Assembly: GCF_029360775.1 (NCBI RefSeq)
Contig: NZ_JARKMZ010000005.1
Coordinates: 14,464-78,463, forward strand
Origin: Daejeonella sp. H1SJ63
GTDB lineage: Bacteria; Bacteroidota; Bacteroidia; Sphingobacteriales; Sphingobacteriaceae
Direction: 5' to 3'
Length of the DNA: 64,000 nt
Within the stretch, counting starts at the first letter, position 1, and the number at the start of each line of letters is the position of its first letter. The position numbers and the translations under genes were made by a program. Shown here in pieces: positions 1 through 64,000 of the stretch. The notes beneath the pieces are model-generated. The model was not told the DNA's origin. It saw only the letters and a program-made list of their open reading frames with translations, and searched no databases.

Positions 1-506
1 ATATACTCAAGCGTGCGGTAGATGATGTTTTCCATCCAATGGTAGCGAAGTAAAGCAGCAAAACCCATTTCTTTGGTACTATGATGCACTTTATGAAATT
101 CCCACATCCAGTTAACATGGTGGTACATGCGGTGAATATTCCACTGCATAAAATCGCGTAAAACAAAGATAATGAGCAATTGCACCCATCCCGGCAGGTT
201 CCCGACCTGAATGGCAACCAGATTATTTATGCCAAATAAGCTCAGAAAATCGCTAAAAGCCTGCACGGCTACCATCGAAAGAGCGTTGTAAACCAGGAGG
301 GAAAAGAGAAAGTAATTCCAGAACAGGTAAAAGATATCGAGCCAGAAATGATCACGAATGAGGACCTGATTTTTGCGCCATGGAAAGGCAATTTCTGCCA
401 GATAAATAAGTACTGAGGCAGCAATCAGCCAGTAAAAATAGTTATGCCAGCCCGGGTTCAGAATTTCATTTATAAAGTAATTCGCATAGCCTGTATAGCC
501 ATCCAT
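1..506 (-). CDS. Sterol desaturase / fatty acid hydroxylase family protein (partial, cut at window start)
   Basis: Integral-membrane di-iron hydroxylase of the fatty acid hydroxylase superfamily. Reading the minus strand from an ATG at 506 gives about 168 residues before the window edge. Several hydrophobic segments come first (residues about 22-45, 52-85, 100-118), followed by the histidine clusters HRMYHH (HX3HH) and HKVHH (HX2HH) that bind the two irons. The rest of the histidine boxes lie outside the window. The product is expected in the inner membrane, oxidising a lipid; the substrate cannot be read from the sequence. The start is the first ATG after a 120-base gap that holds an AATCTTTG sequence resembling a Bacteroidetes -7 box. 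Confidence 0.85.
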   Translation of the reverse strand, partial: MDGYTGYANYFINEILNPGWHNYFYWLIAASVLIYLAEIAFPWRKNQVLIRDHFWLDIFYLFWNYFLFSLLVYNALSMVAVQAFSDFLSLFGINNLVAIQVGNLPGWVQLLIIFVLRDFMQWNIHRMYHHVNWMWEFHKVHHSTKEMGFAALLRYHWMENIIYRTLEY

Positions 507-627
507 TATTACTTTGACATACTTTTCCACGCTGCAAAGATTGAAATTTTGTTTGGAAATTATGGCCTGACTGAGATTTGGTGCTGAACATTTCTTAATC
601 GGCACGAGCGGGGCCAGCAGCGAAAAA

Positions 628-1206
628 TCATTTCTTTACTGCAATAATTATTCCTGTTGCCCAATGTTGTTTTGTTACAACTAAATCACTTCTGTTCTCC
701 AAATATTTCACAAAATTGATGGCTTTTTCTTGATGTCCTTCTGGCCAATTTGGTTGTGGGAGCATATCATCAACAATATAAAAGCCACCCTTGCTTATCA
801 TCTCCAAAACTTCGTCTAAAAGAAGATATTTGCCATGCCAAGTGTCTGCAAAAATGTAATCAAATTTTTGTCCTTTGTTAGATTTAATCCATTCCTCTCC
901 ATCTGATTGAACTAAATCTAATCGCTTGTCTTGTCCAAGAAATGTTCTAGCAATCTGTAAAAGGGTTTCATCATTATCTAATGATATGATAGTTGAATCA
1001 TTATCCATTCCATCAAGTATCCAAGATGTTGAAAGTCCAGTTCCTGTCCCAAGTTCAAGGAATTTGCCTGCTGGTTTTGAAGTTGCAAGTGTTCGCAACA
1101 AGGAGCACGTTAAAATATCGGAGGGCATTGTAAAGCCATTTTCCTTTGTTGCATTGTCGATGTCAAAATAGGAGTCAGGTACTGGTTGATAAATTCCGTC
1201 TGTCAT
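628..1206 (-). CDS. Class I SAM-dependent methyltransferase (O-methyltransferase-like)
   Basis: A 192-residue single-domain Rossmann methyltransferase. Motif I is FLELGTGTG at residues 49-57, the acidic residue binding the ribose of SAM is in IISLDND (about 73-79), and DYIFADTW (about 116-123) and GGFYIVDDMLP (about 140-150) resemble motifs of the cation-dependent O-methyltransferases. The substrate is unknown. No signal peptide, so cytoplasmic. It lies just downstream (same strand) of an attC-like palindrome, and its base composition and lack of functional link to its neighbours suggest an acquired gene. No second attC-like site follows it, so it is either a truncated cassette or an ordinary insertion. 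Confidence 0.75.
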   Translation of the reverse strand: MTDGIYQPVPDSYFDIDNATKENGFTMPSDILTCSLLRTLATSKPAGKFLELGTGTGLSTSWILDGMDNDSTIISLDNDETLLQIARTFLGQDKRLDLVQSDGEEWIKSNKGQKFDYIFADTWHGKYLLLDEVLEMISKGGFYIVDDMLPQPNWPEGHQEKAINFVKYLENRSDLVVTKQHWATGIIIAVKK

Positions 1207-1256
1207 TGTTTATTTATTTCGTCTGATAATTTGAACGTTTCTTTTCTTGCGGTTGC

Positions 1257-1388
1257 CATCAACGGTTTGGCGCTTGGCGCAGTGGCGGATTTCGGAGCAC
1301 AAAACTGTCAATAAACTACAAAAGTTGATGCAAAGTAGAATGTTCAATTAACCACTTCACCCGCCATTGAGCCAAACGCCTGTTATGT
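1257..1388 (-). repeat. attC-like imperfect palindrome
   Basis: On the minus strand the sequence runs from ACATAAC (an R''-like box) through GCGTTTGGCTCAATGGCGGG, an unpaired middle of about 75 bases, and CCGCCACTGCGCCAAGCGCC to AAACC and GTTGATG (an R'-like box). The arms GTTTGGC/GCCAAAC and TGGCGG/CCGCCA pair, and the left arm carries extra unpaired bases, as in the folded strand of integron attC sites. The outer boxes match the GTTRRRY/RYYYAAC consensus only in part. It lies in the 192-base gap between two genes of the same orientation. Confidence 0.55.
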
Positions 1389-2441
1389 ACAGTAGCTTTT
1401 ATTCTTGTCCTTTTGATGTAGAGTTTTTAATAATTTCTATAATCCTATTTGGTGAGTCACTTTCTCCGTCTTGGTTCAAATAGCCCGTTTGCTGGTTTGA
1501 AAAAATAGTATGAGTTGCCTCAAGTAATACAGCATTTTTTGTCTGAGTATCTGTTCCTGCTGCTTTTGAAAATGTCTCGAAAGTATTTAGTGCATTTTGC
1601 CTATGCTTATTCAATATTGAATTATGTTTGTGTGCTTTGTAATTTCTTGTACAGATCGCAAGTGCATAAAACATAACTGTCAATATAACTATTTTGGTTA
1701 TTGTAAAATGAATTAAAAAGTGTGTCCCCTCGTCTGATGGTTTTATAAAAAGAAGCCCGATTCCGACTAATGTTATTGCAACAAGAACCCAAATTGTCCA
1801 TTTGAGCCAATTTTCTGAAAGTTTCTTATGTTCACTTGCTTCTTCTTTAAAAATCATGTTGTGTTGGGCTACTCCAACTTCGACAGCAGCTTGTCTTGCT
1901 TTGTCAAGAACATCTTTTATTTCTGTTAAATATTTCTCCGATTCTTTCCTGGTTTTCTCTTTTTCTTTCTCCAATTCCGCTAATGCGTCATTGAGTTTAG
2001 TACGTTCTAATGAAAGGTCGTTTGAATTTAATAAACCTGTTGTCAATATTGGAATTGCTGTAGAGTAATATGATTCATATTGGTTTTCAAGTTGTGCTAT
2101 TAAGCTATTTCTTTGATTTACTGGGTTATTTGTTGCAGGATTGAAAGATTTTATTTGGTCAAAGACACTTATTGCATGGTCAAGTTGGCCGTTAAAACCA
2201 TTTAAAATGTTGTATGGCACATCTAAAAGTTCAACAGTGTTCACTCTCTTGAATAGTTCAATAATTATGACGAATAATCCTTCTGCACTTTTAAAACTTA
2301 GCTGTTGCCCAAGTTGTGGCTCTCTCGTCAGTTGGTCAATTGGTATAGTTAAAAACTGTTGAAGTTTGTTTTTTAACTGCTCTACAAGTTGTTTTTGTTG
2401 TTCTATTGTTGCCATGTTGTCTTTTTAGCTATTGTACATAA
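1263..2441 (-). mobile_element. Candidate integron-type gene cassette
   Basis: Expected cassette geometry: an inserted cassette begins with the last bases of its own R' box and ends with its attC. Here the minus strand upstream of the 338-residue gene starts with GTTATGTACAATAGCT (2442-2427), and directly after the gene comes AGCTACTGTACATAAC (1397-1382), its reverse complement at 15 of 16 positions, followed by the attC-like palindrome. A cassette of about 1.18 kb with one promoterless-looking gene fits. No integrase gene or attI site is in the window, so this would be an isolated cassette. Confidence 0.45.
1399..2415 (-). CDS. Hypothetical coiled-coil membrane protein (cassette-encoded)
   Basis: I do not recognise a family. 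The 338-residue protein has a helical N-terminal region (1-130), a charged heptad-like coiled coil (about 135-180), two transmembrane helices (about 206-224 and 234-254) with a short loop between, and a cytoplasmic-looking C-terminal tail of about 85 residues. There is no signal peptide, so both ends probably face the cytoplasm. Its stop lies almost directly against the attC-like site and its start lies 25 bases inside the matching inverted repeat, which is why I read it as the cargo of a cassette. The layout (coiled coil plus helical hairpin) occurs in sensor or defence effector proteins, but nothing here shows such a role. Confidence 0.7.
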   Translation of the reverse strand: MATIEQQKQLVEQLKNKLQQFLTIPIDQLTREPQLGQQLSFKSAEGLFVIIIELFKRVNTVELLDVPYNILNGFNGQLDHAISVFDQIKSFNPATNNPVNQRNSLIAQLENQYESYYSTAIPILTTGLLNSNDLSLERTKLNDALAELEKEKEKTRKESEKYLTEIKDVLDKARQAAVEVGVAQHNMIFKEEASEHKKLSENWLKWTIWVLVAITLVGIGLLFIKPSDEGTHFLIHFTITKIVILTVMFYALAICTRNYKAHKHNSILNKHRQNALNTFETFSKAAGTDTQTKNAVLLEATHTIFSNQQTGYLNQDGESDSPNRIIEIIKNSTSKGQE

Positions 2442-2541
2442 CATATCGATTGCTGCAATCCTTTCCGTATTTAAACGAATCTACCCGTTTAATCACAGAT
2501 TATCAACATCTTAACTATTTTGCACTCAATCCTGCTGTCGT

Positions 2542-2571
2542 AAAAAAGCCCCGCCATTTCCGGCAGGGCTT
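2542..2571 (-). terminator. Rho-independent terminator after nrdJ
   Basis: On the minus strand AAGCCC-T-GCC, a six-base loop, then GGC-G-GGGCTT followed by a T run. It lies about 75 bases beyond the nrdJ stop codon and ends its transcript before the cassette region. Confidence 0.75.
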
Positions 2572-2608
2572 CAAATCTCAAAAGAACAAAAGGCTCTTTT
2601 CGTATCGC

Positions 2609-2642
2609 CAATTCGTAATTTTTAATTTTTAATTCGTAATTG
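2609..2642. repeat. AT-rich block with AATTCGTAATT direct repeats
   Basis: AATTCGTAATT occurs twice, separated by TTTAATTTTT, between nrdJ and its terminator. A close relative of this block (TTAATTTTTAATTC followed by ATTG) stands directly before the gmk start at 14896-14926. The function is unknown; it may be a genome-wide intergenic repeat. Confidence 0.4.
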
Positions 2643-2645
2643 ACA

Positions 2646-5600
2646 TTAACTACATCCTCCCTGAGTACCGCAGTTCAGACATTTGTAACAAGTACCTGAT
2701 CTTACCATAATATGCCCGCAATTACCGCATGCCGGAGCATCAGACTGACCGCCACCTGAGATATCCAGAACAGGCTTCAGCTTCAGACTTGAGGTAGTGG
2801 TTGAAACAGTAACAGAAGCTTCAACGAATGTATTTGTTGTATCTGTATTCACATCATCGTCAGACATCTGAGGATTACCCAGAATAGCTTTCTGCTCAGT
2901 CATGACATGAACCAGATCAGTACGGTTCAGGTATTCATAGCCCAGCATTCTGAAGATATAGTCGATGATAGAAGTCGCGCTCTTGATATTATCATGTCCG
3001 CTAACCATACCTGATGGTTCAAAACGGGTGAAAGTAAATTTATCAACAAACTCTTCCAATGGCACACCGTACTGTAAACCTACTGAAACAGCAATTGCGA
3101 AACAGTTCATCAGTGAGCGGAAGGTTGCGCCTTCTTTGTGCATATCCACGAAGATTTCTCCCAATGTTCCGTCTTCATACTCTCCGGTACGAACGAATAA
3201 GGTTTGTCCGCCAACTGCAGCTTTCTGAGTAAAACCGCCACGCTTACCAGGCAGGTTTTTACGCTCCACAACAGAAGATAACTGACGCTTGAACTTGGTA
3301 TCGGTTGAACGCTCAAGAATTGCTCTTGCGGCTTCCAGTACCTGATCAGCGGTAAGATCGCTCAGTTTAACATTTGCAGCCTGGCCAAGCACCTCTTCTA
3401 CAGTATCAAGCTTATCTTCCTTGCTGTCTGATGATTTAGTAGAAAGCGGCTGAGATAATTTACAACCATCACGATAAAGTGCATTTGCCTTCAGCGCCAG
3501 TTTCCATGATAATTCATAACAATCTTTAATCTCATCAACCGTTGCCTCATTTGGCAGGTTGATGGTTTTTGAGATTGCACCTGAAAGGAATGGCTGTGCA
3601 GCTGCCATCATTTTGATGTGGCCGTGTGCATGGATATAACGCTCTCCTTTCTGACCGCATTTGTTAGCGCAATCGAAGATCGGTAAATGCTCTTCCTTCA
3701 GGTAAGGAGCACCCTCTACAGTCATAGTACCACAGATATATTCATTAGCTTCAGCAATTTGCTGGCGACTAAACCCAATAGCGCGAAGCAAATTGAAATC
3801 CGGTGAAGAATACTGCTCAGACTTGAACCCTAAACGGTTTAAGCACTCTTCGCCAAGGCTCCACTGATTGAATACGAAACCAATTTCGAAGGCTGCAAGC
3901 AGCGATTTATCGATTTTCTCCAGTTCATCCTGAGTAAATCCTTTAGCTGCAAGGCTGTCGAAGTTAATATGTGGCGCACCCTGTAAAGTTGCAGCTCCTT
4001 TTGCATAGTTAACAATCGCTTCAATCTCATGCTCTTTGTAGCCCTGATTACGCAATGCAGCAGGAACACCCTGATTGATGATCTTAAAATAACCACCACC
4101 TGATAATTTCTTGAATTTAACCAGTGCAAAATCAGGCTCGATACCGGTTGTATCGCAATCCATAACCAAGCCGATTGTTCCGGTTGGAGCAATCACTGTA
4201 GTTTGAGCATTACGGTATCCATGTTTCTCACCCAGTTCAACGGCCTTATCCCATGCATTGCATGCCGCTGACAATAAATAATCAGGACAGTATTTAGGGT
4301 CAATTCCGCGAGGTGCTATTTCAAGTCCCTCATAAGAATCATTATTATAAGCAGCATAACGGTGATTACGCATTACACGCATCATATGCTTCTTATTTTC
4401 ATTGTATTTCTTGAAAGTACCCAGCTCTTTTGCCATTTCAGCAGAAGTAGCATAAGCAGTACCGGTCATAATCGCTGTAATCGCACCACCAATTGCACGG
4501 GCTTTATCGCTGTCGTAAGGAATACCTGCAACCATCAGCATAGAACCAAGGTTGGCATACCCTAAACCAAGAGTACGGTAATCATAAGATAATTGTGCCA
4601 CCTCTTTAGATGGAAACTGTGCCATTAACACAGAGATCTCAAGTACTACTGTCCATACACGGCATGCATGCTCAAAGCCTTTTACATCAAATACAAGAGT
4701 ATCGGCATCGAAGAAATGAGCCAGATTGATTGAAGCCAGGTTACAGGCAGTATTATCAAGGAACATATACTCTGAACATGGGTTCGAAGCGTTTATACGT
4801 CCGCCTTCAGGGCAGGTATGCCATTCGTTGATGGTAGTATCATACTGAATACCCGGATCGGCACAAGCCCATGCGGCAAAAGCAATATCCTGCCATAATT
4901 TCTCGGCAGAAATAGATTTTACCGGCTGACCACTGATTCGTCCAATCAGATCCCAGTTTCCACCTTCCTCAAGAGCTTTGAAGAATGTGTTTGGTACACG
5001 AACAGAGTTATTTGAATTCTGCCCTGAAACCGTACGGTAAGCTTCGCCTTCATAATCGGAAGAATATCCTGCCGCAATCAATGCTGCTACTTTTTTCTCT
5101 TCTTCAACTTTCCAGTTCACAAAGCCTTCAATCTCCGGATGATCAAGATCCAGACATACCATTTTAGCCGCACGGCGGGTTGTACCGCCTGATTTGATTG
5201 CTCCGGCAGCACGGTCGCCAATCTTCAGGAATGACATCAGGCCCGATGAATAACCGCCGCCTGATAATTTTTCACTTTCTCCGCGGATAGCTGAGAAGTT
5301 AGTTCCAACTCCTGAACCGTATTTAAAGATTCTTGCCTCTCTAACCCAAAGGTCCATGATACCGCCATCATTTACCAGATCATCATTTACAGAAAGGATG
5401 AAGCAGGCATGAGGCTGAGGGCGCTCGTATGCTGAGGTTGATTTCTCCAGTTTATCTGTATCCGGATTTACGAAGTAGTGACCCTGAGGCTTACCTGTAA
5501 TGCCGTAAGAACTGTGTAATCCGGTATTGAACCATTGCGGTGAGTTAGGTGCAGCCAACTGTCCTACAATGGTATAAACCAGCTCATCATAGAAAATATC

Positions 5601-5963
5601 AGCATCTTCCTTGCTTTTGAAATAATTATAACGTTCTCCCCAAACTTTCCAGCAATTAGCCATACGGTGGGCAACCTGCTTAATGCTGTTTTCAGATGAT
5701 GTTGTTCCGTCGGGCTGTGGTACTCCTGCCTTACGAAAATATTTCTGCGCAAGAATATCAGTAGCAACCTGACTCCAGCTTTCGGGCACTTCTACATTCT
5801 TCATTTCGAATACCGCATCACCTGCGGGATTACGTATCACCGAGGTACGCTTTTCATACTTGAAGAGATCGTACACATTTACACCCTCTTTGGTGAAATA
5901 TCTTTGGAATCCGAGACCTTTTCCGGTTCCTTTTGCTGCTGTGTTTGTAGAAGCTTTGCCCAT
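2646..5963 (-). CDS. nrdJ: Vitamin B12-dependent (class II) ribonucleotide reductase
   Basis: Reduces ribonucleotides to deoxyribonucleotides using adenosylcobalamin. At 1105 residues it has the length of the long class II enzymes. Visible landmarks are HACFILS with the redox Cys 187, the loop [16 protein letters not shown] (about 215-230), NPCSE at 394-398 (the N-x-C-x-E active-site triad), a second redox Cys at 407 (NTACNL) and PTGTIG further on. The C-terminal tail (about 1078-1105) holds paired cysteines ([14 protein letters not shown]), a zinc-ribbon-like end that re-reduces the active site. There is no B12 riboswitch upstream; instead an inverted repeat with DnaA-box-like cores lies above a TAnnTTTG promoter. 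Confidence 0.95.
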
Positions 5964-6027
5964 ATTGAAAAATTTAACGTTGTAATTGAGTCAGTTACCC
6001 TAAAAAAAATGTTTGGGGGTTTTTAAT

Positions 6028-6035
6028 CAAATCTA
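6028..6035 (-). promoter_or_regulatory. Candidate nrdJ promoter -7 box (TAGATTTG)
   Basis: Minus-strand TAGATTTG matches the Bacteroidetes -7 consensus TAnnTTTG, 65 bases before the nrdJ ATG. No clear TTTG lies 19 bases further upstream, which would suit a promoter that depends on an activator. Confidence 0.45.
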
Positions 6036-6061
6036 TCAGTTGAGGACATTTTTATAGAATG

Positions 6062-6156
6062 TGAGTTTTCCACAGCTTGTTAGTGTATCATAGCCTCAGC
6101 ACTTAAATAGGCATTAATGCCATGGATTAAAGCGAGTTAGCTATGTGGAAAACTCA
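6062..6156. promoter_or_regulatory. Inverted repeat with central palindrome upstream of nrdJ
   Basis: Perfect 13-base arms TGAGTTTTCCACA (6062-6074) and TGTGGAAAACTCA (6144-6156) flank a perfect 12-base palindrome GGCATTAATGCC (6110-6121). Each arm contains TTTTCCACA, which fits the DnaA-box consensus TTWTNCACA. The near arm would lie just upstream of the -33 region of the candidate nrdJ promoter. The rest of the 324-base gap between nrdJ and pyk holds only that promoter and the pyk terminator. Confidence 0.5.
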
Positions 6157-6203
6157 AAAAAAGACCATTTTTATACTATTTTTATTACACCTGAATACAC
6201 ACA

Positions 6204-6232
6204 GAAAAGCCGGCTTTTTTTGCCGGCTTTTC
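6204..6232 (-). terminator. Rho-independent terminator after pyk
   Basis: GAAAAGCCGGC and GCCGGCTTTTC form an 11-base perfect stem around a seven-base homopolymer loop, 55 bases beyond the pyk stop. The tail on the minus strand is T-rich only within the stem. Confidence 0.75.
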
Positions 6233-6287
6233 ACAGAATATTATAAGATCTTCCAGGCATCAAAAATGCACGAAAAGTATTTCAAAG

Positions 6288-7718
6288 TTATTCAACTATA
6301 GTAACCTTGATCATATTGGTTTTACCTTTTTTCTCAATCGGAATTGCTGCAGTATTGATGACCACATTACCAGGCTCAACAAGCTTCTCGGCTTTCAGTA
6401 TCTGATTCACATCACGGAAAGTTTTGTCGGTACTCTCAAATTTATCGTAGAAGAACCCGCGTACTCCCCATAAAAGACTTAAGGTATTTAAAAGCTTACG
6501 ATTACTTGTAAAAATAAAAGTAGCCGCTTTTGGACGATAGCTTGAAATTTCAAATGCCGTATATCCCGAAGAAGTCATTGAAATAATTCCTACAGCATTC
6601 GTTTTTTCTGCCAGGAATACTGCTGATCCGCAAACCGCATCTCCCATATATGTAGCAGAATTCTCATTCAGGTCTTTATGAGCATTGAAAGGATAATCGT
6701 TCTCTTCAACGTTCCTTACAATCTTATTCATAGTTTCAATAACAATCAGTGGATATTCTCCGACTGAGGTCTCGCCACTCAGCATCACAGCATCCGCTCC
6801 GTCAAGCACCGAATTGGCCACATCATTCACCTCAGCACGCGTAGGGCGCGGGGAAGTGATCATGCTTTCAAGCATCTGAGTAGCAACAATTACAGGTTTT
6901 GAGGCAGCACGGCATTTTCTGGCAATCATTTTCTGAAGCAAAGGAACCTGCTCCATAGGCATTTCAACCCCCAGGTCTCCACGGGCAACCATCACACCAT
7001 CTGTTGCTTCAATAATCTCATTGATATTATCAATTGCCTCCGGCTTCTCGATTTTGGCAATAACCCTTGCCGATTTATCGCTTCTGGCAATAATCCTCTT
7101 CAGTTCTATGATATCATCAGCCGATCTTACAAATGATAAACCTATCCATTCCACATCATTTTTCAGGGCAAACTCCAGATTGGTAAGATCTTCTTCTGTT
7201 AAACTCGGAATAGACACCTTGGTATTGGGCAGATTTACTCCTTTACGTGATGTAAGAACTCCGCCATAAAGTACTTCGCATTGAACAGTATCTTTATTAT
7301 TGGTACTTAATACACGCATCTGGATCTTACCATCATCCAGAAGGATGATTTCTCCGGAACGCACATCGCTTGGGAAACTCTGATAGGTTATATAGATCTG
7401 CTTCTCATCACCAACAAGTTCTTTAGTGGTGATTTCGATTTTGTGTCCGCTGGCAAGGTTAACTCCGCCATCTTTCACCAGCCCGATACGAATCTTCGGA
7501 CCCTGAAGATCCGCCAGAATACCTACGTTGGTTTTATACTTCTTATTTATATCACGAATAATATCAATGACTTTTTGATGGTCTGCATGATCTCCGTGTG
7601 AAAAATTGAGCCTGCAAACATCAACACCGGCCTTGATCATGTTCAACAAGACTTCTTTCTTTGAAGAGGCCGGGCCTAATGTGGCAACAATTTTAGTTCT
7701 GTTGTGAACCGTTTTCAT
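6288..7718 (-). CDS. pyk: Pyruvate kinase
   Basis: Last step of glycolysis: phosphoenolpyruvate plus ADP gives pyruvate plus ATP, in the cytoplasm. The N-terminus has RTKIVATLGPASS and RLNFSHG, the catalytic lysine and glutamate are in VIAKIEKPEA, the metal-site segment is VARGDLGVEM, and the C-terminal regulatory domain follows TQMLESM and SGETSVGEYP. I chose the ATG at 7718 (476 residues, the usual length) because homologous N-termini begin close to MKTVHNRTK; an in-frame ATG at 7754 would add 12 residues (MRTGINLNKRKQ) unlike the family. Downstream of the IPExxxVDY gene on the same strand, gap 66 bases. Confidence 0.95.
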   Translation of the reverse strand: MKTVHNRTKIVATLGPASSKKEVLLNMIKAGVDVCRLNFSHGDHADHQKVIDIIRDINKKYKTNVGILADLQGPKIRIGLVKDGGVNLASGHKIEITTKELVGDEKQIYITYQSFPSDVRSGEIILLDDGKIQMRVLSTNNKDTVQCEVLYGGVLTSRKGVNLPNTKVSIPSLTEEDLTNLEFALKNDVEWIGLSFVRSADDIIELKRIIARSDKSARVIAKIEKPEAIDNINEIIEATDGVMVARGDLGVEMPMEQVPLLQKMIARKCRAASKPVIVATQMLESMITSPRPTRAEVNDVANSVLDGADAVMLSGETSVGEYPLIVIETMNKIVRNVEENDYPFNAHKDLNENSATYMGDAVCGSAVFLAEKTNAVGIISMTSSGYTAFEISSYRPKAATFIFTSNRKLLNTLSLLWGVRGFFYDKFESTDKTFRDVNQILKAEKLVEPGNVVINTAAIPIEKKGKTNMIKVTIVE

Positions 7719-7784
7719 CTGCTTTCGTTTATTTAGATTGATTCCTGTCCTCATACGTGTACTTTATACACCATGTAGACAGGG

Positions 7785-8204
7785 CTAAAATATGAGATTT
7801 TCTTTGGATTTCAATTTTTTAGGATCTACTTCGGCTGCTACCAGCACTTCCGGAATCCTGTTTATACCATTAATAAGCTGCCTGAGGTCTTCATCATCAA
7901 TATAATTCCTGATTAATAAAAAGAAATCCACTTTTTTCATTTCAGGTATTAAAAAACCCTCGGAGCCTTTATTTGCGAGAATATACAACTCCGTTTCAGA
8001 TTCAGGAGGCAGATAAACATATCTGCTGAAATAGAAAGGATCCCCGGTTGTATCAAAGGGCAATTCGAGATCTGCTATCTTGCAAAAATCAGTCCCCAGC
8101 TGCCTGTTAAGCTTAAAACAGAACATATAATCTTTAAGCTGCGTAGTTATGGCAACCAGCACAAAGTCAAGATCAAGTTCAAATTTTAATGTAGTTTTAT
8201 TCAA
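7785..8204 (-). CDS. IPExxxVDY family protein
   Basis: A 139-residue protein of a family found in Bacteroidota, named for its motif, here IPEMKKVDF (Phe in place of the final Tyr). It has no signal peptide or membrane segment and looks like a compact alpha/beta cytoplasmic protein, starting KFELDLDFVLVAI. Its function is not established. It lies upstream of pyk on the same strand and divergent from acpP-fabF-rnc. From memory this neighbourhood recurs in the phylum, which hints at a link to central metabolism or fatty acid synthesis; that link is inference. Confidence 0.85.
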   Translation of the reverse strand: MNKTTLKFELDLDFVLVAITTQLKDYMFCFKLNRQLGTDFCKIADLELPFDTTGDPFYFSRYVYLPPESETELYILANKGSEGFLIPEMKKVDFFLLIRNYIDDEDLRQLINGINRIPEVLVAAEVDPKKLKSKENLIF

Positions 8205-8287
8205 TTTCTATCTCCTGTACAAAATTACAAAAGTAATATGCTTTAAGCCCCAAATTGTTGGATATTAAATTGCGAAAAACAAAAAGG

Positions 8288-8318
8288 TTTGAAAATTGAT
8301 AGAATTTATTTTTCTTTG
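8288..8318 (+). promoter_or_regulatory. Bacteroidetes-type promoter of acpP
   Basis: TTTG at 8288-8291, a 19-base spacer, then TTTCTTTG at 8311-8318, close to the consensus TTTG-N19-TAnnTTTG. The acpP ATG follows 34 bases later. Confidence 0.7.
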
Positions 8319-8351
8319 CACAGAATTATTTAACAATTAAATTAAAAAACC

Positions 8352-8588
8352 ATGTCTGATATCGCTTCAAGAGTTAAAGCAATTATCGTTGAAAAATTAG
8401 GTGTTGACGAAAGTGAAGTTACACCAGAGGCATCTTTCACCAATGATCTTGGTGCCGATTCATTAGACACCGTGGAATTAATCATGGAGTTTGAGAAGGA
8501 GTTCAACGTGGCTATCCCTGATGACCAGGCTGAAACTATCGGTACTGTAGGTCAAGCTATCGCTTATTTAGAAAAGAACGTAAAGTAA
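8352..8588 (+). CDS. acpP: Acyl carrier protein
   Basis: Carries growing acyl chains as thioesters on a 4'-phosphopantetheine arm in fatty acid synthesis. The 78-residue acidic protein has the attachment motif GADSLD with Ser 37, and the four-helix sequence pattern of bacterial ACPs (helix [15 protein letters not shown]). It begins an operon with fabF (21 bases downstream) and rnc. A strong TTTG-N19-TTTCTTTG promoter stands in front of it, as expected for one of the most abundant proteins. Confidence 0.97.
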
Positions 8589-8609
8589 TTTACGATATCC
8601 TCATCATAA

Positions 8610-9863
8610 ATGGAGCTTAAAAGAGTTGTTGTTACAGGATTAGGTGCGCTTACTCCAATCGGTAATACTCTTCCGGAATTCTGGAATAGTTTAATCAATG
8701 GGGTAAGCGGCGCCGCTCCTATAACTCATTACGATACTGAAAAATTCCGTACAAAATTCGCGTGCGAAGTTAAAAACTTCAATCCTGAAGAATTTATGGA
8801 CAAAAAAGAGGTACGTAAACTTGATCCTTTTGTTCATTATGCAATTGTTGCATCTGATGAGGCTATTAAAGACGCAGGTTTAGACTTCCCTAATCTGGAT
8901 ACAAACCGTATTGGTGTAATCTGGGGTTCGGGAATCGGAGGTTTAAAAACTTTTACCGATGAAGTTGTAAACTTTGCCAATGGAGACGGAACGCCCCGTT
9001 TCAATCCATTCTTCATTCCAAAAATGATTCTGGACATCGCTCCGGGTCATATTTCAATCCGGCATGGTTTGCGCGGCCCGAATTTTTCGACTGTTTCTGC
9101 ATGTGCTTCTTCAACCAATGCACTGATCGATGCATTCAACTATCTCCGCTTGGGGATGGCTGATGTAATTGTTTCAGGAGGTTCTGAGGCTATTATTAAT
9201 GAGGCAGGTATGGGTGGCTTTAATGCGATGCATGCACTTTCGACCAGAAATGACGATCCTGCTACTGCGTCACGCCCATTCGACAAAGACCGTGATGGTT
9301 TTGTGGCAGGCGAAGGTGCAGGAAGTATCATTCTTGAAGAGCTTGAGCATGCAAAAGCACGCGGAGCAAAGATCTATGCTGAAATAGTTGGTGGCGGCAT
9401 GAGTGCTGATGCAAATCATATCACTGCACCACATCCTGAAGGACTTGGAGCTAAACTGGTTATGACCAATGCGATGAGAGATGCGGGTTTAAAGCCTTCG
9501 GATATTGATTATATCAACGTTCATGGTACCTCTACTCCTCTTGGGGATATCAGCGAAGTAAAGGCTATTCTTCACCTTTTCCAGGAAGATGCATTCAAAC
9601 TGAATATCAGTTCTACAAAATCTATGACCGGTCATCTTCTGGGTGCTGCCGGAGCTGTAGAAGCAATTGCTGCAATTCTTGCCGTTAAGAATGACATTAT
9701 TCCTCCAACAATAAACCATTTCACTGATGATCCGGGTTTTGATCCAAGATTAAATTTTACATTTAACAAGGCTCAGAAACGTACGGTAAATGCTGCATTA
9801 AGTAATACATTTGGTTTTGGCGGACATAATGCTTCTGTTATCTTCAAAAAATATCAGGCCTGA
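8610..9863 (+). CDS. fabF: Beta-ketoacyl-ACP synthase II
   Basis: Elongates acyl-ACP by condensation with malonyl-ACP. At 417 residues it has the full thiolase-fold length. The catalytic triad is visible: nucleophile Cys 165 in TVSACASS, His 305 in VHGTSTPLGD and His 342 in TGHLLGAAG, with Lys 337 in the same loop. The glycine-rich end FGFGGHNA is also present. It follows acpP by 21 bases and precedes rnc by 80 bases, so one transcript is likely. Confidence 0.96.
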   Translation: MELKRVVVTGLGALTPIGNTLPEFWNSLINGVSGAAPITHYDTEKFRTKFACEVKNFNPEEFMDKKEVRKLDPFVHYAIVASDEAIKDAGLDFPNLDTNRIGVIWGSGIGGLKTFTDEVVNFANGDGTPRFNPFFIPKMILDIAPGHISIRHGLRGPNFSTVSACASSTNALIDAFNYLRLGMADVIVSGGSEAIINEAGMGGFNAMHALSTRNDDPATASRPFDKDRDGFVAGEGAGSIILEELEHAKARGAKIYAEIVGGGMSADANHITAPHPEGLGAKLVMTNAMRDAGLKPSDIDYINVHGTSTPLGDISEVKAILHLFQEDAFKLNISSTKSMTGHLLGAAGAVEAIAAILAVKNDIIPPTINHFTDDPGFDPRLNFTFNKAQKRTVNAALSNTFGFGGHNASVIFKKYQA

Positions 9864-9943
9864 GCTTATTAGCTGCAAATTTTCCCTTTCCGGATACATT
9901 AAACCTGTATATTAGTTTCTATTCACTTGAGTAACAGTAATTA

Positions 9944-10672
9944 ATGCCGTTTTTCAGAATCTATAAGCTTTATTTTTCGCCTAACCGCAAGTATATCAGA
10001 TCTCTGGAGAACCTCTTAGGTTTTGTTCCGGGCAATATCAGGCTCTACCGCATGGCATTCAGACACCGCTCTGTTGCTGTTCCGATAAAGAACGGAGCCA
10101 AAAACAGTAATGAAAGGCTTGAATTTCTTGGTGATGCTATTTTGGGATCCGTTGTAGCTGAGCTGCTTTTTAAAATGTATCCCTATAAGGATGAAGGCTT
10201 TCTGACTGAGATGCGCTCAAAAATTGTAAGCCGATCCAACCTGAATCAACTGGCAAAAAAACTGGGCATTGATGAGCACATTGAGTTTGATAATAAACTG
10301 CTGAACCATAACAGCAAGCAGGGTTCACTTCTGGGAGATACTTTTGAAGCTATGATCGGAGCTGTTTATATGGATAAGGATTATAATTTTACCCGAAATT
10401 TTCTTCTTAACCGTATCATCAAACCACATATTGATATCCATACGCTTGAGCTTACCGAAACTAATTTCAAGAGCAAGCTAATTGAATGGTGCCAGCGTCA
10501 CGGAAAAGATATTACCTTTGAAATAATTCCAAACGAAGAGGGCGAAAACTCTAAACTATTCACGATCCAGGTGAATGTAGATGGCGAAAGTTGTGCTATC
10601 GGAAGAGATTATAATAAAAAGAATGCTGAAAAACTGGCAGCTGAAAAAGCCTGCGAGTTCTTAAAGATTTAA
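9944..10672 (+). CDS. rnc: Ribonuclease III
   Basis: Endonuclease that cuts double-stranded RNA, needed for rRNA maturation and mRNA turnover. The RNase III signature NERLEFLGDAILG lies at residues 56-68, the second acidic metal-site segment is in LGDTFEAMIGA, and a double-stranded RNA binding domain occupies roughly 170-240 (FKSKLIEWCQ to AEKACEFL). At 242 residues the length is normal; an N-terminal stretch of about 20 residues precedes the domain, as in relatives. Two bases separate its stop from the next gene. Confidence 0.95.
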   Translation: MPFFRIYKLYFSPNRKYIRSLENLLGFVPGNIRLYRMAFRHRSVAVPIKNGAKNSNERLEFLGDAILGSVVAELLFKMYPYKDEGFLTEMRSKIVSRSNLNQLAKKLGIDEHIEFDNKLLNHNSKQGSLLGDTFEAMIGAVYMDKDYNFTRNFLLNRIIKPHIDIHTLELTETNFKSKLIEWCQRHGKDITFEIIPNEEGENSKLFTIQVNVDGESCAIGRDYNKKNAEKLAAEKACEFLKI

Positions 10673-10674
10673 AA

Positions 10675-12348
10675 ATGGAAAACAGCGCAGCAAAATCTTA
10701 TCAGAAAAACCTGCTGACAGCCATTTTCATTCTAATCCCTCTTGCTTATTTCCTCCGTCTGAACTCCTATCAGCTGATCTTTGAGGAACCAAGAAGAGCT
10801 TTGGTAGCACTTGAAATGCTTTTGGCCGACAATTGGATAGTTCCCACGACGAACGGCGAACTTTATTACAACAAACCACCATTTTATAACTGGATACTGA
10901 TCGGTTTCGTTGCAATTCTTGGTAAGGCTGAATGGGTTATCAGACTGCCTTCCATATTATCGCTTTTTGCAACTGCATTTATACATTACCGGATCAGTAA
11001 AAACTATATCGGCAAACAGGCTGCATTGTTTTCTGCTCTGTTTTACCTGACAAGTGCAGATATCCTGTTCTATTTTTCATTGCTGGGAGAGATTGATCTG
11101 TTCTATGCTCTGATTGTTCACCTTCAGGCAATCCTGATCTTTCATTTCTATCAGCAGAAAAAATGGCATTCATTGTTCATTTATTCTTACCTGCTGACCG
11201 CCGCCGGGGTACTCACCAAAGGTATACCGTCACTTTTTTTTCAGGCAATTACACTTTTAGTCATATTTACCCTGAATAAAGACTTCAAAAGGCTATTCTC
11301 TTTCTGGCATTTTGCAGGGATACTGCTGCTGATCGCCGGTGGAGGAGGATATTTTTACCTGTATTCAGGATACCATGATGCCGGGCCCTATCTTGCACGT
11401 TTGTTTACCGAAACATTTTCAAGAACCGGAATGGAATCAAGCCTGATGGATAACCTGAGGCATTTTCTGAATTTTCCGGTTCAGCTCATCAAAATTTCAG
11501 CACCCTGGTTCCTGTTGTTTTTACTGACAATAAATACAAACTGGAAAAGCATTTTAAACGAAAATCCATTCCTCAAATTTAGTCTCTGGTTCTGCCTGGC
11601 TAACGGTTTACTCTACTTCCTGTCGCCGGGAACAAGAGAACGTTATCTGTACATGTTTTTTCCGTTCATCTACTCTCTGCTAGCCTTCGCAGTTCATGAA
11701 AAAACTCCGGCAGGCAATAAAAAATGGATAAAGTATTTTTATCTGTTTATCGGAATCACTGTAAGTGCAGGATTAGCTGGAATAGCCGTTTTCGGAATAA
11801 TCAGACAGGATTCATGGGTATACATCATACTATGCCTCACACCGGGACTATGTGTTGCGGCAGGATTATACTTCAGTAAACTGAAATCCAATGCAGACTG
11901 GATACTGGCAGCAGTTATGTTCATTCTGATAGCGCGAACAGGATTTGACATGATCATACTCCCAACAAAAAAAGAGCACGATCCCTATAAAGCTGATGCC
12001 ATGAAAATGTCTGAGATTATTGGTAAAGAAGATATTTACCTTAGTGGTATACCTGAACATAAAGTGGATGATGTAAAATTTGCAGGCATGTATTTTACCA
12101 GATATGAAAGGGAGGAACCAACTTATATGGCCTTTCAAACTTCGTTTTACTTGTCGAGATTTACCGGAAAGATAGTAAAGTATACCCGGGACGAAAACGA
12201 AAAAGGTTTTTATATCAGGCTTGATGATAGTAAAGATCAGACAGAAAATAAATTTACCAAGCCTGATTCGATCCGGATATATTACCGTTTCAACAACCGC
12301 CTCAACAAGCAGGATCAATGGTATATTCTATATAAATACATCAGATAA
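10675..12348 (+). CDS. Glycosyltransferase family 39-type membrane protein (ArnT/PMT superfamily)
   Basis: A 557-residue polytopic membrane protein with an N-terminal helix, a periplasmic loop EEPRRALVALEMLL containing the acidic residues typical of GT39 enzymes, and YYNKPPFYNW, the substrate-loop signature seen in ArnT-like proteins. About 10-12 hydrophobic helices follow, then a soluble C-terminal domain of about 120 residues. Enzymes of this fold move a sugar from a polyprenyl-phosphate donor to lipid A or protein on the periplasmic side; donor and acceptor are not deducible. The stop codon overlaps the ATG of the acyltransferase gene by one base, suggesting translational coupling. Confidence 0.85.
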   Translation: MENSAAKSYQKNLLTAIFILIPLAYFLRLNSYQLIFEEPRRALVALEMLLADNWIVPTTNGELYYNKPPFYNWILIGFVAILGKAEWVIRLPSILSLFATAFIHYRISKNYIGKQAALFSALFYLTSADILFYFSLLGEIDLFYALIVHLQAILIFHFYQQKKWHSLFIYSYLLTAAGVLTKGIPSLFFQAITLLVIFTLNKDFKRLFSFWHFAGILLLIAGGGGYFYLYSGYHDAGPYLARLFTETFSRTGMESSLMDNLRHFLNFPVQLIKISAPWFLLFLLTINTNWKSILNENPFLKFSLWFCLANGLLYFLSPGTRERYLYMFFPFIYSLLAFAVHEKTPAGNKKWIKYFYLFIGITVSAGLAGIAVFGIIRQDSWVYIILCLTPGLCVAAGLYFSKLKSNADWILAAVMFILIARTGFDMIILPTKKEHDPYKADAMKMSEIIGKEDIYLSGIPEHKVDDVKFAGMYFTRYEREEPTYMAFQTSFYLSRFTGKIVKYTRDENEKGFYIRLDDSKDQTENKFTKPDSIRIYYRFNNRLNKQDQWYILYKYIR

Positions 12349-13088
12349 TGCCCGGGGCAATAAAAAAAATAGCTGCAGTCTTTTTTCTTTGTTGGAGCTT
12401 TTTTGTGTTTATAACTGCCATGATCCTGGTATTACCATTTATTCTGATACTTTCTGTACTGTTAAAGGGTAAAAAAGCACAGGATTCAATCTTCTTCTTT
12501 TTGAAAGTCTGGGCCCGGATATTTTCCATACTCTGTTTTTACCCGGTGCGTACTGTAAGCAGAAATAAAACCGATAAAGCATATATCTATGTATGCAATC
12601 ATAACTCTTATCTGGATGCTATTGCGGTGGTTATAGCCATTGCAGGTTCTTTTAAACCACTTGGAAAGATAGAAATGGTTAAGACTCCTATCTTCGGACT
12701 GATCTACAAAAGAGTTGTGGTTCTGATTGACCGTAAAAGTAAAGAGAGCCGTGCACGTTGTGTGGAAGAACTCAAAACTGATCTGGCAGAAGGGCAATCC
12801 ATTCTGATATTTCCTGAAGGAACGATGAACCGTACGAATGAAGTATTGACTGATTTTTACGATGGCGCATTCCGGATGGCAATTGAAACACAAACTGATA
12901 TTGTTCCGATGGTAATATTGAATGCACGGAAACTGTTTCCCAGATCAAACCCGCTGGCCATTAAGCCAGGTCTGATCACCTGCGTTTTTAGCGAACCGGT
13001 GCAGGTACAGGGACTACAGGCAGATGATCTTGAAGCTTTGAAAATCCGGGTCAGGACAAAGATGGAAGAGATGATTAATAAAGGCTGA
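12348..13088 (+). CDS. Lysophospholipid acyltransferase (PlsC-type)
   Basis: Transfers an acyl chain to lysophosphatidate or a related lysolipid at the inner membrane. The 246-residue protein has an N-terminal membrane helix (about 10-40), the HX4D catalytic motif in NHNSYLD (His 85, Asp 90), and the second conserved block FPEGTMNR starting at residue 155. It overlaps the preceding glycosyltransferase by one base and probably shares its transcript with acpP-fabF-rnc, so the group links acyl supply to envelope lipid making. It ends one base before the convergent gene at 13090. Confidence 0.9.
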   Translation: MPGAIKKIAAVFFLCWSFFVFITAMILVLPFILILSVLLKGKKAQDSIFFFLKVWARIFSILCFYPVRTVSRNKTDKAYIYVCNHNSYLDAIAVVIAIAGSFKPLGKIEMVKTPIFGLIYKRVVVLIDRKSKESRARCVEELKTDLAEGQSILIFPEGTMNRTNEVLTDFYDGAFRMAIETQTDIVPMVILNARKLFPRSNPLAIKPGLITCVFSEPVQVQGLQADDLEALKIRVRTKMEEMINKG

Positions 13089-13089
13089 T

Positions 13090-13863
13090 CTAATATTTCA
13101 GGTTCTTTTCTGAAAGGTCGGGAGCTTTAGGTAACGGAGGCAAACCCAAAATAGCTTTAGGACGGCCTTCCTGATTGAAACTCTGAGCCGATAATTTTAT
13201 ATATCTGATCAGTGAATATTCATCCCAATACTGAAATTGCTGATAATCAGGACGATATAAAATCATAAAATTCTTCAGATCTTCAGCTGCAAGTCCGCTT
13301 ATTCGTTCCACAAAACCAGCATTAAAACGGCGGTCAATCTCAGTTTGCTGTAGTTCTCTGTTATAAAAAGAATTAAAACGGCGAGCTTGTGCAGGCGTTT
13401 TTCCAATCAGTTCATAAATTGCTGTCAGCGGCATAAAAATGTAGGAAAGCAATGGGGGTTTCCCGGCAAAATACGAACCCTTTTTCCTGTACTGATCTCG
13501 GACTTCCTGCAATTCCTGCTTTTTTGTCTGAGCCTCAATCCTGACTTCTTCCAGACGGATTACAGGTTGCAAGCGGATTACCAGATCTGAAAGATTGTAT
13601 AAAATCACTGCCTGATCTGTATACCCTTCTTTCATGAAGCGTAGAGTATCACCTTTTGAAGCCTGAATATTGAATAAACCAAAGTCATTGGTCTGGGTTT
13701 TAAGATCTGCCTTTCTGTTGAGAACTGTTACACCCGAAATCTTTAGCGCACCCTTACTTTCTATAACCAGCCCTCTGACTAAGCTTTCCTGAGCATGGGC
13801 AGAAAAACTGCAGAATAGCAGCATCTGAAGGGCAAGGCAAAAAAAAGATAAACCTGGTTTCAT
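13090..13863 (-). CDS. Exported protein with carboxypeptidase-regulatory-like domain
   Basis: A 257-residue protein with a signal peptide (cleavage near AHAQES, residue 24). Residues about 28-95 form a carboxypeptidase-D-regulatory-like beta-sandwich (RGLVIESKGALKISGVTVLN ... GLFNIQASKGDTLRF), the same domain that begins SusC-type receptors. Here no plug or barrel follows; instead there is a charged helical region (about 105-165) and an uncharacterised C-terminus rich in Tyr and Phe. Probably periplasmic or bound to the outer membrane. Function unknown. Confidence 0.8.
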   Translation of the reverse strand: MKPGLSFFCLALQMLLFCSFSAHAQESLVRGLVIESKGALKISGVTVLNRKADLKTQTNDFGLFNIQASKGDTLRFMKEGYTDQAVILYNLSDLVIRLQPVIRLEEVRIEAQTKKQELQEVRDQYRKKGSYFAGKPPLLSYIFMPLTAIYELIGKTPAQARRFNSFYNRELQQTEIDRRFNAGFVERISGLAAEDLKNFMILYRPDYQQFQYWDEYSLIRYIKLSAQSFNQEGRPKAILGLPPLPKAPDLSEKNLKY

Positions 13864-13971
13864 CTGAGCATTTCTGTAGAATCAAAATTAACAAAAGCAG
13901 GCAATGGTTTATCTTAAATTATGTTAAAAGCCTTATTAATCAGGTTTCCAATTAAATCTTATCTTTACAAA

Positions 13972-14847
13972 ATGATAAAATCCATGACCGGTTATGGCTT
14001 GGCTGCCAATGATTATGCCCGTGCAAAGTACACGGTAGAGATCAAATCTCTGAACAGCAAGTTTCTGGAGCTTTCTCTGAAAATCCCTAAATCATTTTCA
14101 GACAAGGAATTCCTGTTAAGGAATGAATGTACCAAACAGATTGAAAGAGGGAAGGTTAGCATCAGCATTAATATTGAATATGCTGAATCCACACAGAAGA
14201 CATCTGTAATCAATCAGGATTTGCTGAAACATTATTTTGAACAGCTGAAAGCATCTGCCGATTCATTGGGTGATTCAGGAAGCAATCTGTTGCAGATGGC
14301 CCTGAACTTCCCTGAAGTTGTTCAGTATGCCGCAGACGAAGCCAGTGAGGATGAATGGAAAGCACTTCACTCGACCTTTGAACAGGCTTTAACAAACTTC
14401 CAGAACTTTCGCCGGGATGAGGGAACAGTACTTAAGCAGGACCTGATCCTGCGTATCAGCAATATACTGGAAGGCATGAGGCTTGTTTCTGAGCAGGAAC
14501 CGTTGCGCATTCCGTCTATTAAAGATCGTCTGAATCAGTTTCTGGAAGATGCCGTCGGCAAAGAGAATATTGACCACAACCGCTTTGAGCAGGAGCTGAT
14601 CTATTTTATCGACAAACTGGACATCACCGAGGAGAAAATCCGTTTGAAAAGTCATTGCGACTACTTCATAGCAGCACTTAACGATAAAGATGCAAACGGT
14701 AAAAAATTAGGCTTTATCTCTCAGGAAATCGGGCGCGAGATTAATACCATGGGTTCAAAAGCCAACGATGCCAAAATGCAGCAGATTGTTGTTGGCATGA
14801 AAGAAGAACTCGAAAAAATAAAGGAACAATTATTAAACGTATTATAA
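13972..14847 (+). CDS. YicC/YloC family endoribonuclease
   Basis: YicC-type proteins act on RNA as endoribonucleases. The N-terminus MIKSMTGYG is diagnostic, and the C-terminal DUF1732 part ends with the conserved GREINTMGSKAND and MKEELEKIKEQLLNV. I start at the ATG at 13972 (291 residues, the normal size); the upstream ATG at 13921 adds 17 residues absent from the family. The sequence TTATCTTTA directly before this ATG resembles a -7 box, so the message could have a very short leader or start from further upstream. It precedes gmk, as it does in many bacteria. Confidence 0.92.
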   Translation: MIKSMTGYGLAANDYARAKYTVEIKSLNSKFLELSLKIPKSFSDKEFLLRNECTKQIERGKVSISINIEYAESTQKTSVINQDLLKHYFEQLKASADSLGDSGSNLLQMALNFPEVVQYAADEASEDEWKALHSTFEQALTNFQNFRRDEGTVLKQDLILRISNILEGMRLVSEQEPLRIPSIKDRLNQFLEDAVGKENIDHNRFEQELIYFIDKLDITEEKIRLKSHCDYFIAALNDKDANGKKLGFISQEIGREINTMGSKANDAKMQQIVVGMKEELEKIKEQLLNVL

Positions 14848-14895
14848 ATCTCTAATTTACAATAACTTATAAAAAAAAATTAGCAATAAATCAAA

Positions 14896-14926
14896 TTTTT
14901 AATTCTTAATTTTTAATTCTCAATTG
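14896..14926. repeat. AT-rich block before gmk
   Basis: TTTTTAATTCTTAATTTTTAATTC followed by TCAATTG closely resembles the block at 2609-2642. Its last three bases are the TTG start codon of gmk. Confidence 0.4.
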
Positions 14927-15505
14927 AAAGGTAAACTCATCATATTTTCAGCACCTTCAGGAGCAGGCAAGACTACCATTGTACACCATCTGCTGAAGAC
15001 TTTCCCTAACCTGTCATTCTCTATTTCAGCTACTACCCGTGAACAGCGCGGCGAAGAGGTGCATGGACAGGACTACTACTTCATCAGTCAGGAAAGCTTT
15101 CTGCATAAAATTGCCCAGAAGGAATTTGTTGAGTTTGAAGAGGTATATAACGGCACATTTTACGGCACACTGCGTTCTGAAATTGAGCGTATCTGGGCTC
15201 AGGGTAAACATGTAATATTTGATATCGATGTGGAGGGTGGCCTGCACCTGAAAAGAAAATACGGAGAGCAGGCTCTGGCAATTTTTGTTCAGCCCCCATC
15301 ACTCGAAGTGCTGATTGAAAGGCTGACCGGAAGAGGGACTGATTTACCCGAAAAACTTGCCGAGAGAATCAGAAAGGCAGATAAAGAATTGAAATATGCC
15401 GATAAGTTCGATGTTATCCTGAAAAATTTTGAACTGGAAACCGCCTGTAAGGAAGCAGAGCAGTTAGTCTCTGATTTTCTGTCAAAAACTGATATTCTGT
15501 TGTAA
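14924..15505 (+). CDS. gmk: Guanylate kinase
   Basis: Phosphorylates GMP to GDP with ATP. The 193-residue protein has a P-loop SAPSGAGKTT at residues 9-18, the GMP-binding TTREQRGEEVHGQDYYF region, and the lid sequence with RLTGRGTD. No ATG lies in front of KGKLIIFSAPSG, so translation must start at the TTG at 14924. That TTG is the end of an AT-rich repeat shared with the region after nrdJ. Gene order yicC-gmk-nadD suggests a single operon; nadD follows by 16 bases. Confidence 0.95.
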   Translation: MKGKLIIFSAPSGAGKTTIVHHLLKTFPNLSFSISATTREQRGEEVHGQDYYFISQESFLHKIAQKEFVEFEEVYNGTFYGTLRSEIERIWAQGKHVIFDIDVEGGLHLKRKYGEQALAIFVQPPSLEVLIERLTGRGTDLPEKLAERIRKADKELKYADKFDVILKNFELETACKEAEQLVSDFLSKTDILL

Positions 15506-15521
15506 ATTCCGGCAACCAAAT

Positions 15522-16094
15522 ATGAAAGTAGGATTATTTTTCGGCTCATTTAACCCAATTCATACTGGTCATATGATCATTGCCAACTATATGGCAAATC
15601 ATACCGATCTGCAGCAGGTTTGGCTGGTGGTATCTCCGCATAACCCACTGAAAGAGAAAAGCGACCTGATTAATATGTACGATCGTCTTGAAATGGCCAG
15701 GCTGGCAACCGAAGACGCAATGAACATCCGGGTCAGTGATGCAGAGCTCAAACTTCCGCAGCCTTCCTATACCATTGACACCCTGACATATCTGCATGAA
15801 AAATATCCTGAACACGAATTCAGCCTGATCATGGGTTCAGACAATCTCCTTTCACTGAAGAAATGGAAGAATTATGAACTGATCCTTCGCGATTATCACA
15901 TCCATATTTATCCCCGTCCGGGATATGATAAGCACGATTTTAAAGATCATCCGTCGATCAGCTTTACCGAAACTCCTTTGATGGAATTATCTGCCACCTT
16001 TATCAGGAATGCGGTAAAGGCTAAAAAAAATGTCCAGTATTTCGTTCCTGATAAGGTTCTGAAATTTATTGAGGGGAAGAATCTATACAAATAA
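15522..16094 (+). CDS. nadD: Nicotinate-nucleotide adenylyltransferase
   Basis: Makes deamido-NAD from nicotinate mononucleotide and ATP in NAD synthesis. The 190-residue protein has the nucleotidyltransferase motif FGSFNPIHTGH at residues 8-18 (the HxGH element), MGSDNL in the middle, and the closing SATFIRNAV motif (the SxTxxR element) near residue 162. Length and start agree with the family. It lies in the yicC-gmk-nadD group. Confidence 0.95.
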   Translation: MKVGLFFGSFNPIHTGHMIIANYMANHTDLQQVWLVVSPHNPLKEKSDLINMYDRLEMARLATEDAMNIRVSDAELKLPQPSYTIDTLTYLHEKYPEHEFSLIMGSDNLLSLKKWKNYELILRDYHIHIYPRPGYDKHDFKDHPSISFTETPLMELSATFIRNAVKAKKNVQYFVPDKVLKFIEGKNLYK

Positions 16095-16116
16095 ACCTGT
16101 ATCCGGTTTTTATAGG

Positions 16117-16138
16117 CTGTCAGCGTTAACGCTGACAG
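16117..16138. repeat. 22-base perfect palindrome
   Basis: CTGTCAGCGTT and its exact reverse complement meet without a spacer between nadD and miaE. It could form a hairpin in RNA or a cruciform, or be a binding site or a repetitive extragenic element. No T run follows, so it is not a classical terminator. Confidence 0.6.
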
Positions 16139-16154
16139 GGTTAAAATAAAAAAA

Positions 16155-16757
16155 ATGTCCAAAGAATCAACAATTCTAAAACTAAAACTCCCAACCGATC
16201 CTCTCTGGGTAAAAAACGTTGTGGAAAGCAATATTGAAGAAATTCTGACTGACCATGCTTTTTGCGAGCAGAAAGCGGCCAGTAATGCCATTACGCTGAT
16301 CGTTCAGAATCCGAACCTTTCTGATCTGGTACAGGAAATGGCTATGCTGGTACAGGAGGAAATGGATCATTTTAAACGTGTACACGACCTGATTATTGCC
16401 CGCGGCTATGTATTAGGCCGCGAACGAAAAGATCATTACGTGAATGAGCTGATGCAGTTTATGATCAAAGGAGGAAGCCGCCATGCACAACTGATTGACC
16501 GTTTACTGTTCTCAGCCATGATTGAAGCGCGCAGCTGTGAACGATTCAAAGTAATGTCAGAACATATCAAGGATGAAGAACTTTCTGCATTTTACCATGA
16601 GCTGATGATCAGCGAAGCCGGACATTATACCATGTTCATCAAATTAGCCCGCAAATACGCAGAAGATATTGATGTGGATAAGCGATGGAATGAGTATCTG
16701 GGATACGAAGCAAAAGTGATTCAGAACTACGGAAAATCGGAAACAATTCATGGATAA
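16155..16757 (+). CDS. miaE: tRNA-(ms2io6A)-hydroxylase MiaE
   Basis: Di-iron, ferritin-fold oxygenase that hydroxylates the isopentenyl group of ms2i6A-37 in tRNA. The 200-residue sequence shows the expected iron ligands in two halves: HAFCEQKAA (Glu) and EEMDHF (E..H) in the first, EARSCERF and EAGHY in the second. MiaE is patchily distributed among bacteria; it would need the miaA and miaB products, which are not in the window. It stands alone after the 22-base palindrome. Confidence 0.9.
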   Translation: MSKESTILKLKLPTDPLWVKNVVESNIEEILTDHAFCEQKAASNAITLIVQNPNLSDLVQEMAMLVQEEMDHFKRVHDLIIARGYVLGRERKDHYVNELMQFMIKGGSRHAQLIDRLLFSAMIEARSCERFKVMSEHIKDEELSAFYHELMISEAGHYTMFIKLARKYAEDIDVDKRWNEYLGYEAKVIQNYGKSETIHG

Positions 16758-16846
16758 TTCTCTATAAAATACCAATTCCAAAACTACAAGAAGTAGCGTA
16801 ACCCGTGAATAATCGAATCGGAGAAAAGCAGCTTTGTTTCCACGGG

Positions 16847-17557
16847 TTATTTTCCGTACAAAAGGAATATAGTAGGCCGCTTATGCAAATCAGGAACTTT
16901 TAATTTCCATTCCCTGATCCGTTTAGTTTGTACAAATTCTGTTTCAGCTGTCAGGTCGCAGGCGATACATAACCTGGTTTCAGCCTTGCAAGATCTTAAT
17001 ATTTCCTCCAGCATGGTATTGTTGCGAAAAGGGGTTTCAATAAAAAGCTGTGTCTGATGATGCCGCTCAGCAATTGATTCCAACTCCCTGATCTTATTTG
17101 CCCGCTGCACTTTATCAATAGGCAGATAACCATGAAAAGCAAAACTTTGTCCGCTGAAACCCGAAGCCATCAATGCCAGAAGTATTGAACTCGGCCCCAC
17201 CAGAGGAATAACCCTGATTCCTTTTTCGTGGGCAAGGGCAACGATATCAGCACCGGGATCGGCAACACCCGGACAACCGGCCTCACTCATTAAACCCACA
17301 TTTTTACCTGCCAGCAATCCTTTGAAAAAATCACGGGTATCTCCGTCACGGTTATGTTTGCCATAATCATGGATAATAAGCTCATTCTGTGGAGTTTTAA
17401 GACCTGCTTCCTTCAGAAACTTTCGTGCTGTTTTACTGTTTTCCACAATATATTCATCTATCTGATTGATTGTTTCTACCAGATAAGGGGTGAATGATTT
17501 TGCAGAGGCCTGCTCAGCCAATGGCACCGGAATAAGGTATAAGGAACCTAAAGACAT
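16847..17557 (-). CDS. SAM-dependent methyltransferase, RsmI-like tetrapyrrole-methylase fold
   Basis: A 236-residue protein of the tetrapyrrole methylase superfamily: LYLIPVPL at the start, GLMSEAGCPGVADPGADIV in the middle, VPLVGPSSILLALMASG, and FIETPFRN. It resembles RsmI, which 2'-O-methylates C1402 of 16S rRNA, but it has a changed N-terminus and lacks the RsmI C-terminal extension, so it is a paralogue whose substrate is not certain. I start at the ATG at 17557 (MSLGSLYLIP); an upstream start at 17584 adds nine unlikely residues. A long-loop inverted repeat (16799-16807 with 16841-16849) overlaps its stop codon. Confidence 0.85.
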   Translation of the reverse strand: MSLGSLYLIPVPLAEQASAKSFTPYLVETINQIDEYIVENSKTARKFLKEAGLKTPQNELIIHDYGKHNRDGDTRDFFKGLLAGKNVGLMSEAGCPGVADPGADIVALAHEKGIRVIPLVGPSSILLALMASGFSGQSFAFHGYLPIDKVQRANKIRELESIAERHHQTQLFIETPFRNNTMLEEILRSCKAETRLCIACDLTAETEFVQTKRIREWKLKVPDLHKRPTIFLLYGK

Positions 17558-17795
17558 GTTCTGTTTTTTGGACAAAATAAGCAAATTCTATACAATAGCC
17601 CGTATGAGCAGGGCCGGCAATAGCAGGAATACCCTATTTCTCATCTTAATACGATGACAAATTGCCATGGCACAACACTTGCCATATTTTTAACAGGATT
17701 ATAAACAAGCCATCGTAATAAATCTATTACAATACAACCTTTGGCAGAATTTTATACTCATGATAATAAATACAAACAAATTAAATTTTAGAGCC

Positions 17796-19067
17796 ATGGA
17801 AACGAAACTTAAATTCCGAAACTATCTGCCTGGTCTCATTTTAATACTAAGCCTTATGCTGCCGGGTCAGTCAAAGGCGCAGTATGATGATGATGTTTCA
17901 CTGGAAACATTTTATGAAGAACTTTCTCCTTATGGGGTCTGGATTAATGACCCTCAGTATGGATATGTCTGGCGTCCGGATGTAGATCAGGACGAATTCA
18001 GACCATATTATACAAACGGACACTGGGAAATGACACAATATGGAAACACCTGGGTGTCCAATTATGATTGGGGATGGGCTCCATTCCACTACGGGCGCTG
18101 GGTCTTCCATAATCGCAAAGGCTGGTTATGGATCCCTGACACCAGATGGGGACCTGCATGGGTTAGCTGGAGAAGAGGTGGGGGCTATTACGGATGGGCG
18201 CCGCTTGGTCCGGGTGTATCAATCAGTATCAATATCGGACCACGAATCCCCGACTTTTACTGGGTTTTCGTACCAGACAGATCTATTTACTCATACAGAT
18301 ATCCGCGATACGACCGATACAGAAACGTGAATATCTATCATAATACTGTAATCATCAATAATACCTATGTACACAACAGATACAGGTATTACACCGGACC
18401 AAGAGTTGAAGAAATCAGAAGAGTAACAAATCAGCCGGTGAAAATCCATGATGTACGTGATTACAGGGATAATCGGTATGGAAGAACTAATGGCAGACCT
18501 GAAGTTGACCGTCGTCCGGAACAAAGATCTTATCCTTCTCAGAATCCAAGACCGGAACGGACCTATGACAACAATGAAAACAGAGGTTCTGTAACAGGTA
18601 GAGGGAATAATGGAATTCAGAACAGACCTGATACAAAAGAGCTTGAACGTCCGCAACAAAGGTCTTATCCTTCTCAAAATACAAGACCAGAACGTACTTA
18701 TGACAACAATGAAAACAGAGGTTCTGTAACAGGTAGAGGGAATAATGGAATTCAGGGAAGACCTGATACAAAAGAACTTGAACGTTCGGGCACTAATCAG
18801 CCTCCTGCATCATCACAACGTTCTTCAAGAAGCTGGGATAACCAGGAAGTGAGAAGAAGTCAGGAACCGGTATATGAGCGTCAGAATCAGGGACAGTCAG
18901 CACCTGTAAGAAGGGAAGAAAGACCTGCAAGAGCTCAGCAATCAGCTCCTCATCAGGCACCGGAAAGCAGCCGTCAGGGAAATAACTCTGAGAACAGGGA
19001 AAGCAGCAGCAAGGAGCAGGGAAATGGAAATGGCCGCAGTCAGGGAAGGCCTTCAAGAGTACAATAA
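17796..19067 (+). CDS. DUF6600-type exported protein with Arg/Pro/Gln-rich repeat tail
   Basis: A 423-residue exported protein. The signal peptide ends near SKAQYDD (about residue 29). Residues about 30-170 hold repeated aromatic motifs (YGVWIND, YGYVWRP, GHWEMT, WGWAPFHYGRW, GWLWIPD, GWAPLGPG), the pattern of YXWGxW-type repeat proteins such as DUF6600. A Tyr/Arg/Asn-rich middle and a low-complexity tail with two 45-residue tandem repeats follow. Very basic and probably periplasmic or at the surface; function unknown. The ATG at 17796 is preferred over that at 17760 because it places the signal peptide at the N-terminus. Confidence 0.75.
   Translation: METKLKFRNYLPGLILILSLMLPGQSKAQYDDDVSLETFYEELSPYGVWINDPQYGYVWRPDVDQDEFRPYYTNGHWEMTQYGNTWVSNYDWGWAPFHYGRWVFHNRKGWLWIPDTRWGPAWVSWRRGGGYYGWAPLGPGVSISINIGPRIPDFYWVFVPDRSIYSYRYPRYDRYRNVNIYHNTVIINNTYVHNRYRYYTGPRVEEIRRVTNQPVKIHDVRDYRDNRYGRTNGRPEVDRRPEQRSYPSQNPRPERTYDNNENRGSVTGRGNNGIQNRPDTKELERPQQRSYPSQNTRPERTYDNNENRGSVTGRGNNGIQGRPDTKELERSGTNQPPASSQRSSRSWDNQEVRRSQEPVYERQNQGQSAPVRREERPARAQQSAPHQAPESSRQGNNSENRESSSKEQGNGNGRSQGRPSRVQ
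18522..18791 (+). repeat. 135-base tandem repeat, two copies, inside the DUF6600 gene
   Basis: Copies at 18522-18656 and 18657-18791 are almost identical and in frame. Each encodes 45 residues with QRSYPSQN, PERTYDNNENRGSVTGRG and RPDTKELER. This suggests a recent duplication and possible length variation between strains. Confidence 0.85.
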
Positions 19068-19116
19068 AAAAGATGCTGTCGCAAAAGTAATTTTTGTGCA
19101 GACCTTAGATGCACCT

Positions 19117-19153
19117 AAAACGGCAATTTTCGATATGAAAATTGCCGTTTTTT
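19117..19153. terminator. Bidirectional terminator
   Basis: AAAACGGCAATTTT (19117-19130), a seven-base loop, AAAATTGCCGTTTT and more T. With A on the left and T on the right it can end both the DUF6600 gene (plus) and the convergent aminotransferase gene (minus). Confidence 0.85.
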
Positions 19154-19185
19154 ATTAGTTTTTGCTCTTGAGGCAGCCTCGTTTT

Positions 19186-20442
19186 TTATTTCAATTTGCT
19201 TAGTGCATCCCGCATTCTGGGGATCATCTGCTGAATATCCTCAAGCGAACATGCACCCACTGAAGCTCTGAACCAGTTCACGCCGCTGTCAGTACCAAAA
19301 GCAGAAAACGGAACAATACCTATTTTAGCTTCCTTGATGAGATAGAAGTTCACATCAGCACTATTTTGCAATATCTTACCTTCAGGGGTTTTCTTCCCGA
19401 TATAATCTACCTTAACGGTAAGATAGATGGCACCCATCGGATTGACTGCATCAACAGCAAAGCCATCCGCCTTCATTTGGATTATTCCCTGATAAAGTGC
19501 ATCCAGACTACGCTGAACCTTTCCCTTAAAAGTACTCAGGTAGTTATTTAACTCAACAGGCTGAGTAAGAAATTTCGCTGTAGCCATTTGCTCAGGCTTC
19601 GGTGCCCAGGCTCCGACATGACCAACAATGGTTTTCATCTGCTCAATCACGTGCTCCGGACCAAAAGCCCATCCTACACGAACACCTGTTGCTGCCAGAC
19701 ATTTGGAAATACCATCGATATAAATCACGCGGTCTTTCAGCTCAGGCCTTAAACTTACCGGATCATAATGAAACTGTTCTCCGAATGTCAGAAGAGAATA
19801 GATCTGATCATACATAATGTACAATGGCTTTTCATCAGCAGCACGACATTTATTTTCTTCAATTACCAGATCACATATCTCCTCCAGATCCTTTTTGGAG
19901 AACATAGTTCCTGTCGGATTCAGAGGAGAACACAAAGCCAGTAAGGTTGCTCCCTTTACATGCGGCCTGATATCATCAGCCGTAGGCATGAAGTTATTTT
20001 CTGCAGAAGTTTTTACAGGAACCTGAGTTGCCCCGCTGAACCTGCAATAGTGATTATTATTCCAGGATGGAGTAGGATAAATCACCTTATCTCCGGGATC
20101 TACCAGAGCCATATATGTTCCATAGATCAGTGGACGGGAACCTCCTGCTACCAGGATCTGATTGGTTTTATATTCCAGTTTGAAACGCTCCTTTAAAAAT
20201 GAAGAAACATTCTCTCTTAAAACTGCAACTCCATCTGCCGGAGGATAATTGGTTTGATTATCGCGGTATGCCTCTACAATTCCATCCTTCAATTCATCAG
20301 GAATAGGGAAAATATTGGAATCAAAATCACCGATTGTGAGGTTAGCAATCTGCTCCCCTTTACGTTTCAACTCATTAATCTCTCCGGCAATTTTTATGAT
20401 CTCGGAGCCCTCAAGGGTACTCGCTAATTTTGAAATGTTCAT
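19186..20442 (-). CDS. Pyridoxal phosphate-dependent aminotransferase, class I/II
   Basis: A fold-type I aminotransferase of 418 residues. The cofactor lysine is Lys 247 in DGISKCLAATGVRVGW, the ring-stacking aspartate is Asp 212 in IMYDQIYS, SPLNPTGT lies at 172-179 and the substrate-carboxylate arginine is in WFRASVG near the C-terminus. It resembles aspartate aminotransferases, but the amino acid used cannot be fixed from sequence. It lies 26 bases after argH on the same strand, so it may be the last gene of the arginine operon, where it could supply aspartate for argininosuccinate synthase; this role is inference. Confidence 0.88.
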   Translation of the reverse strand: MNISKLASTLEGSEIIKIAGEINELKRKGEQIANLTIGDFDSNIFPIPDELKDGIVEAYRDNQTNYPPADGVAVLRENVSSFLKERFKLEYKTNQILVAGGSRPLIYGTYMALVDPGDKVIYPTPSWNNNHYCRFSGATQVPVKTSAENNFMPTADDIRPHVKGATLLALCSPLNPTGTMFSKKDLEEICDLVIEENKCRAADEKPLYIMYDQIYSLLTFGEQFHYDPVSLRPELKDRVIYIDGISKCLAATGVRVGWAFGPEHVIEQMKTIVGHVGAWAPKPEQMATAKFLTQPVELNNYLSTFKGKVQRSLDALYQGIIQMKADGFAVDAVNPMGAIYLTVKVDYIGKKTPEGKILQNSADVNFYLIKEAKIGIVPFSAFGTDSGVNWFRASVGACSLEDIQQMIPRMRDALSKLK

Positions 20443-20468
20443 TGTATCTGATCGTATTTTTATCTTCT

Positions 20469-21803
20469 TTAGCTAAGCAATTTTTCAATCGCACTCTCTA
20501 CTTTTTCAAATCTGAATCCCGACAAAATCTCTCTGAATGAGGCATTTATCCGCTCATTGCAAAGATTTCCTATACTGCCTTCATGCGTATGCTTCACACT
20601 TGCCGGTGCCTTAAACTCACCCCTTTCAATTTCAATTCCAACCTTCCTATACGCTTCACGGAAAGGCATCCCATTGATTACCTCTGCATTTACCGCATCA
20701 ACGCTGAACAAATAAGCATATTTTTCATCCTTCAGGATATCTTCTTTAATGCGAATCGACTGAAGCATGAAAGAAGTCATTTCAAGGCATTCATTCAATG
20801 ATTTGAATGCCGGAAACAGATTTTCTTTCAGCAATTGCAGATCACGGTGATAGCCTGATGGCAGGTTGGTGGTCATCAAAGCAATCTCATTCGGCAGGGC
20901 CTGAATCTTATTGCACCTTGCTCTGACCAGCTCAAACACATCCGGATTTTTCTTATGCGGCATGATGCTCGATCCGGTGGTCAGTTCATCCGGAAAGCTG
21001 ATAAATGCAAAGTTCTGATTGATGAATAAACAGGCATCCATAGCCAGTTTCGCCAATGTAGCAGCAACAGCCGACATCGCCTGAGCCAGAATCCTTTCTG
21101 TCTTACCACGTCCCATTTGTGCATAAACCACATTATAATTGAGATCTTCAAAACCCAACAATTCGGTGGTCATGGTACGGTTCAGAGGGAAGGATGAGCC
21201 GTATCCTGCAGCCGAACCCAGTGGATTTTTATTACAGATCTTCCAGGCGGCCAGCATCAGCTCCATATCATCAGCAAGGCTTTCGGCATAAGCACCGAAC
21301 CATAATCCAAATGAAGAAGGCATGGCGATCTGTAAATGTGTATAGCCCGGAAGTAATTTATCTTTATGCTCTTCGCTTTGTGCAATCAGTTGAGTAAATA
21401 AAATATCAGTATTTCTGACCAAATGCTGTATTTCGCTACGGAAGAATAACTTCAGATCCACCAGAACCTGATCATTTCTTGAACGTCCGCTATGGATCTT
21501 CTTCCCGGCATCACCGATACGACGGGTCAGTAATAACTCAACCTGTGAGTGCACATCCTCCACATCAGGCTCAATACTGAACTTGCCTTCCTGAACCTCT
21601 TTAAATATCTGTTTCAGTCCGGCCTGCACCTGATCAAGATCCTGCTTCTCCATCAAACCAATGCTCTCCAGCATGCGCGTATGAGCCAGCGATCCGAGCA
21701 CATCAAATGCGGCAAGCTGATTATCCAGCTCACGATCATTTCCAACAGTAAACTTCTCTACCGACTGTTCTGTTCCTTTGTCTTTTTGCCAGAGCTTACT
21801 CAT
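20469..21803 (-). CDS. argH: Argininosuccinate lyase
   Basis: Last step of arginine synthesis: argininosuccinate to arginine plus fumarate. The 444-residue protein has the superfamily signature GSSIMPHKKNP at 277-287 (with the mobile catalytic serine), SGRSRNDQV near 105-113 and the catalytic-histidine segment GYTHLQ (His 156). Its ATG overlaps the stop of the upstream GNAT gene (ATGA), indicating coupled translation. Confidence 0.96.
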   Translation of the reverse strand: MSKLWQKDKGTEQSVEKFTVGNDRELDNQLAAFDVLGSLAHTRMLESIGLMEKQDLDQVQAGLKQIFKEVQEGKFSIEPDVEDVHSQVELLLTRRIGDAGKKIHSGRSRNDQVLVDLKLFFRSEIQHLVRNTDILFTQLIAQSEEHKDKLLPGYTHLQIAMPSSFGLWFGAYAESLADDMELMLAAWKICNKNPLGSAAGYGSSFPLNRTMTTELLGFEDLNYNVVYAQMGRGKTERILAQAMSAVAATLAKLAMDACLFINQNFAFISFPDELTTGSSIMPHKKNPDVFELVRARCNKIQALPNEIALMTTNLPSGYHRDLQLLKENLFPAFKSLNECLEMTSFMLQSIRIKEDILKDEKYAYLFSVDAVNAEVINGMPFREAYRKVGIEIERGEFKAPASVKHTHEGSIGNLCNERINASFREILSGFRFEKVESAIEKLLS

Positions 21804-22393
21804 AAGTTTGAAGTAAAATTTGTAAAATATTGTTCTTTAATGGTATCCCATTCAGATTTCAGAATACTGTAAAACACTGTATTCCTGATATATCCGTTAT
21901 GGATCTTCATATGTTCGCGTAATACACCTTCACGGCTTGCACCAATACCCAGCAATGCCTGCCTCGACTGATGATTGCGTTCGTCTGCTTTAAATTCTAT
22001 GCGGTTCAATCCCAGCTTCTCAAAGCCATAGCTTAAGATCAGGAATTTCATTTCCCTGTTCAGTCCGCTACCCTGAAAATCTCTTCCAATCCAGGTCCAT
22101 CCAATCTGACCGCGTTCATCTTTCCAGGATATTTCAGCAAGGCGGGTACAACCTGCTACCTTATTTGTACGTTTATCTATTATCGTCCACACTGCCGCAA
22201 TACCCTGCTCACGGTCGGCAAGAGCATCAAGAATATATTTCTTCAATTCACCGGGCTGCGAGAGGTCTGTTAATCCATAGATCCACAAAGCATCATCATC
22301 CGCCACTTCCTGCAATTCAGATTCGTCTTCCAATGTAAGCGGACGTAACAATGCCCGTTCACTCTCCAGATGAATATTCAGGTCTCTTTCCAT
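21800..22393 (-). CDS. GNAT family N-acetyltransferase (RimJ/RimL-type) inside the arginine operon
   Basis: A 197-residue GNAT protein of the RimJ/RimL branch: RALLRPLTLEDESEL at the start, QIGWTWIGRDFQGSGLNREM with the acetyl-CoA pyrophosphate loop (DFQGSGLN), then LGLNRIEFKADERNHQSR and REHMKIHNGYIRNTVFYSI. It overlaps the upstream argE' stop (TGATG) and the downstream argH start (ATGA), so it is locked into the operon. Possible substrates are an N-terminal amine or an amino acid of the pathway; none is shown. The ATG at 22393 is preferred to a TTG three bases before it. Confidence 0.88.
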   Translation of the reverse strand: MERDLNIHLESERALLRPLTLEDESELQEVADDDALWIYGLTDLSQPGELKKYILDALADREQGIAAVWTIIDKRTNKVAGCTRLAEISWKDERGQIGWTWIGRDFQGSGLNREMKFLILSYGFEKLGLNRIEFKADERNHQSRQALLGIGASREGVLREHMKIHNGYIRNTVFYSILKSEWDTIKEQYFTNFTSNL

Positions 22394-23451
22394 CAACAGA
22401 TCTCCGAAATTAATTTGATATAGAGTTCAATCCCTTCTTTGATCTCATCCACAAAAACAAACTCGTCTGCCATATGTGAACGTGCCGAATCACCAGGTCC
22501 AATCTTCAGGGAAGTAATATCCAATAAGGCCTGATCGCTGGTTGTTGGTGAACCATAGGTCTTTCTTCCCATAGCAATGCCTGCCTTCACAATCGGATGA
22601 TCAAGTGGTATAGACGATGGCTTCAGACGGGTTGATCGTGGATTTACATCACAGCTAACATGATTAGAGATAATCTTCAGTACTTCCTCATTTCGATAGG
22701 CATCAGTTACACGTACATCCACTGTAAACTTACAGATAGCCGGTACCACATTGTGCTGAGAGCCGGCTTCAATAACCGTTACACTCATTTTTATCGGGCC
22801 AAACAGCGCTGATTTCTTGGCAAATTCATAAGTTCTGAACCATTCAATATCCTTAATTGCCTTATAAATGGCATTCTCACCCTCCTCACGTGCCGCATGA
22901 CCAGCCTTTCCATGTGCCACACAATCAAGCACCATTAAACCTCTTTCAGCAATAGCCAGATCCATCAGGGTAGGCTCGCCTACAATGGCAAAATCAAGTG
23001 GCCCCAATTCTGGAATAATCAGTTCAATTCCGTTCTTCCCTGATATTTCTTCTTCTGCAGTTGCTGCCAGGCATAAGTTATATTTAAGTGCCTTTTTATC
23101 GTAAAAGTGCCTGAAGACGGCAATTAATGCCACCAGACATCCCCCTGCATCATTGCTCCCGAGTCCGTAAAGTTTGCCTTCTTCAATATCTGCTGAAAAT
23201 GGATCACGCGTATATCCTGAATTCGGCTTCACCGTATCATGATGCGAATTCAAGAGAATAGTAGGTTTCGAAGCATCGTAATGCTTATTGAAAGCCCATA
23301 CATTATTCAGCTTTCTGTGAGTTTCAATACCATGCTCCTTCAAAAAGAGTTCAATTGCCGCCGCAGTATTTTCTTCTTCCTTACTGAAGGAGGGAATACT
23401 GATCAGCTTACACAGAAGGTCAAGACTGTCTTGAAACAGTGTATCGGTCAT
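22393..23451 (-). CDS. argE': M20 family deacylase of arginine synthesis (N-acyl-citrulline deacylase type)
   Basis: Zinc-dependent M20 amidohydrolase of 352 residues. The metal ligands can be seen: HHDTV (His 70/71, Asp 72), SNDAGG (Asp 101), the Glu pair in TAEEEISG (about 132-135), and a late His in RSHMADE. In Bacteroidota with an ArgF' enzyme this gene removes the acyl group from N-acyl-citrulline, giving citrulline for ArgG. The acyl group may be succinyl here, judged from ArgF' residue 90. Position between proC and argH supports the role. Confidence 0.88.
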   Translation of the reverse strand: MTDTLFQDSLDLLCKLISIPSFSKEEENTAAAIELFLKEHGIETHRKLNNVWAFNKHYDASKPTILLNSHHDTVKPNSGYTRDPFSADIEEGKLYGLGSNDAGGCLVALIAVFRHFYDKKALKYNLCLAATAEEEISGKNGIELIIPELGPLDFAIVGEPTLMDLAIAERGLMVLDCVAHGKAGHAAREEGENAIYKAIKDIEWFRTYEFAKKSALFGPIKMSVTVIEAGSQHNVVPAICKFTVDVRVTDAYRNEEVLKIISNHVSCDVNPRSTRLKPSSIPLDHPIVKAGIAMGRKTYGSPTTSDQALLDITSLKIGPGDSARSHMADEFVFVDEIKEGIELYIKLISEIC

Positions 23452-23453
23452 TA

Positions 23454-24272
23454 TTAATCGTTTGTGTATAATTCACCGGCTTTTTGTGCCGATAATTTTA
23501 TGCCTTTTATCATTGATGAGCTAAAGCCCTGATGTTCCATTTCATTCAGTCCGGCAATGGTGCATCCTTTCGGAGAAGTTACCTTGTCTATCTCTTGTTC
23601 CGGGTGACTGTTCTGCTGCAATAAAAGAGAAGCTGCACCTTTAGCCGTTTGAGCTGCCATGCGCAAAGCTTCCTCTGCATGGAAACCAATTTCCACTCCC
23701 CCCTGTGATGCTGCACGAACCGCTCTCAGGAAAAACGCGACACCACAGGCACATAAAGCTGTAGCGGCAGTCATCAGATCCTCATTAATTTTGATTACCT
23801 GTCCAACCGTTTCAAACATTCTGGTCACTTCTGTAATATTTTCTGCATCTGCATTGTCAGACGCCACACAAGTCATTGATTCACCAATAGCGATTGCTGT
23901 ATTCGGCATAGCACGAACTACCTGAACCCGGCTGCCTAATTTGGCACGGACATCAGCACAGCTTACTCCTGAGATCACCGAAATAATCAAATGTTTTGCC
24001 GGATCAATGGCACCATCAATCTGCTCGAGCAAATTATCAAGCTGCTGAGGTAAAACGGCAAGGATCACCACAGAGGCCCCCGCAGCCGCAGCATAATTGT
24101 CTGAACTTACATTATAGCCCTGTGCCTGTTCGGCACTCAGATTTTGTACATTACGGCGGGTGAGGGTAATATCAGAAGCTGCGCAATAGTTTGCCTTAAC
24201 AAGTCCTTTTGCGAGTGACATCCCGATATTTCCACTTCCCAGAATAGCTGTCTTTTTTGCGGTGTTTCCCAT
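23454..24272 (-). CDS. proC: Pyrroline-5-carboxylate reductase
   Basis: Reduces pyrroline-5-carboxylate to proline with NAD(P)H. The 272-residue protein has the Rossmann motif GSGNIGMSLA at residues 12-21, VRAMPNTAIAIGE, and the C-terminal signature with SPKGCTIAGLNEME. It sits between argB and argE', overlapping argB by one base (TAATG), so proline and arginine synthesis from glutamate are transcribed together. The other proline genes (proA, proB) are not in the window. Confidence 0.95.
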   Translation of the reverse strand: MGNTAKKTAILGSGNIGMSLAKGLVKANYCAASDITLTRRNVQNLSAEQAQGYNVSSDNYAAAAGASVVILAVLPQQLDNLLEQIDGAIDPAKHLIISVISGVSCADVRAKLGSRVQVVRAMPNTAIAIGESMTCVASDNADAENITEVTRMFETVGQVIKINEDLMTAATALCACGVAFFLRAVRAASQGGVEIGFHAEEALRMAAQTAKGAASLLLQQNSHPEQEIDKVTSPKGCTIAGLNEMEHQGFSSSMIKGIKLSAQKAGELYTND

Positions 24273-25096
24273 TAGTTAATATTTAGTCGTGTTCCGAAAT
24301 TCTGTTCGTCCAGTTGGCTTAGGGCACCTGCCTTACCGATATATACATCTTTTACCCCCTGATTAATTGCCTCAAAAGCATTATCCAGTTTCGGGATCAT
24401 CCCCTCGCTGATTACATCCTGACGCTTGTATTCATTATAGGCGTGCGGATCAATCGTTCTGATTAAGGAATCTTCATCGTTCACATCCTTCAGTACCCCT
24501 GCTTTTTCAAAGCAATAGATCAGGGATGTTTCATATTCTCCGGCCATCGCGATTGCAATTGCTGATGCAATGGTATCGGCATTGGTATTCAGAAGCTGGC
24601 CTTCACCGTCATGTGTAATGGCAGAAAACACCGGAGTAAATCCGGCTTCCAGTAGCTTGCTCAATCCTTTATGATCAACTGAGTCTTCTTTCAAATCGCC
24701 TGCAAAGCCATAATCAACCTGAATATTTTCTCCCTTTTCAGTGGAAAACACCTCCTTAACCGGACGGCGTTTCGCACGGATCAAATTTCCGTCGGCTCCC
24801 GACAGGCCGATTGCATTGCATTTTTCCTGCTGTAAGCCTGCCACAATATTCTTGTTCAGCAATCCGGCATAAACCATGGTTACCACTTTCAAACTTTCAG
24901 CATCTGTAATTCTGCGGCCTTCAACCATTTGCGATCTGATACCCAGGTCGGCGGCTAGCTTGGTGGCGATCTTTCCACCACCATGTATCAGGATCTTATG
25001 TCCCTTTAATCCGGCAAAGTCTGTAATAAACTTTTTCAAATCTTCAGGATGATCTATCACATTACCACCTATCTTGATAACGTTTAAAGATTTCAT
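24272..25096 (-). CDS. argB: Acetylglutamate kinase (N-acylglutamate kinase)
   Basis: Phosphorylates the gamma-carboxyl of N-acylglutamate. Amino acid kinase fold, with IKIGGNVIDHPE at the start, LIHGGGKIAT, LSGADGNLI and the nucleotide-site region LLNTNADTIASAIAIAM. I start at the ATG at 25096 (274 residues), which overlaps the argF' stop as ATGA; the longer reading from 25141 adds 15 residues (MVSTDRIKKYAGGTK) encoded inside argF'. The family is usually described with acetylglutamate; the neighbouring ArgF' suggests the succinyl form here. Confidence 0.94.
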   Translation of the reverse strand: MKSLNVIKIGGNVIDHPEDLKKFITDFAGLKGHKILIHGGGKIATKLAADLGIRSQMVEGRRITDAESLKVVTMVYAGLLNKNIVAGLQQEKCNAIGLSGADGNLIRAKRRPVKEVFSTEKGENIQVDYGFAGDLKEDSVDHKGLSKLLEAGFTPVFSAITHDGEGQLLNTNADTIASAIAIAMAGEYETSLIYCFEKAGVLKDVNDEDSLIRTIDPHAYNEYKRQDVISEGMIPKLDNAFEAINQGVKDVYIGKAGALSQLDEQNFGTRLNIN

Positions 25097-26055
25097 TTTA
25101 GTCCCTCCAGCATATTTTTTAATACGGTCTGTGCTGACCATACCCTGTTGGCAGCTTCCTTAATCACCAGAGAATGCGGTCCGTCAAGAACCTCTGCAGA
25201 AAGTTCGAAATCACGGCGTACCGGCAGACAATGCATTACTTTTGCTTCATTGGTTTGCTCCAGTTTTTTATGAGTCATCATCCATGATTCTCCACCGCTG
25301 ACGGTCTTGCCGTAGTCCTGGTAGGAAGACCAGTTTTTGGCATAAACAAAATCAGCTCCCTGAAGGGCCACATCCTGATCGTATTCAATCCTTGCTCCGG
25401 GAGTAAATTTCTCTGCCAGCTCAAGTCCTTCGGGATGAGTAATCACAAAATCGATCATTCCATCAGCCTGTGCACGGCACATCCACTCTGAAAATGAGTT
25501 TGGAACGGCCTGAGGTAATGATTTTACATGCGGAGCCCAGGTTAATACCACCTTTGGCTTCACTACTTTCTTATTTTCCTCAATTGTGATCAGGTCGGCA
25601 AAACTTTGCAGAGGATGCAGGGTTGCACTTTCCAGACTTACTACCGGAACTCCACTGAATTTTACAAATTTGTTAAAGAGACCTTCACTGTAATCTTCTT
25701 CACGATTCTGCAGTTTTGGGAAAGAGCGGAAACCCAGAATGTCGCAATACTGCCCCATTACAGCAGCAGCCTCGCGGATATGCTCAACTGTTGTTCCGTT
25801 CATCACAATCCCATCCTCTGTTTCAAGTGCCCAGCCTTCCTTGTCCAGGTTCATCACCATCACATTCATACCCAGATTCATTGCTGCCTTCTGTGAGCTA
25901 AGACGGGTACGCAGACTTGGATTCAGGAATACCAAACCCAGAGTCTTGTTCTTACCCAAACCCTGATTTGCATAAGGATCAGCCTTCTGGATCAGCGCCT
26001 GCTCAACAAAGGATTTCAGATCAGCAACGTCATTAACGGAAGAAAATAATTTCAT
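25093..26055 (-). CDS. argF': N-acylornithine carbamoyltransferase, predicted N-succinylornithine type
   Basis: Carbamoylates an N-acylated ornithine to N-acylcitrulline; a hallmark of arginine synthesis in Bacteroidota and Xanthomonas. Visible features are the carbamoyl-phosphate site SLRTR (47-51), HPLQSFAD, and HCLPVRR near the C-terminus. As I recall it, the Bacteroides fragilis succinylornithine enzyme aligns without gaps over the first 100 residues and has Pro 90, where the Xanthomonas acetylornithine enzyme has Glu 92. Here residue 90 is Val (GTTVEHIREA). Replacement of that Glu by Pro, Ser, Ala or Val is reported to switch preference to succinylornithine. Substrate is therefore inferred, the family is sure. 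Confidence 0.93.
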   Translation of the reverse strand: MKLFSSVNDVADLKSFVEQALIQKADPYANQGLGKNKTLGLVFLNPSLRTRLSSQKAAMNLGMNVMVMNLDKEGWALETEDGIVMNGTTVEHIREAAAVMGQYCDILGFRSFPKLQNREEDYSEGLFNKFVKFSGVPVVSLESATLHPLQSFADLITIEENKKVVKPKVVLTWAPHVKSLPQAVPNSFSEWMCRAQADGMIDFVITHPEGLELAEKFTPGARIEYDQDVALQGADFVYAKNWSSYQDYGKTVSGGESWMMTHKKLEQTNEAKVMHCLPVRRDFELSAEVLDGPHSLVIKEAANRVWSAQTVLKNMLEGLK

Positions 26056-26077
26056 ATAATTTAAAAATAACGATATC

Positions 26078-27211
26078 TTATTTATTCAATTCTGCTTTCA
26101 GGGCAATCAAAAACTGATCAGCATGTGCTTTGGTTATATTCAAAGCAGGTAATAGTCTGATCACATTCGGCTTAGCCTCTCCTGTAAAGATACGATGTTT
26201 AAAAAGTAAATCTTTTTTAACGTTTGCATACTCTTCCGACAGCTCAATTCCGATCATCAGGCCCCTTCCTCTTATCTCAGAAATCTGCGGAATCTGCTTT
26301 AATTCAGCAATCAGATAGTTGCCGATATCTTCTGCATTTTTCATCAACTGATCCTGCTCCATTACCTCCAGAACTGCCAGTGCCGCTGCACAGGCGAGAT
26401 GATTACCGCCGAAGGTGGTTCCCAACATACCATGCCATGGTTTGAACTTCGGGCCAATGGAAATACCTCCAACCGGGAAACCGTTACCCATACCCTTAGC
26501 CATAGAGTAGATATCCGCATCCACGCCGGCATAATCATGAGAGTAAAAATTACCTGTCCGGCCATAACCACACTGTACCGAATCGGCGATGTAGACCGCA
26601 TCATACTGATCGCATAGGCTTCTTATCTTCTGAAGAAAGCTCTTTGAGGCTTCCCTGATTCCTCCTACACCCTGAATTCCTTCAATGATTACTGAGGAAA
26701 TCTCATTTCCGAAAGATTTGAATGCATCATCCAGCGCTGACTCATCATTGAATGGAAGGAATACTACATGATCAGTCTGATTTACAGGAGCGATGATCTT
26801 TGGATTATCTGTGGCAGAAACTGCCAGTGATGTACGTCCGTGGAAAGCACCTTTGAAGGCAATAATCTTTTTTCTGTTATTGTAGAAAGATGCCAGTTTC
26901 AGTGCATTCTCATTGGCTTCAGCGCCAGAATTACATAAAAACAGTTGATAATCAGGCTTTCCTGATAATTTACCAAGCTTCTCAGCCAGCTCAATCTGCT
27001 GTCTGATGATTACCGAATTAGAGTAAAACCCAACCTTATTCAGCTGATCAGACACACGTTTCACATAATGCGGATGTGTATGACCAATGGAGATCACAGC
27101 ATGACCGCCATAAAGGTCGAGATACTCATTACCATCGCTATCCCATACATTACTTTGGGAAGCTTTTACTATTTCAATTTGGTTTAGGGGATATACGTCG
27201 AATAATTTCAT
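26078..27211 (-). CDS. argD: Acylornithine aminotransferase (class III)
   Basis: Converts N-acylglutamate semialdehyde to N-acylornithine with glutamate. The 377-residue class III aminotransferase has the phosphate-binding SGAEANENALKLA (about 95-107), KGAFHGRT (120-127), the Asp 210 that contacts the pyridine nitrogen, and the cofactor lysine Lys 239 in MAKGMGNGFPVGG. It lies 22 bases upstream of argF'. On its 5' side the S23-type insertion separates it from argC. Confidence 0.94.
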   Translation of the reverse strand: MKLFDVYPLNQIEIVKASQSNVWDSDGNEYLDLYGGHAVISIGHTHPHYVKRVSDQLNKVGFYSNSVIIRQQIELAEKLGKLSGKPDYQLFLCNSGAEANENALKLASFYNNRKKIIAFKGAFHGRTSLAVSATDNPKIIAPVNQTDHVVFLPFNDESALDDAFKSFGNEISSVIIEGIQGVGGIREASKSFLQKIRSLCDQYDAVYIADSVQCGYGRTGNFYSHDYAGVDADIYSMAKGMGNGFPVGGISIGPKFKPWHGMLGTTFGGNHLACAAALAVLEVMEQDQLMKNAEDIGNYLIAELKQIPQISEIRGRGLMIGIELSEEYANVKKDLLFKHRIFTGEAKPNVIRLLPALNITKAHADQFLIALKAELNK

Positions 27212-27220
27212 TTTTTGGAA

Positions 27221-27251
27221 GTTATACGTTGTAAGTATTACGTTATACGTT
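27221..27251. repeat. TACGTT-rich repeat, left arm around the S23 gene
   Basis: GTTATACGTTGTAAGTATTA followed by CGTTATACGTT. It resembles the reverse complement of the block at 27792-27823. It lies nine bases from the argD start codon. Confidence 0.5.
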
Positions 27252-27300
27252 CAATGATTACCAAAATCAGCTGAAACGCATTTGTTTAAATAACTACAAC

Positions 27301-27660
27301 TCAAATTGTATTACGAACTTTACTTATCAAAGAGATCAGCATTGCTTTGATCTCATTTATATTATCATACAGAATATTATGTTCATTTCCCGGGAGATAA
27401 TTCAAGTCACGGGACAGGAGCAAAAAGTACTCTGCTTCATTGGCCGAACCTAAAGCGATATTTAAAAAATTTGCTAAATCTTTTTGAGATTTTTTACCGC
27501 ATCCTTCAGCGATATTGGCCGGTATCGCTGAGATACTTCGTCGCAACTGACTTGTTAAACTGTAAAGCTCTTCTTTTGGGAAGCAGGAAGTCACCTGATA
27601 TACATTTAGTGTTAGCTGATGTGCTTTTACCCAAACATTTAATTCCTTATAATTCTGCAT
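27301..27660 (-). CDS. Four-helix-bundle protein of the 23S rRNA intervening-sequence (S23) family
   Basis: A 119-residue helical protein with the family pattern YKELNVWVKAHQLTLNVY, FPKEELYSLTSQLRRSISAI and NIAEGCGKKSQKDLANFLNI. Relatives lie in intervening sequences of 23S rRNA genes and, in Bacteroidota, as scattered single genes; the biochemical role is not known. I start at the ATG at 27660, with AGGAG about 15 bases upstream; the reading frame stays open for 37 more codons to 27771. It interrupts the arginine operon between argC and argD and is bracketed by TACGTT-rich inverted repeats. Confidence 0.88.
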   Translation of the reverse strand: MQNYKELNVWVKAHQLTLNVYQVTSCFPKEELYSLTSQLRRSISAIPANIAEGCGKKSQKDLANFLNIALGSANEAEYFLLLSRDLNYLPGNEHNILYDNINEIKAMLISLISKVRNTI

Positions 27661-27791
27661 AAACAAATCTAAGGCTCCTAAACAGGAACCTATAAATGAC
27701 TTATTTTGCAGTAAGGATAATGCACCTAACATTTTAATATTTACTAATTCATTTAACCACTTATGCTTCATATCAATCGAAGCTAAGTCTA

Positions 27792-27823
27792 AACGTAAAA
27801 CGTAACAACGTAAAACGTAAAAC
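27792..27823. repeat. TACGTT-rich repeat, right arm around the S23 gene
   Basis: AACGTAAAACGTAACAACG followed by TAAAACGTAAAAC, directly abutting the argC stop codon. In reverse complement it matches most of the block at 27221-27251. Confidence 0.5.
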
Positions 27824-28807
27824 TTAAAAAGCTGCCGCTTTCAACTTAAGTCCGGTCATCTCATCAATGCCAAACATTAAATTCATATTCTGCACAGCAT
27901 GACCGCTTGCTCCTTTCAACAGATTATCTATAATGCTGATAATAAACAATTTGCTGTCGTGCTTCTCCAGATGAATCAGCGCCTTGTTGGTATTCACCAC
28001 TTGCTTAAGGTCGATATTCCTTGTGCTGACATGAGTAAATGGATGATCTCTGAAATAGCTCTCATAAAGTACATAAACTTCATCCAGACTCAAATCAGAT
28101 TCAGTGTACATCGCTGCCAGTATACCACGGGTAAAATCACCTCTCTGCGGTATAAAATTAAGCGCCTGATCAAAATCACTTTGCAGCTGTTTCAGGCTCT
28201 GACCAATTTCATTCAGGTGCTGGTGTTCAAAGGCTTTGTAAACCGAAAGGTTATTATTTCTCCAGCTGAAATGAGACGTCGGGCTAAGGCTTTGTCCTGC
28301 ACCTGTCGAACCCGTTGTAGCATTGATATGAACCTCTGCATTCAGATTTCCGGAAGCTGCCAGCGGTAAAAGTCCAACTTGTATACAGGTTGCAAAACAA
28401 CCCGGATTAGCAATATTCTGAGCCTCTTTGATTGCCTTTCTGTTCAGCTCAGGGAGTCCGTAAACAAAAGTTCTGTCGCCATGAACAGCGTTTTTACTTA
28501 ATCTGAAATCCTGTGAAAGATCAATGATCCTGATCCCTGCATTGATTTCATGATTATCCAGAAATTTTTTGGCATCCCCATGTCCAACGCAAAGGAACAA
28601 TACATCAATTTCCTGCGAAATGGAATCGGTAAACTTCAGATCGGTATCACCAAACAGGTCGGCATGCACATCAGAAAGGGGCTTACCCGCATTACTGTTA
28701 CTGTGTACAAAAACAATTTCCGCCAAAGGATGATGGATCAGTATCCTGAGCAATTCACCTCCGGTATAACCTGCTCCGCCAGCAATTCCAATTCTGATTG
28801 TTCCCAT
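27824..28807 (-). CDS. argC: N-acetyl-gamma-glutamyl-phosphate reductase
   Basis: NADPH-dependent reduction of N-acylglutamyl phosphate to the semialdehyde. The 327-residue protein opens with the Rossmann motif GIAGGAGYTGGEL and has the catalytic cysteine Cys 137 in NPGCFATCIQ. A later STGSTGAGQS-like segment (TTGSTGAGQSLS) is typical of the family. Its start lies five bases after argG. The 3' side runs straight into the S23 insertion. Confidence 0.95.
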   Translation of the reverse strand: MGTIRIGIAGGAGYTGGELLRILIHHPLAEIVFVHSNSNAGKPLSDVHADLFGDTDLKFTDSISQEIDVLFLCVGHGDAKKFLDNHEINAGIRIIDLSQDFRLSKNAVHGDRTFVYGLPELNRKAIKEAQNIANPGCFATCIQVGLLPLAASGNLNAEVHINATTGSTGAGQSLSPTSHFSWRNNNLSVYKAFEHQHLNEIGQSLKQLQSDFDQALNFIPQRGDFTRGILAAMYTESDLSLDEVYVLYESYFRDHPFTHVSTRNIDLKQVVNTNKALIHLEKHDSKLFIISIIDNLLKGASGHAVQNMNLMFGIDEMTGLKLKAAAF

Positions 28808-28812
28808 TTTTT

Positions 28813-30006
28813 TTATTTCTTTTCATTCACCCGGTGCCAGATCATCGTCTGGTTACCAAATATTTTCGAGAAGCCTTTCACATCTTCTCCTGACCATGAA
28901 TTATTCATTTCACCATAGCTTCCGAACTTGTTCGACATCAGATCATGAGCCGATTCGATACCAACGATCTCAAAACGGTAAGGATGAAGTTTCACAAATA
29001 CCTTTCCTGTGACGGTTTTCTGAGTATCTGTTAAAAATGCCTCAATATTACGCATAATCGGATCGTGGAACTGGCCTTCATGCAGCCAGTTTCCGTAGAA
29101 ACTTGCCAGCTGATCCTTCCAGCTCAGTTGCCATTTGGTCAGAGTATGCTTCTCCAGGGCATGGTGTGCCTTGATAATAATCATCGGCGCAGCCGCCTCA
29201 AAACCAACACGACCCTTGATTCCAATAATAGTATCCCCTACGTGAATATCGCGACCAACACCATAAGGCTGAGCAATTTCCTGCAATTTCTGAATAGCCC
29301 TAACCGGCAGCATACTTTCGCCATTCAATCCTACAAGTTCTCCCTGTTCAAACTCAAGCTCCAGCTTACGTGGCTCGGTTTGGGTTACCTGAGTTGGCCA
29401 TGCTTCTTCAGGTAAAGTATCATGAGAAGTCAGTGTTTCTGCACCGCCTACTGATGTACCCCAGATTCCTTTATTGATTGAATATCTGGCCTTTTCAGCA
29501 GTATACTCAACACCGTGCTTATTCAAATATTCAATTTCAGCTTCCCGGCTTAACTTCAGGTCGCGGATTGGAGTGATAATCTCTACACCCGGAATCAGGA
29601 TATTGAAGATCATATCGAAACGGACCTGGTCATTTCCTGCACCAGTACTTCCATGAGCAACATAATCAGCACCAATCATTTTTACATAATTAGCAATTGC
29701 AGTTGCCTGACTAACACGCTCAGCACTTACTGAAAGCGGATAAGTAGCATTTTTAAGCACATTACCAAAGACAAGATATTTAATACAGCTTTCGTAGTAA
29801 TTCATGGTTTCGTCAACCACTGCGTGAGAGGTTACACCCAGAGCATACGCACGTTTCTCGATCTGTTTCAGCTCTTCCTCAGAAAAACCTCCTGTATTTA
29901 CGATCACGGAATGAACTTCCAGATCACGGTCTTTAGTTAAGTATATACAGCAAAAGGACGTATCTAAACCTCCGCTGAATGCTAAAACCACCTTCTTCTT
30001 CATCAT
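28813..30006 (-). CDS. argG: Argininosuccinate synthase
   Basis: Joins citrulline and aspartate with ATP. The 397-residue enzyme has the N-type ATP pyrophosphatase P-loop LAFSGGLDTS at residues 8-17 and the HGSTGAGNDQVRF block. Two ATG codons stand side by side at 30006 and 30003. The stop of the upstream GNAT gene directly abuts the first ATG. In this operon it is the second gene, so its substrate is made by genes further downstream. Confidence 0.96.
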   Translation of the reverse strand: MMKKKVVLAFSGGLDTSFCCIYLTKDRDLEVHSVIVNTGGFSEEELKQIEKRAYALGVTSHAVVDETMNYYESCIKYLVFGNVLKNATYPLSVSAERVSQATAIANYVKMIGADYVAHGSTGAGNDQVRFDMIFNILIPGVEIITPIRDLKLSREAEIEYLNKHGVEYTAEKARYSINKGIWGTSVGGAETLTSHDTLPEEAWPTQVTQTEPRKLELEFEQGELVGLNGESMLPVRAIQKLQEIAQPYGVGRDIHVGDTIIGIKGRVGFEAAAPMIIIKAHHALEKHTLTKWQLSWKDQLASFYGNWLHEGQFHDPIMRNIEAFLTDTQKTVTGKVFVKLHPYRFEIVGIESAHDLMSNKFGSYGEMNNSWSGEDVKGFSKIFGNQTMIWHRVNEKK

Positions 30007-30729
30007 TTAATTTTGTAAAAGTTTAACAAATATTGTTCCTGCAGCTATCATTTTTAATGATCTGCGTAATTTTTCTTCAATGCGCTCAAACAATGTCTGT
30101 TTACGTGCAACCTTAGTCAAACGATCTTCAACCTCTTTTTCCAAACGATCCTGTTCTTCCTTCATCTTTCGTTCAATTTCCTTCGCTTTTTCCTCCGGAT
30201 CCCAGAGCATTGCAGTACACATGCAGTTCTTACGATCTTTGCTTTTCAGGATCTCATAGTTTACACAACTCTGGCAGCCTTTCCAGAATTCCTCATCCTG
30301 AGTAAGTTCAGAATAAGTTACCGGCTCATAGCCCAGCTCTGAATTGATCTTCATCACTGCAAGCCCTGTGGTTAGTCCAAAGATCTTCGCATCAGGATAT
30401 TTCTTGCGCGAAAGGTCAAACACCGCACGTTTGATCATTCTTGCCAAACCTTTGTTGCGATACAGAGGATTTACAATCAGTCCGGAGTTAGCCACAAACG
30501 TTCCATGACTCCAGGTTTCGATATAGCAAAACCCTGCCCATGTACCATCCTGATGAATAGCAATTACCGCTTTCCCCTCCAGCATTTTATTGCTGATGTA
30601 TTCAGGGGTACGCCGGGCGATCCCGGTACCACGGGCTTTGGCAGACTCCGCCATCTCATCACAAATGAGTTCGGCGTATTTGATATGTTGTTCTGTTGCC
30701 GGGATGACAACAAACTCGTTTTCTTTCAT
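30007..30729 (-). CDS. GNAT acyltransferase, predicted N-acylglutamate synthase of the arginine operon
   Basis: First gene of the arginine operon. The GNAT domain (about 5-145) has the coenzyme A loop in YRNKGLARMIK (90-100). Then come four cysteines in the pattern CxxC-x13-CxC (152, 155, 169, 171), which may bind a metal, and a long charged coiled coil (about 177-225). Mutant-fitness work in Bacteroides thetaiotaomicron assigned the equivalent argG-linked GNAT gene to N-succinylglutamate synthesis, from memory. No classical argA or argJ occurs in the window, so this gene is the natural candidate for the first step. The acyl donor is inferred. Confidence 0.8.
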   Translation of the reverse strand: MKENEFVVIPATEQHIKYAELICDEMAESAKARGTGIARRTPEYISNKMLEGKAVIAIHQDGTWAGFCYIETWSHGTFVANSGLIVNPLYRNKGLARMIKRAVFDLSRKKYPDAKIFGLTTGLAVMKINSELGYEPVTYSELTQDEEFWKGCQSCVNYEILKSKDRKNCMCTAMLWDPEEKAKEIERKMKEEQDRLEKEVEDRLTKVARKQTLFERIEEKLRRSLKMIAAGTIFVKLLQN

Positions 30730-31502
30730 TGATTTAAAGAAAAAGTCCGGTTTTTAAGCGGAAAAAAGAAACGATCTTATTATTTCTTTCTGTGAATAAT
30801 TCAATTAATTGAACCGGCGGTCGAATATTTACCGCAGAAATGGAGGCAGATGCCAGGAATCAATTCCGGGGCATAAAGGGTCGTCGGAAACGCAACACTA
30901 ACTTTTCAGGCCTGAAATGACTACAAACAATACCCCTCAGTGAAGCACTGTAGCTTCCCGATCCCGTACTGGCCTGGTAGTTTAAACTATTCATTTTTAA
31001 TAGTATATGTGTTTCTGATTTTTTTTACAAAAGACCAAAAAAATACTGAATAATGCAATAAAAATGGTTTTTTTTAAGAAGCGCCCTGCTGCCTGTAAAT
31101 TATATTTTTTATACAAGAAGATATCTAAGGTAATACATTGAAAATGAAAGACTAATATGAAGACAGGCGAGGTTTCAATGCCCTTAAAAGAATGCTAATC
31201 GCCTGTGCCGGGTTTAAGATGACAAATTTCGGAAATGTTGCGGCCTGATATCCTCCATTTTTATTGGGGAAATTATACCTGATTCTCCTTCCTTTACGAG
31301 GAAGTATAAGTAAATATTCTCTCCTGTTTTGCTGCTCAGCAAGGGCTTGGATATCCTTTCGTTGGCAACACCGGCAGGTGCCTGATAAAACCCCAATTCA
31401 AAAAAACTATGTATCTCTTGATTTCATCAGACAAATCTTTAAATTGCTGAATATCTTGTTTCTAAAAGCAGGTTTTTCAAAAATAATAAGTCCGGTAAGT
31501 CC
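30730..31502. other. Long intergenic region between the arg operon and the APC permease
   Basis: Holds the possible leader ORF (30860-30994), a 12-base palindrome TAGTTTAAACTA (30978-30989) at its 5' end, and homopolymer-rich stretches near 31010-31080. An open minus-strand frame of about 65 codons (31214 to about 31410, with a possible TTG start at 31396) encodes FYQAPAGVANERISKPLL and KTGENIYLYFLVKEGE; I recognise no family and see no ATG, so it may be a gene remnant. No tRNA or known riboswitch is apparent. Confidence 0.5.
30860..30994 (-). CDS. Possible arginine-rich leader peptide of the arg operon
   Basis: A 44-codon ORF from an ATG at 30994 to a TGA at 30860, about 130 bases upstream of the first arginine gene and on the same strand. 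Six of the 44 residues are Arg, four of them in the last ten codons (VLRFRRPFMPRN), including two adjacent CGA codons. Downstream, minus-strand GCGGT/ACCGC and CCGGTT/AACCGG can pair in competing ways, and AAAGAAA/TTTCTTT is followed by T residues. This is the layout of a translational attenuator. It could also be a chance ORF. Confidence 0.4.
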   Translation of the reverse strand: MNSLNYQASTGSGSYSASLRGIVCSHFRPEKLVLRFRRPFMPRN

Positions 31503-32897
31503 ATGAACAATAAGTCCAGTCAGCAAGCATCACTAAAAAGAACTCTCGGACTTTTCGCAAGTACATTAATGGTTGTGGGTATCGTCATTGGGAGCGGGGT
31601 GTTTAAGAAGATCGTACCAATGTCCCAGACAGGATTGGGAGAAACTGCCATTCTGATGGCGTGGGTACTTGCCGGTGTGATCAGTTTATTTGCCGCATTC
31701 ACGGTAAGTGCATTGGCATCGCTGACAGAAGAATCGGGGGGATTGTATGAATACTTCCGCTTAGCTTACGGAGATTTTCTGGCATTTATTTCAGGCTGGG
31801 CTGATTTCATCATCATCAGTCCGGCAGCCATTGCAGCACTGGCATTTCTATTCGGAGAAATAATCAACTCATTTGCCCCTCTGCCAAACCCTTTTGATCA
31901 ATGGAAGGATTTCTCCATTGGCGGCTTCATCTTTCCTTTTGCGAATTCGGGCGTTAAACTGGCCGGGATTTCGGTAATTATCATACTTACAGCTATCAAT
32001 TCATTGGGGTCTCGCGAAAGCGGCGTTTTCAATTCCATTATTACAACAGCCAAAATTTTAGGGATATCGGTTTTGATCATTGTCGGACTTGCCTACTCAG
32101 GCCCTGAGCCAGAAAGCAGCAGCAACCTGATCAATTCTGTAGCTCAGCCCGGAGGAATGCTGTTTTACAGTGCATTTTTTGCAGCCATGCTAAGCGCCTT
32201 CTGGGCCTATAATGGCTGGGAAACAGCCACTAACATTTCAGGAGAAATCATCAATCCTAAACGTAATCTTCCGCTGGCACTCACCATTGGATTATCGCTG
32301 GTGGCACTCATTTATACTCTGTTGAATTATACCTACATGAATGTGCTCAGTCTGGATCAGATCAGGGCAATCAGCCCGAACCAGATAGGAGCTTTTGTGG
32401 TGGCTGAAACCTTACTTGGTACTTTTGGAAAGATTTTGCTGATTGTGTTGCTGGTGATCTGTGTATTTGGTGCATTAAACAGCAATATTGTAACCGCTCC
32501 CCGAAAGTTCTACCGGATGGCTCAGCAGGGATATCTGTTCAGCCATTTGCAAAAAGTTCATCCGCGATTCAGAACACCTCACATATCCCTTAACTACATG
32601 ATGGTTTTGGGCTGTATCATGCTGATTTCCGGATCATTTGATATGCTCACTAATATGGTCATCTTTTTGAATTTTGTCTTTTATGGATTTCTTGCTTTCG
32701 CGGTTCTGCGACTTAAACGAAATGGAGTGATCAGTGCTAAAGTAACCGGATATCCGATAGCACCATTCATCCTTCTTCTTTTCTCTGTTGCCCTTACTTT
32801 CAACACAATATGGGTACAACCTCAGCAATCATTTTTAGGGCTGATATTCGTAGCCAGCGGTGTGCCCGTTTATTTTTATTTTAAAAAAAGAAGGTAG
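31503..32897 (+). CDS. APC family amino acid permease
   Basis: Inner-membrane secondary transporter of 464 residues with about 12 hydrophobic helices. Helix 1 has the unwound substrate-site motif GIVIGSGVFK, followed by VLAGVISLFAAFTVSALASL and EESGGLYEYFRLAYG, typical of the LAT/APC branch. WAYNGWETATNISGEIINP in the middle is also characteristic. The substrate (amino acid or exchange partner) is not readable. It is a single gene with no obvious operon partner; the preceding long gap leaves room for its own promoter. Confidence 0.88.
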   Translation: MNNKSSQQASLKRTLGLFASTLMVVGIVIGSGVFKKIVPMSQTGLGETAILMAWVLAGVISLFAAFTVSALASLTEESGGLYEYFRLAYGDFLAFISGWADFIIISPAAIAALAFLFGEIINSFAPLPNPFDQWKDFSIGGFIFPFANSGVKLAGISVIIILTAINSLGSRESGVFNSIITTAKILGISVLIIVGLAYSGPEPESSSNLINSVAQPGGMLFYSAFFAAMLSAFWAYNGWETATNISGEIINPKRNLPLALTIGLSLVALIYTLLNYTYMNVLSLDQIRAISPNQIGAFVVAETLLGTFGKILLIVLLVICVFGALNSNIVTAPRKFYRMAQQGYLFSHLQKVHPRFRTPHISLNYMMVLGCIMLISGSFDMLTNMVIFLNFVFYGFLAFAVLRLKRNGVISAKVTGYPIAPFILLLFSVALTFNTIWVQPQQSFLGLIFVASGVPVYFYFKKRR

Positions 32898-33040
32898 ATT
32901 ATTACGAATCCAATAAGGTAACTCTATGGCTGTGTTTCAATATAAAAACTGAAAACAGAGATAAAAAATGGTTTCGTCTGATCTTTAAAGGAAAGTTCAA
33001 ATAAGTAACAGGAATAAAATTCAACCAGCAGACCTGCTAT

Positions 33041-33307
33041 ATGAAACGTCGATCCTTTGTTAAAAACTCTACCCTATCCGCTTTCGGTATCGCAGCTTTT
33101 GGTGCCTTTCACTGGAACGGTAAAAGTTTTGAAGGTGATAACATTACTACAACCGATATTCTAGGATCATATTACCGGCCTGGTTCACCAATGCGCAGTA
33201 ACCTGCCCCCCGGCCCAACTGGCCAGGTATTATATAATTCATTTCAGGGTGGTTCCGGTGCTAACCAGCTTAAATTTGAATTATTAGCCAACAATGAATT
33301 TAATTGA
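33041..33307 (+). pseudogene. Intradiol ring-cleavage dioxygenase-like gene with internal deletion
   Basis: An 88-residue remnant. The start MKRRSFVKNSTLSAFGIAAF is a twin-arginine-type signal, and TTTDILGSYYRPGSPMRS is the N-terminal signature of exported intradiol dioxygenase-like proteins. After VLYNSF the sequence jumps to FQGGSGANQLKFELLANNEF, which reads like the end of such proteins. The catalytic Tyr/His iron ligands and most of the beta-sandwich are missing. The frame is intact, so a short exported peptide could still be made, but the enzyme is gone. Confidence 0.6.
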
Positions 33308-33360
33308 AGCTGTAACATCCCGGTAACCGGGATAGTCCAATCATGGAACAAAAATGATCA

Positions 33361-33849
33361 ATGATGAATACTAAAATTGTCCTGAATAAATTTAATCTGA
33401 TCTTCATATTTCTTCTCAGCATCGCAATCTCCGCTTCAGCTCAGGAAAAGAAAGTGGCACCCGCATCCAAAGAATTATACAAAGAGATCGAACTGATGGA
33501 TAGCATCATGTTTCGGGCTTTCAACTCTCAAAATATGGAGAAATTCAAGTCCATGTTTACAGAGGATCTGGAATGGTTTCAGGATAATGTCGGACTCATA
33601 CCTTATAAAACCGTGTTTGAAAATTTTGGAAACACCTTCAAAAATGAAAACAAGCTGAGCAGGGAGCTTGTTAAGGGCAGTTTAGAAGTTCATCCGATTA
33701 AGGATTATGGTGCCATTCAGATCGGGAGCCATCAGTTCAAACACATGGAGAATGGGAAATTAGAGATCGGAACCTTTAAATTTCTGATGATCTGGCAGAA
33801 AAAGGAAGGACAATGGAGAATTTCCAGAGTGGTAAGTTATGATCACTAA
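33361..33849 (+). CDS. Exported nuclear transport factor 2-like (DUF4440/SnoaL-type) protein
   Basis: A 162-residue protein with a signal peptide (hydrophobic LIFIFLLSIAISASAQ, cleaved near residue 28). The mature part follows the NTF2-like cone fold: ELMDSIMFRAFNSQNMEKFKSMFTEDLEWFQDNVG, then strands ending with FLMIWQKKEGQWRISRVVSYDH. Such domains bind small molecules or act as enzymes; no catalytic residues can be assigned. It lies between the dioxygenase remnant and the amidohydrolase, and may have belonged to the same exported catabolic group. Confidence 0.82.
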   Translation: MMNTKIVLNKFNLIFIFLLSIAISASAQEKKVAPASKELYKEIELMDSIMFRAFNSQNMEKFKSMFTEDLEWFQDNVGLIPYKTVFENFGNTFKNENKLSRELVKGSLEVHPIKDYGAIQIGSHQFKHMENGKLEIGTFKFLMIWQKKEGQWRISRVVSYDH

Positions 33850-33915
33850 AATTTGTTCAGATTTAATAATAGCCGGAACATCATTAAGCTTTAGATTATC
33901 TTTATTTTTCCGGAT

Positions 33916-35238
33916 ATGAATTTAAATAAAATCTTCATGAAACTACCGCAGCTCCTCCTGCTTGCTTTTGTGGCCCTAACCACTTCCGCTGCAGCCCAAA
34001 CTAAAACCCAAAACCCTGTTCAAAAGCTGATCAGGCCAGTCAATGATTCAGAATTACCCAAGGGCCGGAAAACCATAGCCATTGTTGGGGTCAACCTGAT
34101 CGACGGGCGTGGACTTAATGCCATTCCGGATGCAACTGTAATTATTCAGGGAAATAGAATTCTGGCGGCAGGGCACTCAGCCGGAATTCAGATTCCTCAG
34201 GGCGCAGAGTTTGTTCAGGGGAAGGGTTTTTCGCTGCTTCCTGGATTAATCGATTCTCATTTTCACCTCGACCGCACCAAAGACCTTCCGGCCATGTTCC
34301 TCCAAAATGGAGTAACCTCCCTTCGTGATCCGGGAGCATGGATAGAGGCTTATGCACAAGAGCGCAAATCAGGAAAACAAATGCCCCGCCTTTATTTGAG
34401 CGGTCCGCATCTGGATGGTGCCCCTCCGGCATATCCCTATGATGCCTATGTAGTTCGCGATGAAGCTGAAGCGATCAGACAGGTAAATGAACTTGCGGAT
34501 GAAGGCTCTACTGTTATCAAGATTTATTTCAGGATCCCTCCGGGTATGATCAAAGCAATCACCGAAACTGCCCATAAACGTGGAATACCGGTAACCGGAC
34601 ATCTGGAAATTACTGAAGCAAAACAAGCCATTGAAGCCGGCCTGGATGGTATTGAGCATATTACTTCTTTCGGACTTTCGTTAACTCCAAAGCGGGATGC
34701 TGAAAAATACCGTCAGGGAATGCTGGCAGATAATAATTTCAGAAAGCAAGGCAGGTACAATACATGGGCAGGACTTGATCTCAACAGCAGGCTTGCCGAC
34801 AGTCTGGTAAGATTTCTGGTCCGGAAAAAGACCTTTATTAGCCCTACACTCGGGGCTTTTGAATATCAGGCTGAAAAAGATAAAATAGACAGCATCAAAC
34901 TCAGGGGCTTTGAATCCATGAAAAAACTAACAGCTAAACTTCAGAAAGCAGGTGTACCACTTGTATTGGGATCTCATTCTATGATTACTTATGCTGAAAA
35001 AGGCTGGGCATACCAGAGAGAAATGGAAATCTGGTCAGAAAGCGGTATCAGTAACGCAGCGATAATTCATGCTTCCACTTTACAAAATGCCCGTTTTTTC
35101 AGAATTGACCGCGAGCTTGGAAGCATTGAGAAAGGAAAACTGGCCGACCTTATTCTGGTGAAGGGAAATCCATTAGAGAATATCAGGGCTATGAGGGATA
35201 TTCAGAAAGTGATGATCAATGGGACTTGGGTGAAGTAA
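33916..35238 (+). CDS. Exported amidohydrolase family protein with altered active site
   Basis: A 440-residue metal-dependent hydrolase with a signal peptide (cleaved near AAAQTK). It has the HxH motif in GLIDSHFHLD (His 115, His 117), Lys 202 in VIKIYF at the position of the carboxylated lysine, His 229 (GHLEI) and His 248 (GIEHI). The usual metal-site aspartate of the GTDS-type motif is replaced: VLGSHSM has His 354. The C-terminal ILVKGNPLENI closes the composite beta domain. The substrate is unknown; relatives act on peptides or cyclic amides. The changed Asp could mean lost or altered activity. Confidence 0.85.
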   Translation: MNLNKIFMKLPQLLLLAFVALTTSAAAQTKTQNPVQKLIRPVNDSELPKGRKTIAIVGVNLIDGRGLNAIPDATVIIQGNRILAAGHSAGIQIPQGAEFVQGKGFSLLPGLIDSHFHLDRTKDLPAMFLQNGVTSLRDPGAWIEAYAQERKSGKQMPRLYLSGPHLDGAPPAYPYDAYVVRDEAEAIRQVNELADEGSTVIKIYFRIPPGMIKAITETAHKRGIPVTGHLEITEAKQAIEAGLDGIEHITSFGLSLTPKRDAEKYRQGMLADNNFRKQGRYNTWAGLDLNSRLADSLVRFLVRKKTFISPTLGAFEYQAEKDKIDSIKLRGFESMKKLTAKLQKAGVPLVLGSHSMITYAEKGWAYQREMEIWSESGISNAAIIHASTLQNARFFRIDRELGSIEKGKLADLILVKGNPLENIRAMRDIQKVMINGTWVK

Positions 35239-35256
35239 GAGTTCAGTTCATTGTAG

Positions 35257-35525
35257 GACACAATTATTGTAAACAAAATTTACGAGATCGGGGGACAAAA
35301 AGTCATGCCCGATAGTGACCTGGCAGAGCTTTATGGAGTTGAAACCAAACGGCTCAATGAACAAGTCAAAAGGAATTCTAATCGATTCCCGCCGGATTTT
35401 ATGATGCAGCTTAACGAAACAGAATGGTGTACTGAATAATGAGATCGCCATTCAGGTAACTATTCAGCTCGTCAGAATATTTACACACCTGCGCCTGATT
35501 GCAGGCGAAAACAGCGAATTAAAAC
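35257..35525 (+). pseudogene. ORF6N domain gene remnant
   Basis: Starting after a TAG, the frame reads [30 protein letters not shown] and [15 protein letters not shown], the N-terminal DNA-binding half of ORF6N (KilA-N-related) proteins. It then stops, but the next frame continues at once with [20 protein letters not shown], the distal part of the same domain. About 35-40 residues between the two parts are missing and no start codon remains. ORF6N genes are typical of phages and mobile islands. Confidence 0.7.
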
Positions 35526-35960
35526 TGGCGACAGATAACAGACAATTCAATCTTGCCAAAGAAAAGGGAAAATTTGTCGCATTGCATTTTCTGCTTAAAA
35601 CAGAATGCCCATATTGTATCCGTCATACTCAGGATTATTTTAAAAAAGCCAGCACTCTAAAAAATGTGCTTCAGGTATTTTCAAACCCGATTCAGAGCTG
35701 GAAATCAGATCCTGGTCGGGGAAACCTGCCGCTGAGGATCTGAAAAACTTCCCGATCTACCGTGATCCGGATGCTAAATCAGCCAAACAGTTAGGCATAC
35801 CTGATGGTTATAAATTTCACAACCAAATCGTTCATTATCCGGCAACCATCCTGATTGATCCAAAAGGAAAAGAAGTTTACCGCTATATAGGTAAAACAAT
35901 TCTGATCGTCTGAGCTTTGAACAGCTTGTTTTAAAAGTAAATGAGCTACGTAAAAAATAA
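35526..35960 (+). pseudogene. Redoxin (thioredoxin-fold) gene remnant with two frameshifts
   Basis: Three frames together encode one thioredoxin-fold protein: AKEKGKFVALHFLLKTECPY with the redox motif CPYC, then after a shift near 35680 KPDSELEIRSWSGKPAAEDL and FPIYRDPDAKSAKQLGI, VHYPATILIDPKGKEVYRY, and after a second shift near 35898 NSDRLSFEQLVLKVNELRKK. The start is lost in fusion with the ORF6N remnant. The frameshifts could be sequencing errors, but the missing start argues for real decay. Confidence 0.68.
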
Positions 35961-36058
35961 AACCAAAGAAAAAATTCCAAAATAAAAAATGAGTAGATAT
36001 AATATATGTTTTATCGATCCCGCAATAGCACATTTCTTTATAAAATCTATATACCTGA

Positions 36059-37168
36059 ATGTCTACATTTGTTAGTCAGTCAGATGCTTTGAGACTCCTG
36101 GAAACCAGACAACTCCCAATGAAGACGCAATACTTATTGAGTATTGCTTTTGTTGCATTGGTTTCTGCCCTATGTTATCTTTCAGATAGTTATCTGGGAT
36201 ACAAAACCGTCGCATTAATTCTTCTCATGGTTGTATCTTTTATAGCTATGCTATTTGAAATTCTTCCTGTTTTACTTGCTGCATTATTGAGTGCGCTCAT
36301 CTGGAATTTCTTCTTCATCCCTCCCATATTTACCCTTCACATCGATAATACGGAAGATATTTTAATGTTCTTGTTATACTTTCTGATTGCTCTGGTTCAT
36401 GCTGTACTAACATTCAAGCTCCGGGAAGCAGAGGTAAAAGCCAGAGACAAGGAAGAAAAGGAAAAAACTATCAAGCTCTATAATACCTTACTTAACTCAC
36501 TTTCACACGAATTGAGAACACCTATTTCAACAATTATAGGTGCCATAGACACTTTAACTGAACATAAAGACAAACTATCAGCAACCAATCAAACAGAATT
36601 ATTGAATGAAATTGATAAAGCAAGTATTCGCTTAAACAGGCAGGTTGAAAATCTCTTAAGTATGAGCAGGCTCGAAAGCGGGATACTTAAACCCAAAAAT
36701 GACTGGTGCGATATCAATGAACTCATCTGCTCACATATTGATAAACTACCTGATTCTACTGGTCACAAGATCGAATTCAGGGAGGAGGAGGGATTGCCGC
36801 TCTTTAAATTAGATGCTGGTTTATTAGATCAGATATTGCACAACATCATTCATAATGCTTTACAATATACCCCCGAACATTCCATAATTACCGTTTCTGC
36901 ACATCACATGGAAGGCATCTGTATCATCCGTATCAGCGATAATGGAAATGGATTCCCCGATGGTGAAATAGATCTGGTATTTGAAAAATTTTACCGTTTG
37001 AGGAATACTAAAACGGGCGGCAGCGGACTAGGCTTATCCATCGTCAGAGGATTTACTGAAGCTATGAACGGGAAAGTAACCCTTGAGAACGATCCAAAAG
37101 GGGGAGCCCTGTTCACTATAGAAATTATGGCAGAAACTTCATTTATAGGTAATTTGAAGCATGAATAA
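36059..37168 (+). CDS. KdpD-like sensor histidine kinase (short form)
   Basis: A 369-residue membrane kinase. Four helices (about 24-40, 48-65, 68-85, 100-118) match the DUF4118 membrane part of KdpD, including LLAALLSALIWNFFFIPP. The dimerisation box LLNSLSHELRTP has the phosphoaccepting His 150; the N box is IIHNALQYTP and the G boxes are DNGNGF and GGSGLGLSI. The cytoplasmic N-terminal KdpD and universal-stress domains of the long form are absent. It overlaps the regulator gene by eight bases. A start at the second Met (36119) is also possible. Likely senses potassium or envelope state. Confidence 0.88.
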   Translation: MSTFVSQSDALRLLETRQLPMKTQYLLSIAFVALVSALCYLSDSYLGYKTVALILLMVVSFIAMLFEILPVLLAALLSALIWNFFFIPPIFTLHIDNTEDILMFLLYFLIALVHAVLTFKLREAEVKARDKEEKEKTIKLYNTLLNSLSHELRTPISTIIGAIDTLTEHKDKLSATNQTELLNEIDKASIRLNRQVENLLSMSRLESGILKPKNDWCDINELICSHIDKLPDSTGHKIEFREEEGLPLFKLDAGLLDQILHNIIHNALQYTPEHSIITVSAHHMEGICIIRISDNGNGFPDGEIDLVFEKFYRLRNTKTGGSGLGLSIVRGFTEAMNGKVTLENDPKGGALFTIEIMAETSFIGNLKHE

Positions 37169-37838
37169 AGCAGAAATACTAATCATAGACGATGAACCGC
37201 AAATCCTGAAGTTGCTTGAAATTACTCTTGAAAGCCATGATTTTAAAGTATGGAAAGCCGAAACAGGAAAAGCAGGAATCATTTTGGCCGCCAATCATCC
37301 GCCTGAATTAATTTTATTGGATATTGGATTACCGGATAAAAGCGGGCATGAAATACTAAAAGAGCTAAGAATCTGGTATAACAAGGCAATCATCATTCTT
37401 TCCGTTCAGAATAATGAAAACGATATTGTTTCAGCACTGGATAACGGAGCAACCGACTACCTGTGCAAACCTTTCCGCACTGCAGAATTACTGGCAAGGA
37501 TACGTTCGGCTATTCGTCTGTATCAAACTAAAAACAATAGCAGCATTATTGAATCCGGCGATCTCCGGATTGATCTTGCAGCAAGAACAGTCAGTAAAAA
37601 TAATGAACTGCTCAAACTTACTTCGACAGAATTTAATCTGATGGCTATTTTTGCTAAAAATCAGGGTCGTGTTTTAACACACCAATTCATTTTAAAAGAG
37701 ATCTGGGGTGTTGGTTTTCAAACCGAGACCCAATACCTGAGAGTTTTTGTCGGGACTCTTCGAAAAAAAATTGAGGAAGTCCCAAACCAGGCCAAAAGAA
37801 TTATAACTGAAAACGGTGTTGGCTATCGCTTTTCATAA
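37161..37838 (+). CDS. KdpE-like response regulator
   Basis: OmpR/PhoB-type regulator of 225 residues. The receiver domain has the acidic pair in IDDEPQ (Asp 10, Asp 11), the phosphorylation site Asp 54 in LLDIGLPD and Lys 103 in YLCKPF. The C-terminal winged helix ends with TQYLRVFVGTLRKKIE and ENGVGYRF. It overlaps the kinase gene and precedes kup by 102 bases, so kup is the most likely target; no kdpFABC genes are in the window. Confidence 0.9.
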   Translation: MNKAEILIIDDEPQILKLLEITLESHDFKVWKAETGKAGIILAANHPPELILLDIGLPDKSGHEILKELRIWYNKAIIILSVQNNENDIVSALDNGATDYLCKPFRTAELLARIRSAIRLYQTKNNSSIIESGDLRIDLAARTVSKNNELLKLTSTEFNLMAIFAKNQGRVLTHQFILKEIWGVGFQTETQYLRVFVGTLRKKIEEVPNQAKRIITENGVGYRFS

Positions 37839-37940
37839 AAACAACTTTCCAGTCTTTATCTTTCCTTTATACAGGCAAGCTGATCTTTTATAATTTACCG
37901 ATGATCTAAGAGCCAACTTTGCATAGTCAAAATAAGGCGT

Positions 37941-39917
37941 ATGGAAAAGTTGAACAATGATATAAACAGTAAAGTAACTGCCGCCTCTCTCTTGGTCGCA
38001 TTGGGTATTATTTATGGAGACATCGGAACAAGTCCATTATATGCCTTGAGGGCAGTTATTGGTGAAAGACCTATCGAACCCATCTTAGTTTATGGAGGAG
38101 TTTCCTGTATCTTCTGGACTCTGGTGCTTCAAACCAGTATTAAATATATCTGGCTAACCTTAAAAGCAGATAATGAAGGAGAAGGTGGCATTTTTTCGTT
38201 ATATGCCCTGGTAAGACGATATGGAAAAAAATTAGTTATCCCAACTATTTTAGGCGCCACTACTTTGCTCGCAGATGGCATTATTACTCCGCCAATATCC
38301 GTTGCTTCGGCCATCGAAGGTCTTGGAATGGTTAAGGGATTAGAAAACCTTATTGTACCGGGAAACGGTTTAAGTATCGGAATAGTGGTTTGTATTCTTT
38401 CTATTCTGTTTTTCTTTCAACGATTTGGCACCCAAATAATTGGTAAATTCTTTGGACCGATCATGACTGTCTGGTTCACTATGCTGTTAGTTGTTGGTAT
38501 AAGCCAAATTATACATTTCCCGGATGTTCTAAAAGCATTAAGCCCGTACTATGCTTATGAATTACTTGTAATATATCCCCATGGGTTCTGGTTATTGGGT
38601 GCAGTTTTTTTATGCACAACCGGAGCTGAAGCATTATACTCAGACCTGGGACATTGCGGCATCAAAAACATCAGGATTACCTGGATTTTTGTTAAAACAA
38701 GTCTGGTAGCTTGTTACCTTGGTCAGGCAGCCTGGATGATGCATCAGGAGCAATTTACATTGAATGGCAGAAATCCATTTTATGAAACTATACCTGATTG
38801 GTTTTTACTGCCCAGCATTGGTATTGCTACAGCAGCTACTATTATTGCTTCTCAGGCCTTAATCAGCGGAAGTTTTACATTGATTAGTGAAGCAATAAAC
38901 CTGAATTTTTGGCCAAGAGTAACGGTAAAGCAACCTACTGAAACCAAAGGCCAGATTTATATTCCAAGTGTCAACTCAATTCTTTGGTTTGGTTGTGTTC
39001 TAATGATTCTATACTTCAAAGAATCGGGACATATGGAAGCAGCCTATGGCTTTTCAATCACCATTACAATGATGATGACTACCCTGCTATTAAGCTATTT
39101 TCTTTTTTACAAACTCAAATGGAACCGGTTTTTAGTATTTGGATTATTGCTCTTATTTGCAACAGTTGAAACATCCTTTTTTATAGCCAATGTGGCTAAA
39201 ATTAAAGAGCGCTGGATGTTCCTGTTCTTCGAATTATTTATTTTCTCAGTGATGTATGTGTGGTACTACGCCAGAAAAATAAATAACCGATTTACAAAAT
39301 TTACTGACCTCGGAAAGCACGCACCTCTAATTAAAGAATTGGGAGAAGATAATGCCATACCTAAATTTTCAACTCATTTGATTTATCTGACTAAAGCAAA
39401 TAACAGGCATGAAATCGAAGAGAAAATTATCAGATCCATTTTTGCAAAGAAACCTAAACGTGCAGATGTCTATTGGTTTCTTCATATCAACCGGACTGAG
39501 CATCCCTATACACTTTCTTATGATGTTTCAGAACTTATTGACGATAAACTCATCAGAATTAATATCAACGTGGGCTTCCGGATTCAGCCAAGAACAGAAC
39601 TATACTTCAAAAAAGTGGTTCAGGATTTGGTTGCAAGTAAAGAATTGAAATTACATATCCGACCGGATGGTTCAAGCAAATACAATAATGAACCCGATTT
39701 CAAATTCGTGGTCATAGAAAAATTCCTTTCGGTAGAAAACGAATTCGCATTGAAAGAAGGTTTACTTCTTAACTCCTATTTCTTCCTAAAACGTATGGGG
39801 CAAAGTGATGAAAAAGCATTTGGCTTAGACAAAAGCGATGTAGCGATAGAGCAAGTACCACTGATTTATCAACCCAGTAACAATATCCCAATCAAAAGAA
39901 ATAGCGACGTTTCCTAA
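37941..39917 (+). CDS. kup: Kup-type potassium uptake transporter
   Basis: Proton-coupled low-affinity potassium symporter of the HAK/KUP/KT family, 658 residues. It has the family signature ALGIIYGDIGTSPLYALRAV in the first helix, EGEGGIFSLYALVRR, and TLLADGIITPPISVASA. About 12 membrane helices lie in the first 460 residues and a cytoplasmic domain of about 190 residues follows. It comes after the KdpDE-like pair and before an outer-membrane barrel, forming an apparent potassium module. Confidence 0.95.
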   Translation: MEKLNNDINSKVTAASLLVALGIIYGDIGTSPLYALRAVIGERPIEPILVYGGVSCIFWTLVLQTSIKYIWLTLKADNEGEGGIFSLYALVRRYGKKLVIPTILGATTLLADGIITPPISVASAIEGLGMVKGLENLIVPGNGLSIGIVVCILSILFFFQRFGTQIIGKFFGPIMTVWFTMLLVVGISQIIHFPDVLKALSPYYAYELLVIYPHGFWLLGAVFLCTTGAEALYSDLGHCGIKNIRITWIFVKTSLVACYLGQAAWMMHQEQFTLNGRNPFYETIPDWFLLPSIGIATAATIIASQALISGSFTLISEAINLNFWPRVTVKQPTETKGQIYIPSVNSILWFGCVLMILYFKESGHMEAAYGFSITITMMMTTLLLSYFLFYKLKWNRFLVFGLLLLFATVETSFFIANVAKIKERWMFLFFELFIFSVMYVWYYARKINNRFTKFTDLGKHAPLIKELGEDNAIPKFSTHLIYLTKANNRHEIEEKIIRSIFAKKPKRADVYWFLHINRTEHPYTLSYDVSELIDDKLIRININVGFRIQPRTELYFKKVVQDLVASKELKLHIRPDGSSKYNNEPDFKFVVIEKFLSVENEFALKEGLLLNSYFFLKRMGQSDEKAFGLDKSDVAIEQVPLIYQPSNNIPIKRNSDVS

Positions 39918-40010
39918 GGTTCGGATTAGTTAATCAGGAATTTTTTTAAATTAAATGAGTCTGAATAAATTTGAGTAAAAGGTCAGGCCAGAAAAAATCA
40001 AAACAACCAA

Positions 40011-41069
40011 TTGAAAAGAATATTATTGACCGTTTTAGTCTTTCGGACTGTAAGTTTATTTGCCCAGGATGACTCGCTAAAAAATCTGACGTTTAGTGCT
40101 TATGCTGAACTATACTACAGCTATGACTTTGCGAAACCCGCAAACCATGAAAAACCGGATTTTATATATAACCACAAAAGACATAATGAGATAAATGCAA
40201 ACCTTATTTTGCTTAAAACAAATTATTCGGGCGCAAATGTACGGGCAAATTTGGGTTTAATGGCCGGGAATTATTCCAGATACAACCTAAGTTCGGAGCC
40301 GGAATGGGCCAGACACCTGTATGAAGCTAATATTGGAATTAAATTATCAAGGGGGCAAAACTTGTGGTTAGACGCAGGTATTCTACCTTCCCATATTGGA
40401 TTTGAGAGTGCGATAAGCGCCGACTGCTGGAACTTAACAAGAAGTATTCTAGCCGAAAATTCTCCTTACTACGAAACAGGGATCAAACTAGGCTATTCCA
40501 CAAAAAAAGGAAATCTCAATCTGACATTTTTGGTTTTAAACGGATGGCAAAGAATTAAAAAACTGAATTTAGTTCAAAAGCCATCCTTGGGGATCCAGAT
40601 AAACTATAAGCCTTCTGAAAAATTGCTCCTGAACTACAGCAATTTCACGGGGACAGACATTCAGAATAATTTCAATGCATTACGAACTTTCCATAATCTG
40701 TATATGCAATTTGAGGTGAGTAAAAAAGTCGGGATGATAGCCGGTTTTGATATTGGAAGAGATAAATACAACAGTACCGATTATGGAATATGGTATTCAC
40801 CGGCATTAATTATGAGATATTCGGCCAACGAGCGGGTTAAACTGGCCATCCGGGGAGAATATTACAACGATAAGAACCGGATCATTATCGCAACAAATAA
40901 CCTTTATGGTTTAAGAGTATCAGGCCTTTCGGGTAATTTCGACTATCAAATAAACAAAAAGCTTCAGTTCAGGATCGAAGGCAAGGTCTACCATGCAGGG
41001 GAAAGGGATTTTAGTAACAATTCAGCTGAAAACTATTCTCTTACTACGAATATGACCATTAAACTCTGA
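40011..41069 (+). CDS. Outer-membrane beta-barrel protein, OmpL-like porin-2 type (copy 1)
   Basis: A 352-residue barrel starting at a TTG, with a signal peptide ending near LFAQDD. Alternating hydrophobic strands and aromatic girdles run to the end (YSLTTNMTIKL). ISADCWNLTRSILAENSPYY is a distinctive block shared with the copy at 43098. Related barrels (BBP2 family) are often encoded between kdpC and kdpD in Bacteroidota, from memory, and here it follows kup. A role in letting potassium or other small ions across the outer membrane is inferred. Confidence 0.82.
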   Translation: MKRILLTVLVFRTVSLFAQDDSLKNLTFSAYAELYYSYDFAKPANHEKPDFIYNHKRHNEINANLILLKTNYSGANVRANLGLMAGNYSRYNLSSEPEWARHLYEANIGIKLSRGQNLWLDAGILPSHIGFESAISADCWNLTRSILAENSPYYETGIKLGYSTKKGNLNLTFLVLNGWQRIKKLNLVQKPSLGIQINYKPSEKLLLNYSNFTGTDIQNNFNALRTFHNLYMQFEVSKKVGMIAGFDIGRDKYNSTDYGIWYSPALIMRYSANERVKLAIRGEYYNDKNRIIIATNNLYGLRVSGLSGNFDYQINKKLQFRIEGKVYHAGERDFSNNSAENYSLTTNMTIKL

Positions 41070-41206
41070 TACAGAAATGGCTCTTGGCGCTCATTACCAG
41101 CCTTTCTTTATTTTTTAATGACTGTTTACCTATTCAGCTCTGAATTCAGAACAATTATTTACATTTTAATTTATCTTACCTTTATTAAAATCTAAAGCCA
41201 ATTCTT

Positions 41207-42112
41207 ATGTTTTTAATTATCATTGGAATATTTGCCATTATTGCCAGTTTTTTTATGGCCTCTCAGGATGGCCCGGCAGCACGATTCAGTACTATCACCC
41301 GTATTGGAGCGGTCATATTAGTAATCATCGGTGCATCCTTATCGATGTTCAAAGTGGTCGAATCCGGCGAAGTTGGCGTTAAAACACTTTTTGGAAAAGT
41401 TAATAATGATGTTTTGTATAGTGGTTTGAATATTGTAAACCCCATGATGAAAGTGACTACTTTTGATGTAAAAACCCAAAATTATACTATGTCCGGGGTG
41501 AATGATGAAGGCCATAAAGTTGGCGATGATGCTATCAGGGTTCTTTCGGCCGATGGTCTTGAAGTGATCATTGATCTCTCGGTACTATTTAAAGTTAAGC
41601 CCTCTGCTGCACCCGAAATTCTTCGCACCATCGGTACAGATTATCTGGATAAGATCGTTCGACCAATTGCACGTACAGCCATTAGAGATAATGCCGTTTC
41701 TTATGATGCTGTGGCACTTTATTCAAGTAAGCGAGATGAATTCCAGAATAAAATATTTAATACAATCAACAAAAGTTTTACTAAACGCGGACTAGAGCTT
41801 GAGCAGCTGCTGGTCAGAAATATTACTTTACCCGCATCGGTAAAAACGACCATTGAGTCAAAAATCAATGCAGAACAGGACGCCCAGAAAATGACCTTTG
41901 TACTCCAAAAAGAAAGACAGGAAGCAGAACGAAAACGAGTTGAAGCGCAGGGTATCGCAGATTACCAACGCATCTTATCTACCGGATTGAGTGATAAGCA
42001 GCTCCAATATGAAACCATTAAAGCTCAGAAAGAGATTGCACTTTCACCAAACACGAAGGTAATCATCATTGGAAACGGCAAAAATGCTCCGATCATACTG
42101 GGAGGGAATTAA
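41207..42112 (+). CDS. Prohibitin / SPFH domain protein
   Basis: A 301-residue SPFH-family membrane protein. Two N-terminal hydrophobic segments (about 1-18 and 29-48) are followed by the SPFH core (VESGEVGVKTLFGKV, VLSADGLEVIIDLSVLFKV, IVRPIARTAIRDNAV) and a helical coiled coil (AEQDAQKMTFVLQKERQEAE). Such proteins form large ring oligomers at the membrane and scaffold or protect other membrane proteins. It follows the barrel gene by 137 bases. A scaffold role for the transporter is only a guess. Confidence 0.9.
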   Translation: MFLIIIGIFAIIASFFMASQDGPAARFSTITRIGAVILVIIGASLSMFKVVESGEVGVKTLFGKVNNDVLYSGLNIVNPMMKVTTFDVKTQNYTMSGVNDEGHKVGDDAIRVLSADGLEVIIDLSVLFKVKPSAAPEILRTIGTDYLDKIVRPIARTAIRDNAVSYDAVALYSSKRDEFQNKIFNTINKSFTKRGLELEQLLVRNITLPASVKTTIESKINAEQDAQKMTFVLQKERQEAERKRVEAQGIADYQRILSTGLSDKQLQYETIKAQKEIALSPNTKVIIIGNGKNAPIILGGN

Positions 42113-42263
42113 TTTATCAGGATATTTAAGGATGAATTTCAAATTTCCGGATTCTCAATAAACTGATAAGGAAGATCACCATTCATAAAAATTAATCAAT
42201 AAGATACTTCATAAAGTTTATAACAGGAATATCGCTTTAAATTACAATTAAACAATACCGGGC

Positions 42264-43043
42264 ATAGAAAATCCAGATCCTTTTTTTACCTCATTTAAGT
42301 CCTCCACAGCAACGTACAAACTGCCTGATCGCTTCCTACTCATTGATGAAAGTAAGCCTCATCCTCTGTGCCTGCTTGCGGCAAAGCAGTTACAGGAATA
42401 TCTGAAAAATCAATATGAATGGAACCATAACTTTGGTCTGATACCGGGGCAGGAAGGCGCAATAATCGGTAAGATGTTCGGTGTGCTTGCGGTCATGAAT
42501 TCAGAAAATGAAATCGGCTTCCTGGCTGCATTTTCAGGTAAACTGGCAGGAGGGAATCATCATTCAGGATTCGTCCCCCCTGTATTTGACAGTCTGAGTG
42601 AAAATAGTTTTCTGAACATCGGCATGACCGAACTAAGCCACATTAATCAGGAAATCAAAAATATCCAAAAACTAAAAGAAGAAGGGTTTCAGGAAAGGGT
42701 TAACCGGCTAAAAAATTTAAGAAAACATCATTCGGTTTTATTGCAGACCAAACTTTATAACAGCTATGCTTTTTTAAACCAATATGGAGAAGAGAAAAGT
42801 CTGAATGAATTATTTAAAGCCGCATCTTACAAGAATCCGCCTGCGGGAGCCGGCGAATGCGCTGCACCCAAGCTCCTTCAATACGCATTTGAACAAAAAA
42901 TGAAACCGCTGGCTCTTGCTGAGTTCTGGTGGGGACAATCGCCAAAATCTGAGCACTGGAAGCATAAACATTTTTACCCATGCTGCAAAGAAAAATGTGA
43001 ACCCATTCTTACTCATATGCTGCAGGGATTAAAGCAGGAATGA
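42264..43043 (+). pseudogene. RluA-type pseudouridine synthase remnant: N-terminal extension without catalytic domain
   Basis: The frame encodes the extension found before the catalytic domain in Bacteroidota RluA-type enzymes: FTSFKSSTATYKLPDRF, KPHPLCLLAAKQLQEYL, WNHNFGL, IIGKMFGVLAVMNSENEIG, AAFSGKLAGGNHHSGFVPPV, GAGECAAPKLLQYAF and AEFWWGQSPKSEHWKHKHFY. It stops soon after CEPILTHMLQGLKQE, where the pseudouridine synthase domain should begin. The expected start position has ATA (42264) rather than ATG; the first ATG (42474) would lose 70 conserved residues. Both ends are therefore damaged. Confidence 0.7.
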
Positions 43044-43097
43044 TGAAAAAACAGTACTTTTAGTGTGTTCTATGAGTCTCAACAGAAATTCCGGCAG

Positions 43098-44159
43098 ATG
43101 AATAAAATTTTAGTGTTTCTCTTCTTCACTATGCACACCGGAATACTTTTCGGACAAAAAGATTCACTGAAAAATTTATCAGTCAGCGCTTACGGAGAAT
43201 TTTACTACAGCCGCGATTTCTCAGATTCAAAGAGTACAGAAAAACCAAATTTCATATACAATCATAAAAAGCTTAATCAGCTTAGCGCAAATCTGCTCCT
43301 TGTAAGAGCTAAATATGATAATAAAACCTTAAGGGCCAATCTCGGATTAATGGCAGGTGATTATGCCAAATATAACCTCAGCTCTGAACCTGAACTAAGC
43401 AGGTATTTATATGATGCAAATATTGGTATTCGCTTATCAGACAAAAATAATATTTGGCTCGATGCCGGAATTTTTCCGTCCCATATCGGATTTGAAAGTG
43501 CAATCAGTGCCGATTGCTGGACATTAACCAGAAGTATTCTGGCTGAAAATTCACCTTATTATGAAAGCGGAATTAAAATGTCTTACACCTCAGATTCAGA
43601 GAAACTGAACCTTGCATTTTTGATCTTAAACGGCTGGCAAAAAATCAGAAGACCCGATCTGATTCAAAATCCATCTTTTGGATTGCAGCTTAATTACAGA
43701 ATATCAAACAAATTATTATTTAACTACAGCAATTTTACCGGAAGAGAAAGGCTTAATGATATCAAGTCCATTCGGAGCTTTCACAATTTATATCTGCAGT
43801 ATGACCTCGGAACTAAAGCAGGTCTGATTGCGGGTTTCGACTTTGGAACTGATAAATTCAATCCCGATGAGCATGGAATCTGGTTATCGCCGGTACTCAT
43901 CGTAAGATATGAGATAGTTAAGAATCTAAGTATGGCAGCCCGTGCAGAACTGTATCAGGATAAAAAACAAATTATCATCCCAACGAATACAGCTGGCGGA
44001 TTTAATGTATCCGGATTTTCCGGTAATATCAATTATCAGATTAATGAAAAAATACAATTTAGAGTTGAAGGTAAATTGTACAGCTCTCCTGACAGGATTT
44101 TTGACAATAATTTAAACAGGAACTATAATATGACCACAAGCCTTAGTTTTAAAATATAA
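43098..44159 (+). CDS. Outer-membrane beta-barrel protein, OmpL-like porin-2 type (copy 2)
   Basis: Paralogue of the barrel at 40011: same length (353 residues from the ATG at 43098), the same block ISADCWTLTRSILAENSPYY, and near-identical openings (DSLKNLSVSAYGEFYYSRDF against DSLKNLTFSAYAELYYSYDF). A signal peptide ends near LFGQKD. Sequence similarity is spread along the whole length, so this is an older duplication rather than a copy error. An upstream ATG at 43065 would place 11 residues before the signal peptide and is less likely. Substrate is unknown; ion or nutrient passage is inferred. Confidence 0.82.
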   Translation: MNKILVFLFFTMHTGILFGQKDSLKNLSVSAYGEFYYSRDFSDSKSTEKPNFIYNHKKLNQLSANLLLVRAKYDNKTLRANLGLMAGDYAKYNLSSEPELSRYLYDANIGIRLSDKNNIWLDAGIFPSHIGFESAISADCWTLTRSILAENSPYYESGIKMSYTSDSEKLNLAFLILNGWQKIRRPDLIQNPSFGLQLNYRISNKLLFNYSNFTGRERLNDIKSIRSFHNLYLQYDLGTKAGLIAGFDFGTDKFNPDEHGIWLSPVLIVRYEIVKNLSMAARAELYQDKKQIIIPTNTAGGFNVSGFSGNINYQINEKIQFRVEGKLYSSPDRIFDNNLNRNYNMTTSLSFKI

Positions 44160-44194
44160 CCGGAACAGTTATAAATGATTATTAATTTGCTCTG

Positions 44195-44812
44195 ATGAAA
44201 AGGAATTTAAGTCTGATTTTGGCAATAATTACATGGTTTGCAATAATTACGGAGTATATTCTTTTCATGGAGATTCGTATTGTTTCTGCACTTGAACTAA
44301 GTATTCGATTTTTAAGCTATTTTACCATTCAAACACATCTTATGGTAGCAATCCTGCTAAGCTACCGTGTGCTGAAACCTAAAGAACCCTCAAATAATCT
44401 ATTAAACAAAGCCGGAACATTAACTGCTCTCACGGTTTATATTACGGTTGTTGGAGCTGTTTACCAGATTATGCTACGGCCCGTCTGGGACCCTCAGGGC
44501 ATGTTCAGAATTGCTGACGAATTACTTCACTCTATCATCCCGCTTGCATTTATTGCTTACTGGTACCGATTTGAAGATCACACAAAAGTTCAATGGAGGC
44601 AATTTTCATACTGGCTCATCTTTCCCTTTATCTATTTGATTTATACGCTCATTCATGGTTATCTATCGGGATACTACCCTTATCCATTTGTCAATGTTAG
44701 TGAAATCGGGCTGCAAAAGGTATTACTGAATTCACTGGCATTGCTTTTTATATTCACATTCTTGTCGCTGGCTTATATCTTTATCGGAAAACGAAGTATA
44801 AAAGAAAACTGA
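44195..44812 (+). CDS. Pr6Pr family membrane protein
   Basis: A 205-residue protein with six hydrophobic helices and few charges, matching the FAR-17a/AIG1-like Pr6Pr family: LSIRFLSYFTIQTHLMVAIL, VTVVGAVYQIMLRPVWDPQG-like third segment, DELLHSIIPLAFIAYWYRF and FPFIYLIYTLIHGYLSGYYP. Located in the inner membrane. Bacterial members have no established function; eukaryotic relatives include hydrolases of fatty acid esters of hydroxy fatty acids. One base separates it from the Crp/Fnr gene, so the two are probably cotranscribed. Confidence 0.85.
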   Translation: MKRNLSLILAIITWFAIITEYILFMEIRIVSALELSIRFLSYFTIQTHLMVAILLSYRVLKPKEPSNNLLNKAGTLTALTVYITVVGAVYQIMLRPVWDPQGMFRIADELLHSIIPLAFIAYWYRFEDHTKVQWRQFSYWLIFPFIYLIYTLIHGYLSGYYPYPFVNVSEIGLQKVLLNSLALLFIFTFLSLAYIFIGKRSIKEN

Positions 44813-44813
44813 T

Positions 44814-45401
44814 ATGGAAGATATCCTCCGATCAAATATGGAGCGAACTATCGCTCATCCAATCAGTGATGAAGAATTTAAACTCTTCTCCGGTTTCTTC
44901 TTTGAGAAATCATTCGATAAAAGAGCAATTCTCGCAGAGGAAGGAGAACAATGCAAATATGTATACTTTATACTGAAGGGCTCTGCTTATTCCTATATAC
45001 TGAATGAGCATGGCGATAAACATGCAGTTCAGTTTGCTTTGGAAGGTTATTGGATAACTGATCATTACAGCTTCTTCTCAGGCAGGTCTGGTATCTACAC
45101 CATTGAAACTCTTGAACCATGTACTGTACTTATTTTGAATCATGAGAAATATGAAAAGATATGCAGTATTAACCATGCGTTTGAGCATTACTTTCATAAG
45201 TTGATTCAAAATGCCTTTATTTCACTGCAATACCGTCTGGCAAAGACCAATAGTGAGGATGCTGAACATCGTTACAAAGAATTTTCAAAATTACACCCTT
45301 CATTCGTTCAGCGTATTCCTCAATACCTGATTGCATCATACCTTGGAATTAAACCGCAATCACTAAGCCGCATCCGAAAAGAGATGAGCCAAGAAAAATA
45401 A
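44814..45401 (+). CDS. Crp/Fnr family transcriptional regulator
   Basis: A 195-residue regulator with a cyclic-nucleotide-binding-type beta roll (about 20-125, with LAEEGEQCKYVYFILKGSAY) and a C-terminal helix-turn-helix whose recognition part is YLGIKPQSLSRIRKEM. The ligand-binding Arg-Ser motif of true CRP is absent and there is no Fnr cysteine cluster, so it likely senses something other than cAMP or an iron-sulfur cluster. It lies directly upstream of the YceI-SDR-pirin-OsmC genes, and dyads over the yceI promoter are plausible operators. Confidence 0.88.
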   Translation: MEDILRSNMERTIAHPISDEEFKLFSGFFFEKSFDKRAILAEEGEQCKYVYFILKGSAYSYILNEHGDKHAVQFALEGYWITDHYSFFSGRSGIYTIETLEPCTVLILNHEKYEKICSINHAFEHYFHKLIQNAFISLQYRLAKTNSEDAEHRYKEFSKLHPSFVQRIPQYLIASYLGIKPQSLSRIRKEMSQEK

Positions 45402-45426
45402 AACTGATTTCCATTTATTAACCTAT

Positions 45427-45470
45427 GTGAACGAACGTCCACCTGACTTGACGGAACTTTGTATCGTCAA
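45427..45470 (+). promoter_or_regulatory. yceI promoter with two overlapping dyads
   Basis: GTGAACG-AA-CGTCCAC (45427-45442) is a near-palindrome with six of seven arm positions paired, shaped like a Crp/Fnr-family site. TTGACG (45448-45453) and CGTCAA (45465-45470) form a perfect dyad that spans GAACTTTG (45454-45461), a candidate -7 box. The first dyad would cover the -33 region. Together they suggest direct control by the regulator encoded just upstream. Confidence 0.45.
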
Positions 45471-45492
45471 ACAAGACATATCACATTAAAAA

Positions 45493-46029
45493 ATGGAAAA
45501 TTTAACAAATTGGGTATTAGACCCTACACACAGCGAAATTATTTTCAAAGTAAAACACTTAATGATCACCAATGTTAAAGGTGAGTTCAGAAACTTCAAT
45601 GCCAGCATTGTATCTGAGGGATCAGATTTTAGCAAAGCAAAAGTGCAGGCTAAGATTGATGCATCTTCCATCTTCACCAACAATTCAGACCGTGATGCCC
45701 ATCTTCAAAGTGCAGATTTCTTTGATGTGGCCAATTTTAAAGAATTAAACTTCGAAGGAACCTCATTCAACAAACTGGATGAGGATAATTACCAGCTAAG
45801 AGGTATTCTGACTATTAAGGATGTATCAAAAGAAACAACATTTGATGTAGAATTCGGTGGATTAGTACAAGACCCTTATGGAAATCAAAAAGCTGGGTTC
45901 TCATTAAGCGGAAAAATTAACCGTAAAGACTGGGGATTGAACTGGAATGCAGCCCTGGAAGCGGGTGGAGTAATGGTCAGTGAAGAGGTAAGAATCAACG
46001 CAGAAGTACAGTTTGTAAAACAAGCATAA
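45493..46029 (+). CDS. YceI family protein
   Basis: A lipocalin-like beta barrel of 178 residues that binds a polyisoprenoid or fatty molecule. It opens with WVLDPTHSEIIFKVKHLMI and has the later ITIKD-like strand RGILTIKDVSKETTFDVEF and GFSLSGKINRKDWGL. There is no signal peptide, so unlike the periplasmic E. coli YceI it should be cytoplasmic. First of five genes (yceI, SDR, two pirins, osmC) spaced 5-73 bases apart. This grouping suggests a response to oxidants or quinone-like compounds. Confidence 0.92.
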   Translation: MENLTNWVLDPTHSEIIFKVKHLMITNVKGEFRNFNASIVSEGSDFSKAKVQAKIDASSIFTNNSDRDAHLQSADFFDVANFKELNFEGTSFNKLDEDNYQLRGILTIKDVSKETTFDVEFGGLVQDPYGNQKAGFSLSGKINRKDWGLNWNAALEAGGVMVSEEVRINAEVQFVKQA

Positions 46030-46102
46030 TTTATATCCTCATCCAATATAGAATTTAGACAGATGCCAGTGAATTTCACGGGATGAATAAAATACAGGAA
46101 TC

Positions 46103-46894
46103 ATGAAAAAACTAGAAGACAAAGTCATTGTAATTACCGGTGCCGGTATGGGACTGGGATTAGCAACTGCCATTGAGGCTGCAAAAGAAGGGGCAAAACT
46201 TAGTCTTATCGACTATAATGCAAAAGCTTTGGACGATGCCAGGTCAAGCATACAAAAAGCTTATCCTGAGACAAAAATTTTAACAATTGTTGCCGATGTT
46301 TCAAAAGAGGAAGCAGTAAAGGCCTATGTCGATGAAACAGTGAACGCTTATGGAAGTATTGATGGATTCTATAATAATGCCGGAATTGAAGGCAAGCAGG
46401 CTCTTTTAACCGAATATGATCTGGATGTATTCAAAAAAGTGGTAGACATTAACCTGATGGGGGTTTATTACGGTATGCGCTACATCATCCCGGTTATGCA
46501 AAAACAGAACTATGGCCGCATTGTAAACGTGGCATCCGTTGGCGGGATACGCGGGGTTATGAACCAAACTCCCTATGTTGCAACCAAACATGCAGTTAGC
46601 GGAATTACCAAAAACGCAGCTCTGGAATACGGCAGATATGGTATCTTAACCAATGCCATTGCTCCGGGAGCGATTCTTACACCAATGGTTGCAGAAGCTT
46701 TCAGAGAGATCAATCCAGCTGATCCGAAAAAAGCAGAAACTGAATATGCTCAGTTTAACCCTACAAAACGTTTGGGCTTACCTGAAGAGGTGGCTAAACT
46801 TGTTGTATTTTTAATGAGTGAAGATTGTTCTTATGTAAGCGGACAAACAATAGCCATTGATGGCGGACAATCAAACAGTTACGGTTTTGTTTAA
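46103..46894 (+). CDS. Short-chain dehydrogenase/reductase
   Basis: Classical SDR of 263 residues. The cofactor motif is TGAGMGLGLATA (TGxxxGxG), with NNAG at the central position, the catalytic Ser in NVASVGG and the YVATK pair Tyr/Lys. The Asp in LIDYNAK after the second strand suggests a preference for NAD over NADP. The end GQTIAIDGG is typical. The substrate is unknown. Lies between yceI and the first pirin gene. Confidence 0.92.
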   Translation: MKKLEDKVIVITGAGMGLGLATAIEAAKEGAKLSLIDYNAKALDDARSSIQKAYPETKILTIVADVSKEEAVKAYVDETVNAYGSIDGFYNNAGIEGKQALLTEYDLDVFKKVVDINLMGVYYGMRYIIPVMQKQNYGRIVNVASVGGIRGVMNQTPYVATKHAVSGITKNAALEYGRYGILTNAIAPGAILTPMVAEAFREINPADPKKAETEYAQFNPTKRLGLPEEVAKLVVFLMSEDCSYVSGQTIAIDGGQSNSYGFV

Positions 46895-46911
46895 TTTTAT
46901 AATAAAAAACA

Positions 46912-47622
46912 ATGAAAACAGTACTTCATAAGGCCAATACACGTGGTGATGCAAATCATGGATGGCTGCACAGCAAACATACCTTCAGTTTTGCGGGATA
47001 TTACAATCCGGAACGAATGAACTTTGGTGCGCTAAGGGTATTAAATGACGACAGCGTAGATGCAGGAATGGGCTTTGGTGCTCATCCTCACGACAATATG
47101 GAAATTATCTCAATTCCTTTGGAAGGCGATCTGGAGCATAAAGACAGTATGGGTAACAAGACTGTGATCAGAAAAGGTGATGTGCAGGTAATGAGTGCCG
47201 GAACAGGAATCACACACAGCGAGTACAACAAAAACTCTGATAAAGCTGTAAAATTCCTGCAGATCTGGGTATTCCCAAACAAAAAGAATGTACAAGCACG
47301 TTACGATCAGATCACATTAAATCCGGACGAACGTCACAACAAGCTGCAGCAGATTCTGAGTCCTGATCCTGAAGATGCCGGAGTATGGATTCATCAGAAT
47401 GCCTGGTTTCATTTAGGTAAACTGGAAAAAGGATTCAATACAGAATATGCTATTAAAGGTGCGGGAAACGGCGTTTATGCTTTCATTCTAAGCGGAGATG
47501 TAAGCATCAATGATCAAAAACTAAATACCCGCGATGGTTTTGGCATCTGGGATACTGATAAATTCACAATCAATGCCGATTCGGATGCAGAAATTCTGTT
47601 GATGGAAGTACCTATGTCCTGA
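46912..47622 (+). CDS. Pirin family protein (1)
   Basis: Bicupin of 236 residues. The N-terminal cupin has the pirin metal-site stretch GFGAHPHDNMEIISIPLEG and DVQVMSAGTGITHSEYN. Pirins bind iron and some, such as E. coli YhhW, have quercetin 2,3-dioxygenase activity. The spacing to the SDR (17 bases) and to the second pirin (20 bases) indicates one transcript. The C-terminal cupin (GNGVYAFILSGDVSINDQKL) is degenerate, as usual. Confidence 0.92.
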   Translation: MKTVLHKANTRGDANHGWLHSKHTFSFAGYYNPERMNFGALRVLNDDSVDAGMGFGAHPHDNMEIISIPLEGDLEHKDSMGNKTVIRKGDVQVMSAGTGITHSEYNKNSDKAVKFLQIWVFPNKKNVQARYDQITLNPDERHNKLQQILSPDPEDAGVWIHQNAWFHLGKLEKGFNTEYAIKGAGNGVYAFILSGDVSINDQKLNTRDGFGIWDTDKFTINADSDAEILLMEVPMS

Positions 47623-47642
47623 ACAACAAAATAAGACCTGTT

Positions 47643-48527
47643 ATGTCAACAATTGAAATGATCATCGAAGAACGCGCAGCCAGTATTGGAAACTTTCTGG
47701 TGGGGCGTTTACTTCCTTTCCGCGAAAAGAGGATGGTGGGGCCGTTCATTTTCATCGACCATATGGGGCCGGTGAAAATGTCTGAACGCGAAAATTTTGA
47801 TGTACTTCCACATCCTCACATCGGGCTATCCACTCTTACCTTTCTTTTTGAAGGCAGCATTATGCACCGTGATAGCCTGGGAAATGAACTCGAAATCAGG
47901 CCCGGAGCAGTGAACTGGATGACAGCCGGAAAAGGAATTGTCCATTCTGAACGTACCCCTGACTATCTTCGTCATTCTGAAAAACACATGCACGGACTTC
48001 AGATATGGGTAGCCCTTCCAAAAGATCTTGAACAAATGGAGCCAGAGTTTTTTCATATTGACAGCACACAAATCCCATCCTGGACAGAAGATGATATCGA
48101 TTTTAAACTCATAGCAGGTGAGGCAATGGGTAAAAGATCTGCAGTTCCTGTATATAGTAAATTGTATATGATCGAGATTAAGAGCCGCAAACGGCAAACC
48201 GTCAGAATTGGTCACGAGCTATATGGAGAAGCAGGAATGTATATCCTTGAAGGTAGTGTTGAAAGTGATGGAAATATCTACCAGCCTAAACAACTTTTAA
48301 TTGCAAAAGACAGCTCACTTTGCGAATTTGTTATGGAAGCAAATTCAGCTATTTATCTTTTCGGAGGGGAGGTTTTCCCTGAAGAACGTTTTATCGACTG
48401 GAATTTTGTAAGTAGCAGCAAAGCAATACTTGCTGAAGCACGCGAAAAATGGATTGCCCAAAATTTCCCTAAAATAAAAGGAGAAGAAAATGAGTTTGTT
48501 CCCTACCCATCACGAATCAAAAAATAA
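47643..48527 (+). CDS. Pirin family protein (2)
   Basis: A second, longer pirin (294 residues) of a different subfamily: RMVGPFIFIDHMGP, VLPHPHIGLSTLTFLFEGS and INWMTAGKGIVHSER-like block VNWMTAGKGIVHSERTP give the metal site. It resembles the RmlC-type pirins with a C-terminal Pirin_C domain (LYGEAGMYILEGSVESDG). It is too different from its neighbour to be a recent duplicate. A stop at 48527 is followed after five bases by osmC. Confidence 0.92.
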   Translation: MSTIEMIIEERAASIGNFLVGRLLPFREKRMVGPFIFIDHMGPVKMSERENFDVLPHPHIGLSTLTFLFEGSIMHRDSLGNELEIRPGAVNWMTAGKGIVHSERTPDYLRHSEKHMHGLQIWVALPKDLEQMEPEFFHIDSTQIPSWTEDDIDFKLIAGEAMGKRSAVPVYSKLYMIEIKSRKRQTVRIGHELYGEAGMYILEGSVESDGNIYQPKQLLIAKDSSLCEFVMEANSAIYLFGGEVFPEERFIDWNFVSSSKAILAEAREKWIAQNFPKIKGEENEFVPYPSRIKK

Positions 48528-48532
48528 ATTTT

Positions 48533-48934
48533 ATGGCCTCTGTTAAATCACATATTGGTAAAGATCTCTACAAAGTAAAGATTGAGTCGCCTGGTGGCAA
48601 CGTAGTTATCGCTGATGAACCTGTTTCATCAGGAGGACAGAATACCGGCTTTTCTCCATTTGAACTTCTGGGCGCTGCACTGGCAGCCTGCACATCAGCT
48701 ACCCTGCGTATGTATGCCGACCGGAAAGCATGGGACTTGCAGGAGGTGAATCTGGAAATAGAGGTAAAACAGAACGACACCAGAACCCAGACTGATATCT
48801 CAAGAAAAATTGAACTCACAGGTAATCTGACTGAGGAGCAAAGAGCAAGATTAATTGCTGTAGCCGAGGCCTGTCCGGTTCATAAACTGCTGATGAACCC
48901 TATTGAAATCAGCACTGCAGAAGTAAAAAACTGA
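48533..48934 (+). CDS. OsmC family peroxiredoxin-like protein
   Basis: A 133-residue OsmC/Ohr-fold protein. The two reactive cysteines are visible in ALAACTSATLRMYA and EACPVHKLLMNP. OsmC-type proteins reduce organic hydroperoxides as dimers in the cytoplasm. It is the last gene of the yceI-SDR-pirin-pirin-osmC run, which supports a peroxide- or electrophile-stress role for the group. No terminator was recognised after it. Confidence 0.93.
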   Translation: MASVKSHIGKDLYKVKIESPGGNVVIADEPVSSGGQNTGFSPFELLGAALAACTSATLRMYADRKAWDLQEVNLEIEVKQNDTRTQTDISRKIELTGNLTEEQRARLIAVAEACPVHKLLMNPIEISTAEVKN

Positions 48935-49096
48935 TCGTATAAAGAAATTTATCTGCGATTTCAATCGAATTATGAATATTAATCATTTTAATGTAAAAAT
49001 GTATATCTTTATGAAATGTAATATTTTCGTTTCAATTAAACCTTTTGAGTTTTACAGAACGGCGTTATTATTTTCAATAAAATATTCTAACATTTT

Positions 49097-50281
49097 GTGG
49101 AGTCAGATAAGACCAAAAAGTTTACCGCTATATTATTGGACAAGAGATTTGTAGTCTCTCTATTCATTACAATTGCGCTGATCACAGGAGTAAAGCAATA
49201 CATCCGTGGTTCTTACAACAATTACAAAATCTTTAAATACACTTTCCAGCACAGTTTGGAGGAAAAACCCTTGTATGAAGAATACCCTTCTGAATACAGG
49301 GACTCTAATCACTATGGCCCTGCTTTTGCATTGGTTATTGCACCCTTTGCATTGCTTCCTGATGCTTTTGGAACATCGTTATGGAACATTGCCAATGTGC
49401 TGATTCTGTGCATGGGTTTTTACAGTCTTCCATTACCGTTGAGAACACGATCCATTATTGCTTTACTATGTGCGCATGAAGCTCTGGTAGCACTGCTTAG
49501 CTTTCAGTTTAATGTAGGTCTTACAGGACTGATCATGCTTAGTTTTTCTTATATTATTAGTAGAAATGAAACAAAATCAGCATTTTCTATCGCATTAGGC
49601 TCACTGATTAAACTTTACGGAATTGTAGGTCTTGCATTCTTTTTCTTCAGCAGGAATAAAGTGAAGTTCATTATCTCAGGATTAATCTCAGTTTTTGTTT
49701 TGCTGATCCTTCCTGTGTTTATTTCTTCTCCTGAATATGTAATCAGGTCTTATTCAGACTGGTATATCTCGTTAACAGAAAAAAACATGCATAATGTCTC
49801 TCTGACATCTATGCAGGATATTTCATTTATGGGAATTGTACGCCGGGTGATGCAGGATGCCAGCATTCCGAATCTTCCTTTTCTTGCCGGCGGATTAGTT
49901 TTGTTCCTTTTGCCATATACAAGAATCAGCCAGTATCAGTTTACAAGCTTCAGGTTGATGCTTTTAGCCTCAGTATTAATCTTTACGGTAATCTTTAGTT
50001 CCGGATCCGAATCACCTACCTATATCATTGCATTTGCAGGAGTTTCTATCTGGTTCATGACTCAGCCTTCTCAAAAAAATAAAGGAATACTGTCCCTGTT
50101 CCTCTTTGCTTTTTTACTGACCAGTATGTCGCCATCAGATCTGTTCCCGAAGTTTATCCGCAATGAATATATCCGGCCTTACTCATTAAAAGCATTACCA
50201 TGCGTGCTCATATGGTTCACTATAATCTTCCAGATGTTAATCACTGATTTTAAAAATTACAAAAATTATGCTGCCGGATAA
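49097..50281 (+). CDS. GT87 (DUF2029) membrane glycosyltransferase
   Basis: A 394-residue polytopic protein with roughly ten hydrophobic helices. The region EYPSEYRDSNHYGPAFALVI after the first helix resembles the acidic, Tyr/Pro-containing substrate loop of DUF2029 alpha-mannosyltransferases, which use polyprenyl-phosphate sugars. Translation appears to begin at the GTG at 49097, as no suitable ATG precedes the first helix. The stop region overlaps the start of the GT2 gene by 14 bases, implying coupled translation. Likely acts on a glycolipid at the outer face of the inner membrane; the sugar is unknown. Confidence 0.75.
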   Translation: MESDKTKKFTAILLDKRFVVSLFITIALITGVKQYIRGSYNNYKIFKYTFQHSLEEKPLYEEYPSEYRDSNHYGPAFALVIAPFALLPDAFGTSLWNIANVLILCMGFYSLPLPLRTRSIIALLCAHEALVALLSFQFNVGLTGLIMLSFSYIISRNETKSAFSIALGSLIKLYGIVGLAFFFFSRNKVKFIISGLISVFVLLILPVFISSPEYVIRSYSDWYISLTEKNMHNVSLTSMQDISFMGIVRRVMQDASIPNLPFLAGGLVLFLLPYTRISQYQFTSFRLMLLASVLIFTVIFSSGSESPTYIIAFAGVSIWFMTQPSQKNKGILSLFLFAFLLTSMSPSDLFPKFIRNEYIRPYSLKALPCVLIWFTIIFQMLITDFKNYKNYAAG

Positions 50282-51203
50282 GTTAATCTCGATCGTTATT
50301 CCTGCATTCAATGAAACTGAAAACATCCCCAGAATTGTTGATGCGATTGATAAGCTGTTCAGGACTATTCCACACAACTATGAGATCATTCTGGTAGCTG
50401 ATGGCTGCACGGATAATACCATGGAGACCATTGAAAAACTCACTGAAACAAATAAACAGGTATATTTCATCGAGCTTTCCAGAAATTTTGGCCATCAGCT
50501 TGCCCTTAAAGCGGGTCTGGATCATGCAAATGGCGATTGCGTAATCAGTATGGATTGCGATCTGCAACACCCTCCGGAAATCATTCCTGAATTGTTAGCA
50601 AAATGGGAATTAGGATACGAAGTTGTTTATACCATCCGTCAGGAAGATAAAAAACTTCCGATGGGGAAACGCATCACTTCTAACCTGTTCTACAAATCCA
50701 TGAATAGCCTTTCAGATGTGGAAATCGAAACCGGATCAGCTGATTTCAGGCTATTGGACAGGAACGTGGTTTCTGTTATCAGAAATTTTCATGAAAATGA
50801 ACCCTTCCTGAGGGGATTGGTAAAATGGGTAGGATTTAGAAATATTTCGATCCCGTATTACCCAAATCAGCGATTCTGTGGTAAAAGCAAGTACAGTTTA
50901 AATAGAATGATCAAATTCGCTTTGCAAGGTGTAACTTCATTTTCTGTCAGACCACTTTACGGTGCAATTTACCTGGGTTTTATTTTCTCGATGTTATCTG
51001 TGATGTACCTGCCTTATGTTTTACATGCTTTTCACAGTGGAAAAGAAGTTTCAGGATGGGCCTCCATTATCATGACCATTGTTTTTTTTGGCGGCTTAAA
51101 ACTGATTATTCTCGGAATCATCGGCATATACGTTGGTAAAATGTTTATGCAGGTAAAAAACAGGCCTAATTATATAATCCGTTCAACAAATCTTAAACAA
51201 TAA
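50268..51203 (+). CDS. Family 2 glycosyltransferase (DPM1/GtrB-like)
   Basis: A 311-residue GT-A enzyme with a C-terminal membrane anchor. It has the start SIVIPAFNETENIPRIV, VADGCTDNT, the metal-site motif in SMDCDLQHPPE and two C-terminal helices (about 225-250 and 265-290), as in enzymes loading a sugar onto polyprenyl phosphate. It overlaps the GT87 gene, which could use its product as donor. A polysaccharide deacetylase gene follows after five bases. Confidence 0.9.
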   Translation: MLPDKLISIVIPAFNETENIPRIVDAIDKLFRTIPHNYEIILVADGCTDNTMETIEKLTETNKQVYFIELSRNFGHQLALKAGLDHANGDCVISMDCDLQHPPEIIPELLAKWELGYEVVYTIRQEDKKLPMGKRITSNLFYKSMNSLSDVEIETGSADFRLLDRNVVSVIRNFHENEPFLRGLVKWVGFRNISIPYYPNQRFCGKSKYSLNRMIKFALQGVTSFSVRPLYGAIYLGFIFSMLSVMYLPYVLHAFHSGKEVSGWASIIMTIVFFGGLKLIILGIIGIYVGKMFMQVKNRPNYIIRSTNLKQ

Positions 51204-51208
51204 TCGAT

Positions 51209-52003
51209 TTGGTTTTGTTAAGTTTCGATATTGAAGAATTTGATATGCCATTTGAATATGGCAGGGAAATATCTTTCAGCGATCAGATTAAAATTTCAGA
51301 ACAAGGAACTAATTACATCCTCGATATTCTGGACAAACATCATGTAAAGGCTACCTTTTTCAGCACCGTGGTATTTGCTCAGAATGTTCCTGAACTTATC
51401 CGGAGGATTGTAGAAGGAGGACATGAACTTGCTTCACACGGTTATTATCATTCAAAATTTGAGTGTGAACATCTAAGATCATCCAGAATTGCTCTGGAAG
51501 AAATTTCCGGAAAGGAAATCAAAGGATACCGCATGGCGAGAATGATGCCTGTAGATGAGTTTGAAATAAGTAAGGCAGGATATCAATATAACAGTTCCAT
51601 CAATCCAACCTGGTTACCGGGGAGGTATAATAATCTTGCCAAACCCAGAAGCATCTATGAACAGGCAGGCATCCTGCAGATCCCTGCATCAGTTAGTCCA
51701 TTACTGCGTTTCCCTTTATTCTGGCTGTCATTTCATAATCTGCCTTTAAAAATATACTTGTGGCTTGCCCGCAAAACATATGAAAAAGATGGTTATCTGA
51801 ATATCTATTTTCACCCCTGGGAGTTTACCAACCTGAACGACTCTGAGAAATTTGGCTTTCCGGGATATGTCAGCAGAAATTCCGGAATAAAGATGATCGA
51901 AAGAATGGACTCTTTTATTACAACCCTGAAATCTGAAGGATATAACTTCAGTTCTATTTCAGATTATTTATCTTTTCATCAGATAAACAGGGCTAAAAGT
52001 TGA
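51209..52003 (+). CDS. Polysaccharide deacetylase family protein
   Basis: NodB-homology carbohydrate esterase of 264 residues, starting at a TTG. Catalytic Asp 7 is in LLSFDIEEFD, and the metal histidines are His 77 and His 81 in ELASHGYYHSKFE. The last motif is in YFHPWEF. The protein lacks a signal peptide, as do the DUF3473-like deacetylases that act on lipid-linked sugars in the cytoplasm. Third gene of the cluster with GT87 and GT2. It may deacetylate the sugar that the GT2 enzyme transfers; this is inference. Confidence 0.88.
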   Translation: MVLLSFDIEEFDMPFEYGREISFSDQIKISEQGTNYILDILDKHHVKATFFSTVVFAQNVPELIRRIVEGGHELASHGYYHSKFECEHLRSSRIALEEISGKEIKGYRMARMMPVDEFEISKAGYQYNSSINPTWLPGRYNNLAKPRSIYEQAGILQIPASVSPLLRFPLFWLSFHNLPLKIYLWLARKTYEKDGYLNIYFHPWEFTNLNDSEKFGFPGYVSRNSGIKMIERMDSFITTLKSEGYNFSSISDYLSFHQINRAKS

Positions 52004-52050
52004 GTTGGCATCTGATACCTTAATTAATTCGCTCTAATTTTTCCTAAGTA

Positions 52051-52101
52051 TTTGTGTTTTAATCAAATTCTCGTATCTTTGCAGTCCCTATTTTTTTAGG
52101 G
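52051..52101 (+). promoter_or_regulatory. rplM promoter and 5' leader hairpin
   Basis: TTTG (52051-52054), a 19-base spacer and TATCTTTG (52074-52081) match the Bacteroidetes consensus exactly. Directly after it CCCTA (52086-52090) and TAGGG (52097-52101) can form a hairpin with a six-T loop at the very 5' end of the message. This may be an RNA-stability element or a ribosomal-protein leader. Confidence 0.75.
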
Positions 52102-52138
52102 GAAGAAAAAATAAATTATATCATTTAAATTCAAGCAA

Positions 52139-52582
52139 GTGAATACGTTAAGTTACAAAACTGTCTCTGCCAACAAAGCGACCGCCAACAAAGAATGGGT
52201 AGTTGTTGACGCTCAGGGCGAGATTTTGGGGCGCTTGTCTTCTAAGATCGCAATGATCATCAGAGGAAAAAACAAGTCATCGTACACCCCACACGTAGAC
52301 TGCGGAGATAATGTGATCGTTATCAATGCAGACAAGGTTAAACTGACAGGAAACAAATTTGCTGAAAAGCAGTATGTTTCTTACACCGGTTATCCTGGAG
52401 GTCAGAAATTCATTTCTCCTAAAGAGTTAATGGCAAAGCATCCTACCCGTGTGGTAGAGAAAGCTGTACGTGGTATGTTACCTAAAAACAGTTTGGGCCG
52501 TGCATTGTACAAAAACCTGTTCGTTTATGCAGGTTCAGAGCATCCGCATGCAGCACAAAATCCTAAAACCATTAAACTATAA
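52139..52582 (+). CDS. rplM: 50S ribosomal protein L13
   Basis: Binds domain II of 23S rRNA early in assembly of the large subunit. The 147-residue protein has WVVVDAQGEILGRLSSKIA, the block NVIVINADKVKLTG, and the C-terminal MLPKNSLGRALYKNLFVYAG. It starts at a GTG (52139), with an A-rich leader rather than a Shine-Dalgarno sequence. First of the group rplM-rpsI-rpsB-tsf. Confidence 0.97.
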   Translation: MNTLSYKTVSANKATANKEWVVVDAQGEILGRLSSKIAMIIRGKNKSSYTPHVDCGDNVIVINADKVKLTGNKFAEKQYVSYTGYPGGQKFISPKELMAKHPTRVVEKAVRGMLPKNSLGRALYKNLFVYAGSEHPHAAQNPKTIKL

Positions 52583-52590
52583 TTAGAGAA

Positions 52591-52977
52591 ATGTCAACAA
52601 CTAACACTTCAGGAAGAAGAAAAACAGCAGTTGCCCGCATTTATCTAACAGATGGAAGCGGCAAGGTTACCGTGAACGGTAAAGATTACAAGGAATATTT
52701 TCCAACATTGCCATTACAATATATCGTTATGCAGTCAGTAGAAGTTGCTGATTCTGCAGGTAAATTCGATGTTATTGTAAACGTTGCAGGCGGTGGTGTT
52801 AAAGGACAGGCAGAAGCTGTTCGTTTAGCTATTGCTAAAGCAATTGTAGAGCTTGACCCAGAGAAGAAACCTTCATTGAAAGCTAAAGGACTTATGACCC
52901 GCGATGACCGTATGGTTGAGCGTAAGAAACCAGGTCGTAAGAAAGCCCGTAAGAAATTTCAATTTAGTAAACGTTAA
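52591..52977 (+). CDS. rpsI: 30S ribosomal protein S9
   Basis: Binds the head of the small subunit; its C-terminal tail reaches the P-site tRNA. The 128-residue protein has SGRRKTAVARIYL, GGGVKGQAEAVRLAIAKA and the basic tail RKKPGRKKARKKFQFSKR ending in the conserved Lys-Arg. It follows rplM by eight bases, the usual gene pair. Confidence 0.97.
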   Translation: MSTTNTSGRRKTAVARIYLTDGSGKVTVNGKDYKEYFPTLPLQYIVMQSVEVADSAGKFDVIVNVAGGGVKGQAEAVRLAIAKAIVELDPEKKPSLKAKGLMTRDDRMVERKKPGRKKARKKFQFSKR

Positions 52978-52981
52978 TCTC

Positions 52982-52987
52982 AGGAGG
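52982..52987 (+). promoter_or_regulatory. Strong Shine-Dalgarno sequence of rpsB
   Basis: AGGAGG lies eight bases before the rpsB ATG. Genes around it lack such a sequence, as is normal in Bacteroidota, so this perfect match is unusual and may have a control function. Confidence 0.7.
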
Positions 52988-52995
52988 ATCAGACA

Positions 52996-53835
52996 ATGGC
53001 AAGAACAACATATCAGGATTTATTGGATGCAGGTGTACACTTTGGTCACCTTACCCGCAAGTGGGATCCGAAAATGGCTCCGTACATTTTCATGGAACGC
53101 AATGGCATCCACATTATAGATTTAAATAAAACTTTAACAAAATTAGAAGAAGCTGCTGCTGCGATCAAACAGATCGTAAAATCAGGACGTAAAATCTTAT
53201 TTGTTTCTACAAAGAAGCAGGCTAAAGATATCGTAGCTGAGCAGGCACGTTCTGTAAACATGCCTTACGTAACCGAGCGTTGGTTAGGTGGTATGTTAAC
53301 TAACTTTGCTACAGTTCGTAAATCAATCAAAAAGATGTCTAACATCGATAAGATGACTAAAGACGGAACATTTGATGTATTATCGAAAAAAGAAAAATTA
53401 ATGATTCAGCGTGAGCGTATCAAATTAGAGGCACTTCTTGGAGGTATCGCTGATCTGAACCGTTTACCGGCTGCATTATTTATTATTGACGTTAAGAAAG
53501 AGCATATCTCTGTTGCTGAAGCGATGAAATTAAACATCCCTACTTTTGCAATGGTTGATACCAACTCTGATCCGTCAAACATCGATTTCCCTATCCCTGC
53601 AAATGACGACGCAACCAAGTCGATCACTTTGATCACTGACGTTATCATGAAAGCTATCCACGAAGGTTTGGAAGAGCGCAAGCGCGAGAAGGAAGAAGAA
53701 GCAGACAAAGAAGCAGCTTCTGCAAAAGCAAAAGTTGATACTGAAGGTCAGGACGAAGCAGCTGCACCTAAACGTGCACGTAAAACTGCAAGTGCTGAAG
53801 GCGCAGTTGAAGCTGAAGCTAAAAGCGAAGAGTAA
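52996..53835 (+). CDS. rpsB: 30S ribosomal protein S2
   Basis: Joins the body and head of the small subunit late in assembly. The 279-residue protein opens with [20 protein letters not shown] and has [40 protein letters not shown] and [22 protein letters not shown]-terminal tail of about 45 residues rich in Ala, Glu and Lys extends beyond the E. coli length. It has a perfect AGGAGG ribosome binding site. A hairpin separates it from tsf. Confidence 0.97.
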
Positions 53836-53843
53836 TCCCACCC

Positions 53844-53915
53844 TTGCGATTCGTTCGCAATGACAATCAAATTTTAGTTTAATAATATTTCAGCCCCCTT
53901 TTTCAGGGGGCTGAA
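53844..53915 (+). promoter_or_regulatory. rpsB-tsf intergenic hairpins
   Basis: TTGCGA (53844-53849) with TCGCAA (53855-53860), followed by TGAC, resembles a fragment of the widespread GTCATTGCGA-type extragenic repeat. TTCAGCCCCCT (53889-53899) and AGGGGGCTGAA (53905-53915) form an 11-base perfect stem with a five-base loop, 16 bases before the tsf ATG. No T run follows, so on the plus strand it is more likely an attenuator, processing or pausing site than a full terminator. Confidence 0.6.
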
Positions 53916-53931
53916 TTAAAAAGGAAATAAC

Positions 53932-54771
53932 ATGTCTACAGTACAAATTACTGCCGCAGATGTAAATAAATTACGCCAGCAAACCGGTGCCGGTATGATG
54001 GATTGCAAAAAAGCATTAACCGAAGCTAACGGTGATTTCGAAGCAGCTATTGATTACCTTCGTAAAAAGGGTGCTAAAGTTGCTGCAAGTCGTCAGGATC
54101 GTGAATCAAATGAAGGTGTTGTTATCGCAAAAACTACCGCCGACGGAAAACGTGGTGTAATTGTTGAATTCAACTGCGAAACTGACTTCGTTGCAAAAAA
54201 TGCCGATTTCGTTGCATTCGCAAACAGTATCGCTGATCTTGCAATTGAGAAAAACCCTGCTTCTCTTGAAGAACTGGTTAATCTTGACCTTAACGGCGAA
54301 AAATTAGCTGATAGCATCATTTCTCAAACCGGTAAGATCGGCGAGAAAGTTGGCGTATCAAAATACGAAAGCATCACCGGCGAGAAGGTTATCGCTTATA
54401 TCCATGGAAACTACCGCTTAGGTGTATTGGTTGCTTTAAGCTCCAACCCGGCAAGTGCTGAAGAAATTGGAAAAGACGTAGCTATGCAAATTGCTGCTAT
54501 GAATCCTGTTGCCATCGATAAAGGTGATGTTGATTCCAAGACTATCGAAAGAGAACTTGAAATCGCTAAAGATGTAATTCGTGCAGAAGGTAAACCTGAA
54601 GAAATGGTTGAAAAGATCGCTGCAGGTAAACTGAATAAATTCTACAAAGATTCTACCCTCCTGAATCAGGAGTTCGTAAAAGACTCATCTAAAACTGTTG
54701 CCCAGTTTTTAAATGATGTAGAAAAAGGCCTGACCGTAACCGCATTCAAGCGGGTTCAGTTAGGAGCATAA
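53932..54771 (+). CDS. tsf: Elongation factor Ts
   Basis: Nucleotide exchange factor that recycles EF-Tu. The 279-residue protein has the N-terminal domain VNKLRQQTGAGMMDCKKALT (UBA-like) and the core motifs VIVEFNCETDFVAKN and AYIHGNYRLGVLV. It ends with KTVAQFLNDVEKGLTVTAFKR. A strong terminator follows directly. Start and length are as expected. Confidence 0.97.
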   Translation: MSTVQITAADVNKLRQQTGAGMMDCKKALTEANGDFEAAIDYLRKKGAKVAASRQDRESNEGVVIAKTTADGKRGVIVEFNCETDFVAKNADFVAFANSIADLAIEKNPASLEELVNLDLNGEKLADSIISQTGKIGEKVGVSKYESITGEKVIAYIHGNYRLGVLVALSSNPASAEEIGKDVAMQIAAMNPVAIDKGDVDSKTIERELEIAKDVIRAEGKPEEMVEKIAAGKLNKFYKDSTLLNQEFVKDSSKTVAQFLNDVEKGLTVTAFKRVQLGA

Positions 54772-54785
54772 TATTGATACTTTGA

Positions 54786-54816
54786 AATCCTCTCCTTTTT
54801 GGAGAGGATTTTTTTT
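54786..54816 (+). terminator. Rho-independent terminator after tsf
   Basis: AATCCTCTCC, a five-base loop, GGAGAGGATT and a run of T. Perfect 10-base stem, 14 bases after the tsf stop. Confidence 0.92.
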
Positions 54817-54905
54817 GCCTGAAAATTCCTGAGCTATGAACCTGACATGATTAAAATAATCATCAAAGGCTCCATCTGACAAATAAAAACAAGAAAAATA
54901 AACAG

Positions 54906-56015
54906 ATGAAAACTGCACTGATAAACGCAACAATATTCACCGGGGCAGAAAAACTGGAGCATAAAGCCCTTCTGATTGAAAACGGGCTAATATCCTCAAT
55001 TACAGATATTTCAGAGGTGCCTTCAGACTTTCAGGTTAACAACCTTTCCGGATTAACAATAGCCCCTGCCTTACTCGACCTTCAGATCTACGGAAGTGGA
55101 GGAAAACTATTCGGTGCCCTTCCGGATGTTGATGGTCTGGAACAAATGGAAAAAGATTTACTCGCTCAGGGAACCAGTGGTTTCTTTGCAACATCTGCAA
55201 CCAACAGTGATGAGGTAGTGATCAAAGCCATTGATGCCGCAAAGGAATATCGTAAAAAAGCAAAAGGAAACTTTCTGGGGCTCCATCTTGAAGGACCGTA
55301 CCTTAATGCTGTGCGAAAAGGCGCACATCCGGAAAAATTTATTAAAAAAGCAAGCTTAAACGAAATCAGAAGCTGGGTTGAACGTGCCGAAGGTGAGATC
55401 AGAATGATGACTATCGCGCCTGAGTTGCAGGACCGTGAAATTATGGATTATCTGCAATCTGAGAATATTATTATTTCAGCGGGCCACAGTAATGCTACAT
55501 ATGAAGAAGCTATAGATTTCTTAAATAATCCTGTACAGACCTGTACCCACCTTTTCAATGCAATGCCTCCATTGCACCACAGAGACCCGGGATTAATTGC
55601 AGCCATATTCAAGGTTAAGCCTTATGCAAGCATTGTGGCTGACGGGGTGCATGTAAGTTTCCCAATGATCGAACTGGCAAAACGCGAATTAGGCGGGCAC
55701 CTGTTCCTGATAACAGATGCAGTTACCGAAACAAACCTGGGTGAATATCAACATATATTCAAAGGCGATCGCTATGTAATGCCCGACGGAACCCTGTCAG
55801 GCTCATGCCTTACCATGCTGAAAGCTGTTGAAAATTGCGTAATAAAAGCAGGAATACCATTGGATGAGGCATTACGAATGGCATCCACATATCCTGCAAA
55901 ACTGATGAAAGATAATAAACGCGGCTTACTTAAGCCCGGATACAGAGCAGATATCATCGTGATAAACAATGATTTGAAGCATCACAGCACTTACTTTTCA
56001 GGCATTCTGAACTAA
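54906..56015 (+). CDS. nagA: N-acetylglucosamine-6-phosphate deacetylase
   Basis: Removes acetate from GlcNAc-6-phosphate, the first step in recycling amino sugars from cell wall or chitin. Amidohydrolase of 369 residues with the metal ligand Glu in LHLEGPYLN, His in ISAGHSNATYEEA, THLFNAMPPLHHRDPG, and the catalytic Asp in LITDAV. It stands between the tsf terminator and pyrH on the same strand; no nagB or nagK is near. It probably has its own promoter in the 134-base gap before it. Confidence 0.93.
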   Translation: MKTALINATIFTGAEKLEHKALLIENGLISSITDISEVPSDFQVNNLSGLTIAPALLDLQIYGSGGKLFGALPDVDGLEQMEKDLLAQGTSGFFATSATNSDEVVIKAIDAAKEYRKKAKGNFLGLHLEGPYLNAVRKGAHPEKFIKKASLNEIRSWVERAEGEIRMMTIAPELQDREIMDYLQSENIIISAGHSNATYEEAIDFLNNPVQTCTHLFNAMPPLHHRDPGLIAAIFKVKPYASIVADGVHVSFPMIELAKRELGGHLFLITDAVTETNLGEYQHIFKGDRYVMPDGTLSGSCLTMLKAVENCVIKAGIPLDEALRMASTYPAKLMKDNKRGLLKPGYRADIIVINNDLKHHSTYFSGILN

Positions 56016-56047
56016 AATAAATTAATAACTTTACAAAAAATCACTTC

Positions 56048-56755
56048 ATGAAGTACAAACGTATCCTGTTAAAATTAAGTGGCGAAGCATTAATGGGCGA
56101 AAAGCAATACGGAATTGATATTGACCGTGTTGCACAATATGCCAAAGATATTCACGCCGTGCATGCTAAAGGAATAGAGATCGCGGTGGTGATTGGAGGT
56201 GGTAATATTTACCGCGGACTTAGCGCAGAAAAAGCAGGAATGGATCGTGTACAGGCTGATTATATGGGTATGCTGGCAACCGTAATCAACAGCATGGCAC
56301 TTCAGGATGCATTAGAGAAAACAGGAGTAAAAACACGCTTGCTTACTGCAATCAAAATGGAGCAGATTTGTGAACCTTTTATCCGCCGCCGGGCAGTGCG
56401 TCACCTTGAAAAAGGAAGAATTGTAATATTCGGTGCAGGAACAGGAAATCCTTACTTCACCACTGATACCGCAGCTTCATTAAGAGCAGTTGAGATCAAT
56501 GCAGATGTGGTTATGAAAGGAACCAGAGTTGATGGTATTTATACTGCAGATCCATTAAAAGATCCGGAAGCAAGCAGGTATGATGAGATCACATTCTCAG
56601 AAGTATATAAAAAGAATTTGAATGTAATGGACATGACCGCATTCACCCTGTGTCAGGAAAATAACCTTCCGATCATCGTATTTGATATGAATAAACCGGG
56701 GAACTTCATGAAGCTTGTTGAGGGTGAGCCAATCGGGACACTGGTAAAAGGTTAA
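56048..56755 (+). CDS. pyrH: UMP kinase
   Basis: Phosphorylates UMP to UDP in the pyrimidine pathway; an amino acid kinase-fold hexamer. The 235-residue protein has [13 protein letters not shown] at the start, [11 protein letters not shown], and the region [20 protein letters not shown] that binds UMP and supports the hexamer. It lies 32 bases after nagA and 72 before frr. The common bacterial order tsf-pyrH-frr is kept except for nagA in between. Confidence 0.97.
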
Positions 56756-56827
56756 ACCGGAATTCAGCAAGCTTAAAATCTGAAATAGCAGGATTTTAAT
56801 TATTTTTACTGATCGAACAGACAGATT

Positions 56828-57391
56828 ATGAACGACCTTATAAAGAAACAATTAGATGACGCTAAAGCTCATATGGAAAAAGCCATTGAGTTTTGTGATG
56901 GCGAACTGGTTAAAATTCGTGCTGGAAAAGCAATGCCAAGTATGCTTGATGGTATTTATGTAGATTATTATGGTACTGCAACTCCATTAAATCAGATCGG
57001 AACAGTAAATACACCTGATGCACGGACTCTGGTAGTACAGCCATGGGAAAAATCAATGATATCTGCGATTGAAAGAGCAATAATGGAAGCAAATATTGGT
57101 CTGAATCCGCAAAATGATGGTTTAGTTATCCGCCTGAATGTTCCCCCGCTAACTGAAGAGCGTCGTAAAGACCTGGTGAAAAAGGTGAAGGAAGAAGCTG
57201 AAAAAGGACGTATCGCGGTGCGCAATATCCGTAAAGATGCCAACGAAAAGATCAAGCGTACCAAATCAGAAGGAGTTTCAGACGACGAGATCAAAGGTGG
57301 TGAAAACGAAGTGCAAAAATTAACTGATAGTTGTATTTCCAGAATTGACCGACTGATGGAGGCCAAGGAAAAAGATATTATGACTGTCTGA
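56828..57391 (+). CDS. frr: Ribosome recycling factor
   Basis: With EF-G, splits the post-termination ribosome. The 187-residue protein has the coiled-coil domain pattern KIRAGKAMPSMLDGIYVDYY, the second domain with PLNQIGTVNTPDARTLVVQP and PPLTEERRKDLVKKVKEEAE. A strong terminator follows 21 bases after the stop, so pyrH and frr end a transcript. Confidence 0.97.
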   Translation: MNDLIKKQLDDAKAHMEKAIEFCDGELVKIRAGKAMPSMLDGIYVDYYGTATPLNQIGTVNTPDARTLVVQPWEKSMISAIERAIMEANIGLNPQNDGLVIRLNVPPLTEERRKDLVKKVKEEAEKGRIAVRNIRKDANEKIKRTKSEGVSDDEIKGGENEVQKLTDSCISRIDRLMEAKEKDIMTV

Positions 57392-57411
57392 TCTTATATA
57401 AGACAAGAGGA

Positions 57412-57449
57412 AAAGGGAATAGGATAAATGCTTATTCCCTTTCTTTTTT
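57412..57449 (+). terminator. Rho-independent terminator after frr
   Basis: AAAGGGAATA (57412-57421), an 11-base loop, TATTCCCTTT (57433-57442), then C and six T. It ends 14 bases before the ABC transporter ATG. Confidence 0.9.
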
Positions 57450-57462
57450 AGAACAAACAAAA

Positions 57463-59211
57463 ATGAAATTACTGGCCGAATATCTGAAGAACTATACCGG
57501 ATTGATTTTGTTTGCCTTATTGCTGGCAGCTATTAATCAGATCTTTTCTTTGCTTGACCCATGGATTTTTCGCAAGATTATAGATACCTATGTAACACGT
57601 TATCAGGAATACAGCACTGAAGAGTTCTTTAAAGGAGCCGGACTACTGATATTAGCAGCAATGGGTGTTGCAATGGTTTCGCGAATCGCGAAAAATTTCC
57701 AGGATTATTATGTAAATGTGATTACTCAACGTTTAGGAGCTAAAATTTACTCCGACGGATTGGCACATTCACTTGAATTACCCTATTCAGTATTCGAAGA
57801 TCAGCGTAGTGGTGAAACTCTGGGTATTCTTCAAAAAGTTAGAACTGATACCGAGAAACTTATTACTGCACTAATAAATATTGTATTTACCTCTCTGGTA
57901 GGTGTCACTTTTGTATTTGTTTATGCCATCAATATTCATTGGTCGATTGCCGTGGTTTACATCTCGGTTATTCCGATTCTTGGAACTATCAGTTCGGTAC
58001 TCAGCAAGAAGATTAAAGTGGTTCAGAAAACAATTGTCAGCGAAACTACCGCCCTGGCCGGGTCGACAACGGAATCGCTGAGGAATATCGAACTGGTAAA
58101 AAGTCTCGGACTTTCAAGTCAGGAAATCAAACGGCTGAATAATACTACCGATAAAATATTAAAACTCGAGCTTAAAAAAGTTAAATATGTGAGAAGCCTT
58201 AGTTTTATTCAGGGAACTTTGGTTAACCTTCTTCGTAACCTGATACTATTATTGATGCTCTATCTGATATTTGCAGGCAGAATCAGTGTCGGAGAATTTT
58301 TCTCATTATTTATCTATTCCTTCTTCATTTTCGGACCTTTGCAGGAACTGGGAAATATCATCAATATCTACAGAGAGACAGAAGTATCACTGGAAAATTT
58401 CAAAGCGATATTAAACACCCCCAAAGAACAAAAACCGGCCAAACCGGCCAAATTAAATCATATTAACAGTCTGAAATTTGACACAGTAAGCTTTAAGCAT
58501 CAGTCGGCCAGACGTAATGCTCTTGAAAATATTTCTTTCGAAACGCATAAGGGGCAAACTATTGCCTTTGTTGGTCCATCAGGGTCAGGCAAAACAACAC
58601 TGGTAAAACTATTAGTGGGGCTATACCAGCCTATCAGTGGTAAAGTACTTTACAACGATGTCTCAGCAACAGATATTGATCTAGATGAACTCCGCGAAAA
58701 GATTGGTTTCGTAACTCAGGACACTCAGTTGTTTTCGGGTACTATCCGCGAGAATCTTTTGTTCGTACGCCCTGATGCCAGTGATGAGGAATGCATGAAA
58801 GTACTCCACAGGGCAGCATGTCAAAACTTATTGGCCAGAGCAGATAAAGGTCTGGACACAGTTATCGGTGAAGGGGGCGTAAAAGTATCGGGAGGGGAAA
58901 AGCAGCGTCTTTCCATTGCAAGGGCATTACTGCGTCATCCAAACATTCTGGTATTTGATGAAGCCACTTCAGCTCTTGATTCGATAACAGAGGAGGAAAT
59001 TACCGAAACAATACGTGATGTGTCGGTGATCAGTGATCATATTACCATTCTGATTGCACACCGCCTTTCAACTATTATGCACGCCGACAAAATTTTCGTA
59101 CTGGAAAAAGGGCATATTATTGAATCAGGAAGGCATGAAGAATTGCTGGCAGAAAAAGGTCTCTACTATGCTATGTGGCGACAACAGATCGGTGAAAAAT
59201 TCAATACATAA
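57463..59211 (+). CDS. ABC transporter, fused permease and ATPase (exporter type)
   Basis: Half-transporter of 582 residues: an N-terminal six-helix exporter domain (about 1-310) and an ATPase domain (about 340-575). The ATPase has Walker A GPSGSGKTT, Q-loop VTQDTQLFSG, signature VSGGEKQRLS, Walker B ILVFDEATSALD and the H-loop AHRLSTI. It works as a homodimer or with a partner and pumps lipids, peptides or drugs; the substrate is unknown. Two tiny membrane proteins are encoded just downstream. Confidence 0.93.
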   Translation: MKLLAEYLKNYTGLILFALLLAAINQIFSLLDPWIFRKIIDTYVTRYQEYSTEEFFKGAGLLILAAMGVAMVSRIAKNFQDYYVNVITQRLGAKIYSDGLAHSLELPYSVFEDQRSGETLGILQKVRTDTEKLITALINIVFTSLVGVTFVFVYAINIHWSIAVVYISVIPILGTISSVLSKKIKVVQKTIVSETTALAGSTTESLRNIELVKSLGLSSQEIKRLNNTTDKILKLELKKVKYVRSLSFIQGTLVNLLRNLILLLMLYLIFAGRISVGEFFSLFIYSFFIFGPLQELGNIINIYRETEVSLENFKAILNTPKEQKPAKPAKLNHINSLKFDTVSFKHQSARRNALENISFETHKGQTIAFVGPSGSGKTTLVKLLVGLYQPISGKVLYNDVSATDIDLDELREKIGFVTQDTQLFSGTIRENLLFVRPDASDEECMKVLHRAACQNLLARADKGLDTVIGEGGVKVSGGEKQRLSIARALLRHPNILVFDEATSALDSITEEEITETIRDVSVISDHITILIAHRLSTIMHADKIFVLEKGHIIESGRHEELLAEKGLYYAMWRQQIGEKFNT

Positions 59212-59262
59212 ATCTGCGGATTTATGTATATTTAATATAATTCTGATTTAAAAATCTCCGGT

Positions 59263-59487
59263 ATGATGACAGATTACACTTCAGGTTTTGGTTTCTGGGA
59301 ATGGCTAATGCTCAGTTTTGCAGTAATCGTACTATTTCTCATCATTCCATTTGCAATCTTAGATACTCTAAAATCAAAATATCTCAGCAGCGGACAAAAA
59401 TTTCTCTGGATCCTGTTTATTCTGATTGCACCTTATCTGGGAGCTGTGATTTATCTGTTCTGGGGACGTAAACAAAAAGCACTATGA
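59263..59487 (+). CDS. Small membrane protein with phospholipase D-nuclease N-terminal-like domain (1)
   Basis: A 74-residue protein with two membrane helices. The second part, KFLWILFILIAPYLGAVIYL followed by FWGR, is the signature of the PLDc_N domain that forms the N-terminus of cardiolipin synthases, here free-standing. The catalytic HKD domains are absent. The gene overlaps the next one as ATGA, so the two products are made together. Function unknown; a membrane partner role is possible. Confidence 0.8.
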   Translation: MMTDYTSGFGFWEWLMLSFAVIVLFLIIPFAILDTLKSKYLSSGQKFLWILFILIAPYLGAVIYLFWGRKQKAL

Positions 59488-59696
59488 TTGCATTGGCCAC
59501 ACTTCTTTTTATCGGTGGAATATTCCGTTTATTTTTTGGGATTTTATGGGTTGTACTTATTGTTTACACCTTAATGGATTTACTGAAAAGTAATAAACCA
59601 GGCAATACAAAATTGCTCTGGCTAATAGTGATACTGATTGCTCCGATACTGGGATCAGTTCTTTACTTTGCGTTAGGTAAAACAGACAGGATCTAA
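59484..59696 (+). CDS. Small membrane protein with phospholipase D-nuclease N-terminal-like domain (2)
   Basis: A 70-residue relative of the preceding protein with the same ending, TKLLWLIVILIAPILGSVLY followed by FALGK. Two helices, few charges. It overlaps the previous gene by four bases. On the other side its TAA overlaps the TAG of the convergent MFS gene (CTAA), so the two transcripts must run into each other. The pair probably arose by duplication. Confidence 0.8.
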   Translation: MIALATLLFIGGIFRLFFGILWVVLIVYTLMDLLKSNKPGNTKLLWLIVILIAPILGSVLYFALGKTDRI

Positions 59697-60967
59697 TCCC
59701 TGTTAATCTGTTTGAGGCCCAGCGGCACCAGCTTTTTAGTTTTCAAATAGGTAAAGAATACAATAAGTAAAGTCATAGTACCTCCAAAAAGAACCGATGG
59801 TATTGTTCCCATCAGCTTTGCTGTAGCACCTGATTCAAATGCTCCGATCTCATTGGATGAATTTATAAACATTCCGTTTACAGCTGATACTCTGCCACGC
59901 ATTTCTTCAGGAGTAAGAATCTGCAAAATAGTGGATCTTATTACTACGCTGACACTGTCAAATGCGCCTTCAAAAAACAGACATAAAAGAGAAAGATAAA
60001 AATTTCTGGAAAGGCCAAAGCAAATGATAGATAATCCGAACCCTGCCACCGCAAACAACAGGTTCCTCCATGGTTTATTCATTGGCGGATATTTTGCCAT
60101 AATAAACATGGTAATTACCGCCCCAACAGCCGGTGCTGCCCGCATAAATCCCAGACCCTCAGAACCAACCATCAGTATATCGTGAGCAAAGACTGGCATT
60201 AAGGCAACTGCACCTCCAAAAAATACAGAGAACATATCAAGGCTCAGTGCACCCAGGATCATTCTGTTATGAAATACAAATTTGATCCCTTCAGCAAGGC
60301 TTTTAAATATATTCTCCCTCGGAACAAAGTGCGGGGGATAATTTTTAACAAAAAACACGATACACACTAAAGCAAGAGCCATAAAACTTACAATAACTGT
60401 GAAGCAAGCCGTAATTCCGCTGAAAGCATACAGCAAGCCGCCAACTGCCGGTCCCAAAATAGATGCCACCTGCCATATTCCGCTGTTCCAGGTCGATGAA
60501 TTTGCATAATGCTCTTTAGGGATAATCTGAGCCATTAATGTAAATGCCGTTGGTGAGTAAAAACCCCGCGCTAATCCGACAAAGAAAATCATCAGATACA
60601 TAATCAGAATCACTGTAGTTTGCCCTAAAAGTTCCAGCCCCTCAGGTGTGGTAACCATCAATAGTACAAATGAAGAAAACAGCATCGCGAGGATGATCCA
60701 AACCATGAGCTTCTTTTTATCCGACTTATCAGCAATATAGCCACCGTATAATGTCACTGTAATTGAGGGAATAGCCTCTGCAAGACCAATTAGACCCAAA
60801 GACAATGGATCTTTCGTCAGCTGATAAATATGCCAGCCAACTACAACTGCCTGAACCTGATAGGCAAAAGTAAAAAGGAAGCGCATCGCCAGATAGGAAC
60901 GAAACTCCGGAAAACGCATCGCAACGTAAGGGTCCATGACAGCCTCTGCCGGCCTGTTATCACTCAT
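59693..60967 (-). CDS. MFS transporter (EntS-like)
   Basis: Major facilitator of 424 residues with about 12 helices. The loop between helices 2 and 3 reads GGYIADKSDKKKLM, the conserved motif A of the superfamily. The general pattern (FRSYLAMRFLFTFAYQVQAVVVGWHIYQLTKDPLSLGLIG in the first quarter) is that of the EntS/DHA3 exporters. The substrate is not apparent; there are no siderophore genes nearby. It lies 27 bases downstream of the M28 peptidase gene on the same strand. Confidence 0.88.
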   Translation of the reverse strand: MSDNRPAEAVMDPYVAMRFPEFRSYLAMRFLFTFAYQVQAVVVGWHIYQLTKDPLSLGLIGLAEAIPSITVTLYGGYIADKSDKKKLMVWIILAMLFSSFVLLMVTTPEGLELLGQTTVILIMYLMIFFVGLARGFYSPTAFTLMAQIIPKEHYANSSTWNSGIWQVASILGPAVGGLLYAFSGITACFTVIVSFMALALVCIVFFVKNYPPHFVPRENIFKSLAEGIKFVFHNRMILGALSLDMFSVFFGGAVALMPVFAHDILMVGSEGLGFMRAAPAVGAVITMFIMAKYPPMNKPWRNLLFAVAGFGLSIICFGLSRNFYLSLLCLFFEGAFDSVSVVIRSTILQILTPEEMRGRVSAVNGMFINSSNEIGAFESGATAKLMGTIPSVLFGGTMTLLIVFFTYLKTKKLVPLGLKQINRD

Positions 60968-60994
60968 TTATTCAAAATTAACATTTTACTCAGA

Positions 60995-62371
60995 CTATCG
61001 GGCACCGTACTGATCAATCAGATAAACCATTGAAGTCATTGCTGCCGCACCCAACTCCAGCTCCCGTTTATTTACATTCTCAAATACATCGTTACTTGAA
61101 TGATGAATATCAAAGTAACGCTGGGAATCGGGATTAAATGCCATGAGAACAGTATTGGGAAAAATACGCAGCGGGCCAATATCAGCCCCGCTACCCCCGC
61201 CCTCAATATCTGCTGCTTTATATGGTTTGAATAGCGGTATCCATTTTGAAATATGAGCAAGTCCGGCAACATTTTCAATAGTAAAGCCTCTCGGAGTAAA
61301 ACCACCCTCATCAGACTCAAGGGCAGCAATATGCTTCTCATTATTTTGCTTTGCTATCTCAGCATATTTCAATCCCCCACGCAAACCATTCTCTTCATTC
61401 ATGAACATTACCGCTCTGATGGTATGCTTGGGCCGAATATTCAGCGACCTGAAAATCCGGAGTACTTCAACCGATTGCATCACTCCGGCTCCATCATCAT
61501 GTGCACCTTCAGCCAAATCCCATGAATCGAGATGCCCACCTACAGTGATGATCGCCTCAGGATCTTCGCTTCCACGAATCTCACCAATCACATTGTAGGA
61601 AACAGCATCAGGAAGGGTTCGGCAATTCTGCTTAAAATAAAATTGTATTGCAGGTAGTTTACGAAGTTTTAACTCCCGGCTTAACAATTCAGCGGCTTTG
61701 GTACTGATTGCAGCGGCAGGAATCTTGGTAACCCCATCCTGATAACGCATACCCCCGGTATGAGGAAAGTCATCGATAACAGTCGACATGGAACGAACAA
61801 TTACGCCAACAGCACCCAGTTTTGCAGCCTCGACAGCTCCATTACTTCGCTGATCAACAGCAGCTCCATACGCTTTAAAAGTGTCAAAATGCCTGGGATC
61901 GAAAGGACGGTTAAAAAACACAATCTTTCCTTTTACAAGCTGCTCCCCCAATGCTTTCAGTTGATCAAAATTTTGAACTTCAATGATTTGAGCAGTGATA
62001 CCCGATACCGGACTGGCAATTGATCCGCCCAAAGCTGCAATTGGAACCGGAATCTTTGTCCTGCCTTCAATTATCCAGGCCGTTTCCTTTACACCACGCT
62101 CCCATACAGGCACCATCAGCTCCTGCAGATAAACCCTGTCAAAGCCATATTCTTCCATTAACTTCTTTGTCCATTCCACAGATTTTTGGGCATTAACAGA
62201 ACCACTAAGCCTCGGTCCAATCTTTTTGCATAAATATTCCAGATTCTTATAGGTATGACCAGAGGCTAAGGCCTCATCATAGATCCTGCGAACCATAATT
62301 GAATCCTTGTTTTGAGCTTGTAACGAACTCACCAGAAATAATGCAGAAAACAGAGTCTTTAAAAATTTCAT
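60995..62371 (-). CDS. Exported M28 family zinc aminopeptidase with PA domain
   Basis: A 458-residue metallopeptidase with a signal peptide (cleaved near SLQAQN). A PA-type insertion (about 130-250) lies before the catalytic part. The zinc ligands follow the M28 order: His in GGHLDSWD, Asp in GAHDDGAG, Glu in MNEENGLRG, Asp in ESDEGG and a late His in FDIHHSSNDVFE. It should trim N-terminal residues from peptides in the periplasm or outside. It follows recG by 20 bases. Confidence 0.92.
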   Translation of the reverse strand: MKFLKTLFSALFLVSSLQAQNKDSIMVRRIYDEALASGHTYKNLEYLCKKIGPRLSGSVNAQKSVEWTKKLMEEYGFDRVYLQELMVPVWERGVKETAWIIEGRTKIPVPIAALGGSIASPVSGITAQIIEVQNFDQLKALGEQLVKGKIVFFNRPFDPRHFDTFKAYGAAVDQRSNGAVEAAKLGAVGVIVRSMSTVIDDFPHTGGMRYQDGVTKIPAAAISTKAAELLSRELKLRKLPAIQFYFKQNCRTLPDAVSYNVIGEIRGSEDPEAIITVGGHLDSWDLAEGAHDDGAGVMQSVEVLRIFRSLNIRPKHTIRAVMFMNEENGLRGGLKYAEIAKQNNEKHIAALESDEGGFTPRGFTIENVAGLAHISKWIPLFKPYKAADIEGGGSGADIGPLRIFPNTVLMAFNPDSQRYFDIHHSSNDVFENVNKRELELGAAAMTSMVYLIDQYGAR

Positions 62372-62391
62372 TCGTATAATTTATTGTTGTT

Positions 62392-64000
62392 TCAGGATAT
62401 TTTATCCCAGCTTATTCCGGGAGTTTTTTTATTAAAATATTGTCTGAGCAGCAAGTTAGACCCGCTTTTAAGTTCAGGATCTTCATCAAGCAACTGAATA
62501 ACAGTTTGCCTGGCTTCAATAAGGATATTCTGATCAAGAGCAAGATCGGCTAGTTTCAGATCCAGCACTCCGCTCTGCTGTGTACCTTCAATATTCCCCG
62601 GTCCGCGAAGCTGCAGATCGATCTCGGCAATCTCAAAACCATCATTTGTTCTGACCATGGTATCGAGCCTCTTTCTGGCATCAGTGCTGAGTTTGTTCCC
62701 CGACATCAGTATACAAAAAGATTGTTCTGCCCCCCTTCCAACACGCCCCCTCAGCTGATGAAGCTGAGAAAGACCAAAACGCTCAGCATTCTCAATGATC
62801 ATTACACTTGCATTGGGGACATTCACGCCAACCTCAATTACTGTAGTAGCTACCATGATCTGAGTTTCACCTCTCACAAAGCGCTGCATCTCAGAAGCTT
62901 TATCTTTCGAATTAAGCTTGCCGTGTACAATACTGATCTGATACTGAGGCATTGGAAATACATCAGAAATAGCTTCAATACCTGCTTCGAGATAGAGCAA
63001 ATCAAGTTTTTCACTCTCCTTAATTAATGGGTAAACTATATAAATCTGCCTGCCTTTGGATATCTCATCACGCATAAAGCTGAACATCTGCTGACGCTGG
63101 CTGTGATACATGTGAACAGTCCGGATAGGCTTTCTGCCTGCAGGAAGTTCATTAATTGCAGAGATATCCAGATCACCGTAAAGGGTCATAGCCAAAGTTC
63201 GCGGAATCGGAGTTGCTGTCATCACCAGAACATGAGGAGGAATAATATTCTTACGCCAGAGTTTGGCACGCTGCTCAACACCAAAGCGGTGCTGCTCATC
63301 AATTACCACAAGGCCCAGATTTTTAAACTGCACCACATCTTCGATCAATGCATGTGTGCCAACAAGAATCTGCAGCTCACCATTCTCCAGACGTTCATGC
63401 AATGTCCTCCTTGCCTTTTTTTTAGTTGAGCCTGTCAATACCTCTATATTAACAAAATCGTCTCCCAGAAGGCTTTTAATTGACAAATAATGCTGTTGTG
63501 CAAGAATCTCAGTAGGAGCCATTAAACAGGCCTGAAATCCATTATCAATCGCAAGAAGCATGATCATCAAAGCTACAACGGTTTTTCCGCTTCCAACATC
63601 TCCCTGAACAAGTCTGTTCATTTGAATACCCCTTTGGGTATCCTGCCTGATCTCCTTAATTACCCTCTTTTGAGCATTGGTGAGTTCAAAAGGTAGTCTT
63701 TCATTATAAAAAGTATTGAAATAATGACCTACATTACCAAAAACAGATCCTTTGAACTTCTGTGTACGATACATTTTGCTCCTCAGAAGTTTCAGCTGTA
63801 TAAAAAACAGTTCTTCAAACTTCAGGCGCTGCCTGGCTGCTTTCAGAGCTTCATTATTATCCGGGAAGTGAATATTATACAAGGCTCTTGCCCTTCCAAT
63901 CAGCTTATTCTTCTCCAAAATATATTGAGGAATAGTCTCCTCCACCTCCCTGATTACCTGATCGATCAATGTTGCCTGTATACGCTGAATGCCCTTGGTA
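62392..64000 (-). CDS. recG: ATP-dependent DNA helicase RecG (C-terminal part, cut at window end)
   Basis: Remodels stalled forks and Holliday junctions. The window holds about 535 residues; the usual length is near 700, and the frame stays open to base 64000 (reading TKGIQRIQATLIDQV at the edge), so the wedge domain is incomplete. Motif I is GDVGSGKT, motif II DEQHR (VVIDEQHRFGVEQR), motif III MTATPIPRT, and motifs V-VI include VIEVGVNVPNAS and QLRGRVGRG. The TTG at 63969 is not the true start. Confidence 0.95.
   Translation of the reverse strand, partial: TKGIQRIQATLIDQVIREVEETIPQYILEKNKLIGRARALYNIHFPDNNEALKAARQRLKFEELFFIQLKLLRSKMYRTQKFKGSVFGNVGHYFNTFYNERLPFELTNAQKRVIKEIRQDTQRGIQMNRLVQGDVGSGKTVVALMIMLLAIDNGFQACLMAPTEILAQQHYLSIKSLLGDDFVNIEVLTGSTKKKARRTLHERLENGELQILVGTHALIEDVVQFKNLGLVVIDEQHRFGVEQRAKLWRKNIIPPHVLVMTATPIPRTLAMTLYGDLDISAINELPAGRKPIRTVHMYHSQRQQMFSFMRDEISKGRQIYIVYPLIKESEKLDLLYLEAGIEAISDVFPMPQYQISIVHGKLNSKDKASEMQRFVRGETQIMVATTVIEVGVNVPNASVMIIENAERFGLSQLHQLRGRVGRGAEQSFCILMSGNKLSTDARKRLDTMVRTNDGFEIAEIDLQLRGPGNIEGTQQSGVLDLKLADLALDQNILIEARQTVIQLLDEDPELKSGSNLLLRQYFNKKTPGISWDKIS

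Follow-up and report, generated by a model that had tools for sequence, protein, structure and literature searches.

Several leader sequences described in other bacteria are related to the element reported here. The leader orf34/speFL of the ornithine decarboxylase gene speF, found in Salmonella and E. coli, carries two consecutive rare Arg codons that sense arginine, and a shortage of Arg pauses ribosomes at the Arg codons and alters the fold of the mRNA (PMC6386406). The rare Arg codons of rbfL, the leader of rbf in Staphylococcus aureus, sense arginine shortage via tRNA charging (PMC13009471), whilst TnaC, a tryptophan-sensing arrest peptide, carries R23 (PMC8429421). In the available part of a transcriptome study of Flavobacterium psychrophilum, signs of leader-peptide attenuation are reported before amino acid operons, among which arginine is not named (PMC9723704). 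The open-access papers searched described no leader that responds to arginine in front of a bacterial arg biosynthesis operon; as subscription journals lay largely outside this coverage, the novelty of such a leader is provisional.

A leader of this kind probably precedes the arg operon of Daejeonella sp. H1SJ63 (Sphingobacteriaceae), which is contained in a 64,000-nucleotide stretch of its genome, hereafter the window; the closest named relatives of the GNAT gene at the head of this operon belong to Daejeonella. We hold with moderate confidence that the element acts in cis as a leader-peptide switch through which arginine controls the arginine biosynthesis operon. The features of the locus, in the direction of transcription, are as follows.

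31028-31058, minus strand: Bacteroidota-type promoter-like element, TTG (31058-31056) and TTTG (31031-31028), from direct reading.
30860-30994, minus strand: leader ORF of 44 codons with an ATG start and a TGA stop, from direct reading; conserved in relatives.
30881-30886, minus strand: tandem rare Arg codons CGA CGA, the proposed stall site; identical in 136/136 relatives.
30866-30868, minus strand: penultimate Arg codon CGG, followed by one sense codon and the stop.
30850-30874, minus strand: P1 hairpin ATGCC/GGCAT, spanning the end of the leader ORF and its stop codon, here extended by GGAA/TTCC.
30817-30835, minus strand: P2 hairpin GCGGT/ACCGC, with arms at 30835-30831 and 30821-30817.
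30763-30791, minus strand: P3, an A/T-rich hairpin AGAAAGAAA...TTTCTTT, then T.
30746-30762, minus strand: P4, a short hairpin TCCG/CGGA then CTTTTTCTTT, immediately before the start codon; its role is putative.
30007-30729, minus strand: first operon gene, a GNAT acetyltransferase with a weak PF00583 match (22.2 bits, cut-off 20.7).
20469-30006, minus strand: argG, argC, a 23S_rRNA_IVP-type four-helix-bundle gene, argD, an N-acetylornithine carbamoyltransferase gene, argB, proC, an ArgE/DapE deacylase gene, a GNAT gene and argH.

The first gene (30007-30729) had no NCBIfam match, was present in 307 of 331 genomes of the family and may be a candidate N-acetylglutamate synthase; behind this GNAT head the operon runs in the order argG-argC-argD-argF'-argB-proC-argE-argH. 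Two further genes lie within the operon. Between argC and argD is one for a four-helix bundle of the type of 23S rRNA intervening-sequence proteins (PF05635; 27301-27771, minus strand), and the ArgE/DapE gene is separated from argH by another GNAT gene, which starts with TTG (PF13302; 21800-22396, minus strand). Five genera of the family with small genomes of approximately 1.0-2.4 Mb (g6, g9, g11, g23 and g24) were without the GNAT gene, and these may be arginine auxotrophs.

Direct reading of the leader ORF bore out the preliminary description of a 44-codon ORF with six Arg codons, four of them among the last ten and two of them adjacent CGA codons, about 130 bases before the first gene of an arginine operon; the gap from the stop codon to the GNAT ATG (30729) on the minus strand is 130 bases. 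The three stems it had listed in the leader, namely GCGGT/ACCGC, CCGGTT/AACCGG and an A/T stem followed by T, were all present in the sequence. The ORF translates as MNSLNYQASTGSGSYSASLRGIVCSHFRPEKLVLRFRRPFMPRN, with an Arg-rich C-terminus (LRFRRPFMPRN, then the stop), and the fixed rare Arg codons sit 6-9 codons ahead of the stop. The 44-residue product matched no Pfam family, including PF10940, no second copy of the leader was found in the same genome, and none of the Rfam models matched at gathering score, the only matches being chance-level ones (E 1.7-4.9).

The promoter-like element is located approximately 35 nt upstream of the leader ORF and has the form TTG-N22..25-TTTG, which we take to be close to the Bacteroidota -33/-7 pattern. 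Among 135 leaders, 79 carried this form within the 15-95 nt that precede their ATG, compared with 4/89 and 3/89 control stretches, and the TTTG mostly ended 33-39 nt ahead of the ATG. The element TAnnTTTG alone occurred in 92/135 leaders versus 21/91 and 26/89 controls. A version of the promoter pattern with a shorter spacer was rejected, as it was not enriched (12/89 versus 8). Transcription would be expected to start at about 31022-31024, and a promoter in this position should place the ORF within the transcript; a transcription start downstream of 30860, which the preliminary description had named as a finding that would tell against it, is not what the likely promoter indicates.

Stretches upstream of the GNAT gene were collected from 17 genomes of the same genus, 80 named loci and 80 more loci of the family, and yielded 136 distinct leaders. 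These are 39-48 codons long, with 44 the usual length and 41 that of Mucilaginibacter, and end approximately 80-150 bases ahead of the GNAT gene. Almost every member of the Sphingobacteriaceae examined had an equivalent leader of about 40-46 codons in this position, and the CGA CGA pair was invariant in all 136. One additional locus (L105) had CGA CGG in place of the pair, two (L081 and L110) had variant leaders ending in PRR and the stop, with a perfect hairpin GACGC-TGAT-GCGTC that holds the stop codon in its loop, and one stretch (L135) contained no recognisable leader. In the large genus g14 (loci L265-L284), 20 of 20 loci had a 44-codon leader that lacks the Arg pair and ends ...RQ[NL][FY]TPRI before the stop, its single internal Arg codon being CGG in all 20. 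The stop codon varied among TGA, TAA and TAG. Conservation of the ORF and of its Arg codons, which the preliminary description had proposed to check in aligned leaders, was found to reach far beyond close relatives.

Outside the family, a leader was counted when an ORF of 28-66 codons stopped 60-190 bases ahead of the gene and had at least three Arg residues among its final twelve. Of 34 loci from other families, 22 had a leader with such an Arg-rich end. These class-level leaders were picked for Arg richness, so that only the position of the Arg residues, and not their presence, counts there as independent evidence. In 100 sets of shuffled sequences the mean was 0.77 such loci and the maximum 3, and the same count made with other amino acids gave 0-7 loci, the 7 being for Ser, which alternates with Arg in Myroides, where leaders end, for example, SRSSRSRA before the stop, with CGG and CGC codons. 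Because of the shuffle test, the leader ORF is not a chance ORF, and it is conserved through several families of the class Bacteroidia.

Codon usage separates the internal Arg codons from their neighbours. Within window ORFs of 200 aa or more, CGA made up 6.7% of Arg codons and CGACGA none of 27 Arg-Arg pairs; CGG, the internal codon of g14, is also rare in the window (6.9%). The penultimate residue was Arg in 175 of 178 leaders (134/136, 20/20 in g14 and 21/22 in other families), with varying codons. Around the Arg pair in 91 leaders, residue -2 was Arg in 83 (all six codons used), residue -3 was Leu in 79 (at least six codons), residue -4 was conserved as V/I with changing codons, Pro occupied +2 in 88 and +5 in 90 (four codons each), and Arg occupied +6 in 89 (four codons). 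The resulting C-terminal consensus, [PL][VI]LRxRRP[IF][LM]PR[ATV] and stop, draws on as many as six synonymous codons at a position, and the PR-x-stop end is retained even in leaders without tandem Arg. These patterns suggest that selection acts at two levels, on the codons themselves for the internal Arg and on the amino acids for the neighbours; the former points to tRNA-limited decoding and the latter to a nascent-peptide effect.

Consistent with the first of these, Arg tRNA genes with the anticodons ACG, CCG, TCT and CCT, one each, were identified from 30 of 35 tRNA matches that were read individually, and no tRNA-Arg with the anticodon TCG was among them. The ACG anticodon is presumably modified to ICG, and inosine reads CGA by the established wobble rule, so that with this set of Arg tRNAs CGA would be read only by the single tRNA-Arg(ACG).

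Under the arginine-responsive switch that we favour, RNA polymerase would start approximately 30 nt upstream of the leader ORF and ribosomes would translate the ORF. With ample Arg-tRNA, they would reach the stop and leave, and the leader fold would either hide the start of the first gene or end transcription. When charged Arg-tRNA is low, ribosomes would stall at CGA CGA, the leader would re-fold and the operon would be switched on. A ribosome with the second CGA in its A site would cover the 5' arm of P1, and in Sphingobacterium and Parapedobacter it would also cover CGACGACC, the strand predicted to mask the start region, thereby freeing the operon. In Daejeonella the step that is switched could be either translation initiation or termination. 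The conserved non-Arg residues that flank the codons count against this scheme, as starvation sensing alone needs none. Also against it are the terminator scan, which gave no site, the folds with placed ribosomes, in which start-site accessibility changed little or not at all, and the restriction of the CGACGACC complementarity to two genera, all described below.

The leader resembles orf34/speFL in being a short ORF with two consecutive rare Arg codons and a hairpin near its stop, which in orf34 lies just downstream of the stop; unlike it, the present leader belongs to a different phylum and precedes arginine synthesis, whereas speF serves polyamine synthesis, and the orf34 peptide is DUF2618 (PF10940), a match that the leader here lacks. 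In orf34, moreover, rare and frequent Arg codons are equivalent and the Arg near the stop is dispensable, whereas here both features are conserved (PMC6386406). The likeness to rbfL lies in rare Arg codons that would report arginine shortage; the difference is that pausing in rbfL blocks the next start and represses rbf, a biofilm regulator, with no conserved RNA switch and no arg operon.

The main rival to starvation sensing is a nascent-peptide arrest induced by arginine, in which, when arginine is plentiful, ...RRPFMPR[AVTI] would stall the ribosome at or near the stop in the manner of TnaC and keep the operon off. The near-universal penultimate Arg with its varying codons, the C-terminal residues kept as amino acids under synonymous change and the survival of PR-x-stop after loss of the tandem Arg would all be expected of it, and the leader shares with TnaC-type peptides a sequence conserved at the amino-acid level next to the stop. 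TnaC too has an Arg, R23, beside its last residue. Unlike the present leader, TnaC controls a catabolic operon, and the conservation of internal rare codons is a feature of the leader here. An arrest has no need of these fixed codons (CGA CGA in 136/136, CGG in 20/20), and the variation of the stop codon is also at odds with it; we regard arrest as a possible but rather unlikely explanation.

The hairpins bear on how a stalled ribosome might be read out. P1 with its flanks folds at -9.8 kcal/mol, and equivalent hairpins were found in other groups with arms that differ between groups; the mean z was strongest in Sphingobacterium (-2.25, 47 sequences), followed by the Pedobacter-type group (-2.16), was moderate in Daejeonella-type leaders (-1.34) and weak in Mucilaginibacter. 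A hairpin occupies the P2 place in relatives, and covarying pairs were found at P2 and P3 in Sphingobacterium. In close relatives P3 is formed by AAAGACTA/TAGTCTTT (10) or AAAGAAA/TTTCTTT (7), with changes on both sides, and within Daejeonella its pairs are GACTA/TAGTC or GAAA/TTTC. The TCCG/CGGA of P4 is retained in relatives with variation of the adjoining base, and its T-run can alternatively pair with AAAGAAAA directly past the ATG.

A loop-loop helix can form in Sphingobacterium, Parapedobacter and a related genus between the P2 loop and the CGR GCT codons that precede the stop. At the third base the pair is A-T in 35 sequences, G-C in 22 and G-T in 2, and 2 sequences do not pair, which reads as a double change with both partners kept matched from genus to genus. 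Complementarity between the CGACGACC strand and the nucleotides immediately preceding the start codon was seen in 36/47 Sphingobacterium and 5/9 Parapedobacter sequences (shuffle p<=0.05). Daejeonella, Mucilaginibacter and the Pedobacter-type group lacked it, and pairing of this strand with the start codon was rejected as a general mechanism, being confined to the two genera. Hairpins enclosing the start codon are visible in Daejeonella and g14 but do not exceed shuffled sequences (z -0.24 and -0.72), and were likewise rejected.

Classical transcription attenuation of the trp/his type, with P3 or P4 as an intrinsic terminator and an antiterminator, was considered in the light of these structures. 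As in his/trp-type attenuators, clustered codons for the product, here conserved as codons, lie in a leader upstream of the matching biosynthetic operon with a hairpin over the ORF end, and Daejeonella has both an A/T stem then T and a short G/C stem then a T-run. Unlike those attenuators, the leader is long (41-46 codons), has conserved non-regulatory residues and lacks a demonstrated terminator/antiterminator pair. A scan of 30600-31200 for intrinsic terminators found no terminator-like site, stems with T-runs in the Daejeonella leader are A/T-rich or very short only, and a T-run after the last hairpin is missing in the other groups. The search for an antiterminator utilized static folds with a ribosome footprint placed at one of three sites, namely the second CGA, the stop or an upstream control. 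Accessibility of the start site was unchanged in these folds in Daejeonella, Mucilaginibacter and the Pedobacter-type group and changed slightly in Sphingobacterium, and alternative pairing between region 2 and region 3 was not found in them. CCGGTT/AACCGG, which had been put forward as an alternative stem, was rejected as a conserved one because relatives carry TCGG or ACGG where its second strand has CCGG.

Transcription attenuation does gain some plausibility from a his leader that this genome also contains. A His-rich ORF with the motif HHVHFHH (MNKVFTHHVHFHHRFAAM and stop; locus L233, 2176-2262, minus strand) lies upstream of hisG (start 2109), ends in HHVHFHHRFAAM and the stop, and is followed by short hairpins and a T-run; it is a candidate his attenuator, and its presence makes leader ORFs of such type plausible in this organism. 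On balance we consider classical attenuation of the arg operon doubtful. The preliminary description had suggested a possible attenuator, and of this the arginine control by a leader ORF is supported, whereas transcription attenuation in the classical sense was left without terminator or fold switch; the element is not classed as a classical transcription attenuator because no terminator was called and the folds gave no switch beyond the weak effect in Sphingobacterium.

It is improbable that leader translation serves mainly to shield the RNA from decay or Rho-dependent termination and that arginine acts via ribosome speed, a partly speF-like scheme for which the control of Rho and RNase G by translation of the Salmonella speF leader is a precedent (PMC6386406), since the conserved hairpins suggest a folding switch. 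The remaining reading, in which the ORF specifies a small protein with a function of its own or is open by chance across an RNA element, is highly improbable despite the conserved amino acids near the end of the ORF, as the N-terminal half is not conserved between genera whilst length and place are kept, and chance is excluded by the shuffle test.

The probabilities attached to these readings overlap in part because a sensing step and an output step can combine. In other bacteria the same pathway is regulated by the arginine repressor ArgR/AhrC; ArgR (PF01316) was found neither in the genome of strain H1SJ63 nor in any of the 61 Sphingobacteriaceae genomes searched, and a control search for PF01316 was positive in 9 of 14 named genomes, including those of E. 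coli, B. subtilis and a Bacteroides. The lack of ArgR in these searches favours the arginine-responsive switch. As a tentative and rather speculative extension of the arginine-responsive switch, one ribosome could give two readouts, rare-codon sensing of Arg-tRNA and arrest at the penultimate Arg, which would replace ArgR across Bacteroidia with a regulated step that depends on the genus.

The control of arginine synthesis in Bacteroidota without ArgR is apparently undescribed, and the leader offers a concrete answer. The combination of a fixed CGA CGA with a penultimate Arg provides a natural system for separating the effects of tRNA charging from those of the nascent peptide, and the variety of RNA outputs from genus to genus would show one sensor coupled to different switches.
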